Part shown: positions 1 to 64,000 of the stretch, in pieces
How positions within the stretch are numbered: the stretch's first letter is position 1
Layout: each line of letters starts with the position of its first letter
Made by a program: the position numbers and the translations under genes
From: Vicinamibacterales bacterium
GTDB taxonomy: Bacteria; Acidobacteriota; Vicinamibacteria; Vicinamibacterales; SCN-69-37
Reading direction: 5' to 3'
Assembly: GCA_030827135.1 (NCBI GenBank)
Contig: JAURFE010000004.1
Location: forward strand, 1 to 64,000
DNA: 64,000 nucleotides
Notes under the pieces: model-generated
Database searches by the model: none
The model's input: the letters and a program-made list of their open reading frames with translations, nothing else
Told to the model about the DNA's origin: nothing

Positions 1-1
1 C

Positions 2-976
2 GCAAACGCCAACGCAGCGCTCGCGCTCGTCAACACACACGTCGCAGCCGGTGCGGCTGCCTTCGCCTGGGCGATCGTCGAGTGGATCAAACAAGGCAAG
101 CCGACTGCGCTCGGCGTCGCCTCCGGCCTGGTGGCCGGACTGGTGGTGGCCCTCCCAATGGTGTGGGTCTATCTGACCCAGCCCGGATACGTCGCCACGA
201 TATACAACTGGCTAGAGGGACTGGAACACGACAGCGCGCTGAAAGCCTGGGATTGGCGCGAAGCGCGTCTTGTCGTCTACTGGCTGTTCTTGTTCGGGCC
301 TCTACCGCTTGTCCTGACCGTCATCTTCATCCGGCGATGGCGTGAGGCCGGCCCGTGGCGGGTCGGTCTGGTCGTGCCTGCGTGGTTCCAGTGGGGCGTG
401 ATGACGACCTACATGGGCATCGCGTACAGCCCGCGCTACCTGATGACCGCATTCCCGGCGGCCATGGCGATTCCGGCCGCGTGGCTCCTCGATCGCCGCC
501 TGGGGACTCCGGTCGGCAAGCGAACACGCCAGGCCCTCGTGCTTGCGCTGTGCCTGCCGCTACTCGGCGCGCGGCTGATCATCCGGCCCTACGAGGCGAA
601 GTTGCTCGCGATCTCCTCCGGTCTCGCCGCCGATCTCTCGAGGGTGCCCCCCGATGCCATCATCGTCACGGGCCACGCGTGTCCTGCCGTGCCGATGATT
701 CGCGCACTGGTGAAGGTCGAGCCGCGCCTTGGAATGCACGCCCCGGAGTGGACCGAGATTTGTCCCGGCTGGGGCTGGCCCGACGATGTCGCGGCGACAC
801 TGGACGGGCACCTCGCCGCCGGGCGCACGGTGGTCCTCGACATGCGGGATGACGCCTGGCAGGGCCCCGAGCAATTGCGGAGCCGCGACGACCTGCGACG
901 GTATGCGCAGGCGCGGAGCCCCCGGCATCCCGGGGCCGTCATCCTGTGGGTACCACGCACTGATCGGGTACAGTGA
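2..976 (+). CDS. Membrane protein, glycosyltransferase-like (C-terminal part)
   Basis: The reading frame is open from the window edge, so the true start lies upstream and only about 324 C-terminal codons are visible. It shows several hydrophobic segments (around the motifs LVAGLVVALPMVWVYL, LVVYWLFLFGPLPLVL and ALVLALCLPLLGARLII) followed by a soluble tail of about 120 residues. A run of membrane spans with a soluble C-terminus fits polyprenyl-phosphate-dependent (ArnT/PMT-like) glycosyltransferases, but the catalytic N-terminal loop is outside the window, so the family is a guess. The stop lies 8 bp before the SMR exporter gene, suggesting cotranscription. Confidence 0.6.
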   Translation, partial: ANANAALALVNTHVAAGAAAFAWAIVEWIKQGKPTALGVASGLVAGLVVALPMVWVYLTQPGYVATIYNWLEGLEHDSALKAWDWREARLVVYWLFLFGPLPLVLTVIFIRRWREAGPWRVGLVVPAWFQWGVMTTYMGIAYSPRYLMTAFPAAMAIPAAWLLDRRLGTPVGKRTRQALVLALCLPLLGARLIIRPYEAKLLAISSGLAADLSRVPPDAIIVTGHACPAVPMIRALVKVEPRLGMHAPEWTEICPGWGWPDDVAATLDGHLAAGRTVVLDMRDDAWQGPEQLRSRDDLRRYAQARSPRHPGAVILWVPRTDRVQ

Positions 977-983
977 GGCGCGT

Positions 984-1307
984 ATGCCGTGGCTGATTCT
1001 TGTCCTGGCGGGGGTGTTGGAAACCGCATGGGCTGTCGGCCTGAAATACACGGACGGGTTTTCACGACCAGGGCCAACGGCCCTGACCGTGCTGGCCCTG
1101 ATTGGCAGTGTGTGGCTGCTGGCTCTGTCGGTCCGGACGCTCCCGCTGGGCACGGCGTATGCGGTGTGGACAGGCATCGGCGCGGTCGGCACCGTCATTG
1201 TCGGCATTCTTCGTTTTGGGGAGTCAGCCTCGTGGTTTCGTCTGGCCTGTGTCGGACTGATCGTCGTGGGGCTGGTAGGATTGAGATTCGCGCCCGGCAG
1301 CCGCTGA
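984..1307 (+). CDS. gdx: SMR-family guanidinium exporter (Gdx/SugE type)
   Basis: A 107-residue protein with four hydrophobic helices, the usual length of small multidrug resistance proteins. The conserved membrane glutamate is Glu13 (LAGVLETAW). The segments AVGLKYTDGF, GTAYAVWTGIGAVG and FGESASWFRL closely resemble SugE/Gdx rather than EmrE. Gdx proteins work as antiparallel dimers in the inner membrane and exchange guanidinium for protons; SugE members also confer resistance to some quaternary ammonium compounds. The gene starts 8 bp after the upstream membrane-protein gene, which leaves no room for a guanidine riboswitch immediately in front of it. Confidence 0.88.
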   Translation: MPWLILVLAGVLETAWAVGLKYTDGFSRPGPTALTVLALIGSVWLLALSVRTLPLGTAYAVWTGIGAVGTVIVGILRFGESASWFRLACVGLIVVGLVGLRFAPGSR

Positions 1308-1334
1308 GGCGGGCGCTGGGGGAAAGGACCACAC

Positions 1335-1589
1335 TTGGCAAATCATCCAAAAGTCAGCGCACAGAAGCGCGCACGCGAGCGGGCACGACAGGAACGGCAG
1401 AAGGAAAAACTGGCGCGCCGGGAAGAAGCGCGCGATCGGCCCAAGTCCGCCGCGCCCAGAATGGGCAACGAGGACCCGGACATCGCGGGCATCGTGCCGG
1501 GCCCACAGGCGTCGCCCTGGGGCGACGATGCGCCGTGGGGCGAAGAGGCAGAGGACGCGGACGACTCAGCGGGTCCGAAGGCCGACTGA
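1335..1589 (+). CDS. Small charged protein, unknown function
   Basis: An 84-residue protein starting at TTG (1335), with the purine-rich ribosome-binding sequence GGAAAGGA (about 1321-1328) just upstream. The first 40 residues are strongly basic and predicted helical (KRARERARQERQKEKLARREEA), the last 35 strongly acidic (DDAPWGEEAEDADD). No enzymatic motif is visible. It follows the gdx gene by 27 bp and its 3' end overlaps the convergent TonB-receptor gene by 24 bp. The helical basic half could bind nucleic acid or a partner protein, but this is only suggestive. Confidence 0.6.
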   Translation: MANHPKVSAQKRARERARQERQKEKLARREEARDRPKSAAPRMGNEDPDIAGIVPGPQASPWGDDAPWGEEAEDADDSAGPKAD

Positions 1590-3350
1590 CCAGGTGCGCC
1601 CTGGCATCGGAACCCCGGCAATTTCGCGATAGGTCTCGTCGAGCAGGTTCGCCGCCTCGATGAAGACCGCGACCCGGCCGAGTGGACGGGTCACTCGCCC
1701 CCCGACCAATACATACTGCTGGCCATCCACGCGGTCGCGCGCGTCGAAGGTGAGGGCGAGGTGTGTTCGCCATCCGGTGGGAACGGCCATCGCCAGCCCC
1801 GCGCTCTGTCGGGCGTATTCCAGCACGTACTTCGAGAGGAGTGGTGGGCGCGCCGCGTGGAGGTCGAGGGCCGTGTAGTGCGCCCGCACCACGGCGCCGG
1901 CCCAGCGTCTGGTGGCCGCCAGTTCGAGGCCGCGTGTGGTGACCGAGTGCACGTTGGTCGTCCGCCAGCGATCGCCGGCGCGCTCGCGGACCCAGTCGAT
2001 CACGTCGTCGTCCCATCGCGCAAACGGCGTCACGCTCAGGGCCCAGCCCGCGAGGTTGAGATCGGCGCCGATGTCGAGGGACCAGCCGCGCTCGGGCCGC
2101 AGCACCTCGCTGGCCTGGTGCGCGGGGTCCCGGTAGTACCGCTCGGTGAACGTCGGGATACGGAATGCGCGGGCGGCAGAAGTGCGCAGGCGCACCCGTT
2201 CGTTCACCACTGTGCTGATCGAGAGCGAGGGGCTCCAGGCGGTGCCGAAGGTGGAGTAGTGGTCCACGCGCGCGCCGCCGTGGACGGACACGCGGGAGGC
2301 GGGCGTCCACAGTCCTTCGAGGAAGCCATAGGCCCGGCCGTACGTCCGGTCGCCAAGGTTCGAGGAGTCGATCCAGTCACCGCCGCCCCCGGTGCCCAGC
2401 GTGACGCGGAGGCGGGAACCCGCGAGTCGGCTGGCGGTCACGTCGGCCTCGAACGCCTGTGTGGTGTGGGTGTTTTCCGCGAAGCCCGGGCGCCTGATGT
2501 CCCAGCGGAAGCGGTCGTGGTGTTGTCGTCCGGCGACGCGCGTCTGGGCCGACCACGCGGATCGGCTGATGTGCCACTGCGCAGACACCACGGTACCCTC
2601 CGTCCATTCCTTCGAGGGGGAGTTGCCGTAGAACCCGTTGGCGCCGAAGGCGCGGCGCTGGTGCCGCGCGTCGAGCGTCATGCCTGAACGCACGCGTCCG
2701 CGCACGCTCGCGCCACCCATGCCGTACTCGCGGTCGAACATGAATCCGCCGGAGCGGGCCCCCCAGGCGGACAGCGTCCACGCCGCAGGCACCCCGTAGC
2801 CGCTGACCGACGTCTGGCCGGTGGCCGTGCCGAACGTGCCCCCGCTGATTTCGCCCGTCGCGTGACGGTCGCGTCTGGTCAGGATCTGGATGGTGCCGCC
2901 GAAGGCGTCGGCGCCATGGACGGCCGAGGCCGGGCCGGCGACCACTTCAAGGCGATCGATGCCGACGATCGGCGCGGGGAGTTCGCCGTTGTGATGCCCG
3001 CTCTGCGCGTTGTTCAGGCGCACACCGTCGATCAGCACCAGCGCCTGGCCGAATGTCGCGCCGCGAAGGCTGAAATCGGTCTGCACACCCAGACCGCCGC
3101 GCGCCCGGAGATCCACGCCGGGCAGCAGCCGCAGGCCATCCACCAGTGAGGAGACGCCAAGGGCCGTCAGGTCGTCGCGCGTCAGCGTGGAGACCGTGCG
3201 GCCGACCGTCTCCGCAGGCACGGGCGTGACCGTGGCGGTGACCACCACGTCACTGGTTACACGGGGCACCGTTTGGGCGGCCGCGGGGACCGGCAGCAGA
3301 AGCGCCGCGGCGAGGCTGAGCGCCGGACGCAGTCGCAGAGAGTGTCGCAT
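1566..3350 (-). CDS. TonB-dependent outer-membrane receptor (BtuB-like size)
   Basis: 594 residues with a signal peptide (cleavage probably after PVPAAAQ), a TonB-box-like segment (DVVVTATVTPVP), an N-terminal plug with the hallmark stretches LPGVDLRARGG, FSLRGATFGQALVLIDGVR and AVHGADAFGGTIQILTR, and then a beta-barrel of about 440 residues. It would import a siderophore, cobalamin or similar substrate across the outer membrane, powered by TonB-ExbBD. The length is close to BtuB (about 600), but I see no cobalamin riboswitch in the 150 bp upstream and no cobalamin or iron genes next door, so the substrate is open. The C-terminus ends in Arg instead of the more usual Phe/Trp. The gene is divergent from the Vps10/BNR gene. 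Confidence 0.9.
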   Translation of the reverse strand: MRHSLRLRPALSLAAALLLPVPAAAQTVPRVTSDVVVTATVTPVPAETVGRTVSTLTRDDLTALGVSSLVDGLRLLPGVDLRARGGLGVQTDFSLRGATFGQALVLIDGVRLNNAQSGHHNGELPAPIVGIDRLEVVAGPASAVHGADAFGGTIQILTRRDRHATGEISGGTFGTATGQTSVSGYGVPAAWTLSAWGARSGGFMFDREYGMGGASVRGRVRSGMTLDARHQRRAFGANGFYGNSPSKEWTEGTVVSAQWHISRSAWSAQTRVAGRQHHDRFRWDIRRPGFAENTHTTQAFEADVTASRLAGSRLRVTLGTGGGGDWIDSSNLGDRTYGRAYGFLEGLWTPASRVSVHGGARVDHYSTFGTAWSPSLSISTVVNERVRLRTSAARAFRIPTFTERYYRDPAHQASEVLRPERGWSLDIGADLNLAGWALSVTPFARWDDDVIDWVRERAGDRWRTTNVHSVTTRGLELAATRRWAGAVVRAHYTALDLHAARPPLLSKYVLEYARQSAGLAMAVPTGWRTHLALTFDARDRVDGQQYVLVGGRVTRPLGRVAVFIEAANLLDETYREIAGVPMPGRTWSVGLRTR

Positions 3351-3387
3351 TGGCCGTCCAGCTTATCGCGACATGAACCGTACGTAG

Positions 3388-3410
3388 GGCCTCCTGAACT
3401 GTAGGAGGCC
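3388..3410. repeat. 8-bp inverted repeat in divergent intergenic region
   Basis: GGCCTCCT and AGGAGGCC form a perfect 8-bp stem with a 7-nt loop between the divergent TonB-receptor and Vps10/BNR genes. The AGGAGGCC half recurs once more at about 3430-3436. It could be an operator or an mRNA leader hairpin; there is no T-run, so a terminator is unlikely. Confidence 0.5.
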
Positions 3411-3503
3411 AAAACATGCAGGGCTGCAGGAGGCCACAGGTTGAATGATCCTGCCGCGTCAGATACCCTTCGGTCGGTTGGGAACGTGTTCAGGAGGAAA
3501 CCC

Positions 3504-6500
3504 ATGACAAAGACTTGGCGCGCAAGCGCATTACTGGTGACCGCGGTCGTGATGACCTCGGGGATTGTGGCGTCGCCACGGCTCGGGGCGGAGCAGGCCA
3601 CGCAGGCCCTGCAGGTCGACCCGGCGGTGCTCGACGGTATGCAGTACCGGCATCTGTCGGTGTTCAGCCGCGGGGGCCGATCCACGGCGGTGGTTGGTGT
3701 GCCGTCAAACCCGACGCTGTTTTACGCCGGGTACACCGGCGGTGGCGTCTGGCAGACGACGAATTCGGGCGAGACGTGGACGAACCTGTCGGACGGCTTC
3801 TTTGAAGCCGGGTCGGTTGGTGCGATTGATGTGTCGCTCTCCAATCCGAGCGTGCTCTATGTGGGCACCGGTTCGGCGTGTCCGCGCGGCAACGTGTCTC
3901 CCGGCGTCGGCATGTACAAGTCGAGTGATGCCGGCAAGACGTGGCAGCACGTCGGCCTCCGGGCGTCCGGCACGATCGGTCGCGTACGTATTCATCCGAC
4001 CAACCCCGATGTGGCCTACGTCGCGGTGCTCGGCAACATGTTCGCGCCCAGCGACGAGCGCGGCGTGTTCCGGACGCGTGACGGTGGCAAGTCGTGGCAG
4101 CGCGTGCACTTCATCAGCAGCCGCACCGGCGCCGTCGACCTCGCGATGGACCCGAAGAACCCCGATATTCTGATCGCCGCGATGTGGACCACCGAGCGCA
4201 AGCCGTGGACCATTGAATCCGGGTCCACCGAAGGTGGCCTGTTCCGCTCGACCGACGGCGGCACGACGTGGACAAAACTGGCGGGCGGGCTGCCCGACAA
4301 GGTCATGACGGGCCGCATCGGCGTCTCGATCTCCCCGGCCAACACCAGCCGCGTGTATGCGCAGGTGGAAGCGGGCGGCGACCTCGGCGGCGTCTACATC
4401 TCGAACGATGGCGGCCTCACCTGGACCCGTGGGTTCACCGGCCGCGCGCTCCAGCAGCGCGCGTGGTACTACACCCACATCCACGCGGACCCGGTGGACG
4501 TGGACACGGTGTACGGCCTGAACGTCGGGGCCTTCAAATCCACCGACGGCGGCAAGACGTTCGGCTCCGCCGGCATCCAGTCGCACAGCGACTACCACGA
4601 CCTGTGGATCAATCCGACCAACAACAAGATCATCATCACCGGCAACGATGGCGGTGCGGCGGTCTCGACCGGCTCCGGCTGGTCCGGCCAGGACAACCAG
4701 CCGACGTCCGAGATGTACCGGGCGTCCGTGGACACGCGGTATCCCTACTGGGTGTACGGCGGCCAACAGGATAACAGCACGATTGGCGTGCCGAGCCAGG
4801 GCAACGAAGAACCCTACTCGATGGGCGGTGGCGAATCCGGTTATGTGGCGGTGGATCCGCGTCGGTCCTCGCTCAACTATGCCGGCAACTACGGCGGCAC
4901 GTTGCAGCGCATCGATCGCGAAAACGGGCTTTCCGAGAACGTCCGTGTCTACGCGGACTCACAGACCGGCCAGCGCGCCGCGGACATGAAGTACCGCTTC
5001 CAGTGGAACAATCCCATCAAGATCTCCTGGCACGCACCGGACGTGGTCTACACGACTTCGCAGGTGGTGCACCGGACGACGGATGGCGGTTCCAACTGGG
5101 ACGTCATCAGTCCCGATTTGACGCGCAACGACAAACGCCGTCAGCAGTACTCCGGCGGCGAAGGCATCACGCGCGACAACACCGGCGTCGAGGTCTACGC
5201 GACGATTTTTGCCTTCGAGGAATCGCCGACGACCCCCGGCCTGTTCTGGGCGGGAAGTGACGACGGTCTGGTGCATCTGTCGCGGGACAACGGCAAGACG
5301 TGGACCAACGTGACGCCGAATGACTGGCCGGAAGGCACGATCAACACGATCGACCCGTCCGACCATGATCCCGCGCGCGCGTTCGTCGTGATGCACCGCT
5401 ACCGCGTGGGCGACTTCACGCCGTACATCTGGCGCACCGACGACTACGGCAAGTCGTGGACGCGAATCGCCGACGGCACCAACGGCATTCCGAACACCCA
5501 CTTCACGCGCGCCCTGCAGGAGGACCCGAAGAAGAAGGGCCTGCTGTACGCGGGCACCGAATTCGGGATGTACATCTCGTTCAACGACGGCCGGAACTGG
5601 CAGTCGTTCCAGAACAACCTGCCGCGGACGCCGATCACCGACCTCCAGGTGTACCGCAATGACCTCGTAGTCGCGACCCAGGGCCGCGGCTACTGGATCA
5701 TGGACAACCTGTCGCCGCTGCAGTCGATGGCGCCGGCGTCGACCACGCCCGCCGGGATTCTCTACAAGCCTGAAGACGCGTATCGACAGGGCGGTCGGCT
5801 CCCGACGATTCAGTACTGGTTCAAGGACAAGCCGACGGCGCCGGTGCAGGTTGAGGTGCTCGATGCGGCCGGCACGGTGTTGTGGACGGCCACGGGTCAG
5901 CCCGCCGATCGACCGGTGCCGCCGGCTCCCGGTGCGGCAGCGCCCGGTCGCGGTGGACGCGGTGCCGGCGGTATGGGCGGGCGCGGTGGCCGGGGCGGCT
6001 TTGCCGGCGGTGGCGGTGGCGGTGCCACCGGGATGCAGGGCCTGAACTCGGTGACGTGGAATCCGCGTCTGCCGTCGCCGTACACGGTGCCTCCGGGCAT
6101 CGTGATGTGGGGTGGTGGCGGCGGTCAGGGCGCGAAGTTCAAGCCCGGCACGTACACCGCGCGCGTGACCTCCGGTACGTGGACGGCGACGCAGTCGTTC
6201 AACCTGCATCCGGATCCGCGGTGGCCGCGTGCCACCGATGCGCAGTACGACGAGCAGTTCAAGATGACCGTGGCCATCGGCGAAATCACGAAGAAGTTGT
6301 ATGACGAGCTCGCCCGTATCCGGAGCGTCAAGGCCCAGTTGCAGGAGCACATCAAGTCGGCGGGCGCGACCAGCGCGGCGGGTCGCGCGGCGCAGGCCTA
6401 CCACGACAAGTTGTTCGCCAACGAGAGCATCCTCACGCAGGTGCAGGGGGAGGGCGGGCAGGACTCGCTGAACTTCCCCGGCCGACTCGACAACCAGTGG

Positions 6501-6689
6501 GTGGTGCTGTACGGCAACGCGTCGGCGACGGAACGGTGGCCGAATCGTGGCGTCATTGAGCGCTACAACGATCTGCTGCCCGAGACGAACAAGCTCTTCA
6601 AGGACATCGAGACGAACCTGACGAGCGACCTCGCGGCCTACAACAAGGTGGCTGTAGGAGCCAAGCTCGCACCGGTGGTGGTGAAGTAA
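3504..6689 (+). CDS. Secreted BNR/Vps10-type beta-propeller protein
   Basis: 1061 residues. I chose ATG 3504 because AGGAGGAAA sits 4-10 nt upstream and the protein then begins with a clear signal peptide (MTKTWRASALLVTAVVM...). The body carries repeated BNR/Asp-box motifs of the type SxDxGxTW (for example TTNSGETWTNL, SSDAGKTWQHV, SRDNGKTWTNV, TDDYGKSWTRI), as in sortilin/Vps10 and sialidase-like propellers. Residues of about 800-860 form a Pro/Gly-rich low-complexity linker, followed by a C-terminal helical region. Large Vps10-like secreted proteins are frequent in Acidobacteriota and related phyla; their substrates are generally unknown. No glycosidase catalytic residues can be assigned by eye. 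Confidence 0.85.
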   Translation: MTKTWRASALLVTAVVMTSGIVASPRLGAEQATQALQVDPAVLDGMQYRHLSVFSRGGRSTAVVGVPSNPTLFYAGYTGGGVWQTTNSGETWTNLSDGFFEAGSVGAIDVSLSNPSVLYVGTGSACPRGNVSPGVGMYKSSDAGKTWQHVGLRASGTIGRVRIHPTNPDVAYVAVLGNMFAPSDERGVFRTRDGGKSWQRVHFISSRTGAVDLAMDPKNPDILIAAMWTTERKPWTIESGSTEGGLFRSTDGGTTWTKLAGGLPDKVMTGRIGVSISPANTSRVYAQVEAGGDLGGVYISNDGGLTWTRGFTGRALQQRAWYYTHIHADPVDVDTVYGLNVGAFKSTDGGKTFGSAGIQSHSDYHDLWINPTNNKIIITGNDGGAAVSTGSGWSGQDNQPTSEMYRASVDTRYPYWVYGGQQDNSTIGVPSQGNEEPYSMGGGESGYVAVDPRRSSLNYAGNYGGTLQRIDRENGLSENVRVYADSQTGQRAADMKYRFQWNNPIKISWHAPDVVYTTSQVVHRTTDGGSNWDVISPDLTRNDKRRQQYSGGEGITRDNTGVEVYATIFAFEESPTTPGLFWAGSDDGLVHLSRDNGKTWTNVTPNDWPEGTINTIDPSDHDPARAFVVMHRYRVGDFTPYIWRTDDYGKSWTRIADGTNGIPNTHFTRALQEDPKKKGLLYAGTEFGMYISFNDGRNWQSFQNNLPRTPITDLQVYRNDLVVATQGRGYWIMDNLSPLQSMAPASTTPAGILYKPEDAYRQGGRLPTIQYWFKDKPTAPVQVEVLDAAGTVLWTATGQPADRPVPPAPGAAAPGRGGRGAGGMGGRGGRGGFAGGGGGGATGMQGLNSVTWNPRLPSPYTVPPGIVMWGGGGGQGAKFKPGTYTARVTSGTWTATQSFNLHPDPRWPRATDAQYDEQFKMTVAIGEITKKLYDELARIRSVKAQLQEHIKSAGATSAAGRAAQAYHDKLFANESILTQVQGEGGQDSLNFPGRLDNQWVVLYGNASATERWPNRGVIERYNDLLPETNKLFKDIETNLTSDLAAYNKVAVGAKLAPVVVK

Positions 6690-6714
6690 GAACCGGTGTG
6701 GTTCATGGTCCATC

Positions 6715-6780
6715 GGTTCATGGTTCATCGGTGCTGTTCTGGGTTCGGAACCACGAACCAGCACCGATGAACCATGAACC
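6715..6780. repeat. 22-bp perfect inverted repeat, with extra copies of the unit
   Basis: Positions 6715-6736 and 6759-6780 are exact reverse complements (22 bp each) separated by 22 nt. The right arm consists of short GAACCAT units, which continue into the adjacent sequence up to about 6800. No T-run follows, so it is not a typical intrinsic terminator, although the stem could still stabilise or end the upstream mRNA. It looks like an intergenic palindromic repeat family. Confidence 0.75.
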
Positions 6781-6816
6781 ATGAACCATGAACCGATGAA
6801 CCCGCGAAGAGGTGCC

Positions 6817-7332
6817 GTGGAAGAATTGAAGACACAGATCCGCAGTGTCCCCGACTTTCCAAAGCCGGGGATACTGTTTTACGACATCACCACGTTGATG
6901 AAGGACCCGCAGGGGTTCAAGTCGGCGGTGAATGCCATGGCGGCGCCCTACGCAGACGTCGCTGTCGATGTCGTCGTCGGCATTGAGAGCCGCGGGTTCA
7001 TCTTCGGCGCGGCCGTCGCCGATCGGATCGGCGCCGGCTTCGCGCCCGTGCGGAAGATCGGCAAGTTGCCGTCCACGACCCGTCGCACCACCTACGACCT
7101 GGAATACGGGACCGACTCCCTCGAGATTCACGAGGACGCCGTGTCAGCGGGGCAGCGCGTGCTGATCGTGGACGACCTGCTGGCCACCGGCGGCACGGCG
7201 GCCGCGACCGTCGGGTTGGTCCGGGGGCTCGGTGCCGACATCGTCGCCGTCCAGGTGCTCATCGAACTCCTGGCGCTCGGGGGGCGGTCGAAGCTCGTGC
7301 ACGAACGCGTCAACGCTGTCTTGGCGTATTAA
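6817..7332 (+). CDS. apt: Adenine phosphoribosyltransferase
   Basis: Converts adenine and PRPP to AMP (purine salvage). I chose GTG 6817, preceded by AGAGG, giving a 171-residue protein beginning EELKTQIRSVPDFPKPGI, which matches the usual start of Apt; the in-frame ATGs at 6781 and 6796 lie inside the upstream repeat and would add an atypical N-terminus. The PRPP-binding loop VLIVDDLLATGGTA is at residues 115-128, and GIESRGFIFGAAVA (55-68) matches the Apt purine-site region. The gene stands alone between a repeat and tRNA-Arg. Confidence 0.93.
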   Translation: MEELKTQIRSVPDFPKPGILFYDITTLMKDPQGFKSAVNAMAAPYADVAVDVVVGIESRGFIFGAAVADRIGAGFAPVRKIGKLPSTTRRTTYDLEYGTDSLEIHEDAVSAGQRVLIVDDLLATGGTAAATVGLVRGLGADIVAVQVLIELLALGGRSKLVHERVNAVLAY

Positions 7333-7463
7333 GAACTCCCCAGGCGTTCAGCGCAGGCGGGTCCTGCCGCCAAACAGCCCCATCTGGGGCTCGCTGACGC
7401 TGCGCCCCAGACGGGTCGCCCCGTTCGGCGTCACCCGCGTGCGCCGAGATGTCGCTTCGCGGG

Positions 7464-7469
7464 TATGGT
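7464..7469 (+). promoter_or_regulatory. Possible -10 element of tRNA-Arg
   Basis: TATGGT lies 15 nt before the first base of tRNA-Arg, at a plausible -10 distance. No convincing -35 element is visible, so this is tentative. Confidence 0.3.
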
Positions 7470-7484
7470 ACGGTTTCACCCTAG

Positions 7485-7561
7485 GCGCCCGTAGCTCAGC
7501 TGGATAGAGCACCGCCCTCCTAAGGCGGGGGTCACACGTTCAAATCGTGTCGGGCGCACCA
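7485..7561 (+). tRNA. tRNA-Arg (anticodon CCT)
   Basis: A complete cloverleaf with CCA encoded: acceptor GCGCCCG/CGGGCGC (7485-7491 and 7551-7557), D-arm stem GCTC/GAGC, anticodon stem CCGCC/GGCGG, loop CTCCTAA with anticodon CCT at 7519-7521, T-arm ACACG-TTCAAAT-CGTGT, then A-CCA. It reads AGG codons. Its 3' end is matched by a tRNA fragment at 15751-15792 in the same orientation, so it probably marks the left edge of a genomic island. Confidence 0.96.
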
Positions 7562-7564
7562 AAT

Positions 7565-7598
7565 TAGGCCAATAAATAAGGGCCTATTTAGTGTTTTT
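7565..7598 (+). terminator. Rho-independent terminator after tRNA-Arg
   Basis: TAGGCC (7565-7570) pairs with GGCCTA (7581-7586), extendable with flanking A/T pairs, and is followed by TTTAGTGTTTTT. It lies directly behind the tRNA. Confidence 0.65.
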
Positions 7599-7722
7599 CG
7601 TTGTTGGTGCAATGGTCCTGATTTAGCTGGTGGTGCACTGGTGGTGCGTGCGCGTTCTTGTTCTGCGGCAGGATTCCGTGGGTCCGAGAGCGTCTCGGTT
7701 CCCGATGAATCGGAAAGACCTG

Positions 7723-8238
7723 CTAACTAGCGCCTTCGGCAGCCCCCACGAGCAAGGCGTCGAGGCTGGTCGCTGTCGCCAGTGGGCGGACGTCCAGACG
7801 TTCACGCCGTACCGCTGTGACCGTCACCGCTTCGCCCAGGTCACGCGACAGCAGCGCCCCCAAGGCAGAGCCGCGGTCCACGATTGCGCCATCCTGCAGG
7901 GCTGCGAGGGCGTCTCGAATGGGCCGCCACTGGGCCGGTGGCCGTCGTTCAATCCGGGGCTGGCCGTGCACCTTCAGCGACACATACCGCGCCTCCAGGC
8001 AGACGACAGCCGCGCCGACCAGCGCACCAGACCGGGAGTTGGTGAGCGTGAAGACCCACGCCGTGATGGCGTCCACAGCCGCAGGAGCGCCCCCGTCTTC
8101 AAACTGCAGGACATGCCCACAGCGGCCACAGGTCACCTGCTGGTGAACCAGCCAGCCAGCTGGTACTGGTAACACCGTGTCGGGCAGGTTCGCCGTCATC
8201 GACGCGCCACACTTCGGGCAACCAAGGGACACGCGCAT
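7723..8238 (-). CDS. Zinc-ribbon hypothetical protein
   Basis: 171 residues. The N-terminus has two CxxC knuckles, CPKC (residues 7-10) and CGRC (37-40), spaced as in a zinc ribbon that binds one Zn2+. The remaining 130 residues are soluble with no motif I can name. It sits between tRNA-Arg and the truncated recombinase, inside the proposed island, and starts 33 bp from repeat copy 1. A DNA- or RNA-binding accessory role is possible but not shown. Confidence 0.5.
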   Translation of the reverse strand: MRVSLGCPKCGASMTANLPDTVLPVPAGWLVHQQVTCGRCGHVLQFEDGGAPAAVDAITAWVFTLTNSRSGALVGAAVVCLEARYVSLKVHGQPRIERRPPAQWRPIRDALAALQDGAIVDRGSALGALLSRDLGEAVTVTAVRRERLDVRPLATATSLDALLVGAAEGAS

Positions 8239-8270
8239 CGCGTCATCCTACGCCCTCCCAGCACAGGCTC

Positions 8271-8299
8271 GCCGATAGTCCGTATTACGTGGGTCTTTC
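8271..8299. repeat. Island repeat, copy 1 (29 bp)
   Basis: Identical over 29 bp to the left part of the 55-bp repeats at 10036-10090 and 14925-14979 (core GTCCGTATTACGTGGGTC). All three copies have the same orientation. The stop codon of the truncated recombinase lies inside this copy. The right-hand 26 bp found in the other two copies are missing here and are replaced by recombinase coding sequence. Confidence 0.9.
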
Positions 8300-8953
8300 G
8301 CGGTACCTCATCCGGTCACCGCGGAAGGTTTGAAACATCAGCCGACCCGGCGACTTCTTTGCCAGTCGGAACAGCTGCCGACGCAGCGCCAATGAGAACG
8401 GCACCACGCGCTCGCGGTTACCCTTTCCAAGAACACGCATTTGGAGGCTGTCGAAATCGACTCGCGCCTGTTCGAGTCCGAGTGCCTCGTCAATTCGAAT
8501 ACCCGTATCGAGCAGCGTCAGCACAAGAACCCAGGCACGTGTCTCGTAGATACCCCGAGGGCGATGGGAAAGCAGCGCTCGAATCTCGGCGTCTGAGAAG
8601 GTCGGCAGAACCTCACTGCGCCTCGGAAGCGTTCGCATCTTGATCGGCGAGGACAAATGCCCTTCTGTCGAAAGCCACGACAGGAACGAGTTTATCGAGC
8701 GGATATTGACGTTCGATCCCCCCGGAGTCAGGCCATCGTTGCGCATTTCGCAGACCCATGTGTCGAGGTTCGCCCTTGTCAGGTCGCGCAGTTCGAGTGA
8801 ACCCTGCTTTCTGGCCTCCAAACACGCTCTGAGGCGGTTATACGCGACTCGGTAGATTGCTGAGGTCCTTGGGGACCAAGAACGGAGGTACGTCCCCTGC
8901 CTGACGACTTCCTGAAATAGAATGTCGATCTGCATGATAGTATGCTCGCCCAT
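8285..8953 (-). pseudogene. Tyrosine recombinase/integrase, C-terminally truncated
   Basis: 222 residues with a SAM-like core-binding domain (about 10-105) and the first half of the catalytic domain: Arg I in TGIRIDEALGL (Arg153) and the beta-hairpin lysine in GKGNRERVVPFS (Lys178). The box II HxxR motif and the nucleophilic tyrosine, which should follow about 60-100 residues later, are absent because the frame runs into repeat copy 1 and stops at its TAA. It should therefore be unable to cut and rejoin DNA. The start may be ATG 8953 or the later ATG 8935. It is divergent from the tRNA-Phe-like gene and is probably a relic of the enzyme that mobilised the island. Confidence 0.85.
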
Positions 8954-9008
8954 GCAGCAAGGCGAACAGCCAATCCCTGTAACGCTTTGATACGAAACCA
9001 GTTGCGGA

Positions 9009-9084
9009 GCCGAGTTAGCTCAGTTGGTAGAGCATACGACTGAGCATCGTAGTGTCGGCAGTTCGATTCTTCCCCTCGGCACCA
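9009..9084 (+). tRNA. tRNA-Phe-like gene with GAG anticodon (possibly decayed)
   Basis: 76 nt folding as a class I cloverleaf with encoded CCA. Body features (acceptor GCCGAG/CTCGGC, D-arm, GTGTCGG variable region and T-loop TTCGATT) look like bacterial tRNA-Phe. The anticodon loop reads CTGAGCA, where tRNA-Phe has CTGAAAA, so the anticodon is GAG (9042-9044), which would read the Leu codon CUC, and position 37 is C instead of a purine. There are mismatches at pair 7-66 and at pair 51-63 of the T-stem. Tyrosine recombinases often integrate at tRNA genes, so this may be a damaged attachment site rather than a working tRNA. Confidence 0.75.
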
Positions 9085-9117
9085 TCTTCACAATCAACGA
9101 CACCCCTGGAGGGTCCA

Positions 9118-9993
9118 ATGAGAGTAGCCCCGATAACCATCACCTTGCTGACCTTGTGCCTGCCGGCATCGGCGATGTCGCAGACCGCTGGAGAACGAGG
9201 CACACCCTCCAGCGCAAAGCATAGTGTGGAGGTGCCGTCCGTGCTTCCGGACAAGGTCCCCACGGCCCAGACGCGGGCGGCGCTGTCCCTGCAGCAGGCG
9301 GATGTCAGTTTGCGCTGGAAACGACCCGGCCTCTACGTCACTGCTGGCTTTGGAGAATCCTGGGAGTCTGACATCATCAATTTTCGCAAGGATGAGACGG
9401 TGAGCGCGAGCCTCGGGGTCCCCATCACCTACGAAAGAGAATCGGTAAAGAGTCTACGGCCAGCCGGCACGGGAGAAGCCGGCGTGGGATACAACTTTGG
9501 GAATAACTTCCGTGCAGAGGTTGCCTACGTCTTGAAGGCTCATGCAGCTGTATCAGAGACGACCATCGGCACCGTGTACTATGACGGCGGGTCGTTGACG
9601 TTCGAAGGCAACACCGAAATAACCGGGACGCTTCGCAAGCATGCGTTCTTCGCGACGCTCTACTATGACCTACCGACCCACTCGCGCTGGGTTCCGTTCG
9701 TGGGAGCAGGGCTGGGAGTGGCGAGAGTCACCTCCAGTGACATGCGGTACGATTACGATGTCGTGTACAGCACCGGGACTCGCGCTGTTGGCAGCAGGAC
9801 CGAGCCCGGCGGTAACGGCAATGCCCTCGCGTACCAAGCAAAGCTCGGATTGCAGTACTTGATCAGCGGAGCAACCGCTGTATATCTCACTGGACAGTAT
9901 TTCCACTTGAATCGTATCGACCTCGGCGGTGGAACGATTTATGAGGAGTTTCAGGTCTTCGGCGCTCGAGCCGGCGTTGTCTATCGTTGGTAG
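9118..9993 (+). CDS. Outer-membrane beta-barrel protein (OmpW/opacity-like)
   Basis: 291 residues. ATG 9118 has a good GGAGGG ribosome-binding site 5 nt upstream and gives a signal peptide (MRVAPITITLLTLCLPASAMS). After about residue 80 the sequence alternates hydrophobic and polar residues with aromatic girdles (GVGYNFGNNFRAEVAYVL, WVPFVGAGLGVARV, VYLTGQYFHLNRIDLGGG) and ends VVYRW, the aromatic C-terminus recognised by the BAM complex. Probably an 8-stranded barrel. The gene starts 33 bp after the tRNA-Phe-like gene, and its last codons fall in the tRNA-derived repeat at 9986, so it looks like cargo bracketed by two tRNA copies. Confidence 0.75.
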   Translation: MRVAPITITLLTLCLPASAMSQTAGERGTPSSAKHSVEVPSVLPDKVPTAQTRAALSLQQADVSLRWKRPGLYVTAGFGESWESDIINFRKDETVSASLGVPITYERESVKSLRPAGTGEAGVGYNFGNNFRAEVAYVLKAHAAVSETTIGTVYYDGGSLTFEGNTEITGTLRKHAFFATLYYDLPTHSRWVPFVGAGLGVARVTSSDMRYDYDVVYSTGTRAVGSRTEPGGNGNALAYQAKLGLQYLISGATAVYLTGQYFHLNRIDLGGGTIYEEFQVFGARAGVVYRW

Positions 9994-10033
9994 CGCATAC
10001 GACTGACAATCGGAGTGTCGGCAGTTCGCTTCT
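9986..10033 (+). repeat. Partial second copy of the tRNA-Phe-like gene
   Basis: 43 of 48 positions match tRNA positions 9023-9070 (D-loop to T-arm). Differences include the anticodon loop (CTGACAA instead of CTGAGCA). The 5' quarter and acceptor 3' strand are missing, so it cannot be a tRNA. It is followed within 3 bp by repeat copy 2. This is the pattern expected for an attachment-site remnant. Confidence 0.8.
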
Positions 10034-10035
10034 GC

Positions 10036-10090
10036 GCCGATAGTCCGTATTACGTGGGTCTTTCCCAGACATAACGGCCCTTGTCCGACG
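10036..10090. repeat. Island repeat, copy 2 (55 bp)
   Basis: Matches copy 3 (14925-14979) at 52 of 55 positions and copy 1 (8271-8299) over its first 29. The unit is an imperfect palindrome: GTCCGTATTACGTGGG on the left and CCCAGACATAACSGMC on the right around TCTTT. Such imperfect palindromes resemble terminal sequences of tyrosine-recombinase-linked elements. The sequence from here to 10305 holds no convincing gene. Confidence 0.9.
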
Positions 10091-10305
10091 CTGGCAGACG
10101 GGCCGGAAAAGCCATTCATTCTCGCGATGTCGATTCTGCTGTACTCAGGAACATGCAGGCGATAGAAGCTTCTTGTGGCGTAAATCACAGCGCCCGCTGA
10201 CGGCCACGCTGAGCCTCAGCCAGAGATTTGTGATCGCTGCAGGATCGGCACAAACCTTGAAGATTCGATTCATCGTCAACGCCGTGTTGGGCTAGCCCGC
10301 CTGAC

Positions 10306-10476
10306 TCACGGTTTCAGCGGATCGACGCAAATCCGAATCCTCTTAGTCGGCCCCACACGCTCGACCATGATCAGGTCTTTGGCAATCCACCGCTGCACCG
10401 TACGAATAGAGATGTTTTCTCGTGCGGCATATTCAGACACTTTCAGAAGCGTCGGCGACGGTGGCGGGCTGGTCAT
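10306..10476 (-). CDS. Excisionase-like helix-turn-helix protein
   Basis: I chose ATG 10476, giving 56 residues; an upstream frame to 10563 exists but adds low-complexity sequence. The stretch LLKVSEYAARENISIRTVQR followed by a basic/aromatic wing fits the MerR-like HTH_17/AlpA/Xis group, small DNA-binding proteins that direct integrases towards excision or activate element genes. It lies within the island, about 1.4 kb from the truncated recombinase. The 210 bp between it and the acyltransferase gene hold nothing recognisable. Confidence 0.6.
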   Translation of the reverse strand: MTSPPPSPTLLKVSEYAARENISIRTVQRWIAKDLIMVERVGPTKRIRICVDPLKP

Positions 10477-10688
10477 GCGGGAGACGCGCCTCCGTGGTTG
10501 TGCACTCACGCCGGGTGCCTGGTCCACAGCAGCAGACCGAGGGGACCAACGCCCCCACCGCAACGCCGATCACACACATCACTATCGTGGACACCCGTAC
10601 TTTGAGACGTGCTCAGCAGCCGAGCACAGCAGCGCCAGCCCCCAGATGCGCCGGAGAGGTCGGACCATAGAGGTGGTCTGCACGCGCC

Positions 10689-11546
10689 CTACTGACTGAG
10701 CCACGTCTCAAACTCCGAGCGCCACCGCTGCAGCTTCGTGGGGTTGGGGCCGTCATTGCCGAAGACTTCCTGCCAGTCACCAGACGCGCCGAGCCGCGAC
10801 GGTGACCCTTGAGGCGACCTAGTTTCCAGACGTTCGCGTGCAGGCCTGTCGCGCAGTGCCTCCGCGAGTGCCTGCATCTCGGCACGCAGTCGGTCGCTGA
10901 ACGCCTGCTCGTCCTCGTCCTGACGCATCACCATCGGCGCGCCGATCGCGATGCGAAGCATACCGCGTGCGGGCCAGTGCCGGCCTGCTGTCCAGAGTGC
11001 CTCACCGCCCTGCGACGCGATCGGCACAACCGTGCGTCCTGTGCGGCTGACGATGCGGGCGCAGCCCCGGTGGAGCGGCGCGATGCGGTCCGAGTAGCTG
11101 CGGGTGCCTTCCGGGTGCATGAAGATGGGGCGTTCACGCGGCACACGCGCGACCTCGTCAAAGAATCGCTGCATCGCCGCACGTCCTCCTCGCCGGTCGA
11201 CGAACAGATGCCCGAGGATACGGTAGCTGCCCGCCAGCAGTGGAATCCGTGCCAGTTCGAGCTTGCCGACGTAGACGGTGAGAGCCGGCAGGCATGCGGG
11301 ATACGCGAAGGTATCGAGCAGGGACGTGTGCGCTGCCGCCCAGATCGTGTCGGCGGTGGAGTCTGGAACACGTCCACGCACGTCGAGGCGCACGCCCATG
11401 CACCACAGCACGGCACGTCCCCAGTGCGGCATCAGCCGCAGGGTCACGCGAGGGAACGGCGCAAGCAGTCGCACGGTGGCTGCGTATCCAACCGTGACCA
11501 CCGCGCTTCCGATCAGCCCGAGCGGTCCACGCACGGCGTCCCACAC
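10689..11546 (-). CDS. PlsC-type lysophospholipid/1-acyl-glycerol acyltransferase
   Basis: Member of the LPLAT family that transfers acyl groups to hydroxyls of lipid acceptors at the inner membrane. GTG 11546 is preferred: it lies 2 nt after the upstream stop with GAGGCGG in front, giving 285 residues. Visible motifs: the catalytic HX4D (His73, Asp78 in AAHTSLLDTF) and the acceptor/phosphate motif EGTRS (146-150, in MHPEGTRS). A hydrophobic N-terminal segment (residues 8-30) probably anchors it. The C-terminal 60 residues are charged and extend beyond the normal domain. It is the third gene of a tight operon with a GNAT protein and an aminotransferase, so the acceptor may be an amino-acid-derived molecule rather than lysophosphatidate. 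Confidence 0.85.
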   Translation of the reverse strand: MWDAVRGPLGLIGSAVVTVGYAATVRLLAPFPRVTLRLMPHWGRAVLWCMGVRLDVRGRVPDSTADTIWAAAHTSLLDTFAYPACLPALTVYVGKLELARIPLLAGSYRILGHLFVDRRGGRAAMQRFFDEVARVPRERPIFMHPEGTRSYSDRIAPLHRGCARIVSRTGRTVVPIASQGGEALWTAGRHWPARGMLRIAIGAPMVMRQDEDEQAFSDRLRAEMQALAEALRDRPARERLETRSPQGSPSRLGASGDWQEVFGNDGPNPTKLQRWRSEFETWLSQ

Positions 11547-11548
11547 GG

Positions 11549-12277
11549 CTACCGCCTCAGTCGCTGCAGCCCCATCCGCAGCAGATTCCGGCAGTGCCAG
11601 AGAGGAAAGCACAGCCCCACAGGGAAGAGCACCAGCAGCTCAGACCCGTGCGTGACGTAGCGATTCCACGGCGTGGCCCATCCTTCCTCGACGGAGATGT
11701 CACGGCCGCCGGGCGCCAGTCCCGCATTGGCTGCGCCGTCCGGCAGCAGCCCTGTGCGGGCATCAAGACCTGTGAGGCCCGCGAGGTCGGCGAGTTCCGT
11801 GTAGCGCGCCCGCACCTCGGCAGGCAGTTCGTCGCACTCGCACCCGATGAGGTCCGGATAGATGCGCTGGCCGATGTGGAGCGTCTTGTAGGCAATCGGG
11901 CTGCAGACGCGGCCGAAGCAGTAGAGCCGGTCCGACACGCGCAGGCGCAGCAGTTTCCGCGTAAAGAATCGCAGGTAGTAGCGGACGAAGACGCGCGTCG
12001 AGAGGCGGCTGAGCACGCCGCGTCCCTGCCAGTCGGGATCGACTGCCGTCAGGCGGAATCCCATGTAGTGATGCGGGCGCGCCTCGTGCCACGACGCGAA
12101 GAGAAAGCCGCGGACGCGCGCGCCGTCGAGCGCGACACTGATGACCGGGTAGTCGTCGAAGCGGCGCAGCACCTCGCTGCGGGGAATAGCCTGAAACGCC
12201 CTGTCGGCAACATCGCAGATGCCGTCCCTCAGCGCACGGACGCTCGGGTCCGACGTGGTCGCCAGCGCAATCTTCAC
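11549..12277 (-). CDS. GNAT-family acyltransferase-like protein
   Basis: 242 residues from GTG 12277, whose GTGA overlaps the aminotransferase stop, implying translational coupling. The N-terminal half has the GNAT acyl-CoA-binding motif A (AVDPDWQGRGVLSRL, about residues 84-98) after a beta-strand pair (VISVALDGARVRGFLFASW). The C-terminus has a hydrophobic stretch (LLVLFPVGLCFPLW) that may attach it to the membrane. GNAT proteins transfer acyl groups to amines; with the neighbouring PlsC-type enzyme this is reminiscent of the OlsB/OlsA pair of ornithine-lipid synthesis, although I cannot show that the substrate is similar. Confidence 0.65.
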   Translation of the reverse strand: MKIALATTSDPSVRALRDGICDVADRAFQAIPRSEVLRRFDDYPVISVALDGARVRGFLFASWHEARPHHYMGFRLTAVDPDWQGRGVLSRLSTRVFVRYYLRFFTRKLLRLRVSDRLYCFGRVCSPIAYKTLHIGQRIYPDLIGCECDELPAEVRARYTELADLAGLTGLDARTGLLPDGAANAGLAPGGRDISVEEGWATPWNRYVTHGSELLVLFPVGLCFPLWHCRNLLRMGLQRLRR

Positions 12278-13398
12278 GACGCCGAGGCCGCCGGCGCCAG
12301 ATGTGCGCGCAGGCGCTGCACCATGCGGGCGTTCGCGTCGTAATCGAGCACGCTGATGCGCACGAATCGCCCCGGATACCGGTCGCCCTGACTGCTGATG
12401 TCGCGCAGCAGAATACCGTCGGCCGAGAGCCGCTGCACGAGTTCGCCGGCATCGAGGGTGCACTGCTCGAGATCGAGCAGCAGGCTGTTGATGTGCGAGT
12501 CGACCACGCGCAGGCCCTCGATGCTGCGCAGCTCGTCGCGCAGGTGTGCGCGGCGCTCCCGTGTGGCGGCTACCATCTGCCCGGCGTAGCTGGGGTCGCG
12601 CAGCGCTTCGATCGCCGCCATCTGCGCCAGGGTGGAGACCGTGTAGGGCGGCGTGCGCTCCTGCAGTGCGCTGGCGTACGAGGGCGAGACCAGGGCGTAG
12701 CCGACGCGCAGTCCGCTGAGCGCGTAGATCTTGGAGAGCGAGCGAAGAATCACCAGATTCGGGTGGCGCTGCACCTCTGCCTGAAGCGAGACGTCGCCGT
12801 CAGGCAGATAGCCGAAGTAGGTCTCGTCAATGAGACAGGGGCAGCGGCCGCCGATGGCCTCGAGGACGGCGCGGATCGACTCGGTACTCAGGCACTGCCC
12901 CGTGGGGTTGCTCGGGTTGACGAGCACCAATCCCCCGGCGCCGGTCTCGTCCAGTGTGCGGACCAGGGCGGCGGGTTCGATGCGGAATCCGGTGTCATAG
13001 GTCGGGAAGTAGTGCACCGTCTTCCCACAGAGACGCTGCAGAACATGGGCATACTCGCCGTAGCTCGGCGCCGGGATGACCACCGGCCCCTCCTGCCGGA
13101 AGATGTCGGGCAGCAGCCGAAAAATCAGGTCCGACGACCCGTTGCCGAGCACGATCTGCGCTTCCGGGATGCCGAACGCCTCGCCGATCACCCGCTTCAG
13201 CCCCTGCCCGCGCAGTGGTGGCGAGGTACGGCCGGCCCACGACAGATGGTCACGCAGGCAGGTCAGCACCCGAGGGCTGGGCGGGTACCAGGCATCCAGC
13301 ACGTCGGCCGCGAGCGTCTCGGGCGCCGCATCGATGTCTCGGAAGTCTTCGCCGATGAACTGATAGAGATCGCCGCCGTGGACGCAATACTCGCTCAA
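12274..13398 (-). CDS. PLP-dependent aminotransferase, HisC/CobD-like
   Basis: 374 residues from TTG 13398, preceded by CAGGAG. Fold-type I aminotransferase signatures are present: NPSNPTG (161-167), the cofactor-binding Asp191 (LIDETYFGY), the Schiff-base lysine Lys223 (RSLSKIYALSGLRVGYA) and a C-terminal Arg in GRFVRISV. The family includes histidinol-phosphate aminotransferase and threonine-phosphate decarboxylase. No histidine or cobalamin genes are nearby; it is instead the first gene of an operon with GNAT and PlsC-type acyltransferases, so it may make the amine that these acylate. Confidence 0.85.
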   Translation of the reverse strand: MSEYCVHGGDLYQFIGEDFRDIDAAPETLAADVLDAWYPPSPRVLTCLRDHLSWAGRTSPPLRGQGLKRVIGEAFGIPEAQIVLGNGSSDLIFRLLPDIFRQEGPVVIPAPSYGEYAHVLQRLCGKTVHYFPTYDTGFRIEPAALVRTLDETGAGGLVLVNPSNPTGQCLSTESIRAVLEAIGGRCPCLIDETYFGYLPDGDVSLQAEVQRHPNLVILRSLSKIYALSGLRVGYALVSPSYASALQERTPPYTVSTLAQMAAIEALRDPSYAGQMVAATRERRAHLRDELRSIEGLRVVDSHINSLLLDLEQCTLDAGELVQRLSADGILLRDISSQGDRYPGRFVRISVLDYDANARMVQRLRAHLAPAASAS

Positions 13399-13767
13399 AT
13401 GGTGCTCCTGTCAGGACGCCGTAAGCGGCCGCTTCCGGAGTGCGACGGGCAGGCGAGCCCGAAGCGGCTGTGCTGACGCGCACGGCATGATACAGGGTCG
13501 GGCATGTGTTCCGGAATATCGATGATGCGAGAAGAAAAATCGAGAATTGGAGACAGGAGGACTACAACAGCCTTCACCCGCACAGTTCGCTGGGGATGAA
13601 GTCACCGAATGAGTTTGCAAAGGGCTGGAGCGAGATGCTACCCAGCCAGGCCGCAGAGCGACTCATCATCGCCCCTGGATAACGTTGGGGGTACGCGAGC
13701 GGCAGCGAACGCCGCATAGCCCCGGACCAATGGTGCATCGATTAAAATCAGGGGTGATCGTGACAGA
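13399..13767. other. Intergenic region without a supported gene
   Basis: 369 bp between the TTG start of the aminotransferase and the stop of the AT-rich membrane-protein gene. It should contain the operon promoter (minus strand), but I find no clear -35/-10 pair, RNA gene or repeat. Base composition shifts from GC-rich to AT-rich across it, consistent with a junction between two acquired segments. Confidence 0.5.
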
Positions 13768-14745
13768 TCACTCTACCGTCGCGGTCTTCGCGACCTGTGC
13801 ATTGGGAGCAAGGCACATCAGGTCGTTCACTTCATCCAGAAGACACGGCTTTTTTACCTGAGACAGTGAGGTCGGACCTTTACGTCCCTTTTCTTTTGCT
13901 ACCTTTACGGCAGATTCCCACTTCAGATGCCACATATACAATTCGGCGCAAAACATCTGTTCAAGGTAGATCGAAAAGCTCCAAGCAAACGCGATATAAA
14001 TGAATACAACTGTCCATGCTTCGGTCGGCAATTGAGCTGGAATTCCAACTTTCCTTAGGAGACCCAAACTTAGAAACAGTAGCCCAACAGGTAGAAAGAT
14101 GAGGGCGGACGTAAGCTCTGTGAGGAGAAATCCCTTCGAGAAGGATGCGAGATTCGTGCGGAAGATCCCTAACCCTCGCTTCACGGAGCTGAAAGGCCCT
14201 TTTCCTTCCCAGGCTATCGCTGGCAGGATCAGAAAGACTAGCATCCTGACACCCTTTTTTAGGGCATCGAAAAATGCTGCACTAACTGAAAATTTCCCGT
14301 CCATGCCAGCCACAGCTCTGGCGGCGTTTTCTGCATTGAATTCGTCCGAATTTTCGTCTTTCTTTTTGGAGAATATTGCCTGCAGCACTGCCAATAAGAA
14401 CCAAACCACAGTCCAAAGGAGGATCAAAAAAAGAGCACGTGGAAAGTTCAGGAGAAACGAGTGTCCGAACGCTTTTATGAGGCTAATTGGCTTTCCTGTC
14501 TCTAAGTCTTCAATCATCTCAAGCAAGACGGAACAGGACATCGACAGAATGAACGAAAACAAGGCGATAATCCCGAATGCGACAAGAAGATTGTTCGATC
14601 CATCGTAGTAAAACTTGTACCAGAGTATAAAAGGTGCATAGACCAGCCACACTAGAAGTAGTGGGACCAGCACCTTAGGATGTTTCGAGAAAAGGACGAA
14701 TGAGGAATTTAAGATCGCCTTTTCGTTCTTAATAGAGAGGAACAC
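13768..14745 (-). CDS. AT-rich polytopic membrane protein, unknown function
   Basis: 325 residues from GTG 14745, with about six hydrophobic segments (for example VLVPLLLVWLVYAPFILWY, LLVAFGIIALFSFILSM, ALFLILLWTVVWFLLAVL and WTVVFIYIAFAWSFSIYL) and cytosolic-looking charged loops. Overall it resembles uncharacterised membrane proteins with tandem hydrophobic hairpins; I do not recognise a specific family. Codon use is strikingly different from the neighbours (many AAA, TTT, ATT and AAT codons), which indicates recent transfer from an AT-richer donor. It follows the frameshifted small ORF by 3 nt. Confidence 0.75.
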   Translation of the reverse strand: MFLSIKNEKAILNSSFVLFSKHPKVLVPLLLVWLVYAPFILWYKFYYDGSNNLLVAFGIIALFSFILSMSCSVLLEMIEDLETGKPISLIKAFGHSFLLNFPRALFLILLWTVVWFLLAVLQAIFSKKKDENSDEFNAENAARAVAGMDGKFSVSAAFFDALKKGVRMLVFLILPAIAWEGKGPFSSVKRGLGIFRTNLASFSKGFLLTELTSALIFLPVGLLFLSLGLLRKVGIPAQLPTEAWTVVFIYIAFAWSFSIYLEQMFCAELYMWHLKWESAVKVAKEKGRKGPTSLSQVKKPCLLDEVNDLMCLAPNAQVAKTATVE

Positions 14746-14748
14746 GGT

Positions 14749-14900
14749 TCAGGAGTTACCTATCTGTTCTTGGATAAGCCTGGCAAGTTCACTTCGCTTG
14801 CGTGTCATGATTTCTCCCTTGGAGTTCTTGAAGTCGACCTTAATGTGAATCGTGTTCGGATTCGCCTTAATTTAACCTTTTCTCCAACTTTGAAATCCAT
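14749..14900 (-). pseudogene. Small ORF broken by a one-base frameshift
   Basis: On the minus strand, ATG 14900 opens MDFKVGEKVKL, after which the sensible frame continues as KANPNTIHIKVDFKNSKGEI and ends ARLIQEQIGNS at the TGA 14749-14751. The two halves join if one A is restored in the run at about 14868 (GTTAAATTAAGGCG). The result would be a protein of about 50 residues with the same AT-rich codon use as the membrane gene 3 nt downstream. It is either a real frameshift mutation, a sequencing error or programmed slippage. Alternatively only the last 19 residues (ATG at about 14808) are translated. Confidence 0.5.
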
Positions 14901-14924
14901 GAATCCCCCCCGGTTCGACCGACA

Positions 14925-14979
14925 GCCGATAGTCCGTATTACGTGGGTCTTTCCCAGACATAACCGACCTTATCCGACG
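14925..14979. repeat. Island repeat, copy 3 (55 bp)
   Basis: 52 of 55 bases match copy 2 and the first 29 match copy 1, in the same orientation. It separates the AT-rich pair (small ORF plus membrane gene) from a truncated secretory gene. The three copies lie 1.7 and 4.8 kb apart. Confidence 0.9.
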
Positions 14980-15065
14980 GAATCGTCGGCCAGCGGGTCT
15001 CCGCCACACCGGAGCGCCAGCCCGGACATCACGACCGCCAGCGTCAGGCGGGAGATTCGCAGCAT
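14970..15065 (-). pseudogene. 5' fragment of a secreted or lipoprotein gene cut at the repeat
   Basis: ATG 15065 begins a typical signal peptide (MLRISRLTLAVVMSGLALRC, with a Cys in a lipobox-like position) and continues for only about 10 residues (GGDPLADDSVG) before the TAA inside repeat copy 3. The rest of the gene is not found to the left of the repeat, so an insertion or deletion at the repeat probably removed it. From 15066 to 15251 no gene is evident. Confidence 0.45.
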
Positions 15066-15251
15066 GCGTGGATTCTGGCACGACGCAACGACCCGCGTCT
15101 GCGGCTCGTCCCCGCCAGGCCGCGATTGGTCACAGATTCCGCGGTGAGGCTCACCGCGCCGGCGCGCAAGCTGGAATCGCCGTCGTCGCTCGATAGTGAC
15201 GGAACGCTTCCTCCGGCCGTCCCGTGAACGGCTGTCGGGTGTAACTGTCGA

Positions 15252-15734
15252 TCACCACCGGATGTCATCGTAAGCGTAGCCCGCGGCGCGGGCCTCGGTC
15301 TGGAGGTCGGGTGACGCGAGCAGGTTGTGATACACGCGCAACGCGCCGGCGCGGTTACCCCGAAGGTCGTACACGAACGCCAGGTTCAGCCTGGCTTTCA
15401 TCCGGACCGAACTCCACGGCGGGCGAATCCACTTGCCGTTGGTCGGGAAGGGGAACCGTGCGTCCCCCGCGGTGGCCACCAGGTCCTCAAGTAATGGCTC
15501 GGCCGCTTCGACATCGCCGTTGCGCATCAACCACCGCGCCTCGAGGAACCGTGTGGCGGGATCGCGCGGGGCGAGGGCCTGCAGCTGGCGTAGCAGCGCG
15601 GCCAGCCGCGGCGCGGGGAAGGCCTGGGGCGCCCACATCCCGTACCACTCGTCGAGCGTGCCCGACAGGATCCAGGAGATGTTCCGGGCGTCCATCCGCC
15701 GGCCCTCCGACGCAGCGTCAGATATGGTCGGCAT
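15252..15734 (-). CDS. Tetratricopeptide-like hypothetical protein
   Basis: 160 residues, rich in Ala/Leu/Arg helices with TPR-like spacing (PATRFLEARWLMRNGDVEAAEPLLEDL; LNLAFVYDLRGNRAGALRVYHNLL). No signal peptide or catalytic motif. It would act as a protein-protein interaction module if expressed. The N-terminus may start at ATG 15734 or the later ATG 15692 (MDARNISW). It is the right-most gene of the island, next to the tRNA fragment, and its codon use is host-like. Confidence 0.55.
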   Translation of the reverse strand: MPTISDAASEGRRMDARNISWILSGTLDEWYGMWAPQAFPAPRLAALLRQLQALAPRDPATRFLEARWLMRNGDVEAAEPLLEDLVATAGDARFPFPTNGKWIRPPWSSVRMKARLNLAFVYDLRGNRAGALRVYHNLLASPDLQTEARAAGYAYDDIRW

Positions 15735-15750
15735 TGCTGATTGTATGGCC

Positions 15751-15792
15751 GCTCGGCGGGGGGCGACCGTTCAAATCGGTCCGGGCGCACCA
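15751..15792 (+). repeat. tRNA 3'-end fragment, probable right attachment remnant
   Basis: A perfect T-arm (GACCG-TTCAAAT-CGGTC, 15765-15781), acceptor 3' strand CGGGCGC and A-CCA, with no matching 5' half upstream. The acceptor strand and T-loop equal those of tRNA-Arg at 7485, but the T-stem differs with compensating changes on both strands, so it comes from a related intact tRNA rather than from decay of the local copy. Just to its right, 15824-15855 is a 16-bp tandem repeat (two units, one mismatch, with GTCCCGGGGTTCC in both). Confidence 0.75.
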
Positions 15793-15893
15793 CATCTTCG
15801 AAGTCCTAACTTCCCGAAGTTCTGAGGTCCCGGGGTTCCGAAGTCCCGGGGTTCCACGGTAAACTGTCTGGTCTTGGACTTGGAGTGGATTGA

Positions 15894-16616
15894 ATGAAGG
15901 CAGAACAGCGTCACAAGCTGAAGCAGAACGATTTTGCACTGCGCGTCGCGTCGGCGACCGAAGTGCTCGCGGCCAACCGCGACCGCATCGTCATCGGCGT
16001 TGTCGCCGTGGTGGCCGTGGTCCTCATCGCGAGCGCGTATCAGTGGTGGAGCGGACGGACGGACGCGAAGGCCGAGTCGCTGCTGGCCATCGCCATGCAG
16101 ACCTACGACTCGCCGATCGTGCCGGCGCCGACGGTGCCCGGCGCCACGCAGCAGGCCGGCACGTTCCCGACCGAGCAGGCCCGCAACGAAGCCGCGCTCG
16201 CCGCCTTCCAGCAGGTCATCGACCAGTATCCGTCCACGCAGGCCGGCACGGCGGCCCGGTATCATCACGCCGCGTCGCTCGCAGCCATGGGGCGGTATGC
16301 CGACGCCGAGAAGGGCTTCCAGGCCACCATCGATGCGGCGGGGAATGATCTCTACACGGCGGCCGCGAAGATGGGGCAGGCCGAGACGCTGATCGCGGCG
16401 GGACAGTTCGATAAGGGCCTGCCGATCCTTGAGACGCTCGCGGCCGACCGCGACGGCATGCTGCCGGTTGATGGCGTGCTGATGGAACTGGCGCGCGGCT
16501 ACCAGAAGGCCGGCAAGACGGCCGAAGCCAGGACGACGTTCAAACGCATTGTGGACGAGTTCCCGGATTCGCTCTTCGTGCCCCAGGCGCGGACGGAACT
16601 GACGAAGCTGGGTTAG
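15894..16616 (+). CDS. YfgM-like tetratricopeptide membrane protein
   Basis: 240 residues: a cytosolic N-terminus of about 30 residues, one transmembrane helix (RIVIGVVAVVAVVLIASAYQWW, residues 31-52) and a periplasmic TPR domain (repeats around residues 105-235, such as AARYHHAASLAAMGRYADAEKGF and LARGYQKAGKTAEARTTF). This is the layout of YfgM/ancillary SecYEG translocon proteins, which hand exported proteins to periplasmic chaperones. GGAG lies 9 nt before the ATG. It is the first clearly host-like gene to the right of the island. Confidence 0.75.
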   Translation: MKAEQRHKLKQNDFALRVASATEVLAANRDRIVIGVVAVVAVVLIASAYQWWSGRTDAKAESLLAIAMQTYDSPIVPAPTVPGATQQAGTFPTEQARNEAALAAFQQVIDQYPSTQAGTAARYHHAASLAAMGRYADAEKGFQATIDAAGNDLYTAAAKMGQAETLIAAGQFDKGLPILETLAADRDGMLPVDGVLMELARGYQKAGKTAEARTTFKRIVDEFPDSLFVPQARTELTKLG

Positions 16617-16672
16617 GCGCGCGCAAGCCCAGCGCACCTTGCGTACGATGGCGCGCTACAACCCAGCGCGCC

Positions 16673-17566
16673 CTACTTGAGACCGAACTTGTAGGTCAGC
16701 AACTTGTAGACCAGTCGCGCCGCGACGAAGTTCGACGACCAGTGCCCGGGAATCGGGCAGAGTTCGACAACGTCGCAGGCGACGACGTGTTTCTGCTCGA
16801 AGGTGCGGCGTAAGAGCGTCGTCACTTCGCGCCAGGCGAGACCGCCGGGCTCGGGTGTCCCCGTTGCAGAAATCAATCCGGGCTCCAGGCCATCAAGATC
16901 GACGGTGATGTACACGGGACCGGTCAACGAGTCCAGCACACGGTCCATCCACCTGGGGTTGTCCCGCATGTTCCAGTCATAAAAGATCGTCGTGTTCAGG
17001 CCGGGCACGGCCCTGGCCTCTTCCTCCGAGATATTGCGGATGCCGACTTGGACGAGTGATTCCACATGGTCGAGCGTGCGCATCATCGCGGACGCATGGC
17101 TGTTGGCTTCGCCCTGGTAGCCGTCGCGGAGATCGGCGTGCGCATCGATCTGCAGCACCGTGAGGCCTTCGTGCCTGGCAGCGGCAGCGGCGACCAGCGG
17201 CGGCGTGATCGAATGTTCACCGCCCAGCGTCACCAGAAACTTGCCGTCGTCCATGATCTCGCCCGCGACGCGACGAATGTGCGCGACCGCAGCGTCCATG
17301 GTACCGTGCGAAAGATCCATCTCCGGCATCGTGAAGATGCCGCGCGGATGCACGTCCACGCCGACTTCTTCATCCCACAACTCGACCTGGGCGGACGCGA
17401 CGATAATCTCGCGGGGGCCGAAGCGCGTGCCGGGCATGTACGACACGGTCTTCTCAAAAGGACAGGGGAGAATCACGGCAGCCGAGTCGTCGTACGACCG
17501 GGGCTCAGGCAGAACGCCCAGAAAGGTAAGGTTGGGGTACTGGTCGTAATCGGTGGGCTGCGGCAT
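16673..17566 (-). CDS. speB: Agmatinase (arginase/ureohydrolase family)
   Basis: 297 residues from ATG 17566, which shares a base with the stop of the preceding gene (TAATG), so translation is probably coupled. The binuclear Mn2+ site is complete: His118 (GGEHS), Asp141/His143/Asp145 (DAHADLRD) and Asp223/Asp225 (DLDGLEP). Hydrolyses agmatine to putrescine and urea (polyamine synthesis). Family members with other guanidino substrates exist, and none of the neighbours encodes arginine decarboxylase, so the exact substrate is probable rather than certain. Confidence 0.85.
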   Translation of the reverse strand: MPQPTDYDQYPNLTFLGVLPEPRSYDDSAAVILPCPFEKTVSYMPGTRFGPREIIVASAQVELWDEEVGVDVHPRGIFTMPEMDLSHGTMDAAVAHIRRVAGEIMDDGKFLVTLGGEHSITPPLVAAAAARHEGLTVLQIDAHADLRDGYQGEANSHASAMMRTLDHVESLVQVGIRNISEEEARAVPGLNTTIFYDWNMRDNPRWMDRVLDSLTGPVYITVDLDGLEPGLISATGTPEPGGLAWREVTTLLRRTFEQKHVVACDVVELCPIPGHWSSNFVAARLVYKLLTYKFGLK

Positions 17567-19092
17567 TACTGGCTCCGTGGCGCGACAAACTGAAGAAAGG
17601 TGAATTCGGCGGTGGGTGACAACGTGATGCCGGTGAGGTGCGACTGTGCGACCACCACGTTCGTCTTGTACCACAGACTGATATAGGGCGCGTCGTTCGC
17701 GATGATCTCCTGCACTTGTCCGTAGAGCGCACCGCGATCAGCTTCCGCGAGGGTGCCCGTGGCGGCATCAATCAGACGATCGGCCTCGGGGTTCTTGTAG
17801 TAACCCCGATTAAATCCGGCGGGCGGTACCTGCGACGAGTGAAAAACCCGGCGCAACATATCCGGATCGGTCACGCCGACCCACTGCAGCGTGTAGAGCT
17901 GCACGTTGCCCCGGATGACATCCGCAAACAGGGTGGCGAACTCGTACGACCTCAACTCGAGGGCGATGCCGGCCTCTGAGAGCTGCTGCTGGATCACCGC
18001 GGCCTGCAGACGATACGCCTCGGCGGTGGACGTCTTGAGACTCAGCGTGAGGCGCGGCTGCGGCCCGGCGCCATCCGGATCCGGGTAGCCGGCCTCATCG
18101 AGCAGCGCGCGTGCCTTGTCGAGGTTGCGCGTGAACCGGAAGGCGTTGCCGTTGTGCGCCCAGGACATCGGCGGAACGATGCCGACGGCCGTGGCGGCGA
18201 GTCCCTGCCGAAGGTGATCGACGATCGCGGTGGTGTCCACGGCGTAGCCGATGGCCTGGCGCAGGCGCCGGTCCTGCAGCATGGGATCGCGGAGGTTGAA
18301 GCCCATGTAGGCGTAGTCAGTGCCGAGCGCGGTGACAACCTGCACGCCGGCGGACTTCCGGAGGCCTGCCACGATGTCCGGCGACAGGTCGTTGACCACC
18401 ATGTCAATCGATCCCTTGCGCAACTCCAGGCCCCGCATGGTCTCGTCGGGGATCACGCGCAACACCAGTCCGGCGTTCCGTGGGGCTCCGCGGTGGTATT
18501 CCGCGAAGGGCGTCAGTGTCGTCGACTCGTCCGGAATGAACGACGCGAGCTTGTACGGACCTGAACCGATCGGTTGCCGGGCGGCTTCGGCCCCGGTGCC
18601 TTCCGGCACGAGACCCATGACGAGATTCACGGGGAAGGACGCCGACGGTTCCGCGAGCCGGAAGGCCACGCGGTGGTCATCGAGGATGTCCACCGCCGTG
18701 AGTGATCGATAGGCGCCCTTGCGGCCGGACACAAACGCCGGGTCAAGAAAACGCCGGAATGTAAACGCCACGTCCTTGACGGTCAGCGCGCGTCCGTCAT
18801 GAAACCTCACGCCGTCCGGGATGGTGACGACGTAGGTGGACGGGTCGGGCCATTCCAGCGAGGTCGCAAGATCCGGCACCACGCGCAGGTTCTCATCGAT
18901 CCGCAGCAGCGAGCTGTACAGCAGTTGATGCACCTTCTGCGACGCTTCGTCCAAACCGATCGCCGGATCGAAGTTCGTCGGGCTGTTGGTCATGCCGACG
19001 ACAATGACGTCGGTGGGACGAGGAGGTTGAGCGGTGCACCCGGTAAGGAGCAGAGCCAGCGCGACCACGGTCTGCCGAAGCTGAAGCTTCAC
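17566..19092 (-). CDS. Family 5 solute-binding lipoprotein (peptide/nickel type)
   Basis: 508 residues with a lipobox LLTGC (Cys19), so it is predicted to be membrane-anchored in the periplasm. The sequence follows SBP_bac_5 proteins of DppA/OppA type: DPAIGLDEAS near the N-terminus, PIGSGPYKL, and the hinge/ligand region LRQAIGYAVD. It would bind a peptide or similar ligand for an ABC importer, but no permease or ATPase genes are adjacent. It lies between mutS (4-bp overlap) and the agmatinase gene (1-bp overlap), suggesting that its ligand could relate to arginine or polyamines; this is inference. Confidence 0.85.
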   Translation of the reverse strand: MKLQLRQTVVALALLLTGCTAQPPRPTDVIVVGMTNSPTNFDPAIGLDEASQKVHQLLYSSLLRIDENLRVVPDLATSLEWPDPSTYVVTIPDGVRFHDGRALTVKDVAFTFRRFLDPAFVSGRKGAYRSLTAVDILDDHRVAFRLAEPSASFPVNLVMGLVPEGTGAEAARQPIGSGPYKLASFIPDESTTLTPFAEYHRGAPRNAGLVLRVIPDETMRGLELRKGSIDMVVNDLSPDIVAGLRKSAGVQVVTALGTDYAYMGFNLRDPMLQDRRLRQAIGYAVDTTAIVDHLRQGLAATAVGIVPPMSWAHNGNAFRFTRNLDKARALLDEAGYPDPDGAGPQPRLTLSLKTSTAEAYRLQAAVIQQQLSEAGIALELRSYEFATLFADVIRGNVQLYTLQWVGVTDPDMLRRVFHSSQVPPAGFNRGYYKNPEADRLIDAATGTLAEADRGALYGQVQEIIANDAPYISLWYKTNVVVAQSHLTGITLSPTAEFTFLQFVAPRSQ

Positions 19093-21752
19093 TGTTCGGC
19101 CTCCCGCCGAAGCTCGGCGAGCAGGTTGAGCGCCTCGAGTGGGGTCAGGGCGTCCACGTTGAGCGCGCGGAGGCGCTCGACGACGACGTGCGGCTCTGCG
19201 GAGGCCTGGAAAAGCCCGAGCTGGGCCTGCGCGGGCGCGGGCGATCCCGACAGGCTCGGGCGGCCGCCGCGCTGGAGTTCATCCTGTTCGAGGGAACGGA
19301 GAATCTCCGTCGCGCGCCGGACGACCGCCGGAGGCAGTCCGGCGAGACGGGCCACCTGAATGCCGTAGGAGCGATCCGACCGGCCTTCGATGACCTTGTG
19401 CAGGAACACGATGTCGTCTTTGAACTCGCGTGCTGCAACGTGGAAGTTGACGACACCGGCGATGCCGTCGGCAAGATCCGTGAGCTCGTGATAATGCGTG
19501 GCGAAGATCGTCTTCGGGCGCGCGCGATCGCTCGTGGCGAGATGTTCGGCCACGGCCCAGGCGAGACTGAGTCCGTCAAACGTCGCAGTGCCGCGACCAA
19601 TTTCATCGAGGATCACGAGGCTGCGCGACGTGGCCGTGTGCAGGATCGACGCCGTCTCCTGCATCTCCACCATGAAGGTGGACTGGCCGCGCGCGATGTT
19701 GTCCGAGGCGCCGACCCTGGCGAAGATCCGGTCCACGATCGAGAGTTTGGCGCGCCGGGCGGGCACAAAGGCGCCGGCCTGTGCCATCACAGAGAGCAGG
19801 GCGGTCTGGCGCAGGAACGTGGACTTGCCGCCCATGTTCGGGCCGGTGAGGATCACGAGTTGTTGTGTGGTGCCGTTGAGCGACACGTCGTTGGGCACAA
19901 ACGCCGCCGCGACATGCCGCTCGACCACCGGATGCCGAGCGTCGAGCGCCGAGAACTCGTCGCCGTCGTGGACGTGAGGCTTCGTGTAGTTGCCGGCCGC
20001 CGCCGTGTCCGCGAGCGCTGCGAGGGTGTCGAGCGCCGCGACGGCACGCGCCGTGTCCAGGATTCTCGGAGCCTCTGAGGCGACGCGGCCGCGCAGCGAT
20101 TCAAACAACGCAAGTTCTCGCACGACGATGCGTTCGTCGGCGTGCAGGACCTTGTCCTCGTAGTCCTTCAGCGCTGGCGTGATGTACCGTTCGCCGCCCG
20201 CGATGGTCTGCTTCCGGATGTAGTCCTCTGGCGCGTTGGCGAGGTTCGCCTTCGTGATCTCGATGTAATAGCCGAAGACACGGTTGTATCGAATCTTCAG
20301 CGAACTGATGCCGGTGCGCGCGCGCTCGGCCTCCTCCATCGCTGCAATCGCGGTCTTGCCGCCGCGGCTGATCGTTCGGAGTTCGTCGATCTCGGCATCG
20401 ACGCCGTCCCGAATCACGCCGCCGTCGCGGGCGATCGCCGGAGGCTCATCGAGCAGCGTCTGTTCGATCAGGTCGCGGAGATCGGTCAGGTCGTCGAGTT
20501 CCGCGAGCAGGCTCAGCACAAGCGGAGCCTGTAGGGGAGCCACGATGCTGCGGAGTTTCGGCAGCAGCGACAACGACTGCCGGAGCGCGACGAGATCGCG
20601 CGGCCCAGCCGTGCCCAGCGACGCACGGGCGACCAGGCGTTCAAGGTCGTGCATGCCCTTGAGCAGCTCGCGAATCTTGGCCCGCTCGGTGGACCGGAAC
20701 GCGAAGTCTTCAACGGCGTCGAGCCGGTCCTGGATGCGCGCGAGCGCCACCAGCGGACGAATCAGCCACGAGCGAAGCAGGCGTCCGCCCATCGACGTCA
20801 CCGTGCGATCGAGTTCGTCGAGCAACGACCCGGCGCGGCCGCCGTCCACGCCTTCAATCACGTTGAGATGCCGCAGCGTGACGGGGTCGATCAGGAGCGC
20901 GTCAGTCGAGACACGCCGCGAGATGTCGCGCACATGCGCCAGGTCCACCCGCTGTGTGTCGCGCAGGTACCCGACGATGGCCCCTGCGGCCGCCGTGGCC
21001 GCCGGGGCGTCGTCAAGCCCGAATCCCGCGAGTGAGGCCGTGCGGAGCTGGTCGAGTAGCAGCTCCCGCGCGCGGCCCACATCAAATGCCCAGGCTTCGC
21101 GGCGCGTGACCCGCGGCGTCACCAGCGGCGGCACCCAGGCGTCGACCGGCGCCTCATCGGCGATGAGCAGTTCCTTCGGTCGCAGGACCGCGATCTCCGC
21201 GGCGATGGACGCATCGGCACCGGGGCCGGTCCACTCCGCGGCGGAGAATTCCCCGGTCGAGACGTCAATGACGGCCAGGCCGACCGTGTCGGCGTTGATA
21301 CGGGCCACGGCGGCAAGGAAGGCCGGTTCGCGCGCGTCGAGATACCCCGCGTCCGTAAACGTGCCGGGTGACACCACACGCGTCACTTCGCGTTTGACGA
21401 GTCCCTTGGCCTTCTTCGGATCCTCGATCTGTTCGCAGATGGCGACGCGATAGCCGTGTTTCACGAGGCGTGCAAGGTAGCCGTCCACGGCGTGAAACGG
21501 CATGCCGCACATCGGGATGGCTGTGCCGGTGGCGTCTTTGGCGCGTGAGGTCAGCGTCAGTTCGAGCACCCGCGACGCCACGATCGCGTCCTCAAAAAAC
21601 ATCTCGTAGAAGTCGCCCATGCGGAACAGCACAATCGCGTCGCGATGCAGGCGCTTCGCGTCGAGATATTGGCGCATGGCCGGAGTTGTGGCCGGTGGGG
21701 CGGGTACGGTTGTCACGGGAAACAGTGCGGATGACTGCGGGGAGTATAACAT
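19089..21752 (-). CDS. mutS: DNA mismatch repair protein MutS
   Basis: 887 residues if started at ATG 21752. The mismatch-recognition motif FYE is at residues 48-50 (GDFYEMF), and the ATPase domain carries Walker A GPNMGGKST (about residue 634), Walker B LVILDEIGRGTA and the signature region ARGQSTFMVEM. MutS dimers bind mispairs and recruit MutL. GTG 21716 is an alternative start that gives an N-terminus closer to the E. coli protein. The gene is divergent from tsaB with only 7 bp between starts (43 bp with the GTG) and heads an operon with the binding lipoprotein and agmatinase. Confidence 0.97.
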   Translation of the reverse strand: MLYSPQSSALFPVTTVPAPPATTPAMRQYLDAKRLHRDAIVLFRMGDFYEMFFEDAIVASRVLELTLTSRAKDATGTAIPMCGMPFHAVDGYLARLVKHGYRVAICEQIEDPKKAKGLVKREVTRVVSPGTFTDAGYLDAREPAFLAAVARINADTVGLAVIDVSTGEFSAAEWTGPGADASIAAEIAVLRPKELLIADEAPVDAWVPPLVTPRVTRREAWAFDVGRARELLLDQLRTASLAGFGLDDAPAATAAAGAIVGYLRDTQRVDLAHVRDISRRVSTDALLIDPVTLRHLNVIEGVDGGRAGSLLDELDRTVTSMGGRLLRSWLIRPLVALARIQDRLDAVEDFAFRSTERAKIRELLKGMHDLERLVARASLGTAGPRDLVALRQSLSLLPKLRSIVAPLQAPLVLSLLAELDDLTDLRDLIEQTLLDEPPAIARDGGVIRDGVDAEIDELRTISRGGKTAIAAMEEAERARTGISSLKIRYNRVFGYYIEITKANLANAPEDYIRKQTIAGGERYITPALKDYEDKVLHADERIVVRELALFESLRGRVASEAPRILDTARAVAALDTLAALADTAAAGNYTKPHVHDGDEFSALDARHPVVERHVAAAFVPNDVSLNGTTQQLVILTGPNMGGKSTFLRQTALLSVMAQAGAFVPARRAKLSIVDRIFARVGASDNIARGQSTFMVEMQETASILHTATSRSLVILDEIGRGTATFDGLSLAWAVAEHLATSDRARPKTIFATHYHELTDLADGIAGVVNFHVAAREFKDDIVFLHKVIEGRSDRSYGIQVARLAGLPPAVVRRATEILRSLEQDELQRGGRPSLSGSPAPAQAQLGLFQASAEPHVVVERLRALNVDALTPLEALNLLAELRREAEQ

Positions 21753-21759
21753 TCAGCGC

Positions 21760-22452
21760 ATGGTCGTTCTCGCGCTGGAAACCGTCACACCCGCAGGCAG
21801 TCTCGCGCTGTCGCGAGAGGGCCATGTCGCGGCGACGATGCAGGAGACCGGGGTGCCGCATGCCGCGCGGCTGCCGCTGGCGCTCGTCGACTGGCTGGCC
21901 ACCCAGGGCCAGCGCCTCGAGGACGTCACCCATCTGGCGGTGGTCTGCGGCCCGGGTTCGTTCACGGGCGTGCGCATCGGCATGGCCTGCGCGCAGGGGC
22001 TGGCGGTGACGCGGTCCTGGCCCGTGGCGGCCGTATCCACGCTCGATGCGTTGGCCGAAGGCTGGCGCGCCACACGCTCCAACGGCGAACCCCGCACAGT
22101 ACTTGCGTGCCTGGATGGCATGCGCGGGGAAGTGTTCACGGCGACCTTTCGCTGGGACGGCGCGACAATGACGCCGCTCGGCGATCCCCTGGTCGGGGCA
22201 CCCGCCTCCGTGACCGTCGCCGGCTTCGCGGATCCCGTGGTGGTCGTCGGCAGCGGGGCGGTGCGGTATGCCGAGGTGTGGACGACGGCGGGGGTGGAGG
22301 TCATCGACGCCTGTGAGCCGTTGGCCGCCGGGGCCGCCCGGCTCGCCGCGTCCGGCGTGTGCCCGTTTGTTGCGCCGCATGCGCTGCGACCGGTGTACAT
22401 CCGCCGGCCCGATGTCGAACTCGCACGTGACCGCCGCATCGCGCAGGCATGA
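21760..22452 (+). CDS. tsaB: tRNA threonylcarbamoyladenosine synthesis protein TsaB
   Basis: 230 residues from ATG 21760. The N-terminal actin-like ATPase fold is recognisable (LALETVTPAGSLAL, CGPGSFTGVRIGMACAQGL, STLDALAEG). TsaB is the inactive partner that, with TsaD and TsaE, makes t6A37 in ANN-decoding tRNAs. rimI follows with a 4-bp overlap, a very common pairing. Confidence 0.92.
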   Translation: MVVLALETVTPAGSLALSREGHVAATMQETGVPHAARLPLALVDWLATQGQRLEDVTHLAVVCGPGSFTGVRIGMACAQGLAVTRSWPVAAVSTLDALAEGWRATRSNGEPRTVLACLDGMRGEVFTATFRWDGATMTPLGDPLVGAPASVTVAGFADPVVVVGSGAVRYAEVWTTAGVEVIDACEPLAAGAARLAASGVCPFVAPHALRPVYIRRPDVELARDRRIAQA

Positions 22453-22922
22453 CCGCCGTGATCAGAGTGCGTCGTGCCGGGCCCGATGAGTCGTTGGCCG
22501 GCGTGGCCGCCATCCAGGCGGCGTCGTTTTATCGTCCGTGGGGCATCGACGCCATCGCGCGGGAGCTGCGCGAGAATCCTGTCGCGCGGCTGTTTCTCCT
22601 CGAGGAAATTCCCGGGCGCGTGATCGGCTTCTGTGCCTGCTGGATTGTGGCCGGTGAACTCCACATCAACAGTCTGGCGATAACGCCGGATGCCCGGCGG
22701 AAGGGACATGCGCGCCGGCTGCTGACAGACGTGTTCGCACTGGCCGTGGCCGAAGGGGCACAAGCGGCAACGCTCGAGGTCAGACGGTCCAATGTGCCTG
22801 CGGTGGCCCTGTATGAATCGCTCGGCTTTGCCGTTGAAGGCGTCCGCCGCGACTACTACGAACAACCGCGCGAAGACGCCCTGATCCTGTGGCACCACCG
22901 GCTGGATCGGGCCGGAAAGTGA
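22449..22922 (+). CDS. rimI: Ribosomal protein S18 N-acetyltransferase RimI
   Basis: 157 residues with the GNAT fold: acetyl-CoA-binding motif A at about residues 76-92 (LAITPDARRKGHARRLL) and the C-terminal LYESLGFAVEGVRRDYY, diagnostic for RimI-type enzymes. It acetylates protein N-termini, classically ribosomal protein S18. The start overlaps tsaB by ATGA, implying coupled translation. Confidence 0.92.
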   Translation: MTAVIRVRRAGPDESLAGVAAIQAASFYRPWGIDAIARELRENPVARLFLLEEIPGRVIGFCACWIVAGELHINSLAITPDARRKGHARRLLTDVFALAVAEGAQAATLEVRRSNVPAVALYESLGFAVEGVRRDYYEQPREDALILWHHRLDRAGK

Positions 22923-22994
22923 GTCCGGTCAAGAGAAGGCTTGCCCGGTCCGGATCGCGGTGGTATGTTTTGCGGTATTCGGAAGGAGGCCGGC

Positions 22995-23201
22995 ATGGCT
23001 GACGATCCGGTAGTCCCACTCTACGAACAGCTCGAGCAAGCGCATCACTCTCTCGACCTCGAATTGCAGCACCTGCACGCGTTACCGTATCTCCCGCACG
23101 CTCTGCACCTGAAAGAAGTTGCCCTCAAAAAACAGAAACTGGCGCTGAAGGACCGCATGGCGGCTCTCCAGGCACCAGAGGGTGTGTCCACACACCGCTG
23201 A
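22995..23201 (+). CDS. DUF465/YdcH-like small helical protein
   Basis: 68 residues with a strong GGAAGGAGG ribosome-binding site 5 nt before ATG 22995. Two predicted helices: LYEQLEQAHHSLDLELQHL and ALHLKEVALKKQKLALKDRM. The latter matches the basic DUF465 signature (LKKxKLxLKDxM). Members form small coiled-coil dimers of unknown role. It sits alone between rimI and psd. Confidence 0.75.
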   Translation: MADDPVVPLYEQLEQAHHSLDLELQHLHALPYLPHALHLKEVALKKQKLALKDRMAALQAPEGVSTHR

Positions 23202-23300
23202 CCGACTACACTCATTCGCAGCGTTGTGGGTGGTCCGCCCCGCGCATCGTCCCCCCGGACGAGTGCGGGACGGACCACCCGGAAGTGTGAGTGGAGTCTG

Positions 23301-23960
23301 ATGCGAATTGATCGTGCCGCAGCGCCGTTTGTGCTGCTGGCTGTGGTGCCCTCCGCCGTCCTGGCGTGGGCGGGCATGGCGTGGGGAGCCGTCGTGGGGC
23401 TGATCCTGCCCTTGGGCATCGCCCTGTTTTTCCGTGATCCCGATCGATCGGCGTCGCAGGATCCGACGTTGGTGCTGTCACCGGCCGACGGGCGCGTGAT
23501 GTTTACAGGTGTCGCGGATGCGACCGATCTGCCGACCGACCCCGAGGGCACCGTCCGCGACTGGCAGCAGATCACGATATTTCTCTCCGTCATGGACGTG
23601 CATATCAACCGGACGCCGGTGTCGGGCCGCGTCACGCACGTGGCGTACCAGCCCGGCAGTTTTCTGCCGGCCTACAAACCTGAATCGGGAAGAAATGAGC
23701 GTTCCGAAATCTGGATCGATCACGACGGCATCCCGATCGTTGCCCGCCAGGTGGTGGGGATCCTGGCGCGACGCGTGGTCTGTCGGCTGACGCCGGGCGA
23801 CCGGGTCAAAGCGGGGGATCACCTCGGTCTGATGAAGTTCGGTTCCCGGATGGATGTGTTTGTGCCGACGACCGCGACGATCGAGGTGCGCCCGGGGCAG
23901 ACCGTCCGGGCGGCCGAGACCGTACTGGCGCGCCTGCTCGTCACTCCCGTGGGAGAATAG
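23301..23960 (+). CDS. psd: Phosphatidylserine decarboxylase, short form
   Basis: 219 residues with two N-terminal membrane segments and the family motifs FFRDPDR (43-49), SPADGRV (60-66), MDVHINR (98-104) and the self-cleavage site KFGSRMD with Gly181-Ser182; Ser182 becomes the pyruvoyl cofactor. It converts phosphatidylserine to phosphatidylethanolamine. The short form lacks the N-terminal region of the E. coli enzyme. It is followed after 4 bp by pssA, which makes its substrate. Confidence 0.93.
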   Translation: MRIDRAAAPFVLLAVVPSAVLAWAGMAWGAVVGLILPLGIALFFRDPDRSASQDPTLVLSPADGRVMFTGVADATDLPTDPEGTVRDWQQITIFLSVMDVHINRTPVSGRVTHVAYQPGSFLPAYKPESGRNERSEIWIDHDGIPIVARQVVGILARRVVCRLTPGDRVKAGDHLGLMKFGSRMDVFVPTTATIEVRPGQTVRAAETVLARLLVTPVGE

Positions 23961-23964
23961 GCCC

Positions 23965-24729
23965 ATGAGCGCGCTGCAGCAGGTGAGCGACGGCCACAAC
24001 AAGAAGGTGCGGCGCGGCATGTATCTGCTGCCGAGCCTGTTTACCGTCGGCAATCTGTTCTGCGGCTACGCCTGCGTGATGTACGCCATGCGCGGCGACC
24101 TGGTCACTGCCGCGCCCTTTATTGGCGTTGCGGTGATCCTCGATTTGCTCGATGGGCGCATCGCGCGAATGACGGGCACCACCAGCGCGTTTGGGGTCGA
24201 ATTCGATTCACTGGCCGACGTTGTGTCGTTTGGGGTGGCCCCGGCGGTGCTGGCGTTTGCCTGGGGGCTGTCGGAGCTGGGGCGGTGGGGCTGGGCCGCC
24301 GGGTTTCTCTATCTGACGGCGGCGGCGATTCGGCTCGCGCGTTTCAACATCCAGACCGGCGCGCAGACCGACAAGCGGTATTTCATCGGGATGCCGAGTC
24401 CGGCGGCGGCCGGCGTGCCCGCGGCGACCATTTTTCTGTATCCCTATCCGCTGATTGGGACGGCGCAGGCGCTGGCGGCGATTGCCGTGGTTGTGATTCC
24501 CGCGTTGCTGATGGTGAGCACGATCCGGTTCCGCAGTTTCAAAACGCTGAATCTGGGGTGGGATCGGGCCTACATCAAATTGCTGGGTTTCGCCGCGCTC
24601 ATCGTGTTCATTGCGACCGAGCCCCGCATCGCGCTGGTCATCATCGCCTACAGCTACCTGGCGTCGGCGTTTGTCGGCATGGCCATCACGCGTCTGCGCG
24701 GCCGGCATCACCCGGCATCGGAAGGGTAA
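23965..24729 (+). CDS. pssA: CDP-diacylglycerol-serine O-phosphatidyltransferase
   Basis: 254 residues, polytopic. The CDP-alcohol phosphatidyltransferase signature DGx2ARx8Gx3Dx3D is complete at residues 63-85 (DGRIAR, Gly77, Asp81, Asp85). It makes phosphatidylserine from CDP-DAG and serine, supplying the Psd encoded just upstream. The 3' end overlaps the convergent histidine-kinase gene by 44 bp. Confidence 0.95.
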   Translation: MSALQQVSDGHNKKVRRGMYLLPSLFTVGNLFCGYACVMYAMRGDLVTAAPFIGVAVILDLLDGRIARMTGTTSAFGVEFDSLADVVSFGVAPAVLAFAWGLSELGRWGWAAGFLYLTAAAIRLARFNIQTGAQTDKRYFIGMPSPAAAGVPAATIFLYPYPLIGTAQALAAIAVVVIPALLMVSTIRFRSFKTLNLGWDRAYIKLLGFAALIVFIATEPRIALVIIAYSYLASAFVGMAITRLRGRHHPASEG

Positions 24730-27700
24730 GCATCATCGTGGTCCCCTGACCCACCTGGCTGGTGGCGGTAATCGTGCCGCCGCACGATTCCACATTGCGC
24801 CGCGCGTTGGCGAGCCCCAGTCCGGAACCGCCCGTCTTGGTGGAGAAGTGCGGCTCAAATGCGCGCGCCAGCGCGTCCTCCGTCATGCCGTGCCCATCGT
24901 CGCGCACCGTGATGGTGACCACCGGCGGCGTGGCGGCCGCCGTGAGCCGGAGAAGGCCGCCGTCGGGCATCGCCTGGAGCGCGTTTTCGACAAGGTTGGT
25001 CAACGCGCGAGCCAGGAAGGTTCTGTCCGCGCGGACGGGCGGGAGATCCTCAGGCACCGTAATCTCGATGCGGGTGTGGGCGGCCAGGCCCGGCCGATAC
25101 GGGCGGACCACTTCCTGGAGCAGGTCGCTGACCGGCACATCCACAAACGTCGGTTCAGGATTGGCCGCAAAGTTTGCGAAGTCGTTGGCGATCTGACGGA
25201 GCAGCTTGACCTGCTTCAGCACGGTGTGTATGCACTGATCGAAGACCGGACCGAGCGGGCGTTGTTGATCCTCGTGGACCCGCTGGAGGTGTTCCGCCGC
25301 CAGTTGTATCGGGGTGAGGGGATTCTTGATATCGTGCGCCACCTGCCGCGACATGTCCGCCCACGCCTTCAGTTCGTGCGCGCGGCCCAGTTCGGCGCGC
25401 TGCTGCTGCAGGGTGGCCGCCATGCTGTTGAAGTCGGTGACCAGTCGTCGCAGTTCATCCGCGGTGTCGGCGACGATGCGGACATCGAGGCGTCCGGAGG
25501 CGATTTGCCGCGTGGCGCGCGTCAGACGGGCGACCGGATCGGCGACGCGCTGCGCCACCCAGGCACCGAGGCCCGCGGCGAGCAGCATGACGCAGACGGC
25601 ACCGAACAATACGCCCCGGTTGAGGTCGGAAATTTCGCGCTCGATTTCCTGCTGCCTCGGCGCGAGCGGCACGGACAACACGGCCTGGCGCCCCAGACTG
25701 GGGCCGGGCACAGGGACCGACGCGACCAGGTAGGTGAAGGGGCCCGCGCGCTGCTCCTCGACGAACGTCGGCACGCGGTCCAGGACCACCGCGCGATACG
25801 CGCGCGCGGGTGTGCGCTCGGCGAGCACCCCGAAGTCGAAGAGGTCGCGCTGGCTCGTCGCCCGCAGGCGCGGTCCGTCGTACACGTTCACGTCCTGATT
25901 GATGACACGCGCAATCCACACCATCACGTCATCGGTGACCGGCACCTGCTGCAGCGCGATTGTGTCCTCGAGCACACGCCGCGCGACCGTCACCGCGTTG
26001 ATGGCTTCGGTCTCCACGTCGGACCGCAGCTGCTCCCCCATGTAGGCACTGAACGTCAGGGCTAACACGAGCACCGGGACGATCGCGGTGAAGACGAAAA
26101 ACAGAAACAGCTTCCGATAAAAACTCGTGCGCACTTCCTGGACGAGTGCACGGATCGGCGTCTGCGTATGGTGGACCAGTGGCGCGGCGATCGTGGTGGC
26201 CCCCAACAGCAGAACAAAGAAGACCGCGGCCAGGGCCGTGGTTTCTGACAGCCGGGCGAGATGATCGAACACGGACGGTACCGGGTAGCCGAGGGCATAG
26301 ATGCCGGCCCGGTCGTTGAGGAAATACACCCGCGCCGTGCCGCCGTCGGTCTCGCGCGTGATCCAGAATGGCTCGCGCGACTGCTCCAGCCGGGCCATGA
26401 CGTCCGCCTCAATCGGCCACGCGCTCGCACCGGCAACAAACAGCGGCAGGCGGCTCCACCCGTACACCACGGCCTGGATGCCGGGCGGACCGGCACCCGA
26501 CCGCGACGCCGCATCACGCAGCAGGTCGTCGTACGGATTGCGGGCGGAAAGGTAAGGGAGCGCGCGATAGTCGAAGATCACGTGCAGCACGAGCGCGCCG
26601 TGCATGACACCGGCGTCGTCGCACACGCCTCGCTCCGCATGGAGCATGCGCAGTTCCTCCGCGCCGAACGTGCCTGACTCGCCGTAGACATCCCACTCGC
26701 AGCGAATGTCGACCGACGACTGGTCGATGCCGTACTCGGGCACATTCAGCGCAAAGCGGCTCGTCAGGCGACCGTCGGCGCCGTACAACTCCACCGCCGA
26801 CGTCAGCCGGCCTCGCGCGAGGCTCGTCTGGTTCCAGACCTGGAAGGCCGTATCCGTCGTGACACCTTCGCCCTCTGCGGGCTGCTCGACGAGGGCCTCG
26901 AGATACGGGAGGCGATCGATCTCCGCCATCGCGGCGTACAACTCCTCGCGCAGCTGCTCGGGGTGGCCCATCGTCGCCGGACCATGGACGGATTCAATCG
27001 CGGATTCGGTGGCGCGCTGCGCCGACACCCAGACGATCGGATCGAGCACGAGCGCGGGGAGCACCGTGGCGCCAAACAGCAGCAACAACCGGCTGGATTG
27101 CGAGGCCCGGCGATAACGGCGACGCGCGGGTGCGGCCGCGATCGCCGCCACGGCGGAGGCGAGCGCGGCCCCGACGGCAATCGGCGCGACCGTGGCAAGC
27201 GTGGGCATCCAGACGCCGGCCAACCCGAGGACCACCGCCGGCAACGTGATCAGCACGATCGCCACGAGCGCAGGCATCAGGTCATGCCAGTGGATCCGCC
27301 AGCGTTCACACACCCGCGCCTGCAGGGCCGTGGTCGTCCACAACGCCGCCAGCGCGAGGCACAGGCGAATCAGGTGCGAGGTGAGACGTGTCAGATCAAG
27401 CGGAAAGAGCGGAGAGGCCAGACGGTCGAGACCGGCGCTCTGCAACTGCCGGTCGATTGCCAGGCCTGCGGCGGCCAGCACGACGGTCGCCACGACACCG
27501 GCCGCCAGGAGTTCCAGCGACGCACGGCCGATGTGGGATCGGAAGGGGCGGCGCACGGCACCGCGCCACCACACGGCGACCGGCAGCGCCACGGCGATCG
27601 CCATGGCCGTCAGACCCAGCAGAAGGTCCTGGGCCCCGGCGGGCATGGCGGCCAGTTGTGCAAGGCGCCGCAGACCGAGTCCTCCGAGCAGCAACACGAC

Positions 27701-28525
27701 GGCAAGCAGCACCGAGAGGCCGATGAACCGGCCGCTTGTCTGCCCCCGCCGGCGATGGAGCAGGGCACGACTGCCCAGCGCGCCGGCCAGCAGCACAAGC
27801 GGCAGCAGGGCGAGGGCGCCCACGCGGCCACGAAACACCCGCCGGGCCTGCTCGAGGGTCTCAGGCGCATAACTCACCTCGACGAGCGGCCGACCGTCCG
27901 AGGCGACGATGACCGCGCGACCGGGGCCGGCGTCGGTGGGCGTCAGGGCCGACGCCGGTGTGACGATCACGTCCCCGAACGACGTGGCGAGCCGGCGATC
28001 GCTTGTCAGCACCCGCTCCGCCGTGACGACGCCGAGCAGCTGGTCGTCGGTTCGCACCGGTGACACCGCGATGAGACGGAGGCCCATCGTGCTCGGCACC
28101 ACCAGCGTGGTCGGTGCCCGCAGGCCGCCCGGCTGGAGCGACTGCAGGTCGAGATCCTCGGCGACGCCGTCACTCCAGGCGAGCAGCCGGTAGCCGCCCG
28201 CGCCGTCGGGCACGTAGACGGTGGTCGCCTGCGGCGGCGCGTTGGGGAGGCGGGAGTCCTCCAGCCGGGCGAAAAGGGCAGGCAGCACGTCCCGGTCGGA
28301 CGTGGCGCGGACGATCAGATCGTGGTCGCGGGCGACGATGTCCGCCGACGCGCGCAGACGGGCCGTGATGTCGTCAAAGCGGTGTTGCAGTTCCCGTTCA
28401 AGCCGGTCGCGGGCGGTGAGCGCGTCTCCGCCGAACCGCGCGCGCTCCCAGAGCGTGCCGCTCAGGGCCGCCAGGGCTGCGGCGACAAACGCCGCCACGA
28501 CGAGTCGGGCGAGGGGTGAATGCAC
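24686..28525 (-). CDS. Very large NtrY-like sensor histidine kinase
   Basis: 1279 residues. From the N-terminus: one membrane helix and an extracytoplasmic domain (about 25-235); a block of about eight hydrophobic helices (about 236-510); a second extracytoplasmic domain (about 520-770); two more helices and a third smaller sensor region; a helix at 971-990; a HAMP domain; a dimerisation helix with phospho-acceptor His1064 (QVAHDIKNPLTPIQ); and the ATPase domain with N box (Asn1177), G1 (DDGHGM) and G2 (GGSGLGLA). HDIKNPLTP is the NtrY-type H box. No response regulator is adjacent, so its partner is unknown. The length is well above the usual 700-800. Confidence 0.88.
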   Translation of the reverse strand: MHSPLARLVVAAFVAAALAALSGTLWERARFGGDALTARDRLERELQHRFDDITARLRASADIVARDHDLIVRATSDRDVLPALFARLEDSRLPNAPPQATTVYVPDGAGGYRLLAWSDGVAEDLDLQSLQPGGLRAPTTLVVPSTMGLRLIAVSPVRTDDQLLGVVTAERVLTSDRRLATSFGDVIVTPASALTPTDAGPGRAVIVASDGRPLVEVSYAPETLEQARRVFRGRVGALALLPLVLLAGALGSRALLHRRRGQTSGRFIGLSVLLAVVLLLGGLGLRRLAQLAAMPAGAQDLLLGLTAMAIAVALPVAVWWRGAVRRPFRSHIGRASLELLAAGVVATVVLAAAGLAIDRQLQSAGLDRLASPLFPLDLTRLTSHLIRLCLALAALWTTTALQARVCERWRIHWHDLMPALVAIVLITLPAVVLGLAGVWMPTLATVAPIAVGAALASAVAAIAAAPARRRYRRASQSSRLLLLFGATVLPALVLDPIVWVSAQRATESAIESVHGPATMGHPEQLREELYAAMAEIDRLPYLEALVEQPAEGEGVTTDTAFQVWNQTSLARGRLTSAVELYGADGRLTSRFALNVPEYGIDQSSVDIRCEWDVYGESGTFGAEELRMLHAERGVCDDAGVMHGALVLHVIFDYRALPYLSARNPYDDLLRDAASRSGAGPPGIQAVVYGWSRLPLFVAGASAWPIEADVMARLEQSREPFWITRETDGGTARVYFLNDRAGIYALGYPVPSVFDHLARLSETTALAAVFFVLLLGATTIAAPLVHHTQTPIRALVQEVRTSFYRKLFLFFVFTAIVPVLVLALTFSAYMGEQLRSDVETEAINAVTVARRVLEDTIALQQVPVTDDVMVWIARVINQDVNVYDGPRLRATSQRDLFDFGVLAERTPARAYRAVVLDRVPTFVEEQRAGPFTYLVASVPVPGPSLGRQAVLSVPLAPRQQEIEREISDLNRGVLFGAVCVMLLAAGLGAWVAQRVADPVARLTRATRQIASGRLDVRIVADTADELRRLVTDFNSMAATLQQQRAELGRAHELKAWADMSRQVAHDIKNPLTPIQLAAEHLQRVHEDQQRPLGPVFDQCIHTVLKQVKLLRQIANDFANFAANPEPTFVDVPVSDLLQEVVRPYRPGLAAHTRIEITVPEDLPPVRADRTFLARALTNLVENALQAMPDGGLLRLTAAATPPVVTITVRDDGHGMTEDALARAFEPHFSTKTGGSGLGLANARRNVESCGGTITATSQVGQGTTMMLTLPMPGDAGRADA

Positions 28526-28595
28526 CGGTTTGCCGGGGCAGGCGTGGCCTGAGTCCGCAGAATATCAAAAGATGCCCTGCGATATACTCGCGCGG

Positions 28596-29609
28596 ATGCG
28601 CGGTACCCTCAGTGGCCTTCCGTTGCGCGCCGCGCTGAAACGCGGGGCGCTGGTGACGGCGGCGAACTGGCCCGTGGTGCTGATCCGGTTTGTGATGGTC
28701 GCGGTCTACCGGGTGAGTGTCGGGGTCCCGGTGGTCGGCGGCGCGTTTGTGGTGGCGGTGCTGGCGGGCGCCGATATCCGGACGTTGCTCGCGAGCGACC
28801 TTCAGGCCGCCGGCGGCCTGGTGATCGCCGCACTGGTTGGCCGGCCCACGGAACTCGCCGTGTTTCTGGTCGCCGTCGGCGTGGTCGCGGTCGGGGGCGG
28901 TCTGCTGGTGTTTCTGATGCATGCCGGCACGGCCAGCGTGCTGGTCCATGGAGAGCGTCAGGCCGCCGATGTCCAGCGGGCCCCGCTGCGCCTGTCGGCG
29001 GTACGGAGCGCCAGCGTCTTCGGCATCGCGGAGTTTCAGGCCGGCGTCCGCCGGTTCGGCCGGCGGTTTGTCGTGCTGGGGCTGTGGCTGGCGCTCGCAT
29101 ATGTCCTGGTGGGCGGCCTTGCCCTCGGCGGGCTCGGAGCCATTGTGGCGCTCGATGGCACCCGGAGCGGGCCGGCCGTGTGGGGCCTCGGGGTGCTGTT
29201 TGTCACTTCAGGTGTGCTGATTGCCGTCGCGGGGCTTAACCTTGTGTATGCCCTGTTGCAGGTCATCATCGTGACTGACGACTGCCGGGTGAGTCAGGCC
29301 GTGGCCCGTCTGCATGCGTTCGTGACACATGACGCGCGCCAGGTGGCCGGGGTCTTCGGCGTGGTGCTGGCCCTGGTGGTCCTGGCGTCTGCCGCCTCGT
29401 TGCTGGCCACGGCGGGATTGGCGCTGGTGGCCTGGGTGCCATTTGTCGGTCTGGCCGTGGTGCCGCTGCAACTGGCCGCGTGGCTGATGCGCGGCGTCGT
29501 GTTCCACTACATGGAGCTCGGCGCCTGGTCGGCGTATCAGAGTCAATATCGCCGGTATGCGGACCCCAGCAGCGGGGACGACACGCCGGCCTGGGGAGTG
29601 CACGCATGA
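28596..29609 (+). CDS. Polytopic membrane protein, unknown function
   Basis: 337 residues from ATG 28596 (ATG 28572 is also in frame). Six or so hydrophobic segments, many rich in Val/Gly/Leu (VPVVGGAFVVAVLAG, LAVFLVAVGVVAVGGGLLVFL, VFGVVLALVVLASAASLLAT). No motif allows assignment. A TATACT at 28583-28588 may be a -10 element on the plus strand. The stop overlaps the aminotransferase start (ATGA), so the two are cotranscribed. Confidence 0.65.
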   Translation: MRGTLSGLPLRAALKRGALVTAANWPVVLIRFVMVAVYRVSVGVPVVGGAFVVAVLAGADIRTLLASDLQAAGGLVIAALVGRPTELAVFLVAVGVVAVGGGLLVFLMHAGTASVLVHGERQAADVQRAPLRLSAVRSASVFGIAEFQAGVRRFGRRFVVLGLWLALAYVLVGGLALGGLGAIVALDGTRSGPAVWGLGVLFVTSGVLIAVAGLNLVYALLQVIIVTDDCRVSQAVARLHAFVTHDARQVAGVFGVVLALVVLASAASLLATAGLALVAWVPFVGLAVVPLQLAAWLMRGVVFHYMELGAWSAYQSQYRRYADPSSGDDTPAWGVHA

Positions 29610-30865
29610 CGTCCGTCAACTTCGACCAGTTTTTCTCCCGGTTAGGGCTGGCGATGCGGGAATCCGCCATTCGCCGGATGGGGACAGTGCTGGCGGATGC
29701 CCGTGACATGGTGTCGTTTGCGCCAGGGTACCCCACGGAGTCGACCTTCCCCTGGGAGGCATTACGTGACATTGCCGACGACCTGTTGCGCAGTCAGAAA
29801 GGGTCGATTCTCCAGTACGGCGCCACCCGCGGCTATCGGCCCCTCCTTGAGTCGTTGACGACGCTGATGGCGGCGCGGCACATCACCACGTCGCCGGATC
29901 GTCTGACGGTAACCAACGGATCGCAGCAGGGCCTCGATCTGGTCGCCCGCGTACTGCTCGATCCCGGCGATGTCGTGCTGGTCGAACTGCCGTCCTACAC
30001 CGGCGCCATCTCGGCCTTCCGCAGCGTCGGGGCCGACCTGGTCGGTGTGGGGCAGGACGCGGATGGCCTGAACCTGGAGGCCCTCGATGCCACGATGGCC
30101 CGGCTGCGCGGCGAGGGGCGCACCGTGAAGTGCCTGTATGTCGTGCCGAACTTTCAGAATCCGACAGGGCTGCTGGTGGGACTCGAGAAACGCCGGCGCC
30201 TGCTCGAGTGGGCGACGCGACACGATCTCCTGATCGTGGAGGACGATCCCTATCGCGACCTGTATTTCGAGGATGTCACGCGCGAAGCCGAGACGCGTGC
30301 CATTGCGGCCGACGACGCCGACGGCCGGGTGATTTATCTCAGCAGCTTCTCGAAAACGCTGGCGCCCGGTCTGCGCGTCGCCTGGCTGCACGCCGCACCC
30401 GGGCTGATGGCAAAGTTCGAGATTGCGAAGCAGGCGTCGGATCTGTGCAACGGCGGGCTCGGACAGCAGATGGTCCATCAGGCCATCGAGCGCGGCGTGC
30501 TGGCCGCGCAGGTGCCGCGGTTGCGCGCGCACTACCAGGCCCAGCGGGACTGCATGGTGGATGCGTTGCGCGGCGCGTTCGGTTCGACGCTGACGTGGTT
30601 GCAGCCCAGGGGCGGATTTTTTCTGTGGGCCAGCCTGACCGGTCCGGTGGATGGGGAGGCGTTGTTGCCGTTCGCGCAGGCGCGCGGAGTGATCTATGTG
30701 GCCGGCAGCGCGTTTTTTGTCAGTGGCGACGAGCGCCGGTTTCTTCGGCTGTCGTTTTCGGCGCCGACGCCGGATCGGATTCGCGAGGGCGTCGCCCGGC
30801 TGGCGCTCGCGGTCACCGACGCGACGCGCCCGGCAGTGTCGACCACGGCAGAGGCGTCCCGCTGA
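29606..30865 (+). CDS. PLP-dependent aminotransferase, MocR/LysN (2-aminoadipate) type
   Basis: 419 residues, fold-type I. Key features: substrate-loop PGYPTESTFPW, YGATRGYRPL, NFQNPTG (182-188), EDDPYRDLYF with the cofactor Asp at about 213, and Schiff-base Lys250 (SSFSKTLAPGLRVAW). This set matches the stand-alone aminotransferases related to MocR regulators and LysN, which transaminate 2-aminoadipate, aromatic or branched-chain amino acids. There is no HTH domain. The 3' end overlaps the convergent propeller gene by 53 bp. Confidence 0.88.
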   Translation: MTSVNFDQFFSRLGLAMRESAIRRMGTVLADARDMVSFAPGYPTESTFPWEALRDIADDLLRSQKGSILQYGATRGYRPLLESLTTLMAARHITTSPDRLTVTNGSQQGLDLVARVLLDPGDVVLVELPSYTGAISAFRSVGADLVGVGQDADGLNLEALDATMARLRGEGRTVKCLYVVPNFQNPTGLLVGLEKRRRLLEWATRHDLLIVEDDPYRDLYFEDVTREAETRAIAADDADGRVIYLSSFSKTLAPGLRVAWLHAAPGLMAKFEIAKQASDLCNGGLGQQMVHQAIERGVLAAQVPRLRAHYQAQRDCMVDALRGAFGSTLTWLQPRGGFFLWASLTGPVDGEALLPFAQARGVIYVAGSAFFVSGDERRFLRLSFSAPTPDRIREGVARLALAVTDATRPAVSTTAEASR

Positions 30866-31967
30866 TCGTCAGCGCCGCCGTCACCGGCAGCGACTGCCGC
30901 GCAAACGCGTCCACGACGCGCGCCGTGTCCGACACCGTCATACGCACCATGCGGAGTCCCGTGCCGTACCCGGCCGTTGTGAGCGCGGTCGTGCCGCGCG
31001 AGTCGGCGGCGGGCGCCGCGAGTTCCCCGGCCGCCTGGCCGGTGGCCGCGAGCATGAACCGGACGACGCCATTGGAATGCGGCACGATCACCATGCCCGC
31101 ATCCGCCGTCAGGCCGTCGACGACGCGGGCATTCACGTTCTTGTTCCACACCATGTGCCCATTGGACGCGCGATGGGCGCGTACGCTGTTGTCGAGCACG
31201 GCGATGTACACGTGATCGGCATCGGCCGCCAGACGGCTGATGAGCGGCATCTCGACCGGGTAGCTCCAGGTCCGCTCGCCGTTGCCCTGTCGATAGGCCG
31301 TCAGCCGGCCGTCGGTCGCCACGTAAATGAGCCCGTGCGCCACAAGTATCTGCAGCGGCGAGGCCAGGCCCCGGCGCTGCCAGGCGACGGCCCCGTCGGT
31401 GACACGCCAGGCGGTCATGTGTCCGTCCGCCGTCACGCCGAACACCCGCTCGCCGTCCACCACCGGCGGCAGGGCCAGCGGCGTGGCCAGGGGCTCGGAG
31501 ATCCAGATGGGCTCGCCGTCGCTCGCGCGGATGCCCCGCAGGCGCGCATCCTCGCCAAGAACCAGAAGCCAGCCCGCACGGAAGACCAGGGGCACGGTGA
31601 CGCGGCCGATGGGAAGCCGCCACTCCGGGTGGCCGGTCAGCTCCGACAGGGAATGGATGGCGCCATCGGCGGCCACAAACACACGGCCGTCATGGACAAG
31701 GGGCGGCACGGTGGCGGCGAGTGCGGAGGTCCAGGCCGGCGTGGGATCGCCGGTGGTCCACGCCAGGGCCTCGATGCGGGTGTCGGTGGCTATCAGGACG
31801 CGGACATCACCGACCACCAGCCGGACGGCATCCCCGAAGGGGAGCACCCGGGTCCACTGCTGCCCAATCGGCAGCACCGACACGCCACGAATCTGTGCGG
31901 CCGGCGTCACGCGCGACATCGCCACGCAGCAGCCGATCAGGATCGCGGTGGTGGCCAGACGTCGCAC
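30813..31967 (-). CDS. Secreted PQQ-like beta-propeller repeat protein
   Basis: 384 residues with an N-terminal signal peptide (MRRLATTAILIGCCVAM...; a Cys pair at 13-14 might act as a lipobox). The rest is built of about seven repeats of the form VYVATDGRLTAYRQGNGERTW and VFGVTADGHMTAWRVTDGAV, typical of PQQ-binding-like or BamB-type propellers. It probably acts as a periplasmic or lipid-anchored scaffold. It is divergent from guaA with a candidate shared promoter region. Confidence 0.75.
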   Translation of the reverse strand: MRRLATTAILIGCCVAMSRVTPAAQIRGVSVLPIGQQWTRVLPFGDAVRLVVGDVRVLIATDTRIEALAWTTGDPTPAWTSALAATVPPLVHDGRVFVAADGAIHSLSELTGHPEWRLPIGRVTVPLVFRAGWLLVLGEDARLRGIRASDGEPIWISEPLATPLALPPVVDGERVFGVTADGHMTAWRVTDGAVAWQRRGLASPLQILVAHGLIYVATDGRLTAYRQGNGERTWSYPVEMPLISRLAADADHVYIAVLDNSVRAHRASNGHMVWNKNVNARVVDGLTADAGMVIVPHSNGVVRFMLAATGQAAGELAAPAADSRGTTALTTAGYGTGLRMVRMTVSDTARVVDAFARQSLPVTAALTISGTPLPWSTLPGASRR

Positions 31968-31971
31968 GCCT

Positions 31972-31977
31972 TATAAT
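31972..31977 (+). promoter_or_regulatory. Candidate -10 element (TATAAT) for guaA
   Basis: A perfect TATAAT in the 30-bp gap between the divergent propeller gene and guaA, 20 nt before the guaA start. No consensus -35 hexamer is seen at the right spacing. On the opposite strand GATATTATAA overlaps it and could serve the propeller gene. Confidence 0.5.
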
Positions 31978-31997
31978 ATCGGCTTTCCCACGATCGG

Positions 31998-33542
31998 TTG
32001 TTCGTGACACATCAAACCATTCTTGTTCTCGATTTCGGCTCTCAGTACACGCAGTTGATTGCGCGTCGTCTGCGCGAATTGTCCGTGTATTCGGAGATCC
32101 TGCCGTTTAATACGCCGCTTGAGGAGATTCGCCGCCGCGCGCCGGTCGGGCTCATCCTGTCGGGGGGGCCGCGCAGCCTGTCCGAGGAAGGCGCGCCACG
32201 TCCGCCGGCCGGGATCTGGGACCTCGGCATTCCGCTGCTGGGCATCTGTTACGGCATGCAGGTGATCACCGAGCACTTCGGCGGCACGGTCGGCCGGGCA
32301 TCGCACCGGGAGTTCGGTCACGCGGTGATTGAAACGACGCCGTCGGCGTCGCCGATCTTTGCGTCGGTGCCATCGAGCCTGAAGGTGTGGGCCAGCCACG
32401 GCGACTTCGTCTCGAAAGCCCCATCGGGATTCTCGGTGAGTGCGACATCGGCGAACGCGCCGGTGGCCGCGATGCATGACGACGCGCGCCGGTGTTATGC
32501 GCTGTTGTTCCATCCCGAGGTGGTGCATACCGAACACGGCGGCGATCTGCTGAAGAACTTCGCCTTCAGTGTGTGCGGGTGTACGGGCGACTGGACGATG
32601 GCGGGGTTTGTGGAGGAGAGCATCGCGCGCATCCGCGCGCAGGTGGGCACACGGCGAGTTGTGTGCGGCCTCTCAGGCGGCGTCGACTCGACGGTTGCCG
32701 CGCTGCTGATCCACAAGGCGATTGGCCATCAGTTGACCTGCATTTTTGTCGACAACGGATTGCTGCGACTGAACGAAGCTGCGCAGGTGCGGGACCGGTT
32801 TCAGCGATTGGGGCTGAATCTGGTGTTTGCAGATGCGGTCGACCTGTTTCTCGACCGGCTGGAGGGCGTCAGCGACCCAGAGCAGAAGCGCAAGATCATC
32901 GGCGCCGCGTTCATCGACGTGTTTGAAAAGGAGGCGCTGGCGCTTGGTGACGTCGGCTTCCTTGCGCAGGGCACGTTGTACCCGGACGTGATTGAGAGTG
33001 TGTCGGTGCGCGGCCCGTCGGCGGTCATCAAGAGCCATCACAACGTCGGCGGATTGCCGGAACGAATGAAGTTCGCGCTTGTGGAACCGCTGCGTGAGCT
33101 CTTCAAGGATGAAGTGCGCGCCGTCGGCACCACCCTGGGGCTTGAAGACGAGTTTGTGTGGCGGCAGCCGTTCCCGGGACCGGGACTGGCCGTGCGCCTC
33201 CTTGGCCCGATCTCCCGGCCGAAGCTCGACCTGCTCCAGCGCGCGGATGCCATCGTGGCCGATGAAATCCGCAAGGCCGGGTTGTACCGGAAGGTGTGGC
33301 AGTCGTTCGCCGTGTTGCTGCCGGTCCAGAGCGTCGGCGTGATGGGCGATGAGCGCACGTACGAGTACACGATTGCCGTGCGCGCGGTGGAGAGCCGGGA
33401 CGGGATGACGGCGGACTGGGCGCGGTTGCCGCACGAGGTGCTCGCGACCATCTCCTCACGCATCGTCAATGAAGTCCGCGGGATCAACCGCGTCGTCTAC
33501 GACATCAGTTCCAAGCCGCCGGCGACGATTGAGTGGGAGTAG
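31998..33542 (+). CDS. guaA: GMP synthase (glutamine-hydrolysing)
   Basis: 514 residues from TTG 31998; GTG 32004 would give the more usual start [14 protein letters not shown]-terminal class I glutamine amidotransferase domain with the nucleophile Cys in GICYGMQ and His/Glu in [11 protein letters not shown]-pyrophosphatase domain with the P-loop [11 protein letters not shown]-terminal dimerisation domain ending PPATIEWE. It converts XMP to GMP using glutamine. dnaE follows after 2 bp. Confidence 0.97.
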
Positions 33543-33544
33543 GG

Positions 33545-36500
33545 ATGGCCGAGTTCGTCCATCTGCACCTGCACACCGAGTTTTCGCTGCTCGATGGCGC
33601 GTGCCGAATCGGAGAACTGCTCGACCAGGTCGCCGCACTGAAGATGCCGGCGGTCGCCGTGACCGAACACGGCAACATGTTCTCGGCGGTCACGTTCTTC
33701 GACGAAGCGAACAAACGCGGCGTGAAGCCGATCCTCGGCTGCGAGGTCTACGTCGCGCCGGGTGACCGGCGCGACAAGTCGGGCACGCCCGGTGAAACCG
33801 CGAATCACCTGGTGTTGCTGTCCGAGACGACCGAGGGGTTTCACAACCTCATGAAGCTCGTGTCGTCCGGCTACACCGAGGGGTTCTATTACAAACCCCG
33901 CATCGACAAGGCCTTGCTGGCCCAGCACAGCAAGGGTCTGATCGGCCTGAGCAGCTGTCTCAAGGGCGAAGTCGCGACCGGGATCCGCACCGACCAGGCG
34001 CGCAAGGCACTGGAAGCCGCCGCCACGTACCGCGACATCCTCGGGCCGAACAACTTCTTCCTCGAGATGCAGTATCAGGGCATCGAGGAGCAGCTGATCG
34101 TCAACCGCGGGCTGCTGCCGATCGCGCGCGATCTGAACATGCCGCTCGTGGCCACCAACGACGTCCACTATCTCAAGGAGACCGACCAGCATCCGCACGA
34201 CATCCTGCTGTGCATCGGCACCGGCAAGAATGCCAGCGATGAAAAGCGGCTCCGGTATCACGGCGACCAGTTCTTCCTGAAGACCGTCGCCGAGATGGAG
34301 AAGGTGTTCGGCGACCATCCGGACGCGATGAGCAGTACCGTGCGCATCGCGGAGCGCTGTCAGGTCGACATCCCCAGGAATGTGAACCACCTCCCGGACT
34401 TTGACGTCCCGCCGGGGTTCACCACCGACACGTATTTCGAACACACCGTGCGTCAGGGGTTCGCCGAACGGATGCCCCGCTGGGAGGCGATGCTCGGGCG
34501 TGGCGAGCTGCGGCGCACACTGACGGAGTATGAGACGCGCCTTCAGTATGAGATCGACATGATCAAGCAGATGAAGTACGCGGGGTACTTCCTGATCGTG
34601 TGGGACTTCATCCGGTACGCGCGTGATCATCAGATTCCCGTGGGCCCTGGACGAGGCTCGGCCGCCGGCAGCCTGGTGGCGTACTGCATGCGCATCACCG
34701 ATGTCGACCCGCTGCATTTTGATCTCTACTTCGAGCGTTTCCTGAACCCGGAGCGCGTGACGCTGCCCGACATCGACATCGACTTCTGCGAACGCCGGCG
34801 CGGCGAGGTCATCCAGTACGTCACCCAGAAGTACGGGCGCGAAAACGTCGCGCAGATCATCACCTTCGGCACCATGAAGGCCAAGGCCGTCGTGCGTGAC
34901 GTCGGCCGCGTGATGGAATTTCCGATTTCGGAAGTCGACAAGGTCGCCAAGCTGATTCCGGCCACGCTGGACATGACGCTCGACAAGGCGATTGAGGAGG
35001 TGCCGGCGCTCGCGGATCTCGAGAAGAAGGACGAACGCGTCCGCGAGCTGCTGAAGGTCGCGCGCCGTCTCGAAGGCATGACCCGGCACGCGTCAGTCCA
35101 CGCGGCCGGCGTCGTCATCGCCCCTCGTCCGGTGGTCGAGTTCGCGCCCCTGTATCGCAGCCAGAAGGACGAAATCACCACGCAGTGGGCCATGAAGGAG
35201 GTCGAGCGGGTCGGCCTGCTCAAGATGGACTTCCTCGGGCTCAGCACGCTGACGCTGCTCGATGATGCGGTCAAACACATCAAGGAGACGACCGGTGACG
35301 AGATCGATCTGGATCACCTGCCGCTCGACGACGCGAAGACGTATCAGTTGTTTGCGAACGGACAGACGCACGGCGTGTTCCAGTTTGAAAGCTCGGGCAT
35401 GCGCGAGACGCTGCGCAAGGCCAAGCCGCAGTGTCTGGAAGACCTGATCGCGTTGAACGCGTTGTATCGTCCCGGGCCGCTGCGCGGCGGCGTGGTGGAC
35501 GACTACATCAACCGGAAGCATGGCCGCACCGAGATTAAGTATGAGACGCCGGCCATGGAGCCGTCGCTCAAGGAGACGTACGGCGTCATCGCCTATCAGG
35601 AACAGGTCATGCGGCTGGCCAGCGACCTGGCCGGTTTCACGCTGGGACAGGCCGACGAACTGCGTCGCGCGATGGGCAAGAAGGACGAAAAGAAGATGGC
35701 CGCCACGCGCGACCGCTTCATGTCCGGCTGCGCCGAGCGCGGCATCAGCGAGAAGAAGGCCACCAAGATCTTCCAGTTCATCGAGTTTTTTGCCGGGTAC
35801 GGATTCAACAAGTCCCACTCCACGACCTACGCGCTGCTGGCCTACCAGACCGGGTATCTCAAGGCGAACTATCCGCGGCATTTCATGGCGTCACTGCTGA
35901 CGATTGAGTCGCAGGCGTCCGACAAGGTGTCGCTGTATCTGAACGAATGCCGTGACCTGGGCGTGCCGATTCTGCAGCCCGACATCAACGACAGTCACTG
36001 GCAGTTCACGGTGCAGCCCACCGGCGTCCGCTTCGGGCTCGGCGCGATCAAGGGGGTAGGGGAAGGGGCGATTCAATCACTGATCGCGGCGCGTGCGACG
36101 CTCGGCGGGCGGATCACCTCGTTGTTTGCGCTTGCAGAACACATGGATCTGCGGCTCGCCAACAAGAAAGTGTTCGAGAGCCTCATCAAGGGCGGGGCGT
36201 GTGACTCGCTGTCGCCGGAGGCCGGTCGGGACTACCTGACCTGGCGCCCGCGGCTGCTGGGAGGCATCGACCGGATCCTCGACCACGGCAGCCGGCACCA
36301 GCGTGACCGGGACCAGGGGCAGTCCACGTTGTTCGGGGGCGACGAGGAGGCCTCCGCGCCATTGAAGGACGCCGAAGTGCTGCCCGACTGTGCCCCCCTC
36401 ACCGAAACGCAGGCGCTCACCTACGAGAAGGAAGCGCTGGGGCTCTACATGAGCGGACACCCGCTGCAGCGGTACGCTGAGGTCATCGCCGCCAGCCGGG

Positions 36501-37033
36501 CGCGGACGATTTCCGCGCTGACCCAGTCGGAGCCGGACGTCATGGCGGCGGGCATCGTCAGCGGGGTACGCCAGTTGAAGACCAAGCGCGGCGACCGGAT
36601 GGCGGCCTTCAACCTCGAGGATGAGGCGGGGAAGGCCGAGGTGGTGGTGTTTCCCGAGGCCTTCGCGAAGTACGGCACACTGGTAGCCGACGACGCCCTC
36701 CTGATTGTGCGGGGCAAGTACGAGCGGGATGAGGAGACCAGCAAACTGGTCGCCAGCGAACTGACCACGCTGGAGGCGGCGCGCGAGCGGACGGTACGGG
36801 AAGTCCAGATCCGGCTCTCCGGGCCGTCGGCGGCCCGGGACCGTCTGCGTTCGCTTGTGGCGGTGTTTGAGCGGCACCCCGGAGATCGCCGGGTGGCGCT
36901 GTGTGTGGAATTGTCTGGAGGGCTGGGCGGCCTGCGCGTGCGCACCGCCACCTCGCACCGGATTCGTCCCAGTGATGCGTTCGTGCGGGATGTGGAAGCG
37001 ATCTGCGGCGCCGGCGCCGTCAGCCTCAAGTAG
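33545..37033 (+). CDS. dnaE: DNA polymerase III alpha subunit
   Basis: 1162 residues from ATG 33545. The PHP domain starts at once (FVHLHLHTEFSLLDG), and the catalytic palm has the DIDIDFCERRRGE triad region and GPGRGSAAGSLVAYC; tandem HhH, OB-fold (VSGVRQLKTKRGDRMAAFNLED) and C-terminal tau-binding regions follow. This is the DnaE1-type replicative polymerase of Gram-negative bacteria. It lies between guaA and accA in a long plus-strand run. Confidence 0.97.
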   Translation: MAEFVHLHLHTEFSLLDGACRIGELLDQVAALKMPAVAVTEHGNMFSAVTFFDEANKRGVKPILGCEVYVAPGDRRDKSGTPGETANHLVLLSETTEGFHNLMKLVSSGYTEGFYYKPRIDKALLAQHSKGLIGLSSCLKGEVATGIRTDQARKALEAAATYRDILGPNNFFLEMQYQGIEEQLIVNRGLLPIARDLNMPLVATNDVHYLKETDQHPHDILLCIGTGKNASDEKRLRYHGDQFFLKTVAEMEKVFGDHPDAMSSTVRIAERCQVDIPRNVNHLPDFDVPPGFTTDTYFEHTVRQGFAERMPRWEAMLGRGELRRTLTEYETRLQYEIDMIKQMKYAGYFLIVWDFIRYARDHQIPVGPGRGSAAGSLVAYCMRITDVDPLHFDLYFERFLNPERVTLPDIDIDFCERRRGEVIQYVTQKYGRENVAQIITFGTMKAKAVVRDVGRVMEFPISEVDKVAKLIPATLDMTLDKAIEEVPALADLEKKDERVRELLKVARRLEGMTRHASVHAAGVVIAPRPVVEFAPLYRSQKDEITTQWAMKEVERVGLLKMDFLGLSTLTLLDDAVKHIKETTGDEIDLDHLPLDDAKTYQLFANGQTHGVFQFESSGMRETLRKAKPQCLEDLIALNALYRPGPLRGGVVDDYINRKHGRTEIKYETPAMEPSLKETYGVIAYQEQVMRLASDLAGFTLGQADELRRAMGKKDEKKMAATRDRFMSGCAERGISEKKATKIFQFIEFFAGYGFNKSHSTTYALLAYQTGYLKANYPRHFMASLLTIESQASDKVSLYLNECRDLGVPILQPDINDSHWQFTVQPTGVRFGLGAIKGVGEGAIQSLIAARATLGGRITSLFALAEHMDLRLANKKVFESLIKGGACDSLSPEAGRDYLTWRPRLLGGIDRILDHGSRHQRDRDQGQSTLFGGDEEASAPLKDAEVLPDCAPLTETQALTYEKEALGLYMSGHPLQRYAEVIAASRARTISALTQSEPDVMAAGIVSGVRQLKTKRGDRMAAFNLEDEAGKAEVVVFPEAFAKYGTLVADDALLIVRGKYERDEETSKLVASELTTLEAARERTVREVQIRLSGPSAARDRLRSLVAVFERHPGDRRVALCVELSGGLGGLRVRTATSHRIRPSDAFVRDVEAICGAGAVSLK

Positions 37034-37044
37034 GGAGATCCGGA

Positions 37045-38031
37045 ATGTCGGTAGACACATTGGAATTTGAAGAGCCTGTCGCGATTCTCCTCAAGGAGAT
37101 CCACGCGCTGCGCCTGATGCCGTCCACGCCCGATCGGCTGACGACGATCGCGCGGCTCGAAGCGCGGGTGAAGGAACTGCGGGTCGAATTGTTCGGCAAC
37201 CTGACGCCGTGGCAGCGGGTGCTCGTCGCGCGCCATCCCGATCGCCCCGTGATGCTCGATTACGTCGGCCGGCTGTTCACCGGCTTCACCGAGTTGCATG
37301 GGGACCGCCGCTTTGCCGACGACAAGGCGATCGTCACAGGCATGGCCCATTTCCACGGACAGCCCGTTTTCATCGTCGGCCATCAGAAGGGGACCGACAC
37401 CAAGCAGAAGATCTACCGGAACTTCGGCTACGCCAAGCCCGAGGGCTACCGCAAGGCGCTGCGGATCATGAAGATGGCCGAGAAGTTCAAGCGGCCCGTA
37501 ATCGTGTTTGTCGATACGCCTGCCGCCTACCCGGGGGTCGAATCCGAGGAACGCGGCGTGGCTGAAGCGATCGCGCTCAACCTGCGCGAGATGGCCCTCC
37601 TTGACACCCCTGTCGTGGTGATTGTGTGCGGCGAAGGCGGGTCGGGCGGCGCGCTCGGCATCGCCATCGGCGACCGTGTGCTCATGCAGGAGTTCGCGGT
37701 CTACAGCGTCATCCCACCGGAAGGGTGCGCCGCGATTCTGTGGCGTGATTCGGCCCGGAAAGTCGATGCGGCCGATGCGCTCAAGATCACGGCGCCGGAC
37801 CTGCTCGCCATGGGCATCATCGACGAGATCGTGCCGGAGCCGGTTGGCGGGGCGCATCAGGACCACGCACTCGCGACCGCCCTGATCGATGAAGCGATCG
37901 CGCGCCATCTGGCCGAAGTCTCGGCGATGTCTTCGGCCGACCGACTTGAAACGCGGTATCAGAAGTTCAGGGCGATGGGCCGGGAGGGGCACGCGTTTGT
38001 GAGCGCGCCGCTCGCCGCTGCCTCGGAGTGA
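37045..38031 (+). CDS. accA: Acetyl-CoA carboxylase carboxyltransferase, alpha subunit
   Basis: 328 residues with the typical N-terminal helix pair (LEFEEPVAILLKEI) and the crotonase-like carboxyltransferase core: GRLFTGFTELHGDR, PEGYRKALRIMKMAEKF, FVDTPAAYPG, GEGGSGGALG and SVIPPEGCAAILWRD. With AccD, it transfers CO2 from carboxybiotin to acetyl-CoA in fatty-acid synthesis. It follows dnaE by 11 bp, as in many bacteria. Confidence 0.97.
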   Translation: MSVDTLEFEEPVAILLKEIHALRLMPSTPDRLTTIARLEARVKELRVELFGNLTPWQRVLVARHPDRPVMLDYVGRLFTGFTELHGDRRFADDKAIVTGMAHFHGQPVFIVGHQKGTDTKQKIYRNFGYAKPEGYRKALRIMKMAEKFKRPVIVFVDTPAAYPGVESEERGVAEAIALNLREMALLDTPVVVIVCGEGGSGGALGIAIGDRVLMQEFAVYSVIPPEGCAAILWRDSARKVDAADALKITAPDLLAMGIIDEIVPEPVGGAHQDHALATALIDEAIARHLAEVSAMSSADRLETRYQKFRAMGREGHAFVSAPLAAASE

Positions 38032-39773
38032 TGGTCCGCAAAGTCTGGGAAGACGTTCCGACCGACGACGCCAGGTGCCGGCACCTCGCAGAGGCGCTAT
38101 CGATTCCGTCAGTCATCTCCCGGTTGCTGGTTCAACGCGGGTTCGCCGATCCCGACGCGGCGCGCCGCTTCCTGCATCCAGAACTCTCGCATCTGCATGA
38201 CCCCTGGCTGCTGACCGACATGCGTCCCGCCGTGGATCGCATCCGTCAGGCGATCGCGGCGCGGGAGCGCATCGTGGTGCACGGCGACTACGACGCCGAC
38301 GGCATCACGTCCACCGCGATGCTGCAGCGGGCTCTCGAGATCCTGGGAGCGGACGTGGGGCATTTTGTGCCCGACCGGATGAAGGATGGGTATGGTTTGC
38401 AACCGGAGACCATCGCCCGGCTCCACGCCGAGGGCGCCAGGGTCATCGTGTCGGTGGACTGCGGCATTCGCGCCGGTGACGCGGCCGACCAGGCCCGTGC
38501 GCTTGGGGTGGACCTGATTATTACGGACCATCACGAGCCGGAAACGGCCATTCCCCGCGCGGTGGCCGTGATTAATCCGCGGCGGCCGGACTGTCGCTAT
38601 CCGGAGAAATCCCTGGCTGGCGCCGGTGTCGCCCTGAAGCTGGTGCAGGCTTTGCTTGAGGGTAGCGAGACCGCCCGCGATCTGTTGCCGTCGTTCATCA
38701 AGATGGCGGCGATCGGGACAATGGCGGACGTGGTGCCACTGGTCGGAGAGAACCGGGTGATCGCCCGGTTCGGGTTGGAGGGCCTGTCGCGTGGCCCGCA
38801 CGGGACCGGCCTTGAGGCGTTGCTGGAGGAGAGCGGATTGACCGGCAAGCGGCTGGACAGCTTCCACGTGGGGTTCGTGCTCGCGCCGCGGCTGAACGCG
38901 GCCGGGCGCATGAGCCACGCGGGCATGGCCGTGGACCTGCTGCTGGCGCGCGGCCGCGACGCGTCGTCACGCGCGCTGGCGCGCGACCGCGCGCGACAGC
39001 TGACCGAGGAGAACACCCGTCGGCAGGACAGCGAGGCGGGGATTCTCGCCGACGCCAAGCGCATGGTGGAACACGACCCGTCGATCGGCGGCCAGAACCT
39101 GCTCATCGTCGCCGCCGAAGGCTGGCATCGCGGGGTGGTGGGCATTGTGGCGTCGAAGCTGGTCGATCAGTTCCACAAGCCCGCGATTGTCCTCGCGCTA
39201 GAGGATGGCATCGCCCATGGGTCGTGCCGGAGCATTCCCGCGTTCGACATGCTCGGGGCGCTTGAGGCGCACAGCGATGTGTTTGTGAAATTTGGTGGGC
39301 ACCGGCAGGCCGCCGGCGTCACGGTGGATGTGCGCCGGCTGCCGGAGATGCGGCAGCGGCTGACGGCATGGGCGAACGCGCACCTGGACCCATCGGACCT
39401 GCTGCCGCGGCTGCGGATCGACGCGCCGCTGGGCCTGCACGAGATTACCGGGGACGTCGTGGACGGACTCCAGCGGATGGGCCCGTTCGGGATGGCGAAT
39501 CCGAAGCCCGTGTTCCGGGCGGCACCAGTCGAGTTGACGCAGGCCCCCAAGGTGCTCAAGGAACGGCATCTGGCGCTGATGTTCAGGCAGGACGGCCGAT
39601 CCTTTCGAGGGATCGCGTGGCGCCTGGCGGAACGGGAGCAGTATTTGTCGGCCAATCGATTCGGGCTCGAATTGGCCTACTCCCTGGACCAGAATGAGTT
39701 TCGTGGGGAACGTGTGACGGAACTGACCGTGGCCGACGTGCGCACACCCGCGTCCGTGGAGACGCCCGCATGA
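38031..39773 (+). CDS. recJ: Single-stranded-DNA 5' exonuclease RecJ
   Basis: 580 residues from ATG 38031, overlapping the accA stop (TGATG); GTG 38028 is the alternative. DHH-family metal-binding motifs are complete: DYDADG (86-91), VDCGIRA, DHH (166-168) and the DHHA1 domain with GGHRQAAG. It degrades 5' ends of single-stranded DNA in recombination and mismatch repair. Confidence 0.96.
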   Translation: MVRKVWEDVPTDDARCRHLAEALSIPSVISRLLVQRGFADPDAARRFLHPELSHLHDPWLLTDMRPAVDRIRQAIAARERIVVHGDYDADGITSTAMLQRALEILGADVGHFVPDRMKDGYGLQPETIARLHAEGARVIVSVDCGIRAGDAADQARALGVDLIITDHHEPETAIPRAVAVINPRRPDCRYPEKSLAGAGVALKLVQALLEGSETARDLLPSFIKMAAIGTMADVVPLVGENRVIARFGLEGLSRGPHGTGLEALLEESGLTGKRLDSFHVGFVLAPRLNAAGRMSHAGMAVDLLLARGRDASSRALARDRARQLTEENTRRQDSEAGILADAKRMVEHDPSIGGQNLLIVAAEGWHRGVVGIVASKLVDQFHKPAIVLALEDGIAHGSCRSIPAFDMLGALEAHSDVFVKFGGHRQAAGVTVDVRRLPEMRQRLTAWANAHLDPSDLLPRLRIDAPLGLHEITGDVVDGLQRMGPFGMANPKPVFRAAPVELTQAPKVLKERHLALMFRQDGRSFRGIAWRLAEREQYLSANRFGLELAYSLDQNEFRGERVTELTVADVRTPASVETPA

Positions 39774-41944
39774 GGTGGCAGACAATCGCGCGTGTGGTCA
39801 TGGCCGCCGCCGGGCTCGGGGTGGCGGGCCTGGTGTACCTGCAACTCCAGGATCGGCCGGTCGCCGAGCCGGGCACGACGGCACCTCTGTCGGATCCCGC
39901 CGTCGTATCCTCCGCCGAAGAAGGGCGCCGCCTGATTCTTGGCGCCGACGGCGCCCCCACGGTCACCATCGATTTCAAGGATTACCGGCTGCGCGCCGAC
40001 GACACGATGGAGTTTGATGTCGTCTCGGCCGTGTTCCACAAGGGCGGGGTTCCGCATACCATCAGCGCGAAGACGGCCGTGGCGTCGGGCAAGTCGGGCC
40101 CGACCGGCATGCAGCCGTCGCAGGTGGTGTTCAAGGGCGACGTGAAGTTGCTCGCGGAAAACGGCATCAGCGTCGAGGTGGAAGACGAAGCGACGTATTT
40201 TAATGATGAGCAGAAGACCGTGATTCCCGGGCGGATGACGTTCACGCGGGGCCGCCTGTCGGGGTCCGGGGTGGGTGCGGAACTGTTCATGGAACAGTCC
40301 GTGTTGTGGATGAACAGCGAGGCCCGGCTCTCGGTGATGCCGGATCGCGCGGGTCAGACGCCGGTGGAGGCGACCGCCACCCGCATCGGCCTCGCCGAGG
40401 CCGATCACTTCATGCGGCTCGAAGGGAACGCCGTGATGACGCAGCAGTCGCAGCGACTCACGGCGGACACGGCCCGCGTCGCCTTCACGCCTGAAGGGCA
40501 CGTCGTGCAGTTCATCGAACTGCGAGGGAATTCCTCGGTGCTATCCATCGAGACGTCGAAGCGGCGTCCCAACATGAAGGCCGGCGACATCAATCTTGCG
40601 TTTGCCGACGGCACCGGCCTGCTGTCGAGTGCGACCCTGGCTCAGGACGCGTCGGTGCAGATGCCCCGCGCCACCGGGAGCACCACCATCACCGGCAGTC
40701 TGATCGAACTGTTTCTGGCGCCGGACGGCGAGACGCTGACCTCGCTGCAGGCGTCGGCGCCTGTTGTGGTGACGCTGCCAGCCGAAGGCGCACAACCGGC
40801 GCGGACGATTCGGTCCTCGGGGCTGGTCGTCGATGGCGAGGCGACGCGGGGGCTCACGCGAGCCTCGTTCAGCGGGGGCGTCGACTACCGGGAGGTGCGG
40901 CCGGCCGCGCGCGGGCGGGCCGCATCCACACGAATCGCCACCTCGGACGTGTTGGTGCTCGGACTGAACGGCGACCTCGGGGATGTCGAGAACGCGCTGT
41001 TCCAGCGAAACTTCCGTGTGGTGGACGGAGACCTCACGGCCACCGCGACGGATGGCCGGTACGACGGCACGGCGGAAACGCTCGAACTGCGGAGCCCGGC
41101 GGGCGCGAGCGGCCCCAAGGTCGTCAGTGCCGAGATGGACGTCGTGGCGTCGGAGATCGACGCCAACTTGAAGACCGATGCCTTTGATGCGCGGGGACTG
41201 GGCCAGGCGCGTGTAGAGTCCACGCTCAAGCCGACCGCCTCTGCCACGACGGTCGAGACGCGCGCCGGGTTGTTCGAGCGCGGCAAGGTGTTGACGGGGA
41301 GTTCGCAGCGACTGCAGTACGACCGCACGGCGGGCACGGCGATCTATGAGGGGGCGGTGTTTCTCGTGCAGGGCGACAGTCGACTGGGCGCCGACCGTGT
41401 CGCGATGGATGATGCCAGGGGTGACGTGACGGCAACGGGAAGTGTGCGGTCCACACTCGTGCTGGCGGCGGCTCCCGGCGCAACGGCGGCCACAACCGCC
41501 GCGCCAACCCGCGTGTCGGCGGACAAACTGGTGTATTCCGACAGCGCCCGGACAGCCGTGTACACCGGCGCGGCGTCCATGGATACGTCGTCTGGCGAGA
41601 AACTCTCTGGAGAACGGATCACGCTGGCCCTGCATCCAGTTGATCGCAAGCTGACGTCGATGGAGGCGGTGGCGGCCAAGGGGAAAGAGGTGGCCGTGAG
41701 GCTGCTGGAGGGACGGCACGCCCTTGGACAGACTGTGACGTACGACGCGGGGACCGACGAGTACATCGTCCTGGGCACGCCGGCGAAGTTTATTGCGCCT
41801 GCGGACCGCGGCCCCGGGGAATGCACGGTGTGGAGCGGCACGGAACTGCGGTTTTCGCGCACGTCGGGCTCGGCCAGTGTGGGCAGTCAGGGAGGAGCGT
41901 TGGCAACGATGCGGCCAGCAAAGTGTGCAGAGGTGATCAAGTAG
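39770..41944 (+). CDS. lptC/lptA: LptC-LptA fusion, LPS transport periplasmic protein
   Basis: 724 residues. The N-terminus has a single membrane anchor ([18 protein letters not shown]) followed by an LptC-like jellyroll ([20 protein letters not shown]-type strands to about residue 190), then several OstA/LptA-like repeats of the pattern '[14 protein letters not shown]', '[12 protein letters not shown]', '[19 protein letters not shown]' up to the C-terminus. LptC and LptA normally are separate proteins of about 190 residues that pass LPS from LptBFG to LptD; here one chain seems to provide both. It overlaps recJ by 4 bp and lptB by 1 bp. Confidence 0.85.
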
Positions 41945-42669
41945 TGGCGACGCTGCGGGCGACAGGACTCACCAAGGCGTTCAGCGGCCGCACGGTCGTG
42001 AAGGATGTGCACATTGACGTGACCTCCGGCGAAGTCGTGGGGCTGCTGGGGCCGAACGGCGCCGGCAAGACCACCACGTTCGGGATGGTCGTCGGGCTGG
42101 TAGCGCCGGACGCCGGCCAGGTCCTGCTCGACGAGCAGGACGTCACCCGTGATGCGATGTATACGCGGTCCCGCAAGGGGATCGGGTATCTCCCGCAGGA
42201 GCCGTCCATCTTCCGTGGGTTGACGGTCGAGCAGAACATTCTGGCCATCCTCGAGACGCTGCCGATTTCAGCCGACGAGCGGCGTACCCGCCTCAGGGGC
42301 TTGCTCGCTGAACTGGGCCTGACGTCGCTGGCCAAGTCGAAGGCCTACACCCTGTCCGGCGGCGAACGGCGCCGCGCGGAAATCACGCGGGCGCTGGTGA
42401 ACTCGCCGAAGTTCATCCTCCTGGATGAACCCTTTGCCGGCATCGATCCCATCGCCGTGTCGGATATTCAGAACATCGTGGTGCATCTGAAGTCCCGGGG
42501 CATCGGGGTGCTTGTGACCGACCACAACGTGCGAGAGACGCTGAAGATCACGGACCGCGCGTACATCGTGCACGACGGCGCGATTTTCCGAAGCGGAACA
42601 CCCGAGGCGCTGGCGGCGGATGAGGACGTCAAGCGGATTTATCTCGGCGCCGATTTTCGGCTGGATTGA
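41944..42669 (+). CDS. lptB: LPS export ABC transporter ATPase LptB
   Basis: 241 residues from GTG 41944, sharing one base with the upstream stop. Walker [10 protein letters not shown] (36-44), signature [11 protein letters not shown], Walker [12 protein letters not shown] and H-loop VTDHN, all in the LptB-specific form ([10 protein letters not shown]-loop). It drives LPS extraction from the inner membrane with LptF and LptG, whose fused gene is at 59970-62291. Confidence 0.95.
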
Positions 42670-42715
42670 TTTCGTCGAATCCCGAATACACTAGCTGCAA
42701 GGACCGTACCGGCTG

Positions 42716-44149
42716 ATGGCACTTTCACAGAAACTCTCCGCACGGCTGTCGCAGAAGCTGATCCTGACGCCGTCGCTGCAGCAGGCCATCAAGCTTCTGC
42801 CCATGACAACTGTGGAGTTATCGGAGTTGTTGACCCAGGAGATGGTCGAGAACCCGCTGCTGGAAGAAGTCATCGACGACACCCCCGTGCAAGAGACGCC
42901 CCAGGAAGTCGAGGCCGAGGCTGCCGACAAGAAGGCCGAGGAAAAAGGCGACACCTGGGACGACGCCGACTACGAGTATTTTTTCGGCGAGTACCTCGAC
43001 GATGGCTACCGGCCCCGGCAGGCCATCGAGGTGCGCGAGCTGCCACCGATCGAGAACACACTGTCCAGCAAGGGATCGCTCGCCGACCACCTCATGTGGC
43101 AGCTCGACCTGCAGACCACCGACGAGACCACCCGCGAGATCGGTGAAGCCATCGTCGGCAACGTGGACGACGACGGGTATCTCGCCGCGTCGATTGACGA
43201 GATAGCCGCGCTGGGACCGTGGCCCGTGGCGGCGGTTGAGCGCGCCCTGGCGTATGTGCAGTCGTTTGATCCCATTGGCGTCGCCGCCAGGGATCCGCAG
43301 GAGTGCCTGTTGCTCCAGTTGCGTGCGCACGGGCTTGGCGGCACCGCCGTGGAGACGCTGGTGCAGGACCACCTCCCCCTGCTGCAGAACCACCGCGTGC
43401 CCGAACTCGCCAGGGTGATGGGACTGACGCAGGAGGACATCAAGGCGCACCTCGAGGTGATCCGCCATCTCGACCCGAAGCCGGGGGCCCGGTATACGCC
43501 GGCCGATTCGCATTACGTCATCCCGGACGTTTACATCGTGAAGACCGAGGACGGTTATCGGGCGGTACTGAATGAAGAAGGCCTGCCGCAGCTCCGGATC
43601 AGCCCGGTGTATCGTCGCCTGCTCGACAAGGACAAGGGCACCGAGGCCTCGGACGAGACGCGCGCGTATGTGAAGGACAAGTTCCGGTCGGCGTTGTGGC
43701 TGCTCAAGTCGGTGGATCAGCGCCAGAAGACGATCATCAAGGTGGCGACGAGCATCATCACGTTTCAGCGCGAGTTTCTCGACTTGGGCCTGGAGCATCT
43801 CCGGCCGCTCGTGCTGCGCGACGTCGCCAATGACATCGGCATGCACGAGTCCACGGTCTCGCGCGTCGTGAACAACAAATACATGCACACGCCGCAGGGT
43901 GTGTACGAGATGAAGTTCTTCTTCCACAGCGGCATCAGCAGTTCGTACGGCGAGAACGTGTCGTCGGTGACCATCAAGCAGCGCATCCGCAAGATCATCG
44001 AAGCGGAAGACCCGAAACGCCCCCTGAGTGATTCGAAGATCATGCAGATGCTGCAGCGCGAAGGTCTGGTCCTCGCCAGGCGCACCATCGCGAAGTACCG
44101 GGAAGAGCTGAAGATTCCCACCTCCAGTCAGCGGAAGGTGTTTCTGTAA
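42716..44149 (+). CDS. rpoN: RNA polymerase sigma-54 factor
   Basis: 477 residues. Region I is Gln/Leu-rich (LSQKLILTPSLQQAIKLL), followed by an acidic region II (about 55-100), the core-binding domain and the HTH, and the RpoN box ARRTIAKYRE at the C-terminus. Sigma-54 transcribes from -24/-12 promoters with AAA+ activators. AAGGA precedes the ATG. It is embedded between lptB and hprK, the same neighbourhood as in proteobacteria. Confidence 0.97.
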   Translation: MALSQKLSARLSQKLILTPSLQQAIKLLPMTTVELSELLTQEMVENPLLEEVIDDTPVQETPQEVEAEAADKKAEEKGDTWDDADYEYFFGEYLDDGYRPRQAIEVRELPPIENTLSSKGSLADHLMWQLDLQTTDETTREIGEAIVGNVDDDGYLAASIDEIAALGPWPVAAVERALAYVQSFDPIGVAARDPQECLLLQLRAHGLGGTAVETLVQDHLPLLQNHRVPELARVMGLTQEDIKAHLEVIRHLDPKPGARYTPADSHYVIPDVYIVKTEDGYRAVLNEEGLPQLRISPVYRRLLDKDKGTEASDETRAYVKDKFRSALWLLKSVDQRQKTIIKVATSIITFQREFLDLGLEHLRPLVLRDVANDIGMHESTVSRVVNNKYMHTPQGVYEMKFFFHSGISSSYGENVSSVTIKQRIRKIIEAEDPKRPLSDSKIMQMLQREGLVLARRTIAKYREELKIPTSSQRKVFL

Positions 44150-45126
44150 TGTCTCCGTCGGTGCCCGTGGCAGCGCTGTTGGGTGCGCGCGGCGCGTGCG
44201 CGGAGCTTGAGTTCGATCTGCTGGCCGGCGCCACCGGGCTGGAGCGCGGGATCACCCTGCCGTACATTCAGAAGACCGGGCTTGCGCTCGCCGGCTTCGA
44301 CGAATACCTGCGCCCGGGCCGCGTGCTGGTGTTCGGCGAGAGCGAGGTGCGCTTCCTCGAACAGATGGAACCAGCCGCCCGCCGCACCGTGCTGGTGCGC
44401 CTGCTCTGGCGCGACTTTCCGTGTATTGTGCTGACGCTGGGCCTCGATGCGCCACCGGATCTGCTCGTGGAAGCCGAGCGTGCCGGCGTGCCGGTCCTGC
44501 GGACCATGGCGAACACGCCCACCACGATCGCGAGGCTGACGACCTTCCTCGAGGATCGAATGGCGGCGCGCGAAATCCTGCATGGCGTGTTGCTCGATAT
44601 TCTTGGGCTCGGCGTGTTGATCACCGGGGAAAGCGGCATCGGCAAGAGTGAATGCGCCCTCGACCTGGTCGGCCGCGGCCATCGGCTGGTGGCGGACGAC
44701 ACCGTAGAAGTCAAAGTGCGCGGGGAGTCCGTTCTCATCGGCACCTGCCCGGAGATGACGCGGCACTACGTTGAGATCCGAGGGCTGGGCCTGGTCAACG
44801 TGACCGAGCTGTTCGGCGTCAGTGCGACTCGTTCGTCGAAACGGATCGAACTGATCGTGCAGCTGGAACGCTGGGAAACCGGCCGCGAGTACGATCGGCT
44901 CGGCATCACCCTCGACACCCAGGTGGTGATGGGCGTGTCGATTCCCATGGTCAAGATGCCCGTGGCGCCAGGGCGCAACGTGGCGATGCTGGTCGAAGTG
45001 GCCGCCCGCAACAGTTTGCTGCGATCGCGTGGCCGCCATGCCGCGCAATTGTTGGTGGAACGGCTTGAGCAGCGGCTCGCGCGCGCGTCGGACGCGGTTG
45101 ATGATGAACTTGAGGGAGAGGACTGA
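44149..45126 (+). CDS. hprK: HPr kinase/phosphorylase
   Basis: 325 residues. The N-terminal DRTGG-like domain precedes the kinase core with P-loop GESGIGKS (160-167) and the HPrK signature EIRGLGLVNV (209-218). It phosphorylates Ser46 of HPr and reverses the reaction with phosphate. Ser46 is conserved in the HPr encoded 1.3 kb downstream. It overlaps rpoN by one base and rapZ by one base. Confidence 0.95.
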   Translation: MSPSVPVAALLGARGACAELEFDLLAGATGLERGITLPYIQKTGLALAGFDEYLRPGRVLVFGESEVRFLEQMEPAARRTVLVRLLWRDFPCIVLTLGLDAPPDLLVEAERAGVPVLRTMANTPTTIARLTTFLEDRMAAREILHGVLLDILGLGVLITGESGIGKSECALDLVGRGHRLVADDTVEVKVRGESVLIGTCPEMTRHYVEIRGLGLVNVTELFGVSATRSSKRIELIVQLERWETGREYDRLGITLDTQVVMGVSIPMVKMPVAPGRNVAMLVEVAARNSLLRSRGRHAAQLLVERLEQRLARASDAVDDELEGED

Positions 45127-46010
45127 TGCCAACTCGCGCGAAAGTGATGCCGAAGTTTGTGGTGGTCACGGGATTGTCTGGTGCCGGCAAGTCGCAGGCG
45201 ATTCACGCGCTTGAAGACCTCGGCTACTTCTGCATCGACAACCTGCCCATCGCCCTGATCAGCACGTTTGCCGACCTGTCCGTCCGCGAGGAAGATCCCA
45301 AACATCACGTGGCGGTGGTGGTCGACGTCCGCGAAGGCCGCAACTTGTCCCGGCTCCCCGGCGTGTATCGCAAACTGAAACGCCGGGGCGACCTGCAGGC
45401 CAGTCTGGTGTTCCTCGAAGCGGACCAGGACATCCTGGTCCGCCGATTCAGTGAATCGCGACGGCCGCATCCGCTGGGACGCCGGATGTCGCCGGTGGAG
45501 GCGGTGAAAGAGGAGCGCCGGCAGACGGCGCCGCTGCGGGCGCTCGCCGACCACGTCATCGACACGTCCAAGCTCAGTGTGCATGAACTGCGCCACCGGG
45601 TTCTGGCGATCGGCGGCGACGGAGATCAACACAAGCTGGTCGTCACCATTCAGAGTTTTGGCTTCAAGCGTGGCGCCCCGGCGGATGCCGATCTGCTGTT
45701 CGACGTGCGGTTCCTGAAGAACCCGCACTTCGTCGCGACGCTCCGCCCGCTGACCGGATTGGATCCGAAGGTGGCGCGTTACGTCATGAGCGACCCCGCC
45801 GCCAAGCGCTTTCTCGCCCTCACGAGCGGCCTCATGCGCTTCCTGTTGCCGCAATACATCGCGGAAGGGAAGGCGTACCTGACCGTGGCGATTGGCTGCA
45901 CGGGAGGCCGCCATCGCAGTGTGGCCATAAGCGAGGCGCTCGGGCGCGCGCTGAAACGGACGAAGGGCGTCCAGTTGCGAGTGAGACACAGGGATGCAGC
46001 CGAAGCCTGA
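45126..46010 (+). CDS. rapZ: RNase adapter protein RapZ (P-loop NTPase)
   Basis: 294 residues. Walker A GLSGAGKS (16-23) and FCIDNLP in the N-terminal domain; the C-terminal domain has the conserved SFGFKRGAPADADLLFDVRF and IGCTGGRHRSV. In E. coli RapZ links GlmZ/GlcN6P sensing with RNase E, and in other bacteria it controls cell-wall precursor supply. An in-frame ATG at 45147 could also serve as start. It lies between the HPrK and PTS genes. Confidence 0.93.
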   Translation: MPTRAKVMPKFVVVTGLSGAGKSQAIHALEDLGYFCIDNLPIALISTFADLSVREEDPKHHVAVVVDVREGRNLSRLPGVYRKLKRRGDLQASLVFLEADQDILVRRFSESRRPHPLGRRMSPVEAVKEERRQTAPLRALADHVIDTSKLSVHELRHRVLAIGGDGDQHKLVVTIQSFGFKRGAPADADLLFDVRFLKNPHFVATLRPLTGLDPKVARYVMSDPAAKRFLALTSGLMRFLLPQYIAEGKAYLTVAIGCTGGRHRSVAISEALGRALKRTKGVQLRVRHRDAAEA

Positions 46011-46449
46011 CACACTGACACCCCACGCCGTTGGCGTCGTCGTGGTGACCCACGGCGTCCTGGCCACCGAACTGCTCAACGCGGCCGAGACCATCGTCGG
46101 CGACCTGCCGCGCTTTGCGGCCGTGTCCATCGGGTGGCACGACGATGTGGCGGTGGCCACCGACGCCATGTCGCGCGCCATCACACGGGTGGACAGCGGG
46201 CACGGCGTGTTGCTGTTGACCGACATGTTCGGCGGCACGCCGTCGAATCTGGCGATGTCGTTTCTGGAGCCGGGCAGGGTGGATGTGGTGACCGGCGTGA
46301 ATCTGCCGATGCTGATCAAACTCGCCCGCATGCGCGACGAACACGACCTTACCTCACTCGCGCGGCTGGTGGGCGAGGATGGGCGCGCGGCCATCCGTGT
46401 CGCGTCGGACCTTCTGCGGACGGATCGTCCCGGCGGAACCCAGCCGTGA
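45994..46449 (+). CDS. PTS EIIA component, mannose family
   Basis: 151 residues. The phosphorylated histidine of the mannose-family EIIA fold is His20 (GVVVVTHGVLATELL), and the second conserved stretch LLLTDMFGGTPSN is present. It accepts phosphate from HPr. No EIIB or EIIC gene is adjacent, so sugar transport by this protein alone is unlikely and a regulatory role is probable. Overlaps rapZ by 17 bp and ptsH by 4 bp. Confidence 0.9.
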   Translation: MQPKPDTLTPHAVGVVVVTHGVLATELLNAAETIVGDLPRFAAVSIGWHDDVAVATDAMSRAITRVDSGHGVLLLTDMFGGTPSNLAMSFLEPGRVDVVTGVNLPMLIKLARMRDEHDLTSLARLVGEDGRAAIRVASDLLRTDRPGGTQP

Positions 46450-46712
46450 TCACGCAGTCGGTGACGGTGGTGAACGCGCTGGGCCTGCATGCACGGGCGG
46501 CCGCACGATTCGTGCATCGCGCCGGCCAGTTCACCAGCAGGATTCGCGTGACACGTGGCACGCAGACGGTGGACGGCAAGAGCATTCTCGGCTTGCTGCT
46601 GCTGGCGGCCGCGCGGGGAACCGTGCTGGAGATCACGGCCGACGGCGAGGACGAGGCGCAGGCGATGAGCGCGTTGACGGACCTCGCCGCGCGGGGATTC
46701 GAGGACCCGTGA
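46446..46712 (+). CDS. ptsH: Phosphocarrier protein HPr
   Basis: 88 residues from GTG 46446. His15 (NALGLHARAAARFV) takes phosphate from EI and Ser46 (DGKSILGLLLLAA) is the target of HPrK; both sit at their canonical positions. The helical region after Ser46 (ILGLLLLAA) is the regulator-contact surface. It lies between EIIA and EI with 4-bp overlaps on both sides. Confidence 0.94.
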   Translation: MITQSVTVVNALGLHARAAARFVHRAGQFTSRIRVTRGTQTVDGKSILGLLLLAAARGTVLEITADGEDEAQAMSALTDLAARGFEDP

Positions 46713-48472
46713 CCCGGAACCTGCGGTTGGTCGGTCGCGGCGTGTCGGCCGGCACCGCCATCGGGCGGGCCGTGGTCGCCGTCCGCGACGCCGGCCAGGT
46801 GCGGTACCGGCTCGCCGCGTCCGGCGTGGACCGTGAACGCCAGCGCCTGAAGGCCGCACGCGCGGAAACCCGCCATCAACTCGAGGAGATTTCGTCCCGT
46901 GTCTCGCGAACCGTCGGGCAAGCCCAGGCGGCGATCTTCGCGGCCCAGTTGCTCATGCTCGATGACCCGATGTTCACCGCGCGGGTGGACGCCCTCATTC
47001 GCACCGAGCGCATCAACGCCGACTGGGCGCTGGACCGCGCGTTGGGGGAACTTCGTGATGTCTTCACGCGGGAAGGGGACGCGTGGCTGCGCGAGCGCGC
47101 GGGGGATCTCGCGGACGTGGGGGGACGATTGCTGCGCAACCTGCGACCCGGGCGCGACCCCCTGGTGGATTTTGTCCGCGAACTCGAGGGCCCCCTCATC
47201 GTGGTCGCCGATGAGCTGTCGCCGTCGATTGCGGCCCAACTCGACTGGACGAAGGTCCGCGGGCTGGTCTGCGACGTCGGGAGCCCGACCCATCACACCG
47301 TGATTCTGATGCGCTCACTCGGCATCCCCGCCGTCGTGGGACTGGGCAGCGCGACGCAGATCATCTCGCCCGGACAGACCGTAGCGGTCGACGGCGCCAC
47401 CGGCGAGGTGGTGGTCGAACCAGGCGCGGATGCGCTGACACGCTGGCGCCAGCGGGCGAGCGTGGCCGAGGCGGCGCACAGGAAGCTTGATGAACTGCGG
47501 GGCGTGCCCGCCGAGACGGCCGATGGCGTCCGCATCCGGCTCGACGCGAATCTGGAGATCGCCGAAGAGGTGGCCCGCGTGAACGACGTGGGCGCCGAAG
47601 GCATCGGCTTGTATCGATCCGAGTTCCTGCTCGACCGCGCGCCGGCGTCAGGGGCCGTGGACGAGGCGACGCAGACCGAGACCTATCGCCGCCTGCTCGC
47701 AGCGCTTGCGCCACGGCCGGTCACCATCCGGACGTTTGATGCGGGGGAAGAACGCTGGGAGGCCTCCACAAGGGGTGGCGGCCACCGGGAACGCTTCGGC
47801 CTGCGTGGCATTCGAGCGGCGCTGCATCACGACGAGCGCTTCCGCGGGCAGGTCCGCGCGCTGCTGCGGGCCGCGCCGGCGGGCCAGCTCCGCATTCTGC
47901 TGCCCTTTGTGACGTCGGTGGCAGAAGCGCGGCTGGCCCGCGCGTTGATCGCCGATATCGCCAGGGAGGTGCCCGGTGCACCGTCCGTCCCGATCGGCGC
48001 CATGATCGAGGTTCCGGCAGCGGCCTTGACCGCCGAGTACATCGCCGCCGAGGTCGATTTCCTCAGCGTGGGTACGAATGATCTCATCCAGTACACGCTG
48101 GCGATCGATCGGACCGACGAGCGCCTGTCCGGTCACTACGAGCCGCTGGAACCGGGCGTGCTGCGGCTGCTCCGGATGCTTGCGTCGGCCGGGCGCCGGA
48201 GCGGCAAGGACCTGTCGGTCTGCGGTGAGATGGCGGCCGATCCGCTGGTGGTTGCACTGCTGATAGGCTTGGGGTTCCGGGCGTTCAGCATGACGCCGGC
48301 GGCAATTCCGGTCGTGAAACGGGCGCTCCGTGCCGTCGACACCCGCCAGGCGGTGCGGTTGGCCCGAGCAGCTCTGGTCGCAGGGTCAGTGGAAGATGTG
48401 CATGCGTTGCTGGCGCCCCTGGCTGCCGCAATGACAGAGGAGGGACAGACGGCATCATGGAACAACCGGTAA
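46709..48472 (+). CDS. ptsI: PTS enzyme I (phosphoenolpyruvate-protein phosphotransferase)
   Basis: 587 residues from GTG 46709. The active histidine is His196 in SPTHHTVILMRSLGIPAVVG (usual form TSHTAI); the PEP-binding domain has GLYRSEFL, FDAGEERWE, LRGIRAALHH, EVPAAAL, SVGTNDLIQYTLAIDR and the acid/base Cys in SVCGEMA. It starts the phosphorelay EI-HPr-EIIA. Length equals that of canonical EI. Confidence 0.95.
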   Translation: MTRNLRLVGRGVSAGTAIGRAVVAVRDAGQVRYRLAASGVDRERQRLKAARAETRHQLEEISSRVSRTVGQAQAAIFAAQLLMLDDPMFTARVDALIRTERINADWALDRALGELRDVFTREGDAWLRERAGDLADVGGRLLRNLRPGRDPLVDFVRELEGPLIVVADELSPSIAAQLDWTKVRGLVCDVGSPTHHTVILMRSLGIPAVVGLGSATQIISPGQTVAVDGATGEVVVEPGADALTRWRQRASVAEAAHRKLDELRGVPAETADGVRIRLDANLEIAEEVARVNDVGAEGIGLYRSEFLLDRAPASGAVDEATQTETYRRLLAALAPRPVTIRTFDAGEERWEASTRGGGHRERFGLRGIRAALHHDERFRGQVRALLRAAPAGQLRILLPFVTSVAEARLARALIADIAREVPGAPSVPIGAMIEVPAAALTAEYIAAEVDFLSVGTNDLIQYTLAIDRTDERLSGHYEPLEPGVLRLLRMLASAGRRSGKDLSVCGEMAADPLVVALLIGLGFRAFSMTPAAIPVVKRALRAVDTRQAVRLARAALVAGSVEDVHALLAPLAAAMTEEGQTASWNNR

Positions 48473-48810
48473 TTCGGGTGGAGAAGCCCTGGGGCTACGA
48501 ACTGCATTGGGCGAAGACGCCGCTGTATGTGGGCAAAGTCATCCACATCAACAAAGGCCACGCGCTCAGCCTGCAATACCACAACATGAAGGACGAGACG
48601 ATTTTCGTCTGGTCCGGCAAAATCCTGTTCGAGATTGACGTGAACGGATCACTGGTGGGGCGCGAGATGACCCCTGGGCAATCCGTCCACGTCACCCCCA
48701 AAACGATTCACCGCATGACGGCGCTCGAAGACTCCGACGTCATGGAAGTCTCAACCAATCATCTCGATGATGTGGTGAGGCTCGAGGACCGGTACGGCAG
48801 GAAAAGCTGA
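48457..48810 (+). CDS. Cupin-domain protein (mannose-6-phosphate isomerase type II-like)
   Basis: 117 residues forming one cupin barrel: KPWGYELHW, HALSLQYHNMKDETIFV and TPKTIHRMTALED, with His/Glu ligands for a metal. Such small cupins resemble the C-terminal isomerase domain of bifunctional ManC/AlgA or stand-alone sugar-phosphate binders. It overlaps the end of ptsI by 16 bp and is thus cotranscribed with the regulatory PTS, which makes a sugar-phosphate ligand plausible. Confidence 0.75.
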   Translation: MEQPVIRVEKPWGYELHWAKTPLYVGKVIHINKGHALSLQYHNMKDETIFVWSGKILFEIDVNGSLVGREMTPGQSVHVTPKTIHRMTALEDSDVMEVSTNHLDDVVRLEDRYGRKS

Positions 48811-49025
48811 CGTGAATCGGGGAATCGTGGAATCGGAAGGCTGCAATCGATTCTCGATAATCGGGGAATCGGGCAACTTGTAATCTGAATCTGCAATCTA
48901 CGATCTGCAATCTACGATCTGCAATCTACGATCGCGCGATCGCAAATTGTTGATTCCGATTGCAGATTGCGTGATTCCCCGATTAGCAATCAGCGATTAC
49001 CGCTTCCCGATTCCCCGATTACCAA
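48811..49025. repeat. Intergenic repeat block: 14-bp tandem repeat plus inverted units
   Basis: 48891-48932 holds three perfect head-to-tail copies of CTGCAATCTACGAT. Around it, units such as AATCGGGGAATC (left) and GATTCCCCGATT (right, twice) form inverted pairs, so the whole 215 bp can fold on itself. It lies between convergent genes (cupin and ssb) and contains no ORF. It is too short and regular for a CRISPR array. A bidirectional termination role is possible. Confidence 0.8.
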
Positions 49026-49502
49026 TTAAAACGGGATGTCGTCGTCGTTCGGTGCGTCGATCGGCCCCATGTCGTCCGTGTCGTGGCCCATGCCGCCGCC
49101 CGTGCTTGGGGCGCCGTAGGCGGCGCGCTGGGGCCGCGGGGCCCGTTCGCCACCACCGCCGCTGCCGCCACCGGGGCCGCCAAGCAGCACGACACGGTCA
49201 GCACGGATTTCCGTGGTCTTGACCTGTTTGCCTTCCTTGTCAGTCCACTCGCGCGTCTGAATCTTGCCCTCGACGTAAATCTGTTTGCCCTTCGTCAAGT
49301 ACGGCTGGATCGACTCCGCTGTCTTGCCCCAGATGACGATGCGGTGCCATTGCGTGTCTTCACGCTTCTGGCCATCCCGATCGTTGAAGACGTCGGTCGT
49401 GGCGATGCTCACCGTGGCGACGGCGGTGCCACCCTGCGTGAATCGCATCTCGGCATCACGCCCGAGGTTTCCGACCAGAATTGCCTTGTTCACACTGCCC
49501 AT
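49026..49502 (-). CDS. ssb: Single-stranded DNA-binding protein
   Basis: 158 residues: an OB fold (VNKAILVGNLGRDAEMRF, TQWHRIVIWGKTAESIQPYLTKGKQIYVEG), a Gly-rich linker and the acidic protein-interaction tip DDDIPF. It coats single-stranded DNA and recruits RecJ, RecO and others. It lies 17 bp downstream of cpoB at the end of the Tol-Pal cluster. Confidence 0.96.
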   Translation of the reverse strand: MGSVNKAILVGNLGRDAEMRFTQGGTAVATVSIATTDVFNDRDGQKREDTQWHRIVIWGKTAESIQPYLTKGKQIYVEGKIQTREWTDKEGKQVKTTEIRADRVVLLGGPGGGSGGGGERAPRPQRAAYGAPSTGGGMGHDTDDMGPIDAPNDDDIPF

Positions 49503-49519
49503 GTCTGCTGCGTCCTTTG

Positions 49520-50413
49520 TCAGTTCGAAATCGTGGTCTTCTTGATGATGCGCGCCAGGTTCTGCGCGGCCATCATCGCTGCGCTGCTGTCCGGGAAGGA
49601 CTTTCGCACCAGTTCCCAGTTCGCCTTGGCCCGTTCGGTCTGGCCGAGCTGTTCGTACGCCAGCCCCTGTTTGTAGAGGGCCGGCGCCTCCCAGTCGGTA
49701 CCCTTGTCCAGCTTCAGCACCTGCTCATAGGCCGTGACGGCCTCCTTGTATGCGCCCTTCCCGTAGTGAGATTCTGCAACATGGTAGCGGGCTTTTGGCA
49801 CATCCGGGGAGGTCGGGAACGTTTCGATGTAGTACTGAAAACCGGCGATGGCCATGTCGAACTGTCCGGTCGCGTAGTCGCCAAACGCCGTGTCAAACGC
49901 GCGCTGCGGGTTCTGTGGCGGCGGGGGCAGTTGCACGGGGGGCGGAGCGGTCACGGCCGTGCCAACGGGCGGTGTTGCTCCCGCGGCGCCAGCCGCCGCA
50001 GGGTTGGCCGAATCCACCGGCAACGGTGTGGGCGTGAGCATCGTGATGATCTGTGTCAGCAACGTGCGCTGGGTCGCAAGTTCCTGCCGGATGGTTTCCA
50101 TTTCGTGCGCGTCCTTGGAGAGGCTCACGTTCGTCGCGTCCATTTTTTCGCGCAGGATGCGCGCGTTCTCCGTCAGGCTGCCGATCTGCACACCCTGGTC
50201 GGCAAACAGCTTCCGTGTGAGGTTGGCTTGTTCGTCCACTCGGGCGTTGACGGCCTTGAGCGACTGCGCGAGTTCGGCAATCGCCACGCGGAGCAATTGC
50301 GTCTGCTCGTGCAGCATCCGGAGGTCGGCGAAAATCTGCTGGTGCTCGCGGTTCTGCGCCGCCGCAGTGGCGGGCACTGCCAGCAGAACAAGGAACAATA
50401 GTCGGCGGGCCAT
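49520..50413 (-). CDS. cpoB: Cell division coordinator CpoB (YbgF)
   Basis: 297 residues: signal peptide (MARRLLFLVLLAVPATAAAQ), an N-terminal coiled coil (about 25-130), a Pro/Ala-rich linker and three TPR units in the C-terminal half (FDTAFGDYATGQFDMAIAGF, KARYHVAESHYGKGAYKEA, PALYKQGLAYEQLGQTERA). This is the CpoB layout; the protein couples outer-membrane constriction with peptidoglycan synthesis through TolA. It follows pal by 9 bp. Confidence 0.92.
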   Translation of the reverse strand: MARRLLFLVLLAVPATAAAQNREHQQIFADLRMLHEQTQLLRVAIAELAQSLKAVNARVDEQANLTRKLFADQGVQIGSLTENARILREKMDATNVSLSKDAHEMETIRQELATQRTLLTQIITMLTPTPLPVDSANPAAAGAAGATPPVGTAVTAPPPVQLPPPPQNPQRAFDTAFGDYATGQFDMAIAGFQYYIETFPTSPDVPKARYHVAESHYGKGAYKEAVTAYEQVLKLDKGTDWEAPALYKQGLAYEQLGQTERAKANWELVRKSFPDSSAAMMAAQNLARIIKKTTISN

Positions 50414-50422
50414 GGCTCTATG

Positions 50423-51031
50423 TTACTTCCCGGTCACCACAAAATGACCACGCCTGTTTTTGGCCCACGCCGCTTCATCGTGGCCAGGATCAAACGGGAA
50501 TTCCTTGCCGTAGCTGACCGTGCGAATGCGATCAGCCGCGATGCCCAGCGACAGCAGATAACTTTTGACCGACAAGGCGCGGCGTTCGCCCAGCGCGAGA
50601 TTGTATTCTGCCGTGCCGCGCTCATCGCTGTGGCCCTCGATGGTGATGGCCCAGGTCGGATACTGCTTCAGGACGGCCGCATTGGCGGCGAGCACACGCT
50701 GCCCCTCCGCATCAACGGTGTCGGAGTCGAGTGCGAAGAACACCGGCGCCAGGGGACTCTGCCGGTTGATTTCGTCGGTGTCGAGTCCGGCGAGCGTGTC
50801 GGACGCCACCACGGGCGCCTCGAGCACGATCGGCGGCGGTTCAGGCACGGGGGCCGGTGGGTCCGGCGGACGGCTCGGCGTCGACGCCCCTGGGAACGCC
50901 TGTGGTCCAGGCGGCGGGGGAGTGACGGCAACGGGCGCCTGCTTCCCGCCGCAGGCGGCGAGCGTGAGCGTAGCGGCCAGGGTAAGGCCCGTGACAATGA
51001 CGCGAGTCGTAGAACGATGTGAGTGCAGCAT
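50423..51031 (-). CDS. pal: Peptidoglycan-associated lipoprotein Pal
   Basis: 202 residues. Lipobox LAAC with Cys27, a long Pro-rich spacer (about 30-85), then an OmpA-type peptidoglycan-binding domain with [20 protein letters not shown]. It anchors the outer membrane to the cell wall and works with TolB. It is 4 bp from tolB. Confidence 0.95.
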
Positions 51032-51035
51032 AGGG

Positions 51036-52430
51036 TTAGCGGTGTGACCAGCTCGGGTACTTGTTGTTGCCAGTGGTGGTCACGCGGCGTTCCAGTTTGC
51101 CGTCGCGACCGATGATGACGATGTGTTCCTTGCCCCACTGCGTGGTCACAAAGGCGATGTGGCGGCCGTTCGGGGCGACCGAGGGGCTTTCGTTGTTGCC
51201 CTGAAAGGCATCCGTCAGTGAGGTGACCTTGTTGGTGCCCAGTTCGATCATCCGGATCTGGTTGCCGCCTGGCACTTCGGCAGAGTATGCCACGTAGTTG
51301 AACGGCGCCGGCGACCACGTGGGGCGATCCACCTTGCCGCCCCCCGTGGGAAGGCGCGTGACCGGACCGCCATCCGCACTCATGATGAACAGGTGACTCT
51401 GTCCCGACCGCTCAGACGTGAACGCGATCTGCTGACTGTTGGGCGACCACGTCGGGGCGTTGTCGATGCCGGGGTGTGAAGTGAGCTGGCGCACGTCGCT
51501 GCCATCCACACGCATCGTGTAGATCTCGAAGTTGCCGGTGCGGCTCGACGCAAACGCGATACGCGTGCCGTCGGGCGAAAACGCCGGCAGATAGTTCTGC
51601 GCATTGGGCGTGCCCTTTGCCGGGCGTGTCGCGGCGCGCGCCTCATAGATGGAGTGCAGCACGATGTCGGGAAACCCCGAGGTGTACGAGGTGTACGCGA
51701 GGAAGCGGTTGTCCGGCGACCAACTCGGCGCGATGTTCAACGACCGGTGCGGCGTGAGCCGCAACTGCCGGCCACCGTCGTAGTCCGAGATGTAAATCTC
51801 CTTGATCGAGCGTTCTTCAATGGTGCCGCCCAGACGCTCCCCGTCGCGGTCGGAGGCAAATGCCAGCTTCGTCCGGGCCACGCCGTCGAGCTGAAACAAT
51901 TCCTTGTGCACCTCATCGGCAATCGTATGCGCGCAGTAGCGCGGGTCACGCATCGTGCACGCGTAGCGCTTGCCGAACACGCTGGCCTTGCGCTCCACAT
52001 TCATGATGCGCACTTCGATCGTCAGCGCGGCATCGGTTCGCGATGCGCTGCCGACCAGCACGAGATCCGCGCCCACTTCATTCCAAGCCTCGTAGGGCAT
52101 CGCCTCGGCCGTTGTTGTCGGAATTTTCGAGGACGCGGTGCGCGCAATCATCGCGAACTCGCGTTCAAATTCCAGATCGTCGTACAACACCTGCGACACG
52201 GTACCCGACGCGGTGCGCAGATCCGCATCGCTGCCGGTGACCAGGAACTCCGCGAACCCAAGCCGCGGCGCGCGACCGCCTTCACCGCGGACGCTGATCG
52301 CCACTTCGCGCTGCTGGTCGAGCGGCGTCATGGCGATCGCATACATGTCGGGCGCGCCCATCGGCAACGCCGGCATGAGCAGCGCAAGGCCGCAGACGAC
52401 GGTGAGCGCGACGCGGGAATGCACGGTCAT
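51036..52430 (-). CDS. tolB: Tol-Pal system beta-propeller protein TolB
   Basis: 464 residues from ATG 52430, which opens a signal peptide ([20 protein letters not shown]). N-terminal D1 domain, then a six-bladed propeller of WD40-like PD40 repeats ([40 protein letters not shown]). It binds Pal and TolA in the periplasm. It starts 4 bp after the TolA/TonB-like gene. Confidence 0.95.
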
Positions 52431-52434
52431 TCGA

Positions 52435-53226
52435 TTACCTCTTCTCATAGTCAAATCGCAGTCGCACGACCAGTTCCGTACCCTCATAACTCGCCGGGAG
52501 CGGCGGCAGCCGGGCATTCAGCAGCGTCCGGCGGGAGGTCTGCTCCAGCAGGAAGTGCCGGCTGCTCTCAATCACGGTGACCGGCACCGTGGCGCTCAGT
52601 GAACCATCGCGCCGAATCCCGAACCGGATGACGACATACCCGGCATCAGGCTGAAGGCGGTCCCAGACGCGGGTGATGGCACTCTTAAATTTCGCCACCC
52701 ATTCAGGATCAAACGCATTCAAATCGACGGCGTCACCACCGCCGGCCCCTCCGCCGAACGTCAATCCGTCGGCTCTGCCCTGGGCCCCTGTATCGGCCGC
52801 GGCACTGCCGGCCTGCACCTGGGCGCCGGTCACCGGGGGCTTCGTCGTCGCCGCAGGCGGGGCCGTTGTCTTTGGCGGTGGAGGCGTGGGTTTTGCCGTC
52901 ACCGGTGTCGTTCGCGGGGGAGGCATCTCGTCGGGTCTGGTGGCAGCCGGTGGCTTCGGCGGTTCCGGTCGCGGCCGTTCCACCGCCTGGTCGATCTGCT
53001 TGCCGGCAATCGGTGTCGTCCCCGTGGACCGTTCTCCAACGGACCCGCCAAGGCTGATCACCATGACCTCAACCCTGTCTGGCTGGGCGCCGAGCCACCC
53101 CGAGGGAAGAAACAGCGCGATCGCCAGGCCGACGAGGTGGGCCCCCACAGACCAGCCCACCAGCCGCGAAAGTCCGCGGTCATCCGGCGCTCTGGCCGCG
53201 AGGATGTCACTGACATCCGCACGCAC
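52435..53226 (-). CDS. TonB/TolA-family energy transducer
   Basis: 263 residues: one membrane helix (about residues 24-44, LVGWSVGAHLVGLAIALFLP), a Pro/Lys/Thr-rich periplasmic spacer (about 80-140) and a C-terminal TonB-like domain (YVVIRFGIRRDGSLSAT). By position between tolR and tolB it fulfils the TolA role, linking the TolQR motor with TolB-Pal. The spacer is much shorter than the alpha-helical one of E. coli TolA. Confidence 0.88.
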   Translation of the reverse strand: MRADVSDILAARAPDDRGLSRLVGWSVGAHLVGLAIALFLPSGWLGAQPDRVEVMVISLGGSVGERSTGTTPIAGKQIDQAVERPRPEPPKPPAATRPDEMPPPRTTPVTAKPTPPPPKTTAPPAATTKPPVTGAQVQAGSAAADTGAQGRADGLTFGGGAGGGDAVDLNAFDPEWVAKFKSAITRVWDRLQPDAGYVVIRFGIRRDGSLSATVPVTVIESSRHFLLEQTSRRTLLNARLPPLPASYEGTELVVRLRFDYEKR

Positions 53227-53696
53227 TACCGGCGTCTCCCGTCCGGTGGCGCCAGCACTTCCATGACGTTTCTGACGCCCCCGGCCTTCAACTCGTCCAT
53301 AACCTGAATGACGGCCTGATGGCGCAATTGGCCGTCTGCCCCGAGATACACGTCCTGCGACGCCCGGCCCTGCAACTCCATCCGAATCCGCTCGGCCAGC
53401 AGGCTCAGCCGCACCCGCTCACCATTCACGCGGACATACTGGTCCCGCGCAAAACTGAGGGGGATCGACACGTTGATGGGTTCTGCCGTCACCGGTTGGG
53501 CGCGTCTCGACTGCGCGAGTTGGACGCCGAACCCCTGCTGCATCATCGGGGCGCTCACCATAAAGATGATGAGCAGCACGAGCATCACGTCGACGAGCGG
53601 CACGACGTTGATTTCTGCGAGCGACGTCGACACACGCTGTCCGCGTCCCCGTCGTCCCCGGCCCGAGTTGTGCGAGACCTGTTCCACCTTCGGCAT
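53226..53696 (-). CDS. tolR: Biopolymer transport protein TolR/ExbD
   Basis: 156 residues. The single transmembrane helix carries the proton-relay aspartate (INVVPLVDVMLVLLIIFMV, Asp36), followed by a periplasmic domain (DQYVRVNGERV, DGQLRHQAVIQVMDEL). With TolQ it forms the proton-driven stator; it overlaps the TolA-like gene by one base. Confidence 0.93.
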   Translation of the reverse strand: MPKVEQVSHNSGRGRRGRGQRVSTSLAEINVVPLVDVMLVLLIIFMVSAPMMQQGFGVQLAQSRRAQPVTAEPINVSIPLSFARDQYVRVNGERVRLSLLAERIRMELQGRASQDVYLGADGQLRHQAVIQVMDELKAGGVRNVMEVLAPPDGRRR

Positions 53697-53711
53697 CGTG
53701 TCCTCCGGTGG

Positions 53712-54464
53712 TTACGTGAAGTTCCGCTCGGCGATGTTGAGGAACTCGAGCGAGAAGTCGTCCATGCCGCCGGCGAAGTGTTTCACCTGCCCGGTCAGGT
53801 CGTTGTAGTAATAGACCGCCGGAATCGCGGCGAACAACCCGGCTGCTGTGGCGATGAGCGCTTCCGCGATCCCCGGTGCCACAACAGCGAGACTCGATGA
53901 CCCGGTCTCGCCGATGCCCTGGAACGACGCCATGATGCCAACGACGGTGCCGAACAGGCCGATGTATGGCGTAATCGACGCCGTCGTCGCCAGGAAGCCG
54001 ATGCGCGACTCCAGCCGGCTCAGTTCAACGGTCGTGGCGCGCAGCAGGGCGCGGTCAAGGCCGTCGAGACTCTTGAGCATCGGCCGGGAGCCTTCGCCTG
54101 CCGCGCGCAGTTGGGCGTTCAGTTCGGCATAACCGGCCTGAAACAGGCCGACGAGCGGGCTCGCCGGCAGGCTCGCGCACACCGACTGGACTTCCGAGAA
54201 CTTGCTGCTCTTGCGGAAGATGTCGAGGAACGTCGCCGTCTGACGCTGCGCCTTCCTGAACTGCATCTGCTTGTGGACGATGATGCCCCACGAGACCGCA
54301 GAGAAGAGCAGGAGGACGATCAGGACGAGCCACGCCAGTGGGGAGGCGTCGGCAATCAGCGACACCAGATCGGTGCTGGAAGTGGAAGGGGGAACTGTAG
54401 CCAGATCCCCAGCGGGATCCTGAACCTGATAGGCCAGGATCAATGTGCCAAGCGTGCGCAACAA
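53712..54464 (-). CDS. tolQ: Biopolymer transport protein TolQ/ExbB
   Basis: 250 residues with three membrane helices (PLAWLVLIVLLLFSAVSWG; GFLATTASITPYIGLFGTVVGIM; SSSLAVVAPGIAEALIATAAGLFAAIPAVYYYN) and the characteristic TPYIGLFGTVVGIM stretch with conserved Thr/Pro residues. First gene of the Tol-Pal cluster, divergent from recN; the promoters must lie in the 102 bp between them. Confidence 0.94.
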   Translation of the reverse strand: MLRTLGTLILAYQVQDPAGDLATVPPSTSSTDLVSLIADASPLAWLVLIVLLLFSAVSWGIIVHKQMQFRKAQRQTATFLDIFRKSSKFSEVQSVCASLPASPLVGLFQAGYAELNAQLRAAGEGSRPMLKSLDGLDRALLRATTVELSRLESRIGFLATTASITPYIGLFGTVVGIMASFQGIGETGSSSLAVVAPGIAEALIATAAGLFAAIPAVYYYNDLTGQVKHFAGGMDDFSLEFLNIAERNFT

Positions 54465-54566
54465 GACCTCCGTCGTGCGATACGGATAGTGCGCCGCTGG
54501 GACAGCGCGATGTCGAAGAAGGTACCACGCAGGGTGGAGTGAGTCAAAGGTTTGCTACGATGCGGC

Positions 54567-56264
54567 ATGTTGCGTTTTCTCGCCATTCGCAACCTCGCGG
54601 TGATCGATCACCTCGAGATTGAACTGGCACCAGGCCTGACCGTGCTCACCGGAGAAACCGGCGCCGGCAAATCGATGCTAGTCGAAGCCATCGACCTGCT
54701 CACGGGCGGTCGCGCCAGCGCGGATCTGGTCCGCACCGGCGAAGACACCGCCACCATTCAAGCCATCTTCGACCATCAGGGCCATGAGCGTCTTGTCCGC
54801 CGCGAGATCTCCGCGCAGGGCCGGAGTCGCGCCTTCCTTGATGACGCGTTGGCCACCACCGCGGCCTTACGTGATTTCGGTCGCGGGCTGGTGGACCTGC
54901 ATGGGCAGCACGAGCATCAATCGTTGTTGGACCCGGCGGAGCATGCCGGGCTCGTCGATACGTACGCTGAACATCCGGCGGTCGTGGAGGCGGTGGCTGT
55001 CGCGTATGAGACATGGCGCGCGGCGGCGAGTGCCCTCGAGCGGACGCGGCTCAGTGCAAAGGAGAAGGCGGCCCGCATCGAATGGGTCACCTTTCAGCTG
55101 CAGGATCTCGATCGGCTTGCGCCCAGAGCGGGTGAAGACGAGGCGCTGCTGGCCGAGCGACAGGTGCTGGGGAATGCCGATCGGCTCACGCGCCTGACGA
55201 CTGAGGCCTTTGCCCTTTTGTATGAAGGGGAGTCCGCCGCGCTCGCCGCGTTGGGCGGCGTCTGGAAACGGGTGGCTGACCTTGCCGCCCTGGACGCCCG
55301 GTTCGCACCATATCTTGAGCAGCGAGATGAACTCCGGTCGCGGCTCGAGGACCTCGCCTTTATGCTGCGCGACTATACCCGTGACCTCGACGCATCGCCA
55401 GATCGGCTGCAGCAGGTCGAGGACCGCCTTGCCGCCCTTGAGCGCGTGAAGCACAAACACGGTCCCACCCTCGAGGACGTCGTCGCCAAACATGCCGCCC
55501 TGCGTACCGAACTCGACGCGCTACGGGCCAGCGACGAGACGGCGGCGATGCTCGAGCAGCAGGCGGATCGTGCGGCTGACCGTTTTCGGGCCACGGCCGG
55601 GATGCTTTCGACAGCACGGAGGGCTGCGGGGCAGCGGTTGGCAAAGGCTCTGGAGCAGTCGCTCGCCCAACTGGCCATGCCCAAGTCGCGGGTCGAAATA
55701 CGGGTCGAGTCCTTTCCGGACGATTCTGCCCACTGGTCTGCTGCGGGCTTTGATGCCCTCGAGTTCTACCTGTCGCCGAATCCAGGCGAGGATGTTCGGC
55801 CACTCGCCCGAATCGCGTCCGGAGGTGAACTCTCCCGGATCATGCTCGCGATCAAGACGCTGGCAACGCCCGATGAGGAAGGCCGGACTCTCGTGTTTGA
55901 CGAGGTGGACGCGGGCATCGGCGGGGCAGCAGCCGACGCCGTTGGCGCCAAACTCCAGGAACTCGGCCGCCGGTTTCAGGTGCTCTGCATCACGCACCTG
56001 CCGCAAATTGCCGCGCGGGGGGACAACCACCTCCACATTGCGAAGCAGGTCAAGGGGGGCCGGACGGTGACAACCGTCACCCGCCTGAAGGGAGGGGAGC
56101 GTGAGGCCGAACTCGCCCGGATGATCGCCGGCGACCACGTGTCAGCGCAGGTGTTGGCCTCCGCACGGGAGCTCCTGCAGTCCAGAAGCGAAAGCGAAGG
56201 CCGGGCAAAAGGCGAAAGCGAAAGGTCGGTCGGATCGAAAGCGAAAGGGAAGCGTGGCGCGTAA
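54567..56264 (+). CDS. recN: DNA repair protein RecN
   Basis: 565 residues from ATG 54567. SMC-like: P-loop GETGAGKS (29-36) in the N-terminal half, central coiled coil (about 160-380), signature ASGGELSRIMLA and Walker B LVFDEVDAGIGG in the C-terminal half. It aids double-strand-break repair. The last 25 codons are a purine-rich low-complexity tail (repeated GCGAAAG units) that overlaps miaB by 11 bp. TACGAT 6 nt before the start could be a -10 with a very short leader. Confidence 0.95.
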   Translation: MLRFLAIRNLAVIDHLEIELAPGLTVLTGETGAGKSMLVEAIDLLTGGRASADLVRTGEDTATIQAIFDHQGHERLVRREISAQGRSRAFLDDALATTAALRDFGRGLVDLHGQHEHQSLLDPAEHAGLVDTYAEHPAVVEAVAVAYETWRAAASALERTRLSAKEKAARIEWVTFQLQDLDRLAPRAGEDEALLAERQVLGNADRLTRLTTEAFALLYEGESAALAALGGVWKRVADLAALDARFAPYLEQRDELRSRLEDLAFMLRDYTRDLDASPDRLQQVEDRLAALERVKHKHGPTLEDVVAKHAALRTELDALRASDETAAMLEQQADRAADRFRATAGMLSTARRAAGQRLAKALEQSLAQLAMPKSRVEIRVESFPDDSAHWSAAGFDALEFYLSPNPGEDVRPLARIASGGELSRIMLAIKTLATPDEEGRTLVFDEVDAGIGGAAADAVGAKLQELGRRFQVLCITHLPQIAARGDNHLHIAKQVKGGRTVTTVTRLKGGEREAELARMIAGDHVSAQVLASARELLQSRSESEGRAKGESERSVGSKAKGKRGA

Positions 56265-57591
56265 GTATCTCGTTGAAACGTTCGGCTGCCAGATGAACTT
56301 CCACGACGGCGAGCGCATCTCGGGTCTGCTCGAATCCGAGGGCTACGAGCCGGCGGCGTCGGAGGCCGAAGCCGATCTGATGGTGCTCAACACCTGCTCG
56401 GTGCGCGAACGCGCGGAGGAGAAGCTGTATTCACGGCTCGGCGAGATTCGTCTCGCCGGCGCTGAACGTGGCCATCAGCCCCAAATCGCGGTGACCGGCT
56501 GTGTGGCGCAGCAGGAGGGGGACGCGCTGCTCAAGCGCAACCTCGCCATCGATGTCGTTGTCGGGACCCAGGCCATCCGGCAGTTGCCGTCGCTCCTCAC
56601 CGATGCGCGCGTCCGGCAGACCCCCCGTGTAGACATCAACCCCTACGAGGACGTCTCGTTTCCCCTCGGCGTGGCGAAGGCGTCGGATCCGACACGCGCC
56701 TGGGTCACGATTATTGAAGGATGCAACGAGTTCTGTTCGTTCTGCGTGGTGCCCTATACACGCGGGCACGAGCGTATGCGGCCGGTGGCCGACATTCTGG
56801 CGGAGGTGCAGCGTGCTGCCGACTCGGGACGCGTCGAAGTGCAGCTCCTCGGACAGATCGTCAATCATTATCAGGCGCCCGACGACCCAGGCTGCGACTT
56901 TCCCGAGCTGTTGCAGCGGGTCAGTCGCATCTCGGGCATACGGCGCATCCGGTTTGCCAGCCCCCATCCGCGCCACGCATCGGATCGGCTGATTGAGGTG
57001 ATGCAGTCCACGCCGAAGATTTGCCGGCACTTTCACCTGCCCGTCCAGTCTGGCTCGAACCGGGTGCTCAAGGAGATGCGGCGCCGTTACACGAGGGAGG
57101 AGTACCTGGCTCTGGTCGAACGGCTCCGTGTGGCCATGCCCGACATCTCGGTCTCCACCGACATCATCGTCGGATTTCCTGGCGAGACCGCCGACGACTT
57201 TGAGGCTACGCTGGACCTGGTGCGCCGGGTTGGGTTTTCGTTTATCTACTCGTTCAAGTATTCACCCAGGCCCAATACCCTTGCCGACAAACGGATGGCT
57301 GACGATGTGCAGGAGTCGGTGAAGACGAGCCGCATCATGGCTCTTCAGCAGTTGCAGGCGGGGATTCAAGTGTCTGTGTTCCGGGCGATGATCGGCCAGG
57401 CGGTGGAGGTGCTGGTCGAGGGACCGTCCAGGCGTCGTGACTGGGAAATGACGGGGAAGACCAGCGGGTGGGTCACGGTGAATTTCCCCGGCGCGGCGAC
57501 TCTGGTTGGTCAACTCGTGCAGGTTCGCCTGACTGCTGCGGCACCAAACAGTGTGCGCGGAGAACTTGTGGAGGCTGCGAGTGCTCATTGA
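56254..57591 (+). CDS. miaB: tRNA-2-methylthio-N6-dimethylallyladenosine synthase MiaB
   Basis: 445 residues from GTG 56254. Auxiliary [4Fe-4S] cysteines Cys12, Cys48 and Cys83, radical-SAM cysteines Cys157, Cys161 and Cys164 (GCNEFCSFC), and a C-terminal TRAM domain (about 375-440). It adds a methylthio group to i6A37 of tRNAs reading UNN codons. Confidence 0.96.
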   Translation: MARKYLVETFGCQMNFHDGERISGLLESEGYEPAASEAEADLMVLNTCSVRERAEEKLYSRLGEIRLAGAERGHQPQIAVTGCVAQQEGDALLKRNLAIDVVVGTQAIRQLPSLLTDARVRQTPRVDINPYEDVSFPLGVAKASDPTRAWVTIIEGCNEFCSFCVVPYTRGHERMRPVADILAEVQRAADSGRVEVQLLGQIVNHYQAPDDPGCDFPELLQRVSRISGIRRIRFASPHPRHASDRLIEVMQSTPKICRHFHLPVQSGSNRVLKEMRRRYTREEYLALVERLRVAMPDISVSTDIIVGFPGETADDFEATLDLVRRVGFSFIYSFKYSPRPNTLADKRMADDVQESVKTSRIMALQQLQAGIQVSVFRAMIGQAVEVLVEGPSRRRDWEMTGKTSGWVTVNFPGAATLVGQLVQVRLTAAAPNSVRGELVEAASAH

Positions 57592-58063
57592 AATGGCGAT
57601 CAAAGGATTGATGGTCGACCCGCTGACCAACCTGCCGATCATCATTCTTCGCGATGACACCAACGAGCGCGTGCTGCCCATCTGGGTCGGTCCGGTCGAG
57701 GCCAACGCGATTGCGCTCCAGGTGGAGAACGTGTCGACACCCCGGCCCATGACGCATGACCTGCTGCGGCATGTCATGGCGGAACTGGGAGGCCGGCTGA
57801 CCAGGGTGATCATCCACGACCTGAAGGACAGTACGTTCTACGCGTTTCTCGAGGTTGAGCGGGACGGCGAGCGCATCCTGATCGACGCCCGTCCGAGTGA
57901 TGCGCTGGCGTTATCGCTGCGCAGCAAGGTGCCGATCTTCGTCAACGTGAGTGTGTTTGAGCATGCGCGAGGCGCCGACGTGGCCCCTCAGCAGGTCGAT
58001 CAGGAGCGTTTGCAGCGCTGGCTGGAGAGTCTCGACCCAGACGATCTCGGCTACAAGATGTAG
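57581..58063 (+). CDS. Bifunctional nuclease (BFN/DUF151) domain protein
   Basis: 160 residues from GTG 57581, with GAGG in front; ATG 57593 is an alternative. The single BFN domain is recognisable (IKGLMVDPLTNLPIIILRD, LPIWVGPVEANAIAL, RPMTHDLLRHVMAELGG, DARPSDALALSLRSKVPIFV). The family was named after a plant nuclease; bacterial members are of unclear role. The C-terminal 25 residues (ERLQRWLESLDPDDLGY) resemble a UvrB/UvrC-type tail. Cotranscribed with miaB. Confidence 0.85.
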   Translation: MLIEMAIKGLMVDPLTNLPIIILRDDTNERVLPIWVGPVEANAIALQVENVSTPRPMTHDLLRHVMAELGGRLTRVIIHDLKDSTFYAFLEVERDGERILIDARPSDALALSLRSKVPIFVNVSVFEHARGADVAPQQVDQERLQRWLESLDPDDLGYKM

Positions 58064-58086
58064 TGGGTGTAGAATCCCTGCAGCCG

Positions 58087-58842
58087 ATGATCATTTCCAT
58101 CGCCAATCAAAAAGGTGGTGTCGGAAAGACGACAACCGCCATCAATCTCGCTGCAGCGTTTGCGCTCCGCGGTCGTCGCACCCTGCTCATTGACCTCGAC
58201 CCGCAGGCGAACAGCACCATGTCGTATGTCGACATGGCCATGGTCGAGCAGTCGGTCTACGATGCGATCACCGACAAGAACATCTCGTTCTCCGACATCA
58301 TCAAGACTTCATCCCAACCAAACCTCTGGGTGGCGCCATCGCGTATCGCTCTGGCCAAGCTGGAAGGAAAGTTGGTCGGGGAGCTGGACTCGCATTTCAA
58401 GCTCAAGGACAAACTGGCGGCGGTGATGAGCGACTTCGACGTAGTCGTGATTGACTGCCCGCCGGCCTTGGGGTTGCTCACGGTGAACGCGCTAGTGGCG
58501 TCCACGCACCTCCTTATCCCAATCCAGTCGTCCTACTTCGCGCTCGAGGGGACCGACGATTTGCTTGAGACGATCGAGAAGGTCCGCATGCGGGCGAATC
58601 CCGACCTCCGCATCCTCGGGGTCGTGATTACGATGCACGACAAACGGACCGCGCTCGCTCGGGATATTCGTGCGCAGATCGACAAGGTGTTTGGCAGCAA
58701 GGTCTTCAAGACCGTCATCACGAAGAGCGTGCGGCTCGAAGAGAGTCCCGCGTATAAGGAATCAATTTTCAAGTTTGCGCCGGACTCATCCGGCGCGACC
58801 GAGTATTACCGGCTCTGCGAGGAGGTCATGGATCGTGTCTAA
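58087..58842 (+). CDS. parA: Chromosome partitioning ATPase ParA
   Basis: 251 residues from ATG 58087. Deviant Walker A KGGVGKTT (9-16) with a signature lysine, Walker A' LLIDLDPQANST and Walker B VVIDCPPALG. It forms ATP-dependent DNA-bound dimers that move ParB-parS complexes. parB follows with an 8-bp overlap. Confidence 0.95.
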   Translation: MIISIANQKGGVGKTTTAINLAAAFALRGRRTLLIDLDPQANSTMSYVDMAMVEQSVYDAITDKNISFSDIIKTSSQPNLWVAPSRIALAKLEGKLVGELDSHFKLKDKLAAVMSDFDVVVIDCPPALGLLTVNALVASTHLLIPIQSSYFALEGTDDLLETIEKVRMRANPDLRILGVVITMHDKRTALARDIRAQIDKVFGSKVFKTVITKSVRLEESPAYKESIFKFAPDSSGATEYYRLCEEVMDRV

Positions 58843-59662
58843 ACGAGGATTGCCGTCAAGTCTGAAGATGCGCCACGACGAGCACTACGTCGACGCACTC
58901 ACCAATCCTGCCGGCGCGCCAATCGGTCGGATGATTCCGATCGACCAAATCGATCCAAATCCCGACCAGCCACGCCAGGTCATGGGCGACCTGTCTGAGC
59001 TCATGGCGTCGATTGCCGAGAAGGGGATTATCGAGCCGCTCATCGTTCGGCAGCGTGGTGGACGCTACCAGATCGTAGCCGGAGAACGCCGCTACCAGGC
59101 CTCAGTGCAGGTCGGTCTTCGTGAACTTCCTGTCGTCATTCGAGATGTCGACGACAACGAAATCATGGAAGTCGCGCTTGTTGAGAACATCCAACGGAAG
59201 GACCTGAGCCCATTTGAAGAGGCAGAGGCGCTCCAGGTTCTGGCTGAACGCTGCGGCTATACGCACGAAGATTTGGCTCGCCGCATGGGCAAGTCTCGCA
59301 CGGCTGTGACGGAGTCCCTGGCCCTGGCGCAGATGCCGGTTGAGGTCAGGAATTTGTGTCGGCTGGCCGACATTTCCTCTAAGTCTTTGCTTTTGCAGAT
59401 AGTTAGGCATCAGGACCCTCAGAAAATGATCGCCTTCATCGAGAAACTGACGCGGGACGGGTCTGGGGCGCCTGTCACGCGGGAGCAGGCTCGAAAGGTG
59501 GCGGCCAAGCCAAAGCCAGGACGGCCGAAGGCGTTCGTGTTTCAGTATCGGCCGCCGACAAAGACTTTTAACTTGAAGCTTCAGTTTAAGAAGTCCGAGG
59601 TCGACAAGAACGAAGTCATTACCGCGCTTGAGGGAATCATCGCGGAGCTCCGAAAGAACTGA
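58835..59662 (+). CDS. parB: Chromosome partitioning protein ParB
   Basis: 275 residues from GTG 58835 with GGAGG about 10 nt upstream. The CTP-binding N-terminal domain shows ERRYQA and VALVENIQRKDLSPFEEAEA, the HTH DLARRMGKSRTAVTESLAL, and a C-terminal dimerisation domain. No perfect parS site (TGTTTCACGTGAAACA-like) is visible inside the window. Confidence 0.94.
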   Translation: MSKRGLPSSLKMRHDEHYVDALTNPAGAPIGRMIPIDQIDPNPDQPRQVMGDLSELMASIAEKGIIEPLIVRQRGGRYQIVAGERRYQASVQVGLRELPVVIRDVDDNEIMEVALVENIQRKDLSPFEEAEALQVLAERCGYTHEDLARRMGKSRTAVTESLALAQMPVEVRNLCRLADISSKSLLLQIVRHQDPQKMIAFIEKLTRDGSGAPVTREQARKVAAKPKPGRPKAFVFQYRPPTKTFNLKLQFKKSEVDKNEVITALEGIIAELRKN

Positions 59663-59969
59663 ATCTGGCGTGCTTCGCGCCGCCAGGGTCAACTTCAGTC
59701 GGAACGTTGAGGGGTATCCGGGGCGCATCCGGCGCTGTGCATGCATATTGAATTTGCCTGTCGGAGTAGTTGTGTTCTGTGCGCGTTCTGCACCCAGGGC
59801 AAGCGGCGCCAGCGGCCCAACGCCGAGCCCTAAACAGCTCATTTACATGACATAACATTTATTATCAGACGTTGTGGAAATAGCTAAGCCAAGCCCCCTG
59901 TGGATAACTTGCGGGCGGCTCAAAGCCCCAACCCCCGTGATATCGTCAGATTCCTCAGATCCCCTCTGA
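59663..59969. other. Intergenic region with an AT-rich stretch and a DnaA box
   Basis: 307 bp between parB and the LptF-LptG gene. 59899-59907 is a perfect DnaA box (TTATCCACA on the minus strand), a weaker one (TGTGGAAAT) lies near 59873, and between 59846 and 59870 the sequence is clearly AT-rich (CATAACATTTATTATC). It must also hold the promoter of the lpt gene; none is certain. One good box is too few to call an origin. Confidence 0.4.
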
Positions 59970-62291
59970 ATGCGCACCCTTGACCGATACCTGATTCGTG
60001 AAACCCTCGGGCCCTTTGCACTGGGCCTGGTCCTGTTCACGTTTCTCATCGCAATTCAGCCCATGCTCAGCACGGCCGAACTGCTGGTCTCCAAAGGCAC
60101 GGCGATGCCGACCGTTGGCTACCTCCTCCTGACGCTGTTGCCGCACGCGCTCGGCCTCACAATTCCGATGGCGTTTCTGGCCGCGACCGTGATGGCCCTC
60201 GGCCGGTTGTCCGGCGACCGAGAGGCCGTCGCATTGTTGGCTTGCGGTGTCAGCCCCCTCCGGATCCTCAGGCCTGTCCTCGGCCTGGCCGCCGTGGCCG
60301 CCGCCGCCACCTTTTATGTCCTCGTCTGGCTCATGCCGCAGGCCAACCAGACCTTCACCGCCGCCTTGTTCGACCTGACAAAGAAGATGGCCGCCGACGA
60401 CGTCAAGACCCGGATGTTCTACGAGGGCTTCACGGGCAAGGTCATCCTGGTCTCGGACCGGACGCCCACCGGGCAGTGGAAGGATGTGCTGCTGGCCGAC
60501 ACCACGCAGCCCGGCCGGCCGGCGGTCCAACTGGCGGATGCCGGCCAGCTCGTAATCGACGAAGACCAGCGACTCGTGAACATCGTCCTCGATCGGGTCT
60601 CCGGCTATCAGCCCATCCCGAGCACCGGCGAGTACCAGCTCCAGCGCTCCGGTCGCGAGATCACCCAAATCGACCCGAACGTGGTGTTCGGCGCCGCCCT
60701 CGGCCAGTCACGCGATCTGAACGCCATGTCGCTGGCGGAACTCGACGAGGCGGCCGCGCTGAAGGTCGCCAGCGGCCTGTCACCCCACAACGAAATCATG
60801 TGGAAACAGCAGCGGTTCTCGTTTCCCGTGGCGTCGCTGGTCTTTGCGCTGATCGGACTGGCCCTTGGGCTCCACACCCGCAAAGAGGGCAAGATGGCCG
60901 GATTTGCGATCGGGATCGCCGTCATCCTGGCGTATTACGGCGTGATGGCCGTGTTCGAAGGCCGTGCCAAGGCCGGGCAATTTCCCGCAGTCTGGGCCCG
61001 GTGGATGCCGAACATCGTCCTGGGTCTTGTCGGCGCAGCGCTGCTCTGGATGAAGATGCGTGGCACGGGCCGCGGGGTCGAACTGCGTCTGCCCGCCGCG
61101 ATCCGCGCGTGGTGGCCAGGCACGCGCACGCCCGCCGGCTCGCCATCCGGCGCTGTCAACAGCCCTGCCCCCGTGGTGCTCGTGATCCGGCTGCCCCACA
61201 TCACCGTCTGGCGCCCGCAACTGATGGACCTCTACGTGGGCGGCCGCTACCTCCGCACGATCGCCCTCGCCTTTTTTGGCCTCCTCTCCCTTTACTACAT
61301 CGTTGAGTTCATCGAGATGTCGGAGAAGGTGCAGAAGGGCAACGCGACGCTCGGGATGGTCGCTGAATACTTCTATTACGCGACTCCGACCTTCGTGTAT
61401 TTCGTGGTGCCGCTGTCCACGCTCGTCGCGGTGTTGACGACGTTTGGCGGGTTGACCAGGACCAATGAGCTCACGGTGCTTCGTGCCTGCGGCGTGAGTC
61501 TGTACCGGACGGCGCTGCCGCTGTTGCTGCTGGCCGTGGTGTGGAGCGGCATCCTCTTTGTGCTTGAGGACCGTGTGCTGGCGCACTCCCAGCGCAAGGC
61601 GGAAGTCCTGAAGGATGTGATCCGCGACCGGCCACCCAAGAACTTCAACCTGGCGAACCGCAGCTGGCTCATCGGCCGGCAGGGATCGATTTATCACTAT
61701 GCGGTGTACGACGCGCGGCATCAGACGCTGTATCAGTTGTCGGCGTTCGAGACGGCGAAGGCACCTTTCCGGCTGCTGAGTCACACCTGGGCCGCGCAGG
61801 TGGTCTTTCAGGAGGGCGAGTGGCTGGCTACGGATGGCTGGGTGCAGACGTTCGCCCCGGATGGGACGGCGCGGCGCGAGACGTTTGCGACACGCGTCCT
61901 GGCGCTCGACGCGCCCGACGACTTCGGCACCGAACAGGTTGAGGCCTCATTCATGAACTACGGTGAACTGAGCGATTACATCGACCGTCTCGGCGAGAGT
62001 GGCTTCAGCATCGCCGAGCACCAGGTGGAACTGCACCGGAAGCTCGCGTTCCCGTTTGTCACATTGGTGATGACGCTGCTCGCCGTGCCGTTCGGCGTGA
62101 CCACCGGGCGTCGCGGGGCGCTCTACGGCATCGGCCTGGCACTCACGCTCGCGGTGTCGTACCTGGTGATCTCGCACATCTTTATTGCGTTCGGGAATGC
62201 CGCGTTGTTGCCGCCCGCGTTGTCGGCGTGGGCGACCAACATGTGCTTCGCCGCCGGCGCCCTCGTGATGGTCTTTACCGTTCGGACGTGA
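59970..62291 (+). CDS. lptF/lptG: LptF-LptG fused LPS export permease
   Basis: 773 residues. The N-terminal half (about 1-370) is a complete LptF/YjgP-type permease (LDRYLIRETLGPFALGLVLF, periplasmic beta-jellyroll, C-terminal helices), a linker of about 45 residues follows (rich in Pro/Arg), and the second half (about 415-773) repeats the same plan (LMDLYVGGRYLRTIALAFFG, then a second jellyroll and three helices). LptF and LptG are usually two genes; a single chain would form the whole heterodimeric channel with two LptB copies. The 3' end overlaps the convergent PHP gene by 17 bp. Confidence 0.93.
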   Translation: MRTLDRYLIRETLGPFALGLVLFTFLIAIQPMLSTAELLVSKGTAMPTVGYLLLTLLPHALGLTIPMAFLAATVMALGRLSGDREAVALLACGVSPLRILRPVLGLAAVAAAATFYVLVWLMPQANQTFTAALFDLTKKMAADDVKTRMFYEGFTGKVILVSDRTPTGQWKDVLLADTTQPGRPAVQLADAGQLVIDEDQRLVNIVLDRVSGYQPIPSTGEYQLQRSGREITQIDPNVVFGAALGQSRDLNAMSLAELDEAAALKVASGLSPHNEIMWKQQRFSFPVASLVFALIGLALGLHTRKEGKMAGFAIGIAVILAYYGVMAVFEGRAKAGQFPAVWARWMPNIVLGLVGAALLWMKMRGTGRGVELRLPAAIRAWWPGTRTPAGSPSGAVNSPAPVVLVIRLPHITVWRPQLMDLYVGGRYLRTIALAFFGLLSLYYIVEFIEMSEKVQKGNATLGMVAEYFYYATPTFVYFVVPLSTLVAVLTTFGGLTRTNELTVLRACGVSLYRTALPLLLLAVVWSGILFVLEDRVLAHSQRKAEVLKDVIRDRPPKNFNLANRSWLIGRQGSIYHYAVYDARHQTLYQLSAFETAKAPFRLLSHTWAAQVVFQEGEWLATDGWVQTFAPDGTARRETFATRVLALDAPDDFGTEQVEASFMNYGELSDYIDRLGESGFSIAEHQVELHRKLAFPFVTLVMTLLAVPFGVTTGRRGALYGIGLALTLAVSYLVISHIFIAFGNAALLPPALSAWATNMCFAAGALVMVFTVRT

Positions 62292-63927
62292 TCGCACCCG
62301 GCGCCTGAGGCGCATGGAGCGAGACCGCCGACAACCGCAACCTCCCCGCCGCGCCCGGAGGCGTGTGCGGTGCATCCACCACAAACAGCAGCGATTGCAG
62401 ACGAGCGGCGACAGGCCGTCTCAACGTGTCGCGTTCGGCCGGCATGAAGTCCGAGAGCCGCAGTCGCACCGCACGAGGTCTGGTGTCTGCATAGACCGAA
62501 CGCACCCAGCGCTCGCCGTCTCCGGCATGGTCGGGCAACCGCACCTGCACGGAGAACCGCATCGGTCGATCCGCCTCGACGATGAAGGCGATCTCATCAA
62601 AACTCTCGGCGGGATCAAGCGGGTGTACGAGCGCCGCGTATTGCCCGGGTGCGGTGCCTGGGACCAGCGAAAACGACCAGTCGATGTGCGCGGCATCACC
62701 ACGCCAGCTGGTCGTCGTCGCCGGATGATGCTCGACCACCCAGGTCGAGGCGCCGACTCCTGTGGGGATCGCAATGTCACGTCCGGAGGGCCGCGGCGGT
62801 TCCGGCACGGCCGGCACGACCGGCGGCGGCACAAACACCGGCGCGCTGACGATCCACGGCACGTCATGGCCCGGCCAGCGCACTTCAACGCGATACAGCC
62901 CGGGGGCCGTGATGGGCGCGCGGGCCTTCCCGGCCGCGGCGGCGATTTCGCGCCCGTGGTGCCACACCGACACGAGGGCATCGGGTGCGCCGGCGACCTC
63001 GGCGGCAAATGCATCCGCCGTACGGGTGATCGTCAGTACCGCCGGGGTGGCAATTGCACGGACGACGGAATACGACTGGCCGGTGCGCAGGCTCTCAAGC
63101 AGTCGTGCGGCATCACGGGTGGCGTCACCGCTGGGCGGTTCGGTGAGCCAGACACCCTGCACCAGCGTGTGGAACATGTCGGCGTATGAGGGACGCGCAA
63201 GAATGGTTCGCGCCGCGCGTGGTTCGCTCTGCTCGTCGAGGCCGATACGTGCGTGCGCATCAACGGCCGCGAGACCGACGACAGGCCGCGACCGTGACCA
63301 GGATTCCCACCGGCGGAACGTGGCGCGCGGGGGCGCAAACAGGCTGGCGATTGCCGGAGCCGGACGCGCGACGTAATGCAGCGCCGCCTGCAGAAGCCGT
63401 CGGCTGGAATCGTCGCGCCACTCCGAGTCCGCATTGATCCACTCGATGCCGTCGGCGCTGCGACCGGTCCATCGCAGATCGCGTTTGCCCGAAGCCGGAT
63501 GGGCCGCCACGGTCCACGCCCCGAGGCGATGGGCATCCTCAATCACATCGCGGGACTCACCGCCCAGCGGGTACGGCGCGGCGGTGCGCAGACCGAGCAC
63601 GACGAGATGGCCGTCACGCGTGGATACTTCAACTCCGTCGATGACAAGCACGCCATGCCGATACGCCGGCGCCTCTGGTGTGCGCACGGCGTCGCCGTGG
63701 TCCGCCAGAACCACAAACTGGAGACCGGCCTCGGCCGCCGCCCTCGCGACATTATCGACGCTGCCGGATCCGTCGGACCGGGTGGTGTGAATGTGATACG
63801 CGCCGAACACGGTGGTTGGCGGCGGCGTGATCGCCAGAACGGTGGTCGCGGCCGGCAGCGTCAGACCGCCGTACGTGAGGACGACGACGGCGAGGGCTGC
63901 CAGCGTGATCAGCAATGTGCGCTTCAC
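62275..63927 (-). CDS. PHP-domain (CehA/McbA-like) metallohydrolase
   Basis: 550 residues. An N-terminal membrane anchor or signal sequence (about 1-32) precedes a PHP domain with metal-binding motifs AYHIHTTRSDGSGS, VLADHGD, EVSTRDGH and VAAHPASG. A middle region and a C-terminal all-beta domain follow. CehA-type proteins hydrolyse carbaryl, but most homologues have unknown substrates. It follows the xerD-like gene by 15 bp on the minus strand, so is probably cotranscribed with it. Confidence 0.8.
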   Translation of the reverse strand: MKRTLLITLAALAVVVLTYGGLTLPAATTVLAITPPPTTVFGAYHIHTTRSDGSGSVDNVARAAAEAGLQFVVLADHGDAVRTPEAPAYRHGVLVIDGVEVSTRDGHLVVLGLRTAAPYPLGGESRDVIEDAHRLGAWTVAAHPASGKRDLRWTGRSADGIEWINADSEWRDDSSRRLLQAALHYVARPAPAIASLFAPPRATFRRWESWSRSRPVVGLAAVDAHARIGLDEQSEPRAARTILARPSYADMFHTLVQGVWLTEPPSGDATRDAARLLESLRTGQSYSVVRAIATPAVLTITRTADAFAAEVAGAPDALVSVWHHGREIAAAAGKARAPITAPGLYRVEVRWPGHDVPWIVSAPVFVPPPVVPAVPEPPRPSGRDIAIPTGVGASTWVVEHHPATTTSWRGDAAHIDWSFSLVPGTAPGQYAALVHPLDPAESFDEIAFIVEADRPMRFSVQVRLPDHAGDGERWVRSVYADTRPRAVRLRLSDFMPAERDTLRRPVAARLQSLLFVVDAPHTPPGAAGRLRLSAVSLHAPQAPGAITSER

Positions 63928-63942
63928 GTGGCTGGCCCCATG

Positions 63943-64000
63943 TTACTCCCGCGGGTGGAAGTTGTCGTACACCTGCCGCAGGCGGGCTTCGAGGACGTGG
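63943..64000 (-). CDS. xerD: XerD-like tyrosine recombinase (last 18 codons)
   Basis: Only the 3' end is present. The minus strand reads HVLEARLRQVYDNFHPRE-stop, matching the C-terminal end of XerC/XerD proteins (..YTHVLEARLK.VYD.FHPR), which directly follows the catalytic tyrosine. XerCD resolve chromosome dimers at dif. Most of the gene lies beyond the window edge. Confidence 0.75.
   Translation of the reverse strand, partial: HVLEARLRQVYDNFHPRE

Follow-up and report, generated by a model that had tools for sequence, protein, structure and literature searches.

What three tightly coupled genes, encoding an aminotransferase, a putative N-acyltransferase and an O-acyltransferase, might produce together is the question raised by a short operon in the window (the whole 64,000-nucleotide stretch of DNA analysed here, which lies on contig C42 of the host genome, G000, and in which the three genes are consecutive). 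The first-pass annotation had described the trio as translationally coupled and as a candidate aminolipid pathway carried by an island. The coupling was borne out on the minus strand (Table 1): the TGA stop codon of the aminotransferase (AT) gene lies inside the GTGA at which the GNAT-like gene starts (context TCGTGAAG), and the TAG stop codon of the latter is followed by CC and then by the GTG start of the PlsC gene, i.e., by a gap of 2 nt. All three frames have a coding-type GC content at the successive codon positions (AT, 0.70/0.47/0.86; GNAT-like, 0.69/0.49/0.83; PlsC, 0.74/0.54/0.77), with MutS as coding control (0.72/0.47/0.82), and the short GTG start of the GNAT-like gene is favored because the stretch upstream of that GTG is not coding-like. 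The GC content of the operon (0.67-0.68) is genome-like and falls to 0.57 and 0.47 in the flanking stretches. Adjoining the operon is an ORF of 85 residues (10306-10563) of the helix-turn-helix, excisionase-like kind, with no Pfam match.

Table 1. The operon and the elements of the island that carries it (positions in the window).
Feature	Position	Strand	Basis or remark
tRNA-Arg(CCT), island insertion site	7485-7561	plus	ARAGORN; attL is its 3' end, 7540-7561
Tyrosine integrase, C-terminally truncated	8285-8953	minus	PF00589, profile positions 6-106 of 172
PlsC/LPAAT-family O-acyltransferase	10689-11546	minus	PF01553, E 4e-15; GTG start at 11546
GNAT-like putative N-acyltransferase, hydrophobic C-terminus	11549-12277	minus	Weak GNAT matches; motif WQGRGVL; coding-type codon GC
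Aminotransferase (AT)	12274-13398	minus	Fold type I; HisC/CobD superfamily, separate clade
IS3-type transposase C-terminal fragment, just upstream of AT	13503-13682	plus	rve_3, PF13683, E 1e-9 (query with one residue wrong)
attR-like copy of the tRNA-Arg 3' end	15771-15792	plus	19 of 22 bases identical

The trio is carried by an 8.2-kb island inserted at tRNA-Arg. Two observations independently confirm the location that had been suspected: the copy of the tRNA-Arg 3' end, and a comparison with the sister genome G134, in which the left flank (ending at tRNA-Arg(CCT)) and the right flank (from 15894) lie about 1.1 kb apart, at 85% identity. A third genome of the genus, G557, has about 5 kb of other sequence after the same tRNA, and the insertion site therefore appears to be a hot spot. 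Inside the island, ARAGORN also calls a tRNA-Leu(GAG) of 76 nt (9009-9084); bacterial tRNA-Leu is expected to have a long variable arm, for which 76 nt is too short, and the call may hence be mis-typed or the gene altered. A further gene (13768-14745) encodes an apparently multi-membrane protein of 325 residues without a Pfam match; its GC content is about 47%, against 66% for the surrounding region. Between a TPR gene and an arginase-family gene is a dispersed repeat some 60 bp long (16616-16677), dozens of further copies of which are present in the host genome and in G134.

The assignment of the first gene product to the aminotransferases stands (Pfam Aminotran_1_2, PF00155, E 7e-43), and it shares superfamily and PLP residues with HisC and CobD. 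It could thus be read as the histidinol-phosphate aminotransferase of the cell, in line with the annotation of its Streptomyces relatives as histidinol-phosphate transaminase and with a score of 191 bits in the HisC superfamily. However, a search for histidinol dehydrogenase (HisD, Histidinol_dh) found none in the host genome, which is rated 100% complete, the control search being positive in 13 of 14 genomes. The score against the HisC model TIGR01141 (190.8 bits) is below the curated cut-off of 276.55, as is that against the CobD model TIGR01140 (191 bits; cut-off 290.55); the two families tie among the NCBIfam scores of the AT, and CobD is the best match of related proteins in which a GNAT domain is fused to an AT. 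In a maximum-likelihood tree that took in HisC from E. coli and Acinetobacter (the latter beside hisD) and CobD from cobalamin contexts, the AT is the first branch within a separate clade shared with these GNAT-AT fusions (support 100/99), with HisC on its own side (98/97) and the CobD rows apart. Grouping with true HisC, which had been named beforehand as a possible refutation of a lipid role, did not occur. The clade is marked by the motifs ADVLDAW(F/Y)xPxP and TSPP, and the window AT falls into it with ADVLDAW..RTSPP; RTSPP stands where E. coli HisC has RYP(E). The two C-terminal arginines of HisC from E. coli, which lie in its LRD and LRIT motifs, do not vary within the AT family. Because the host has no detectable HisD and the AT lies in a separate clade, a histidine role is ruled out as far as sequence can do so, and we consider it extremely improbable. 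Membership of CobD was likewise rejected, given the sub-threshold score, the separate position in the tree and the lack of cob genes among the operon neighbors examined, which include no histidine genes either. By these comparisons, the AT is neither HisC nor CobD. Elsewhere in the host genome (G000:C22:405690-407902), two adjacent HisC-like proteins with Tat-like signal-type N-termini are the best HisC matches of this genome without HisD.

The middle protein is weakly a GNAT, and its role as an N-acyltransferase is putative. Its only Pfam match is Acetyltransf_7 (E 0.048; 14.5 bits against a cut-off of 27), a PHROGs acetyltransferase match is similarly weak (E 0.036), and its WQGRGVL resembles motif A. 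The hydrophobic tail noted at first pass was seen at about residues 207-226. The Pfam scan gave no match to PF13444 (OlsB family), and an AlphaFold (AF2) model from the single sequence has a pLDDT of 36, too low to be of use. No relatives were detected in 297 genomes of the phylum, in plasmids or in viral contigs; the sole match among genome contigs was rejected as an unrelated protein beside a MoaA-like gene that shares the GNAT motif only. The PlsC assignment of the third protein holds (56.2 bits; cut-off 23): HX4D (HTSLLD) and PEGTR are both present, and in an alignment to PlsC of T. maritima (5KYM) the equivalents of Lys105 and Arg159 are kept. Arg159 of the T. maritima enzyme is said to hold the phosphate of lysophosphatidate; the aminolipid enzyme SalA lacks this residue (PMC8319176).

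If the three proteins act together, similar combinations might be expected elsewhere. The unfused order of AT, GNAT and PlsC was found in no other genome of the sample, which comprised the host's own phylum, Chloroflexota and plasmids and is a narrow slice of the bacterial tree, but in relatives GNAT and AT are fused, and PlsC, CdsA or PlsY is encoded separately. The other members of the AT clade come from the host's order and from Streptomyces plasmids. Apart from an unfused AT in G257, each is a fusion some 570-610 residues long, with a GNAT domain at the N-terminus. Some of the fused domains score above the Pfam FeeM cut-off, and the best PDB matches of the domain profile are AHL autoinducer synthases, at weak significance (E 0.002). 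The FeeM/AHL synthase N-acyltransferases thus include the GNAT domain of the sister ATs and not the window GNAT, which has no detectable similarity to the fused domains and is encoded by a separate gene beside an unfused AT. In G134, G610 and G513, the fusion has a PlsC gene as its tail-to-tail neighbor (PlsC-domain genes number only 2-9 in each of seven genomes examined); these pairs come from one clade of related genomes and may represent a single ancestral pairing. On Streptomyces plasmids, four loci have a 4-nt overlap between the fusion and a CdsA-like gene whose CDS signature (SMVKRGARAKD..GGLLDR) is intact; a fifth Streptomyces locus, L009, has the fusion without a CdsA-like gene. There is no adjacent PlsC at G521 (fusion), G239 (fusion, contig edge) or G257. 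The G239 fusion, on a 3.7-kb contig, is followed by an arginine decarboxylase gene of the SpeA type (L013, 1-1728), possibly a chance neighbor.

A Gram-positive counterpart is provided by an operon of Cytobacillus spongiae (L062, 5375-9425), which encodes PlsY (the glycerol-3-phosphate acyltransferase type), a fusion of a FeeM-like GNAT with a class V (PhnW-like) aminotransferase unrelated to the window AT, and an LtaS-like protein, with a 4-nt overlap. Such an N-acyltransferase was hence joined to two aminotransferase families, each beside enzymes of the glycerol-3-phosphate lipid route. The AT family is patchily distributed, being present in 4 of the 396 genomes sampled from the phylum and in 5 of 162 from the order; the GNAT-AT fusion had no match in 201 Chloroflexota genomes, in a search without positive control, and an AT profile search of viral contigs found nothing.

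The window PlsC falls outside the clade of fusion-adjacent PlsCs (joint grouping rejected, p-AU 0.032), although its long branch calls for caution; AT thus seems to have acquired a PlsC partner on two occasions. Since the window GNAT is also unlike the fused GNATs, the trio looks independently assembled; most simply, pathways of one kind would have arisen separately around a common aminotransferase. Alternatively, the three genes might be separate island cargo, or decaying, and share no joint pathway, as could be suggested by the truncated integrase, by the IS3 fragment upstream and by the absence of the same order from the other genomes. The tight coupling, the intact catalytic motifs, the coding-type codon use and the recurrence of the GNAT-AT-lipid enzyme association elsewhere argue against this explanation, which we regard as rather improbable.

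Which product would such an assembly yield? The earlier proposal, that an amine is made locally and then N-acylated into a lipid, is still the best reading, given a family that recurs with an N-acyltransferase and lipid enzymes. The analogy to ornithine lipids (OlsB/OlsA) that accompanied it probably does not hold. By that analogy, the AT would make an unusual phosphate-free amino acid or amine, the GNAT would add a 3-hydroxyacyl chain, and PlsC would acylate the hydroxyl of this chain, as OlsA does. N-acylation followed by O-acylation through a PlsC homolog is indeed the known scheme of OlsB/OlsA and of related aminolipid pathways (GluB, GlsB/GlsA, SalA) (PMC11631085), and the window PlsC does match the OlsA models below their threshold. 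However, these matches reach only 42 and 31 bits, far below the equivalog cut-off of 300, and the phosphate-holding arginine that SalA lacks is kept. Unlike the known aminolipid pathways, the present operon includes a PLP enzyme, and its GNAT has no PF13444 domain. The substrates of PlsY, PlsC and CdsA are glycerol 3-phosphate, its lyso-lipid and phosphatidate, respectively. Because the partners found among the relatives thus belong to glycerol-3-phosphate-type lipids and point to a phosphorylated backbone, ornithine-type chemistry is a poorer match than a phosphorylated amino alcohol; we consider it unlikely.

Serinol phosphate (2-amino-1,3-propanediol phosphate) fits the trio, because its amine, hydroxyl and phosphate are exactly the groups used by these enzyme families. 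HisC acts on imidazole acetol phosphate, a substituted dihydroxyacetone phosphate (DHAP). The PlsC HX4D motif with the Lys105 and Arg159 equivalents, together with the C-terminal HisC arginines retained in the AT, led to the proposal of a route from DHAP to a diacyl serinol phosphate: the AT would aminate DHAP to serinol phosphate, the GNAT-like protein would add a fatty acyl chain to the amine, and the PlsC-type enzyme would esterify the free hydroxyl of the resulting N-acyl serinol phosphate. The product, N,O-diacyl serinol phosphate, would be the amide (nitrogen) analog of phosphatidic acid, which housekeeping or dedicated CdsA and headgroup enzymes could process further. We hold with roughly even confidence that the operon encodes this compact lipid pathway. 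Precedents for the first step are known: Cj1437 of Campylobacter jejuni transaminates DHAP with L-glutamate, in a pathway that uses (S)-serinol phosphate (PMC12096443; also PMC12409886), and the N-terminal domain of RtxA of Bradyrhizobium elkanii converts DHAP to serinol phosphate (PMC3222319). The AT is likened to these PLP enzymes by the described reaction; their product is used for a capsule amide or for rhizobitoxine and not for a lipid.

Apart from these precedents, the serinol phosphate route is supported by the clade that the AT shares with FeeM-like fusions apart from HisC, by the PlsC, CdsA and PlsY partners, by the apparent twofold pairing of AT with PlsC, by the HisC arginines and by the negative HisD search in the host. 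It is weakened by a middle protein whose GNAT match is weak and which lacks a family for comparison, by the narrow sampling, and by the loci without adjacent PlsC (G521, G239, G257) or CdsA (L009). Another phospho-ketone or an amino acid is a possible alternative substrate of the AT. The AT might also be a CobD-like decarboxylase that forms ethanolamine phosphate or aminopropanol phosphate for N-acylation by the GNAT, with PlsC acting on something else. The NCBIfam ranking of CobD, best for the fusions and level with HisC for the window AT, would agree with this, as would the decarboxylation of serine phosphate by Cj1436 (PMC12409886); yet the product would offer PlsC no free hydroxyl, and the PhnW-kind class V aminotransferase of the Cytobacillus system points to transamination, making decarboxylation distinctly improbable. 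A ceramide-type route (serine palmitoyltransferase with a GNAT ceramide synthase) was set aside, as no alpha-oxoamine synthase occurs among the AT matches listed, the best of which are CobD and HisC; papers searched for such a route yielded nothing of use.

Returning to the serinol phosphate route, one of the closest known systems is the Gemella hm-NAS (Cohen et al., 2017), in whose gene an N-acyl synthase and an aminotransferase domain are reportedly combined; we know of no PlsC, CdsA or PlsY partner of it. In contrast, the AT described here is of class I (HisC-like) and unfused, an O-acyltransferase is coupled to it, and the GNAT has no detectable FeeM kinship. N-acyl serinols have been attributed in a review to commensal Gemella genes (PMC10666787), and, according to a 2024 review, no bacterial N-acylated amino acid had been reported to be acylated further (PMC11631085). 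The literature searched (most subscription papers lie outside it) describes neither this trio nor a phospholipid with a serinol phosphate backbone. Tentatively, and with somewhat less than even confidence, a modular and mobile pathway might have been assembled independently several times from a class I or class V aminotransferase, a FeeM-like or other GNAT, and a PlsC, PlsY or CdsA partner, to make amide-linked serinol phospholipids, a family undescribed in that literature.

If true, some bacteria would have an accessory route to phospholipids in which an amide replaces an ester. This route would draw on DHAP alongside the usual glycerol-3-phosphate route and would be mobile enough to occur on plasmids and in a tRNA island. 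A function would thereby be assigned to proteins that currently carry the annotation histidinol-phosphate transaminase, and N-acyl amides, so far viewed as signaling or free lipids, would be linked to the synthesis of membrane lipids.
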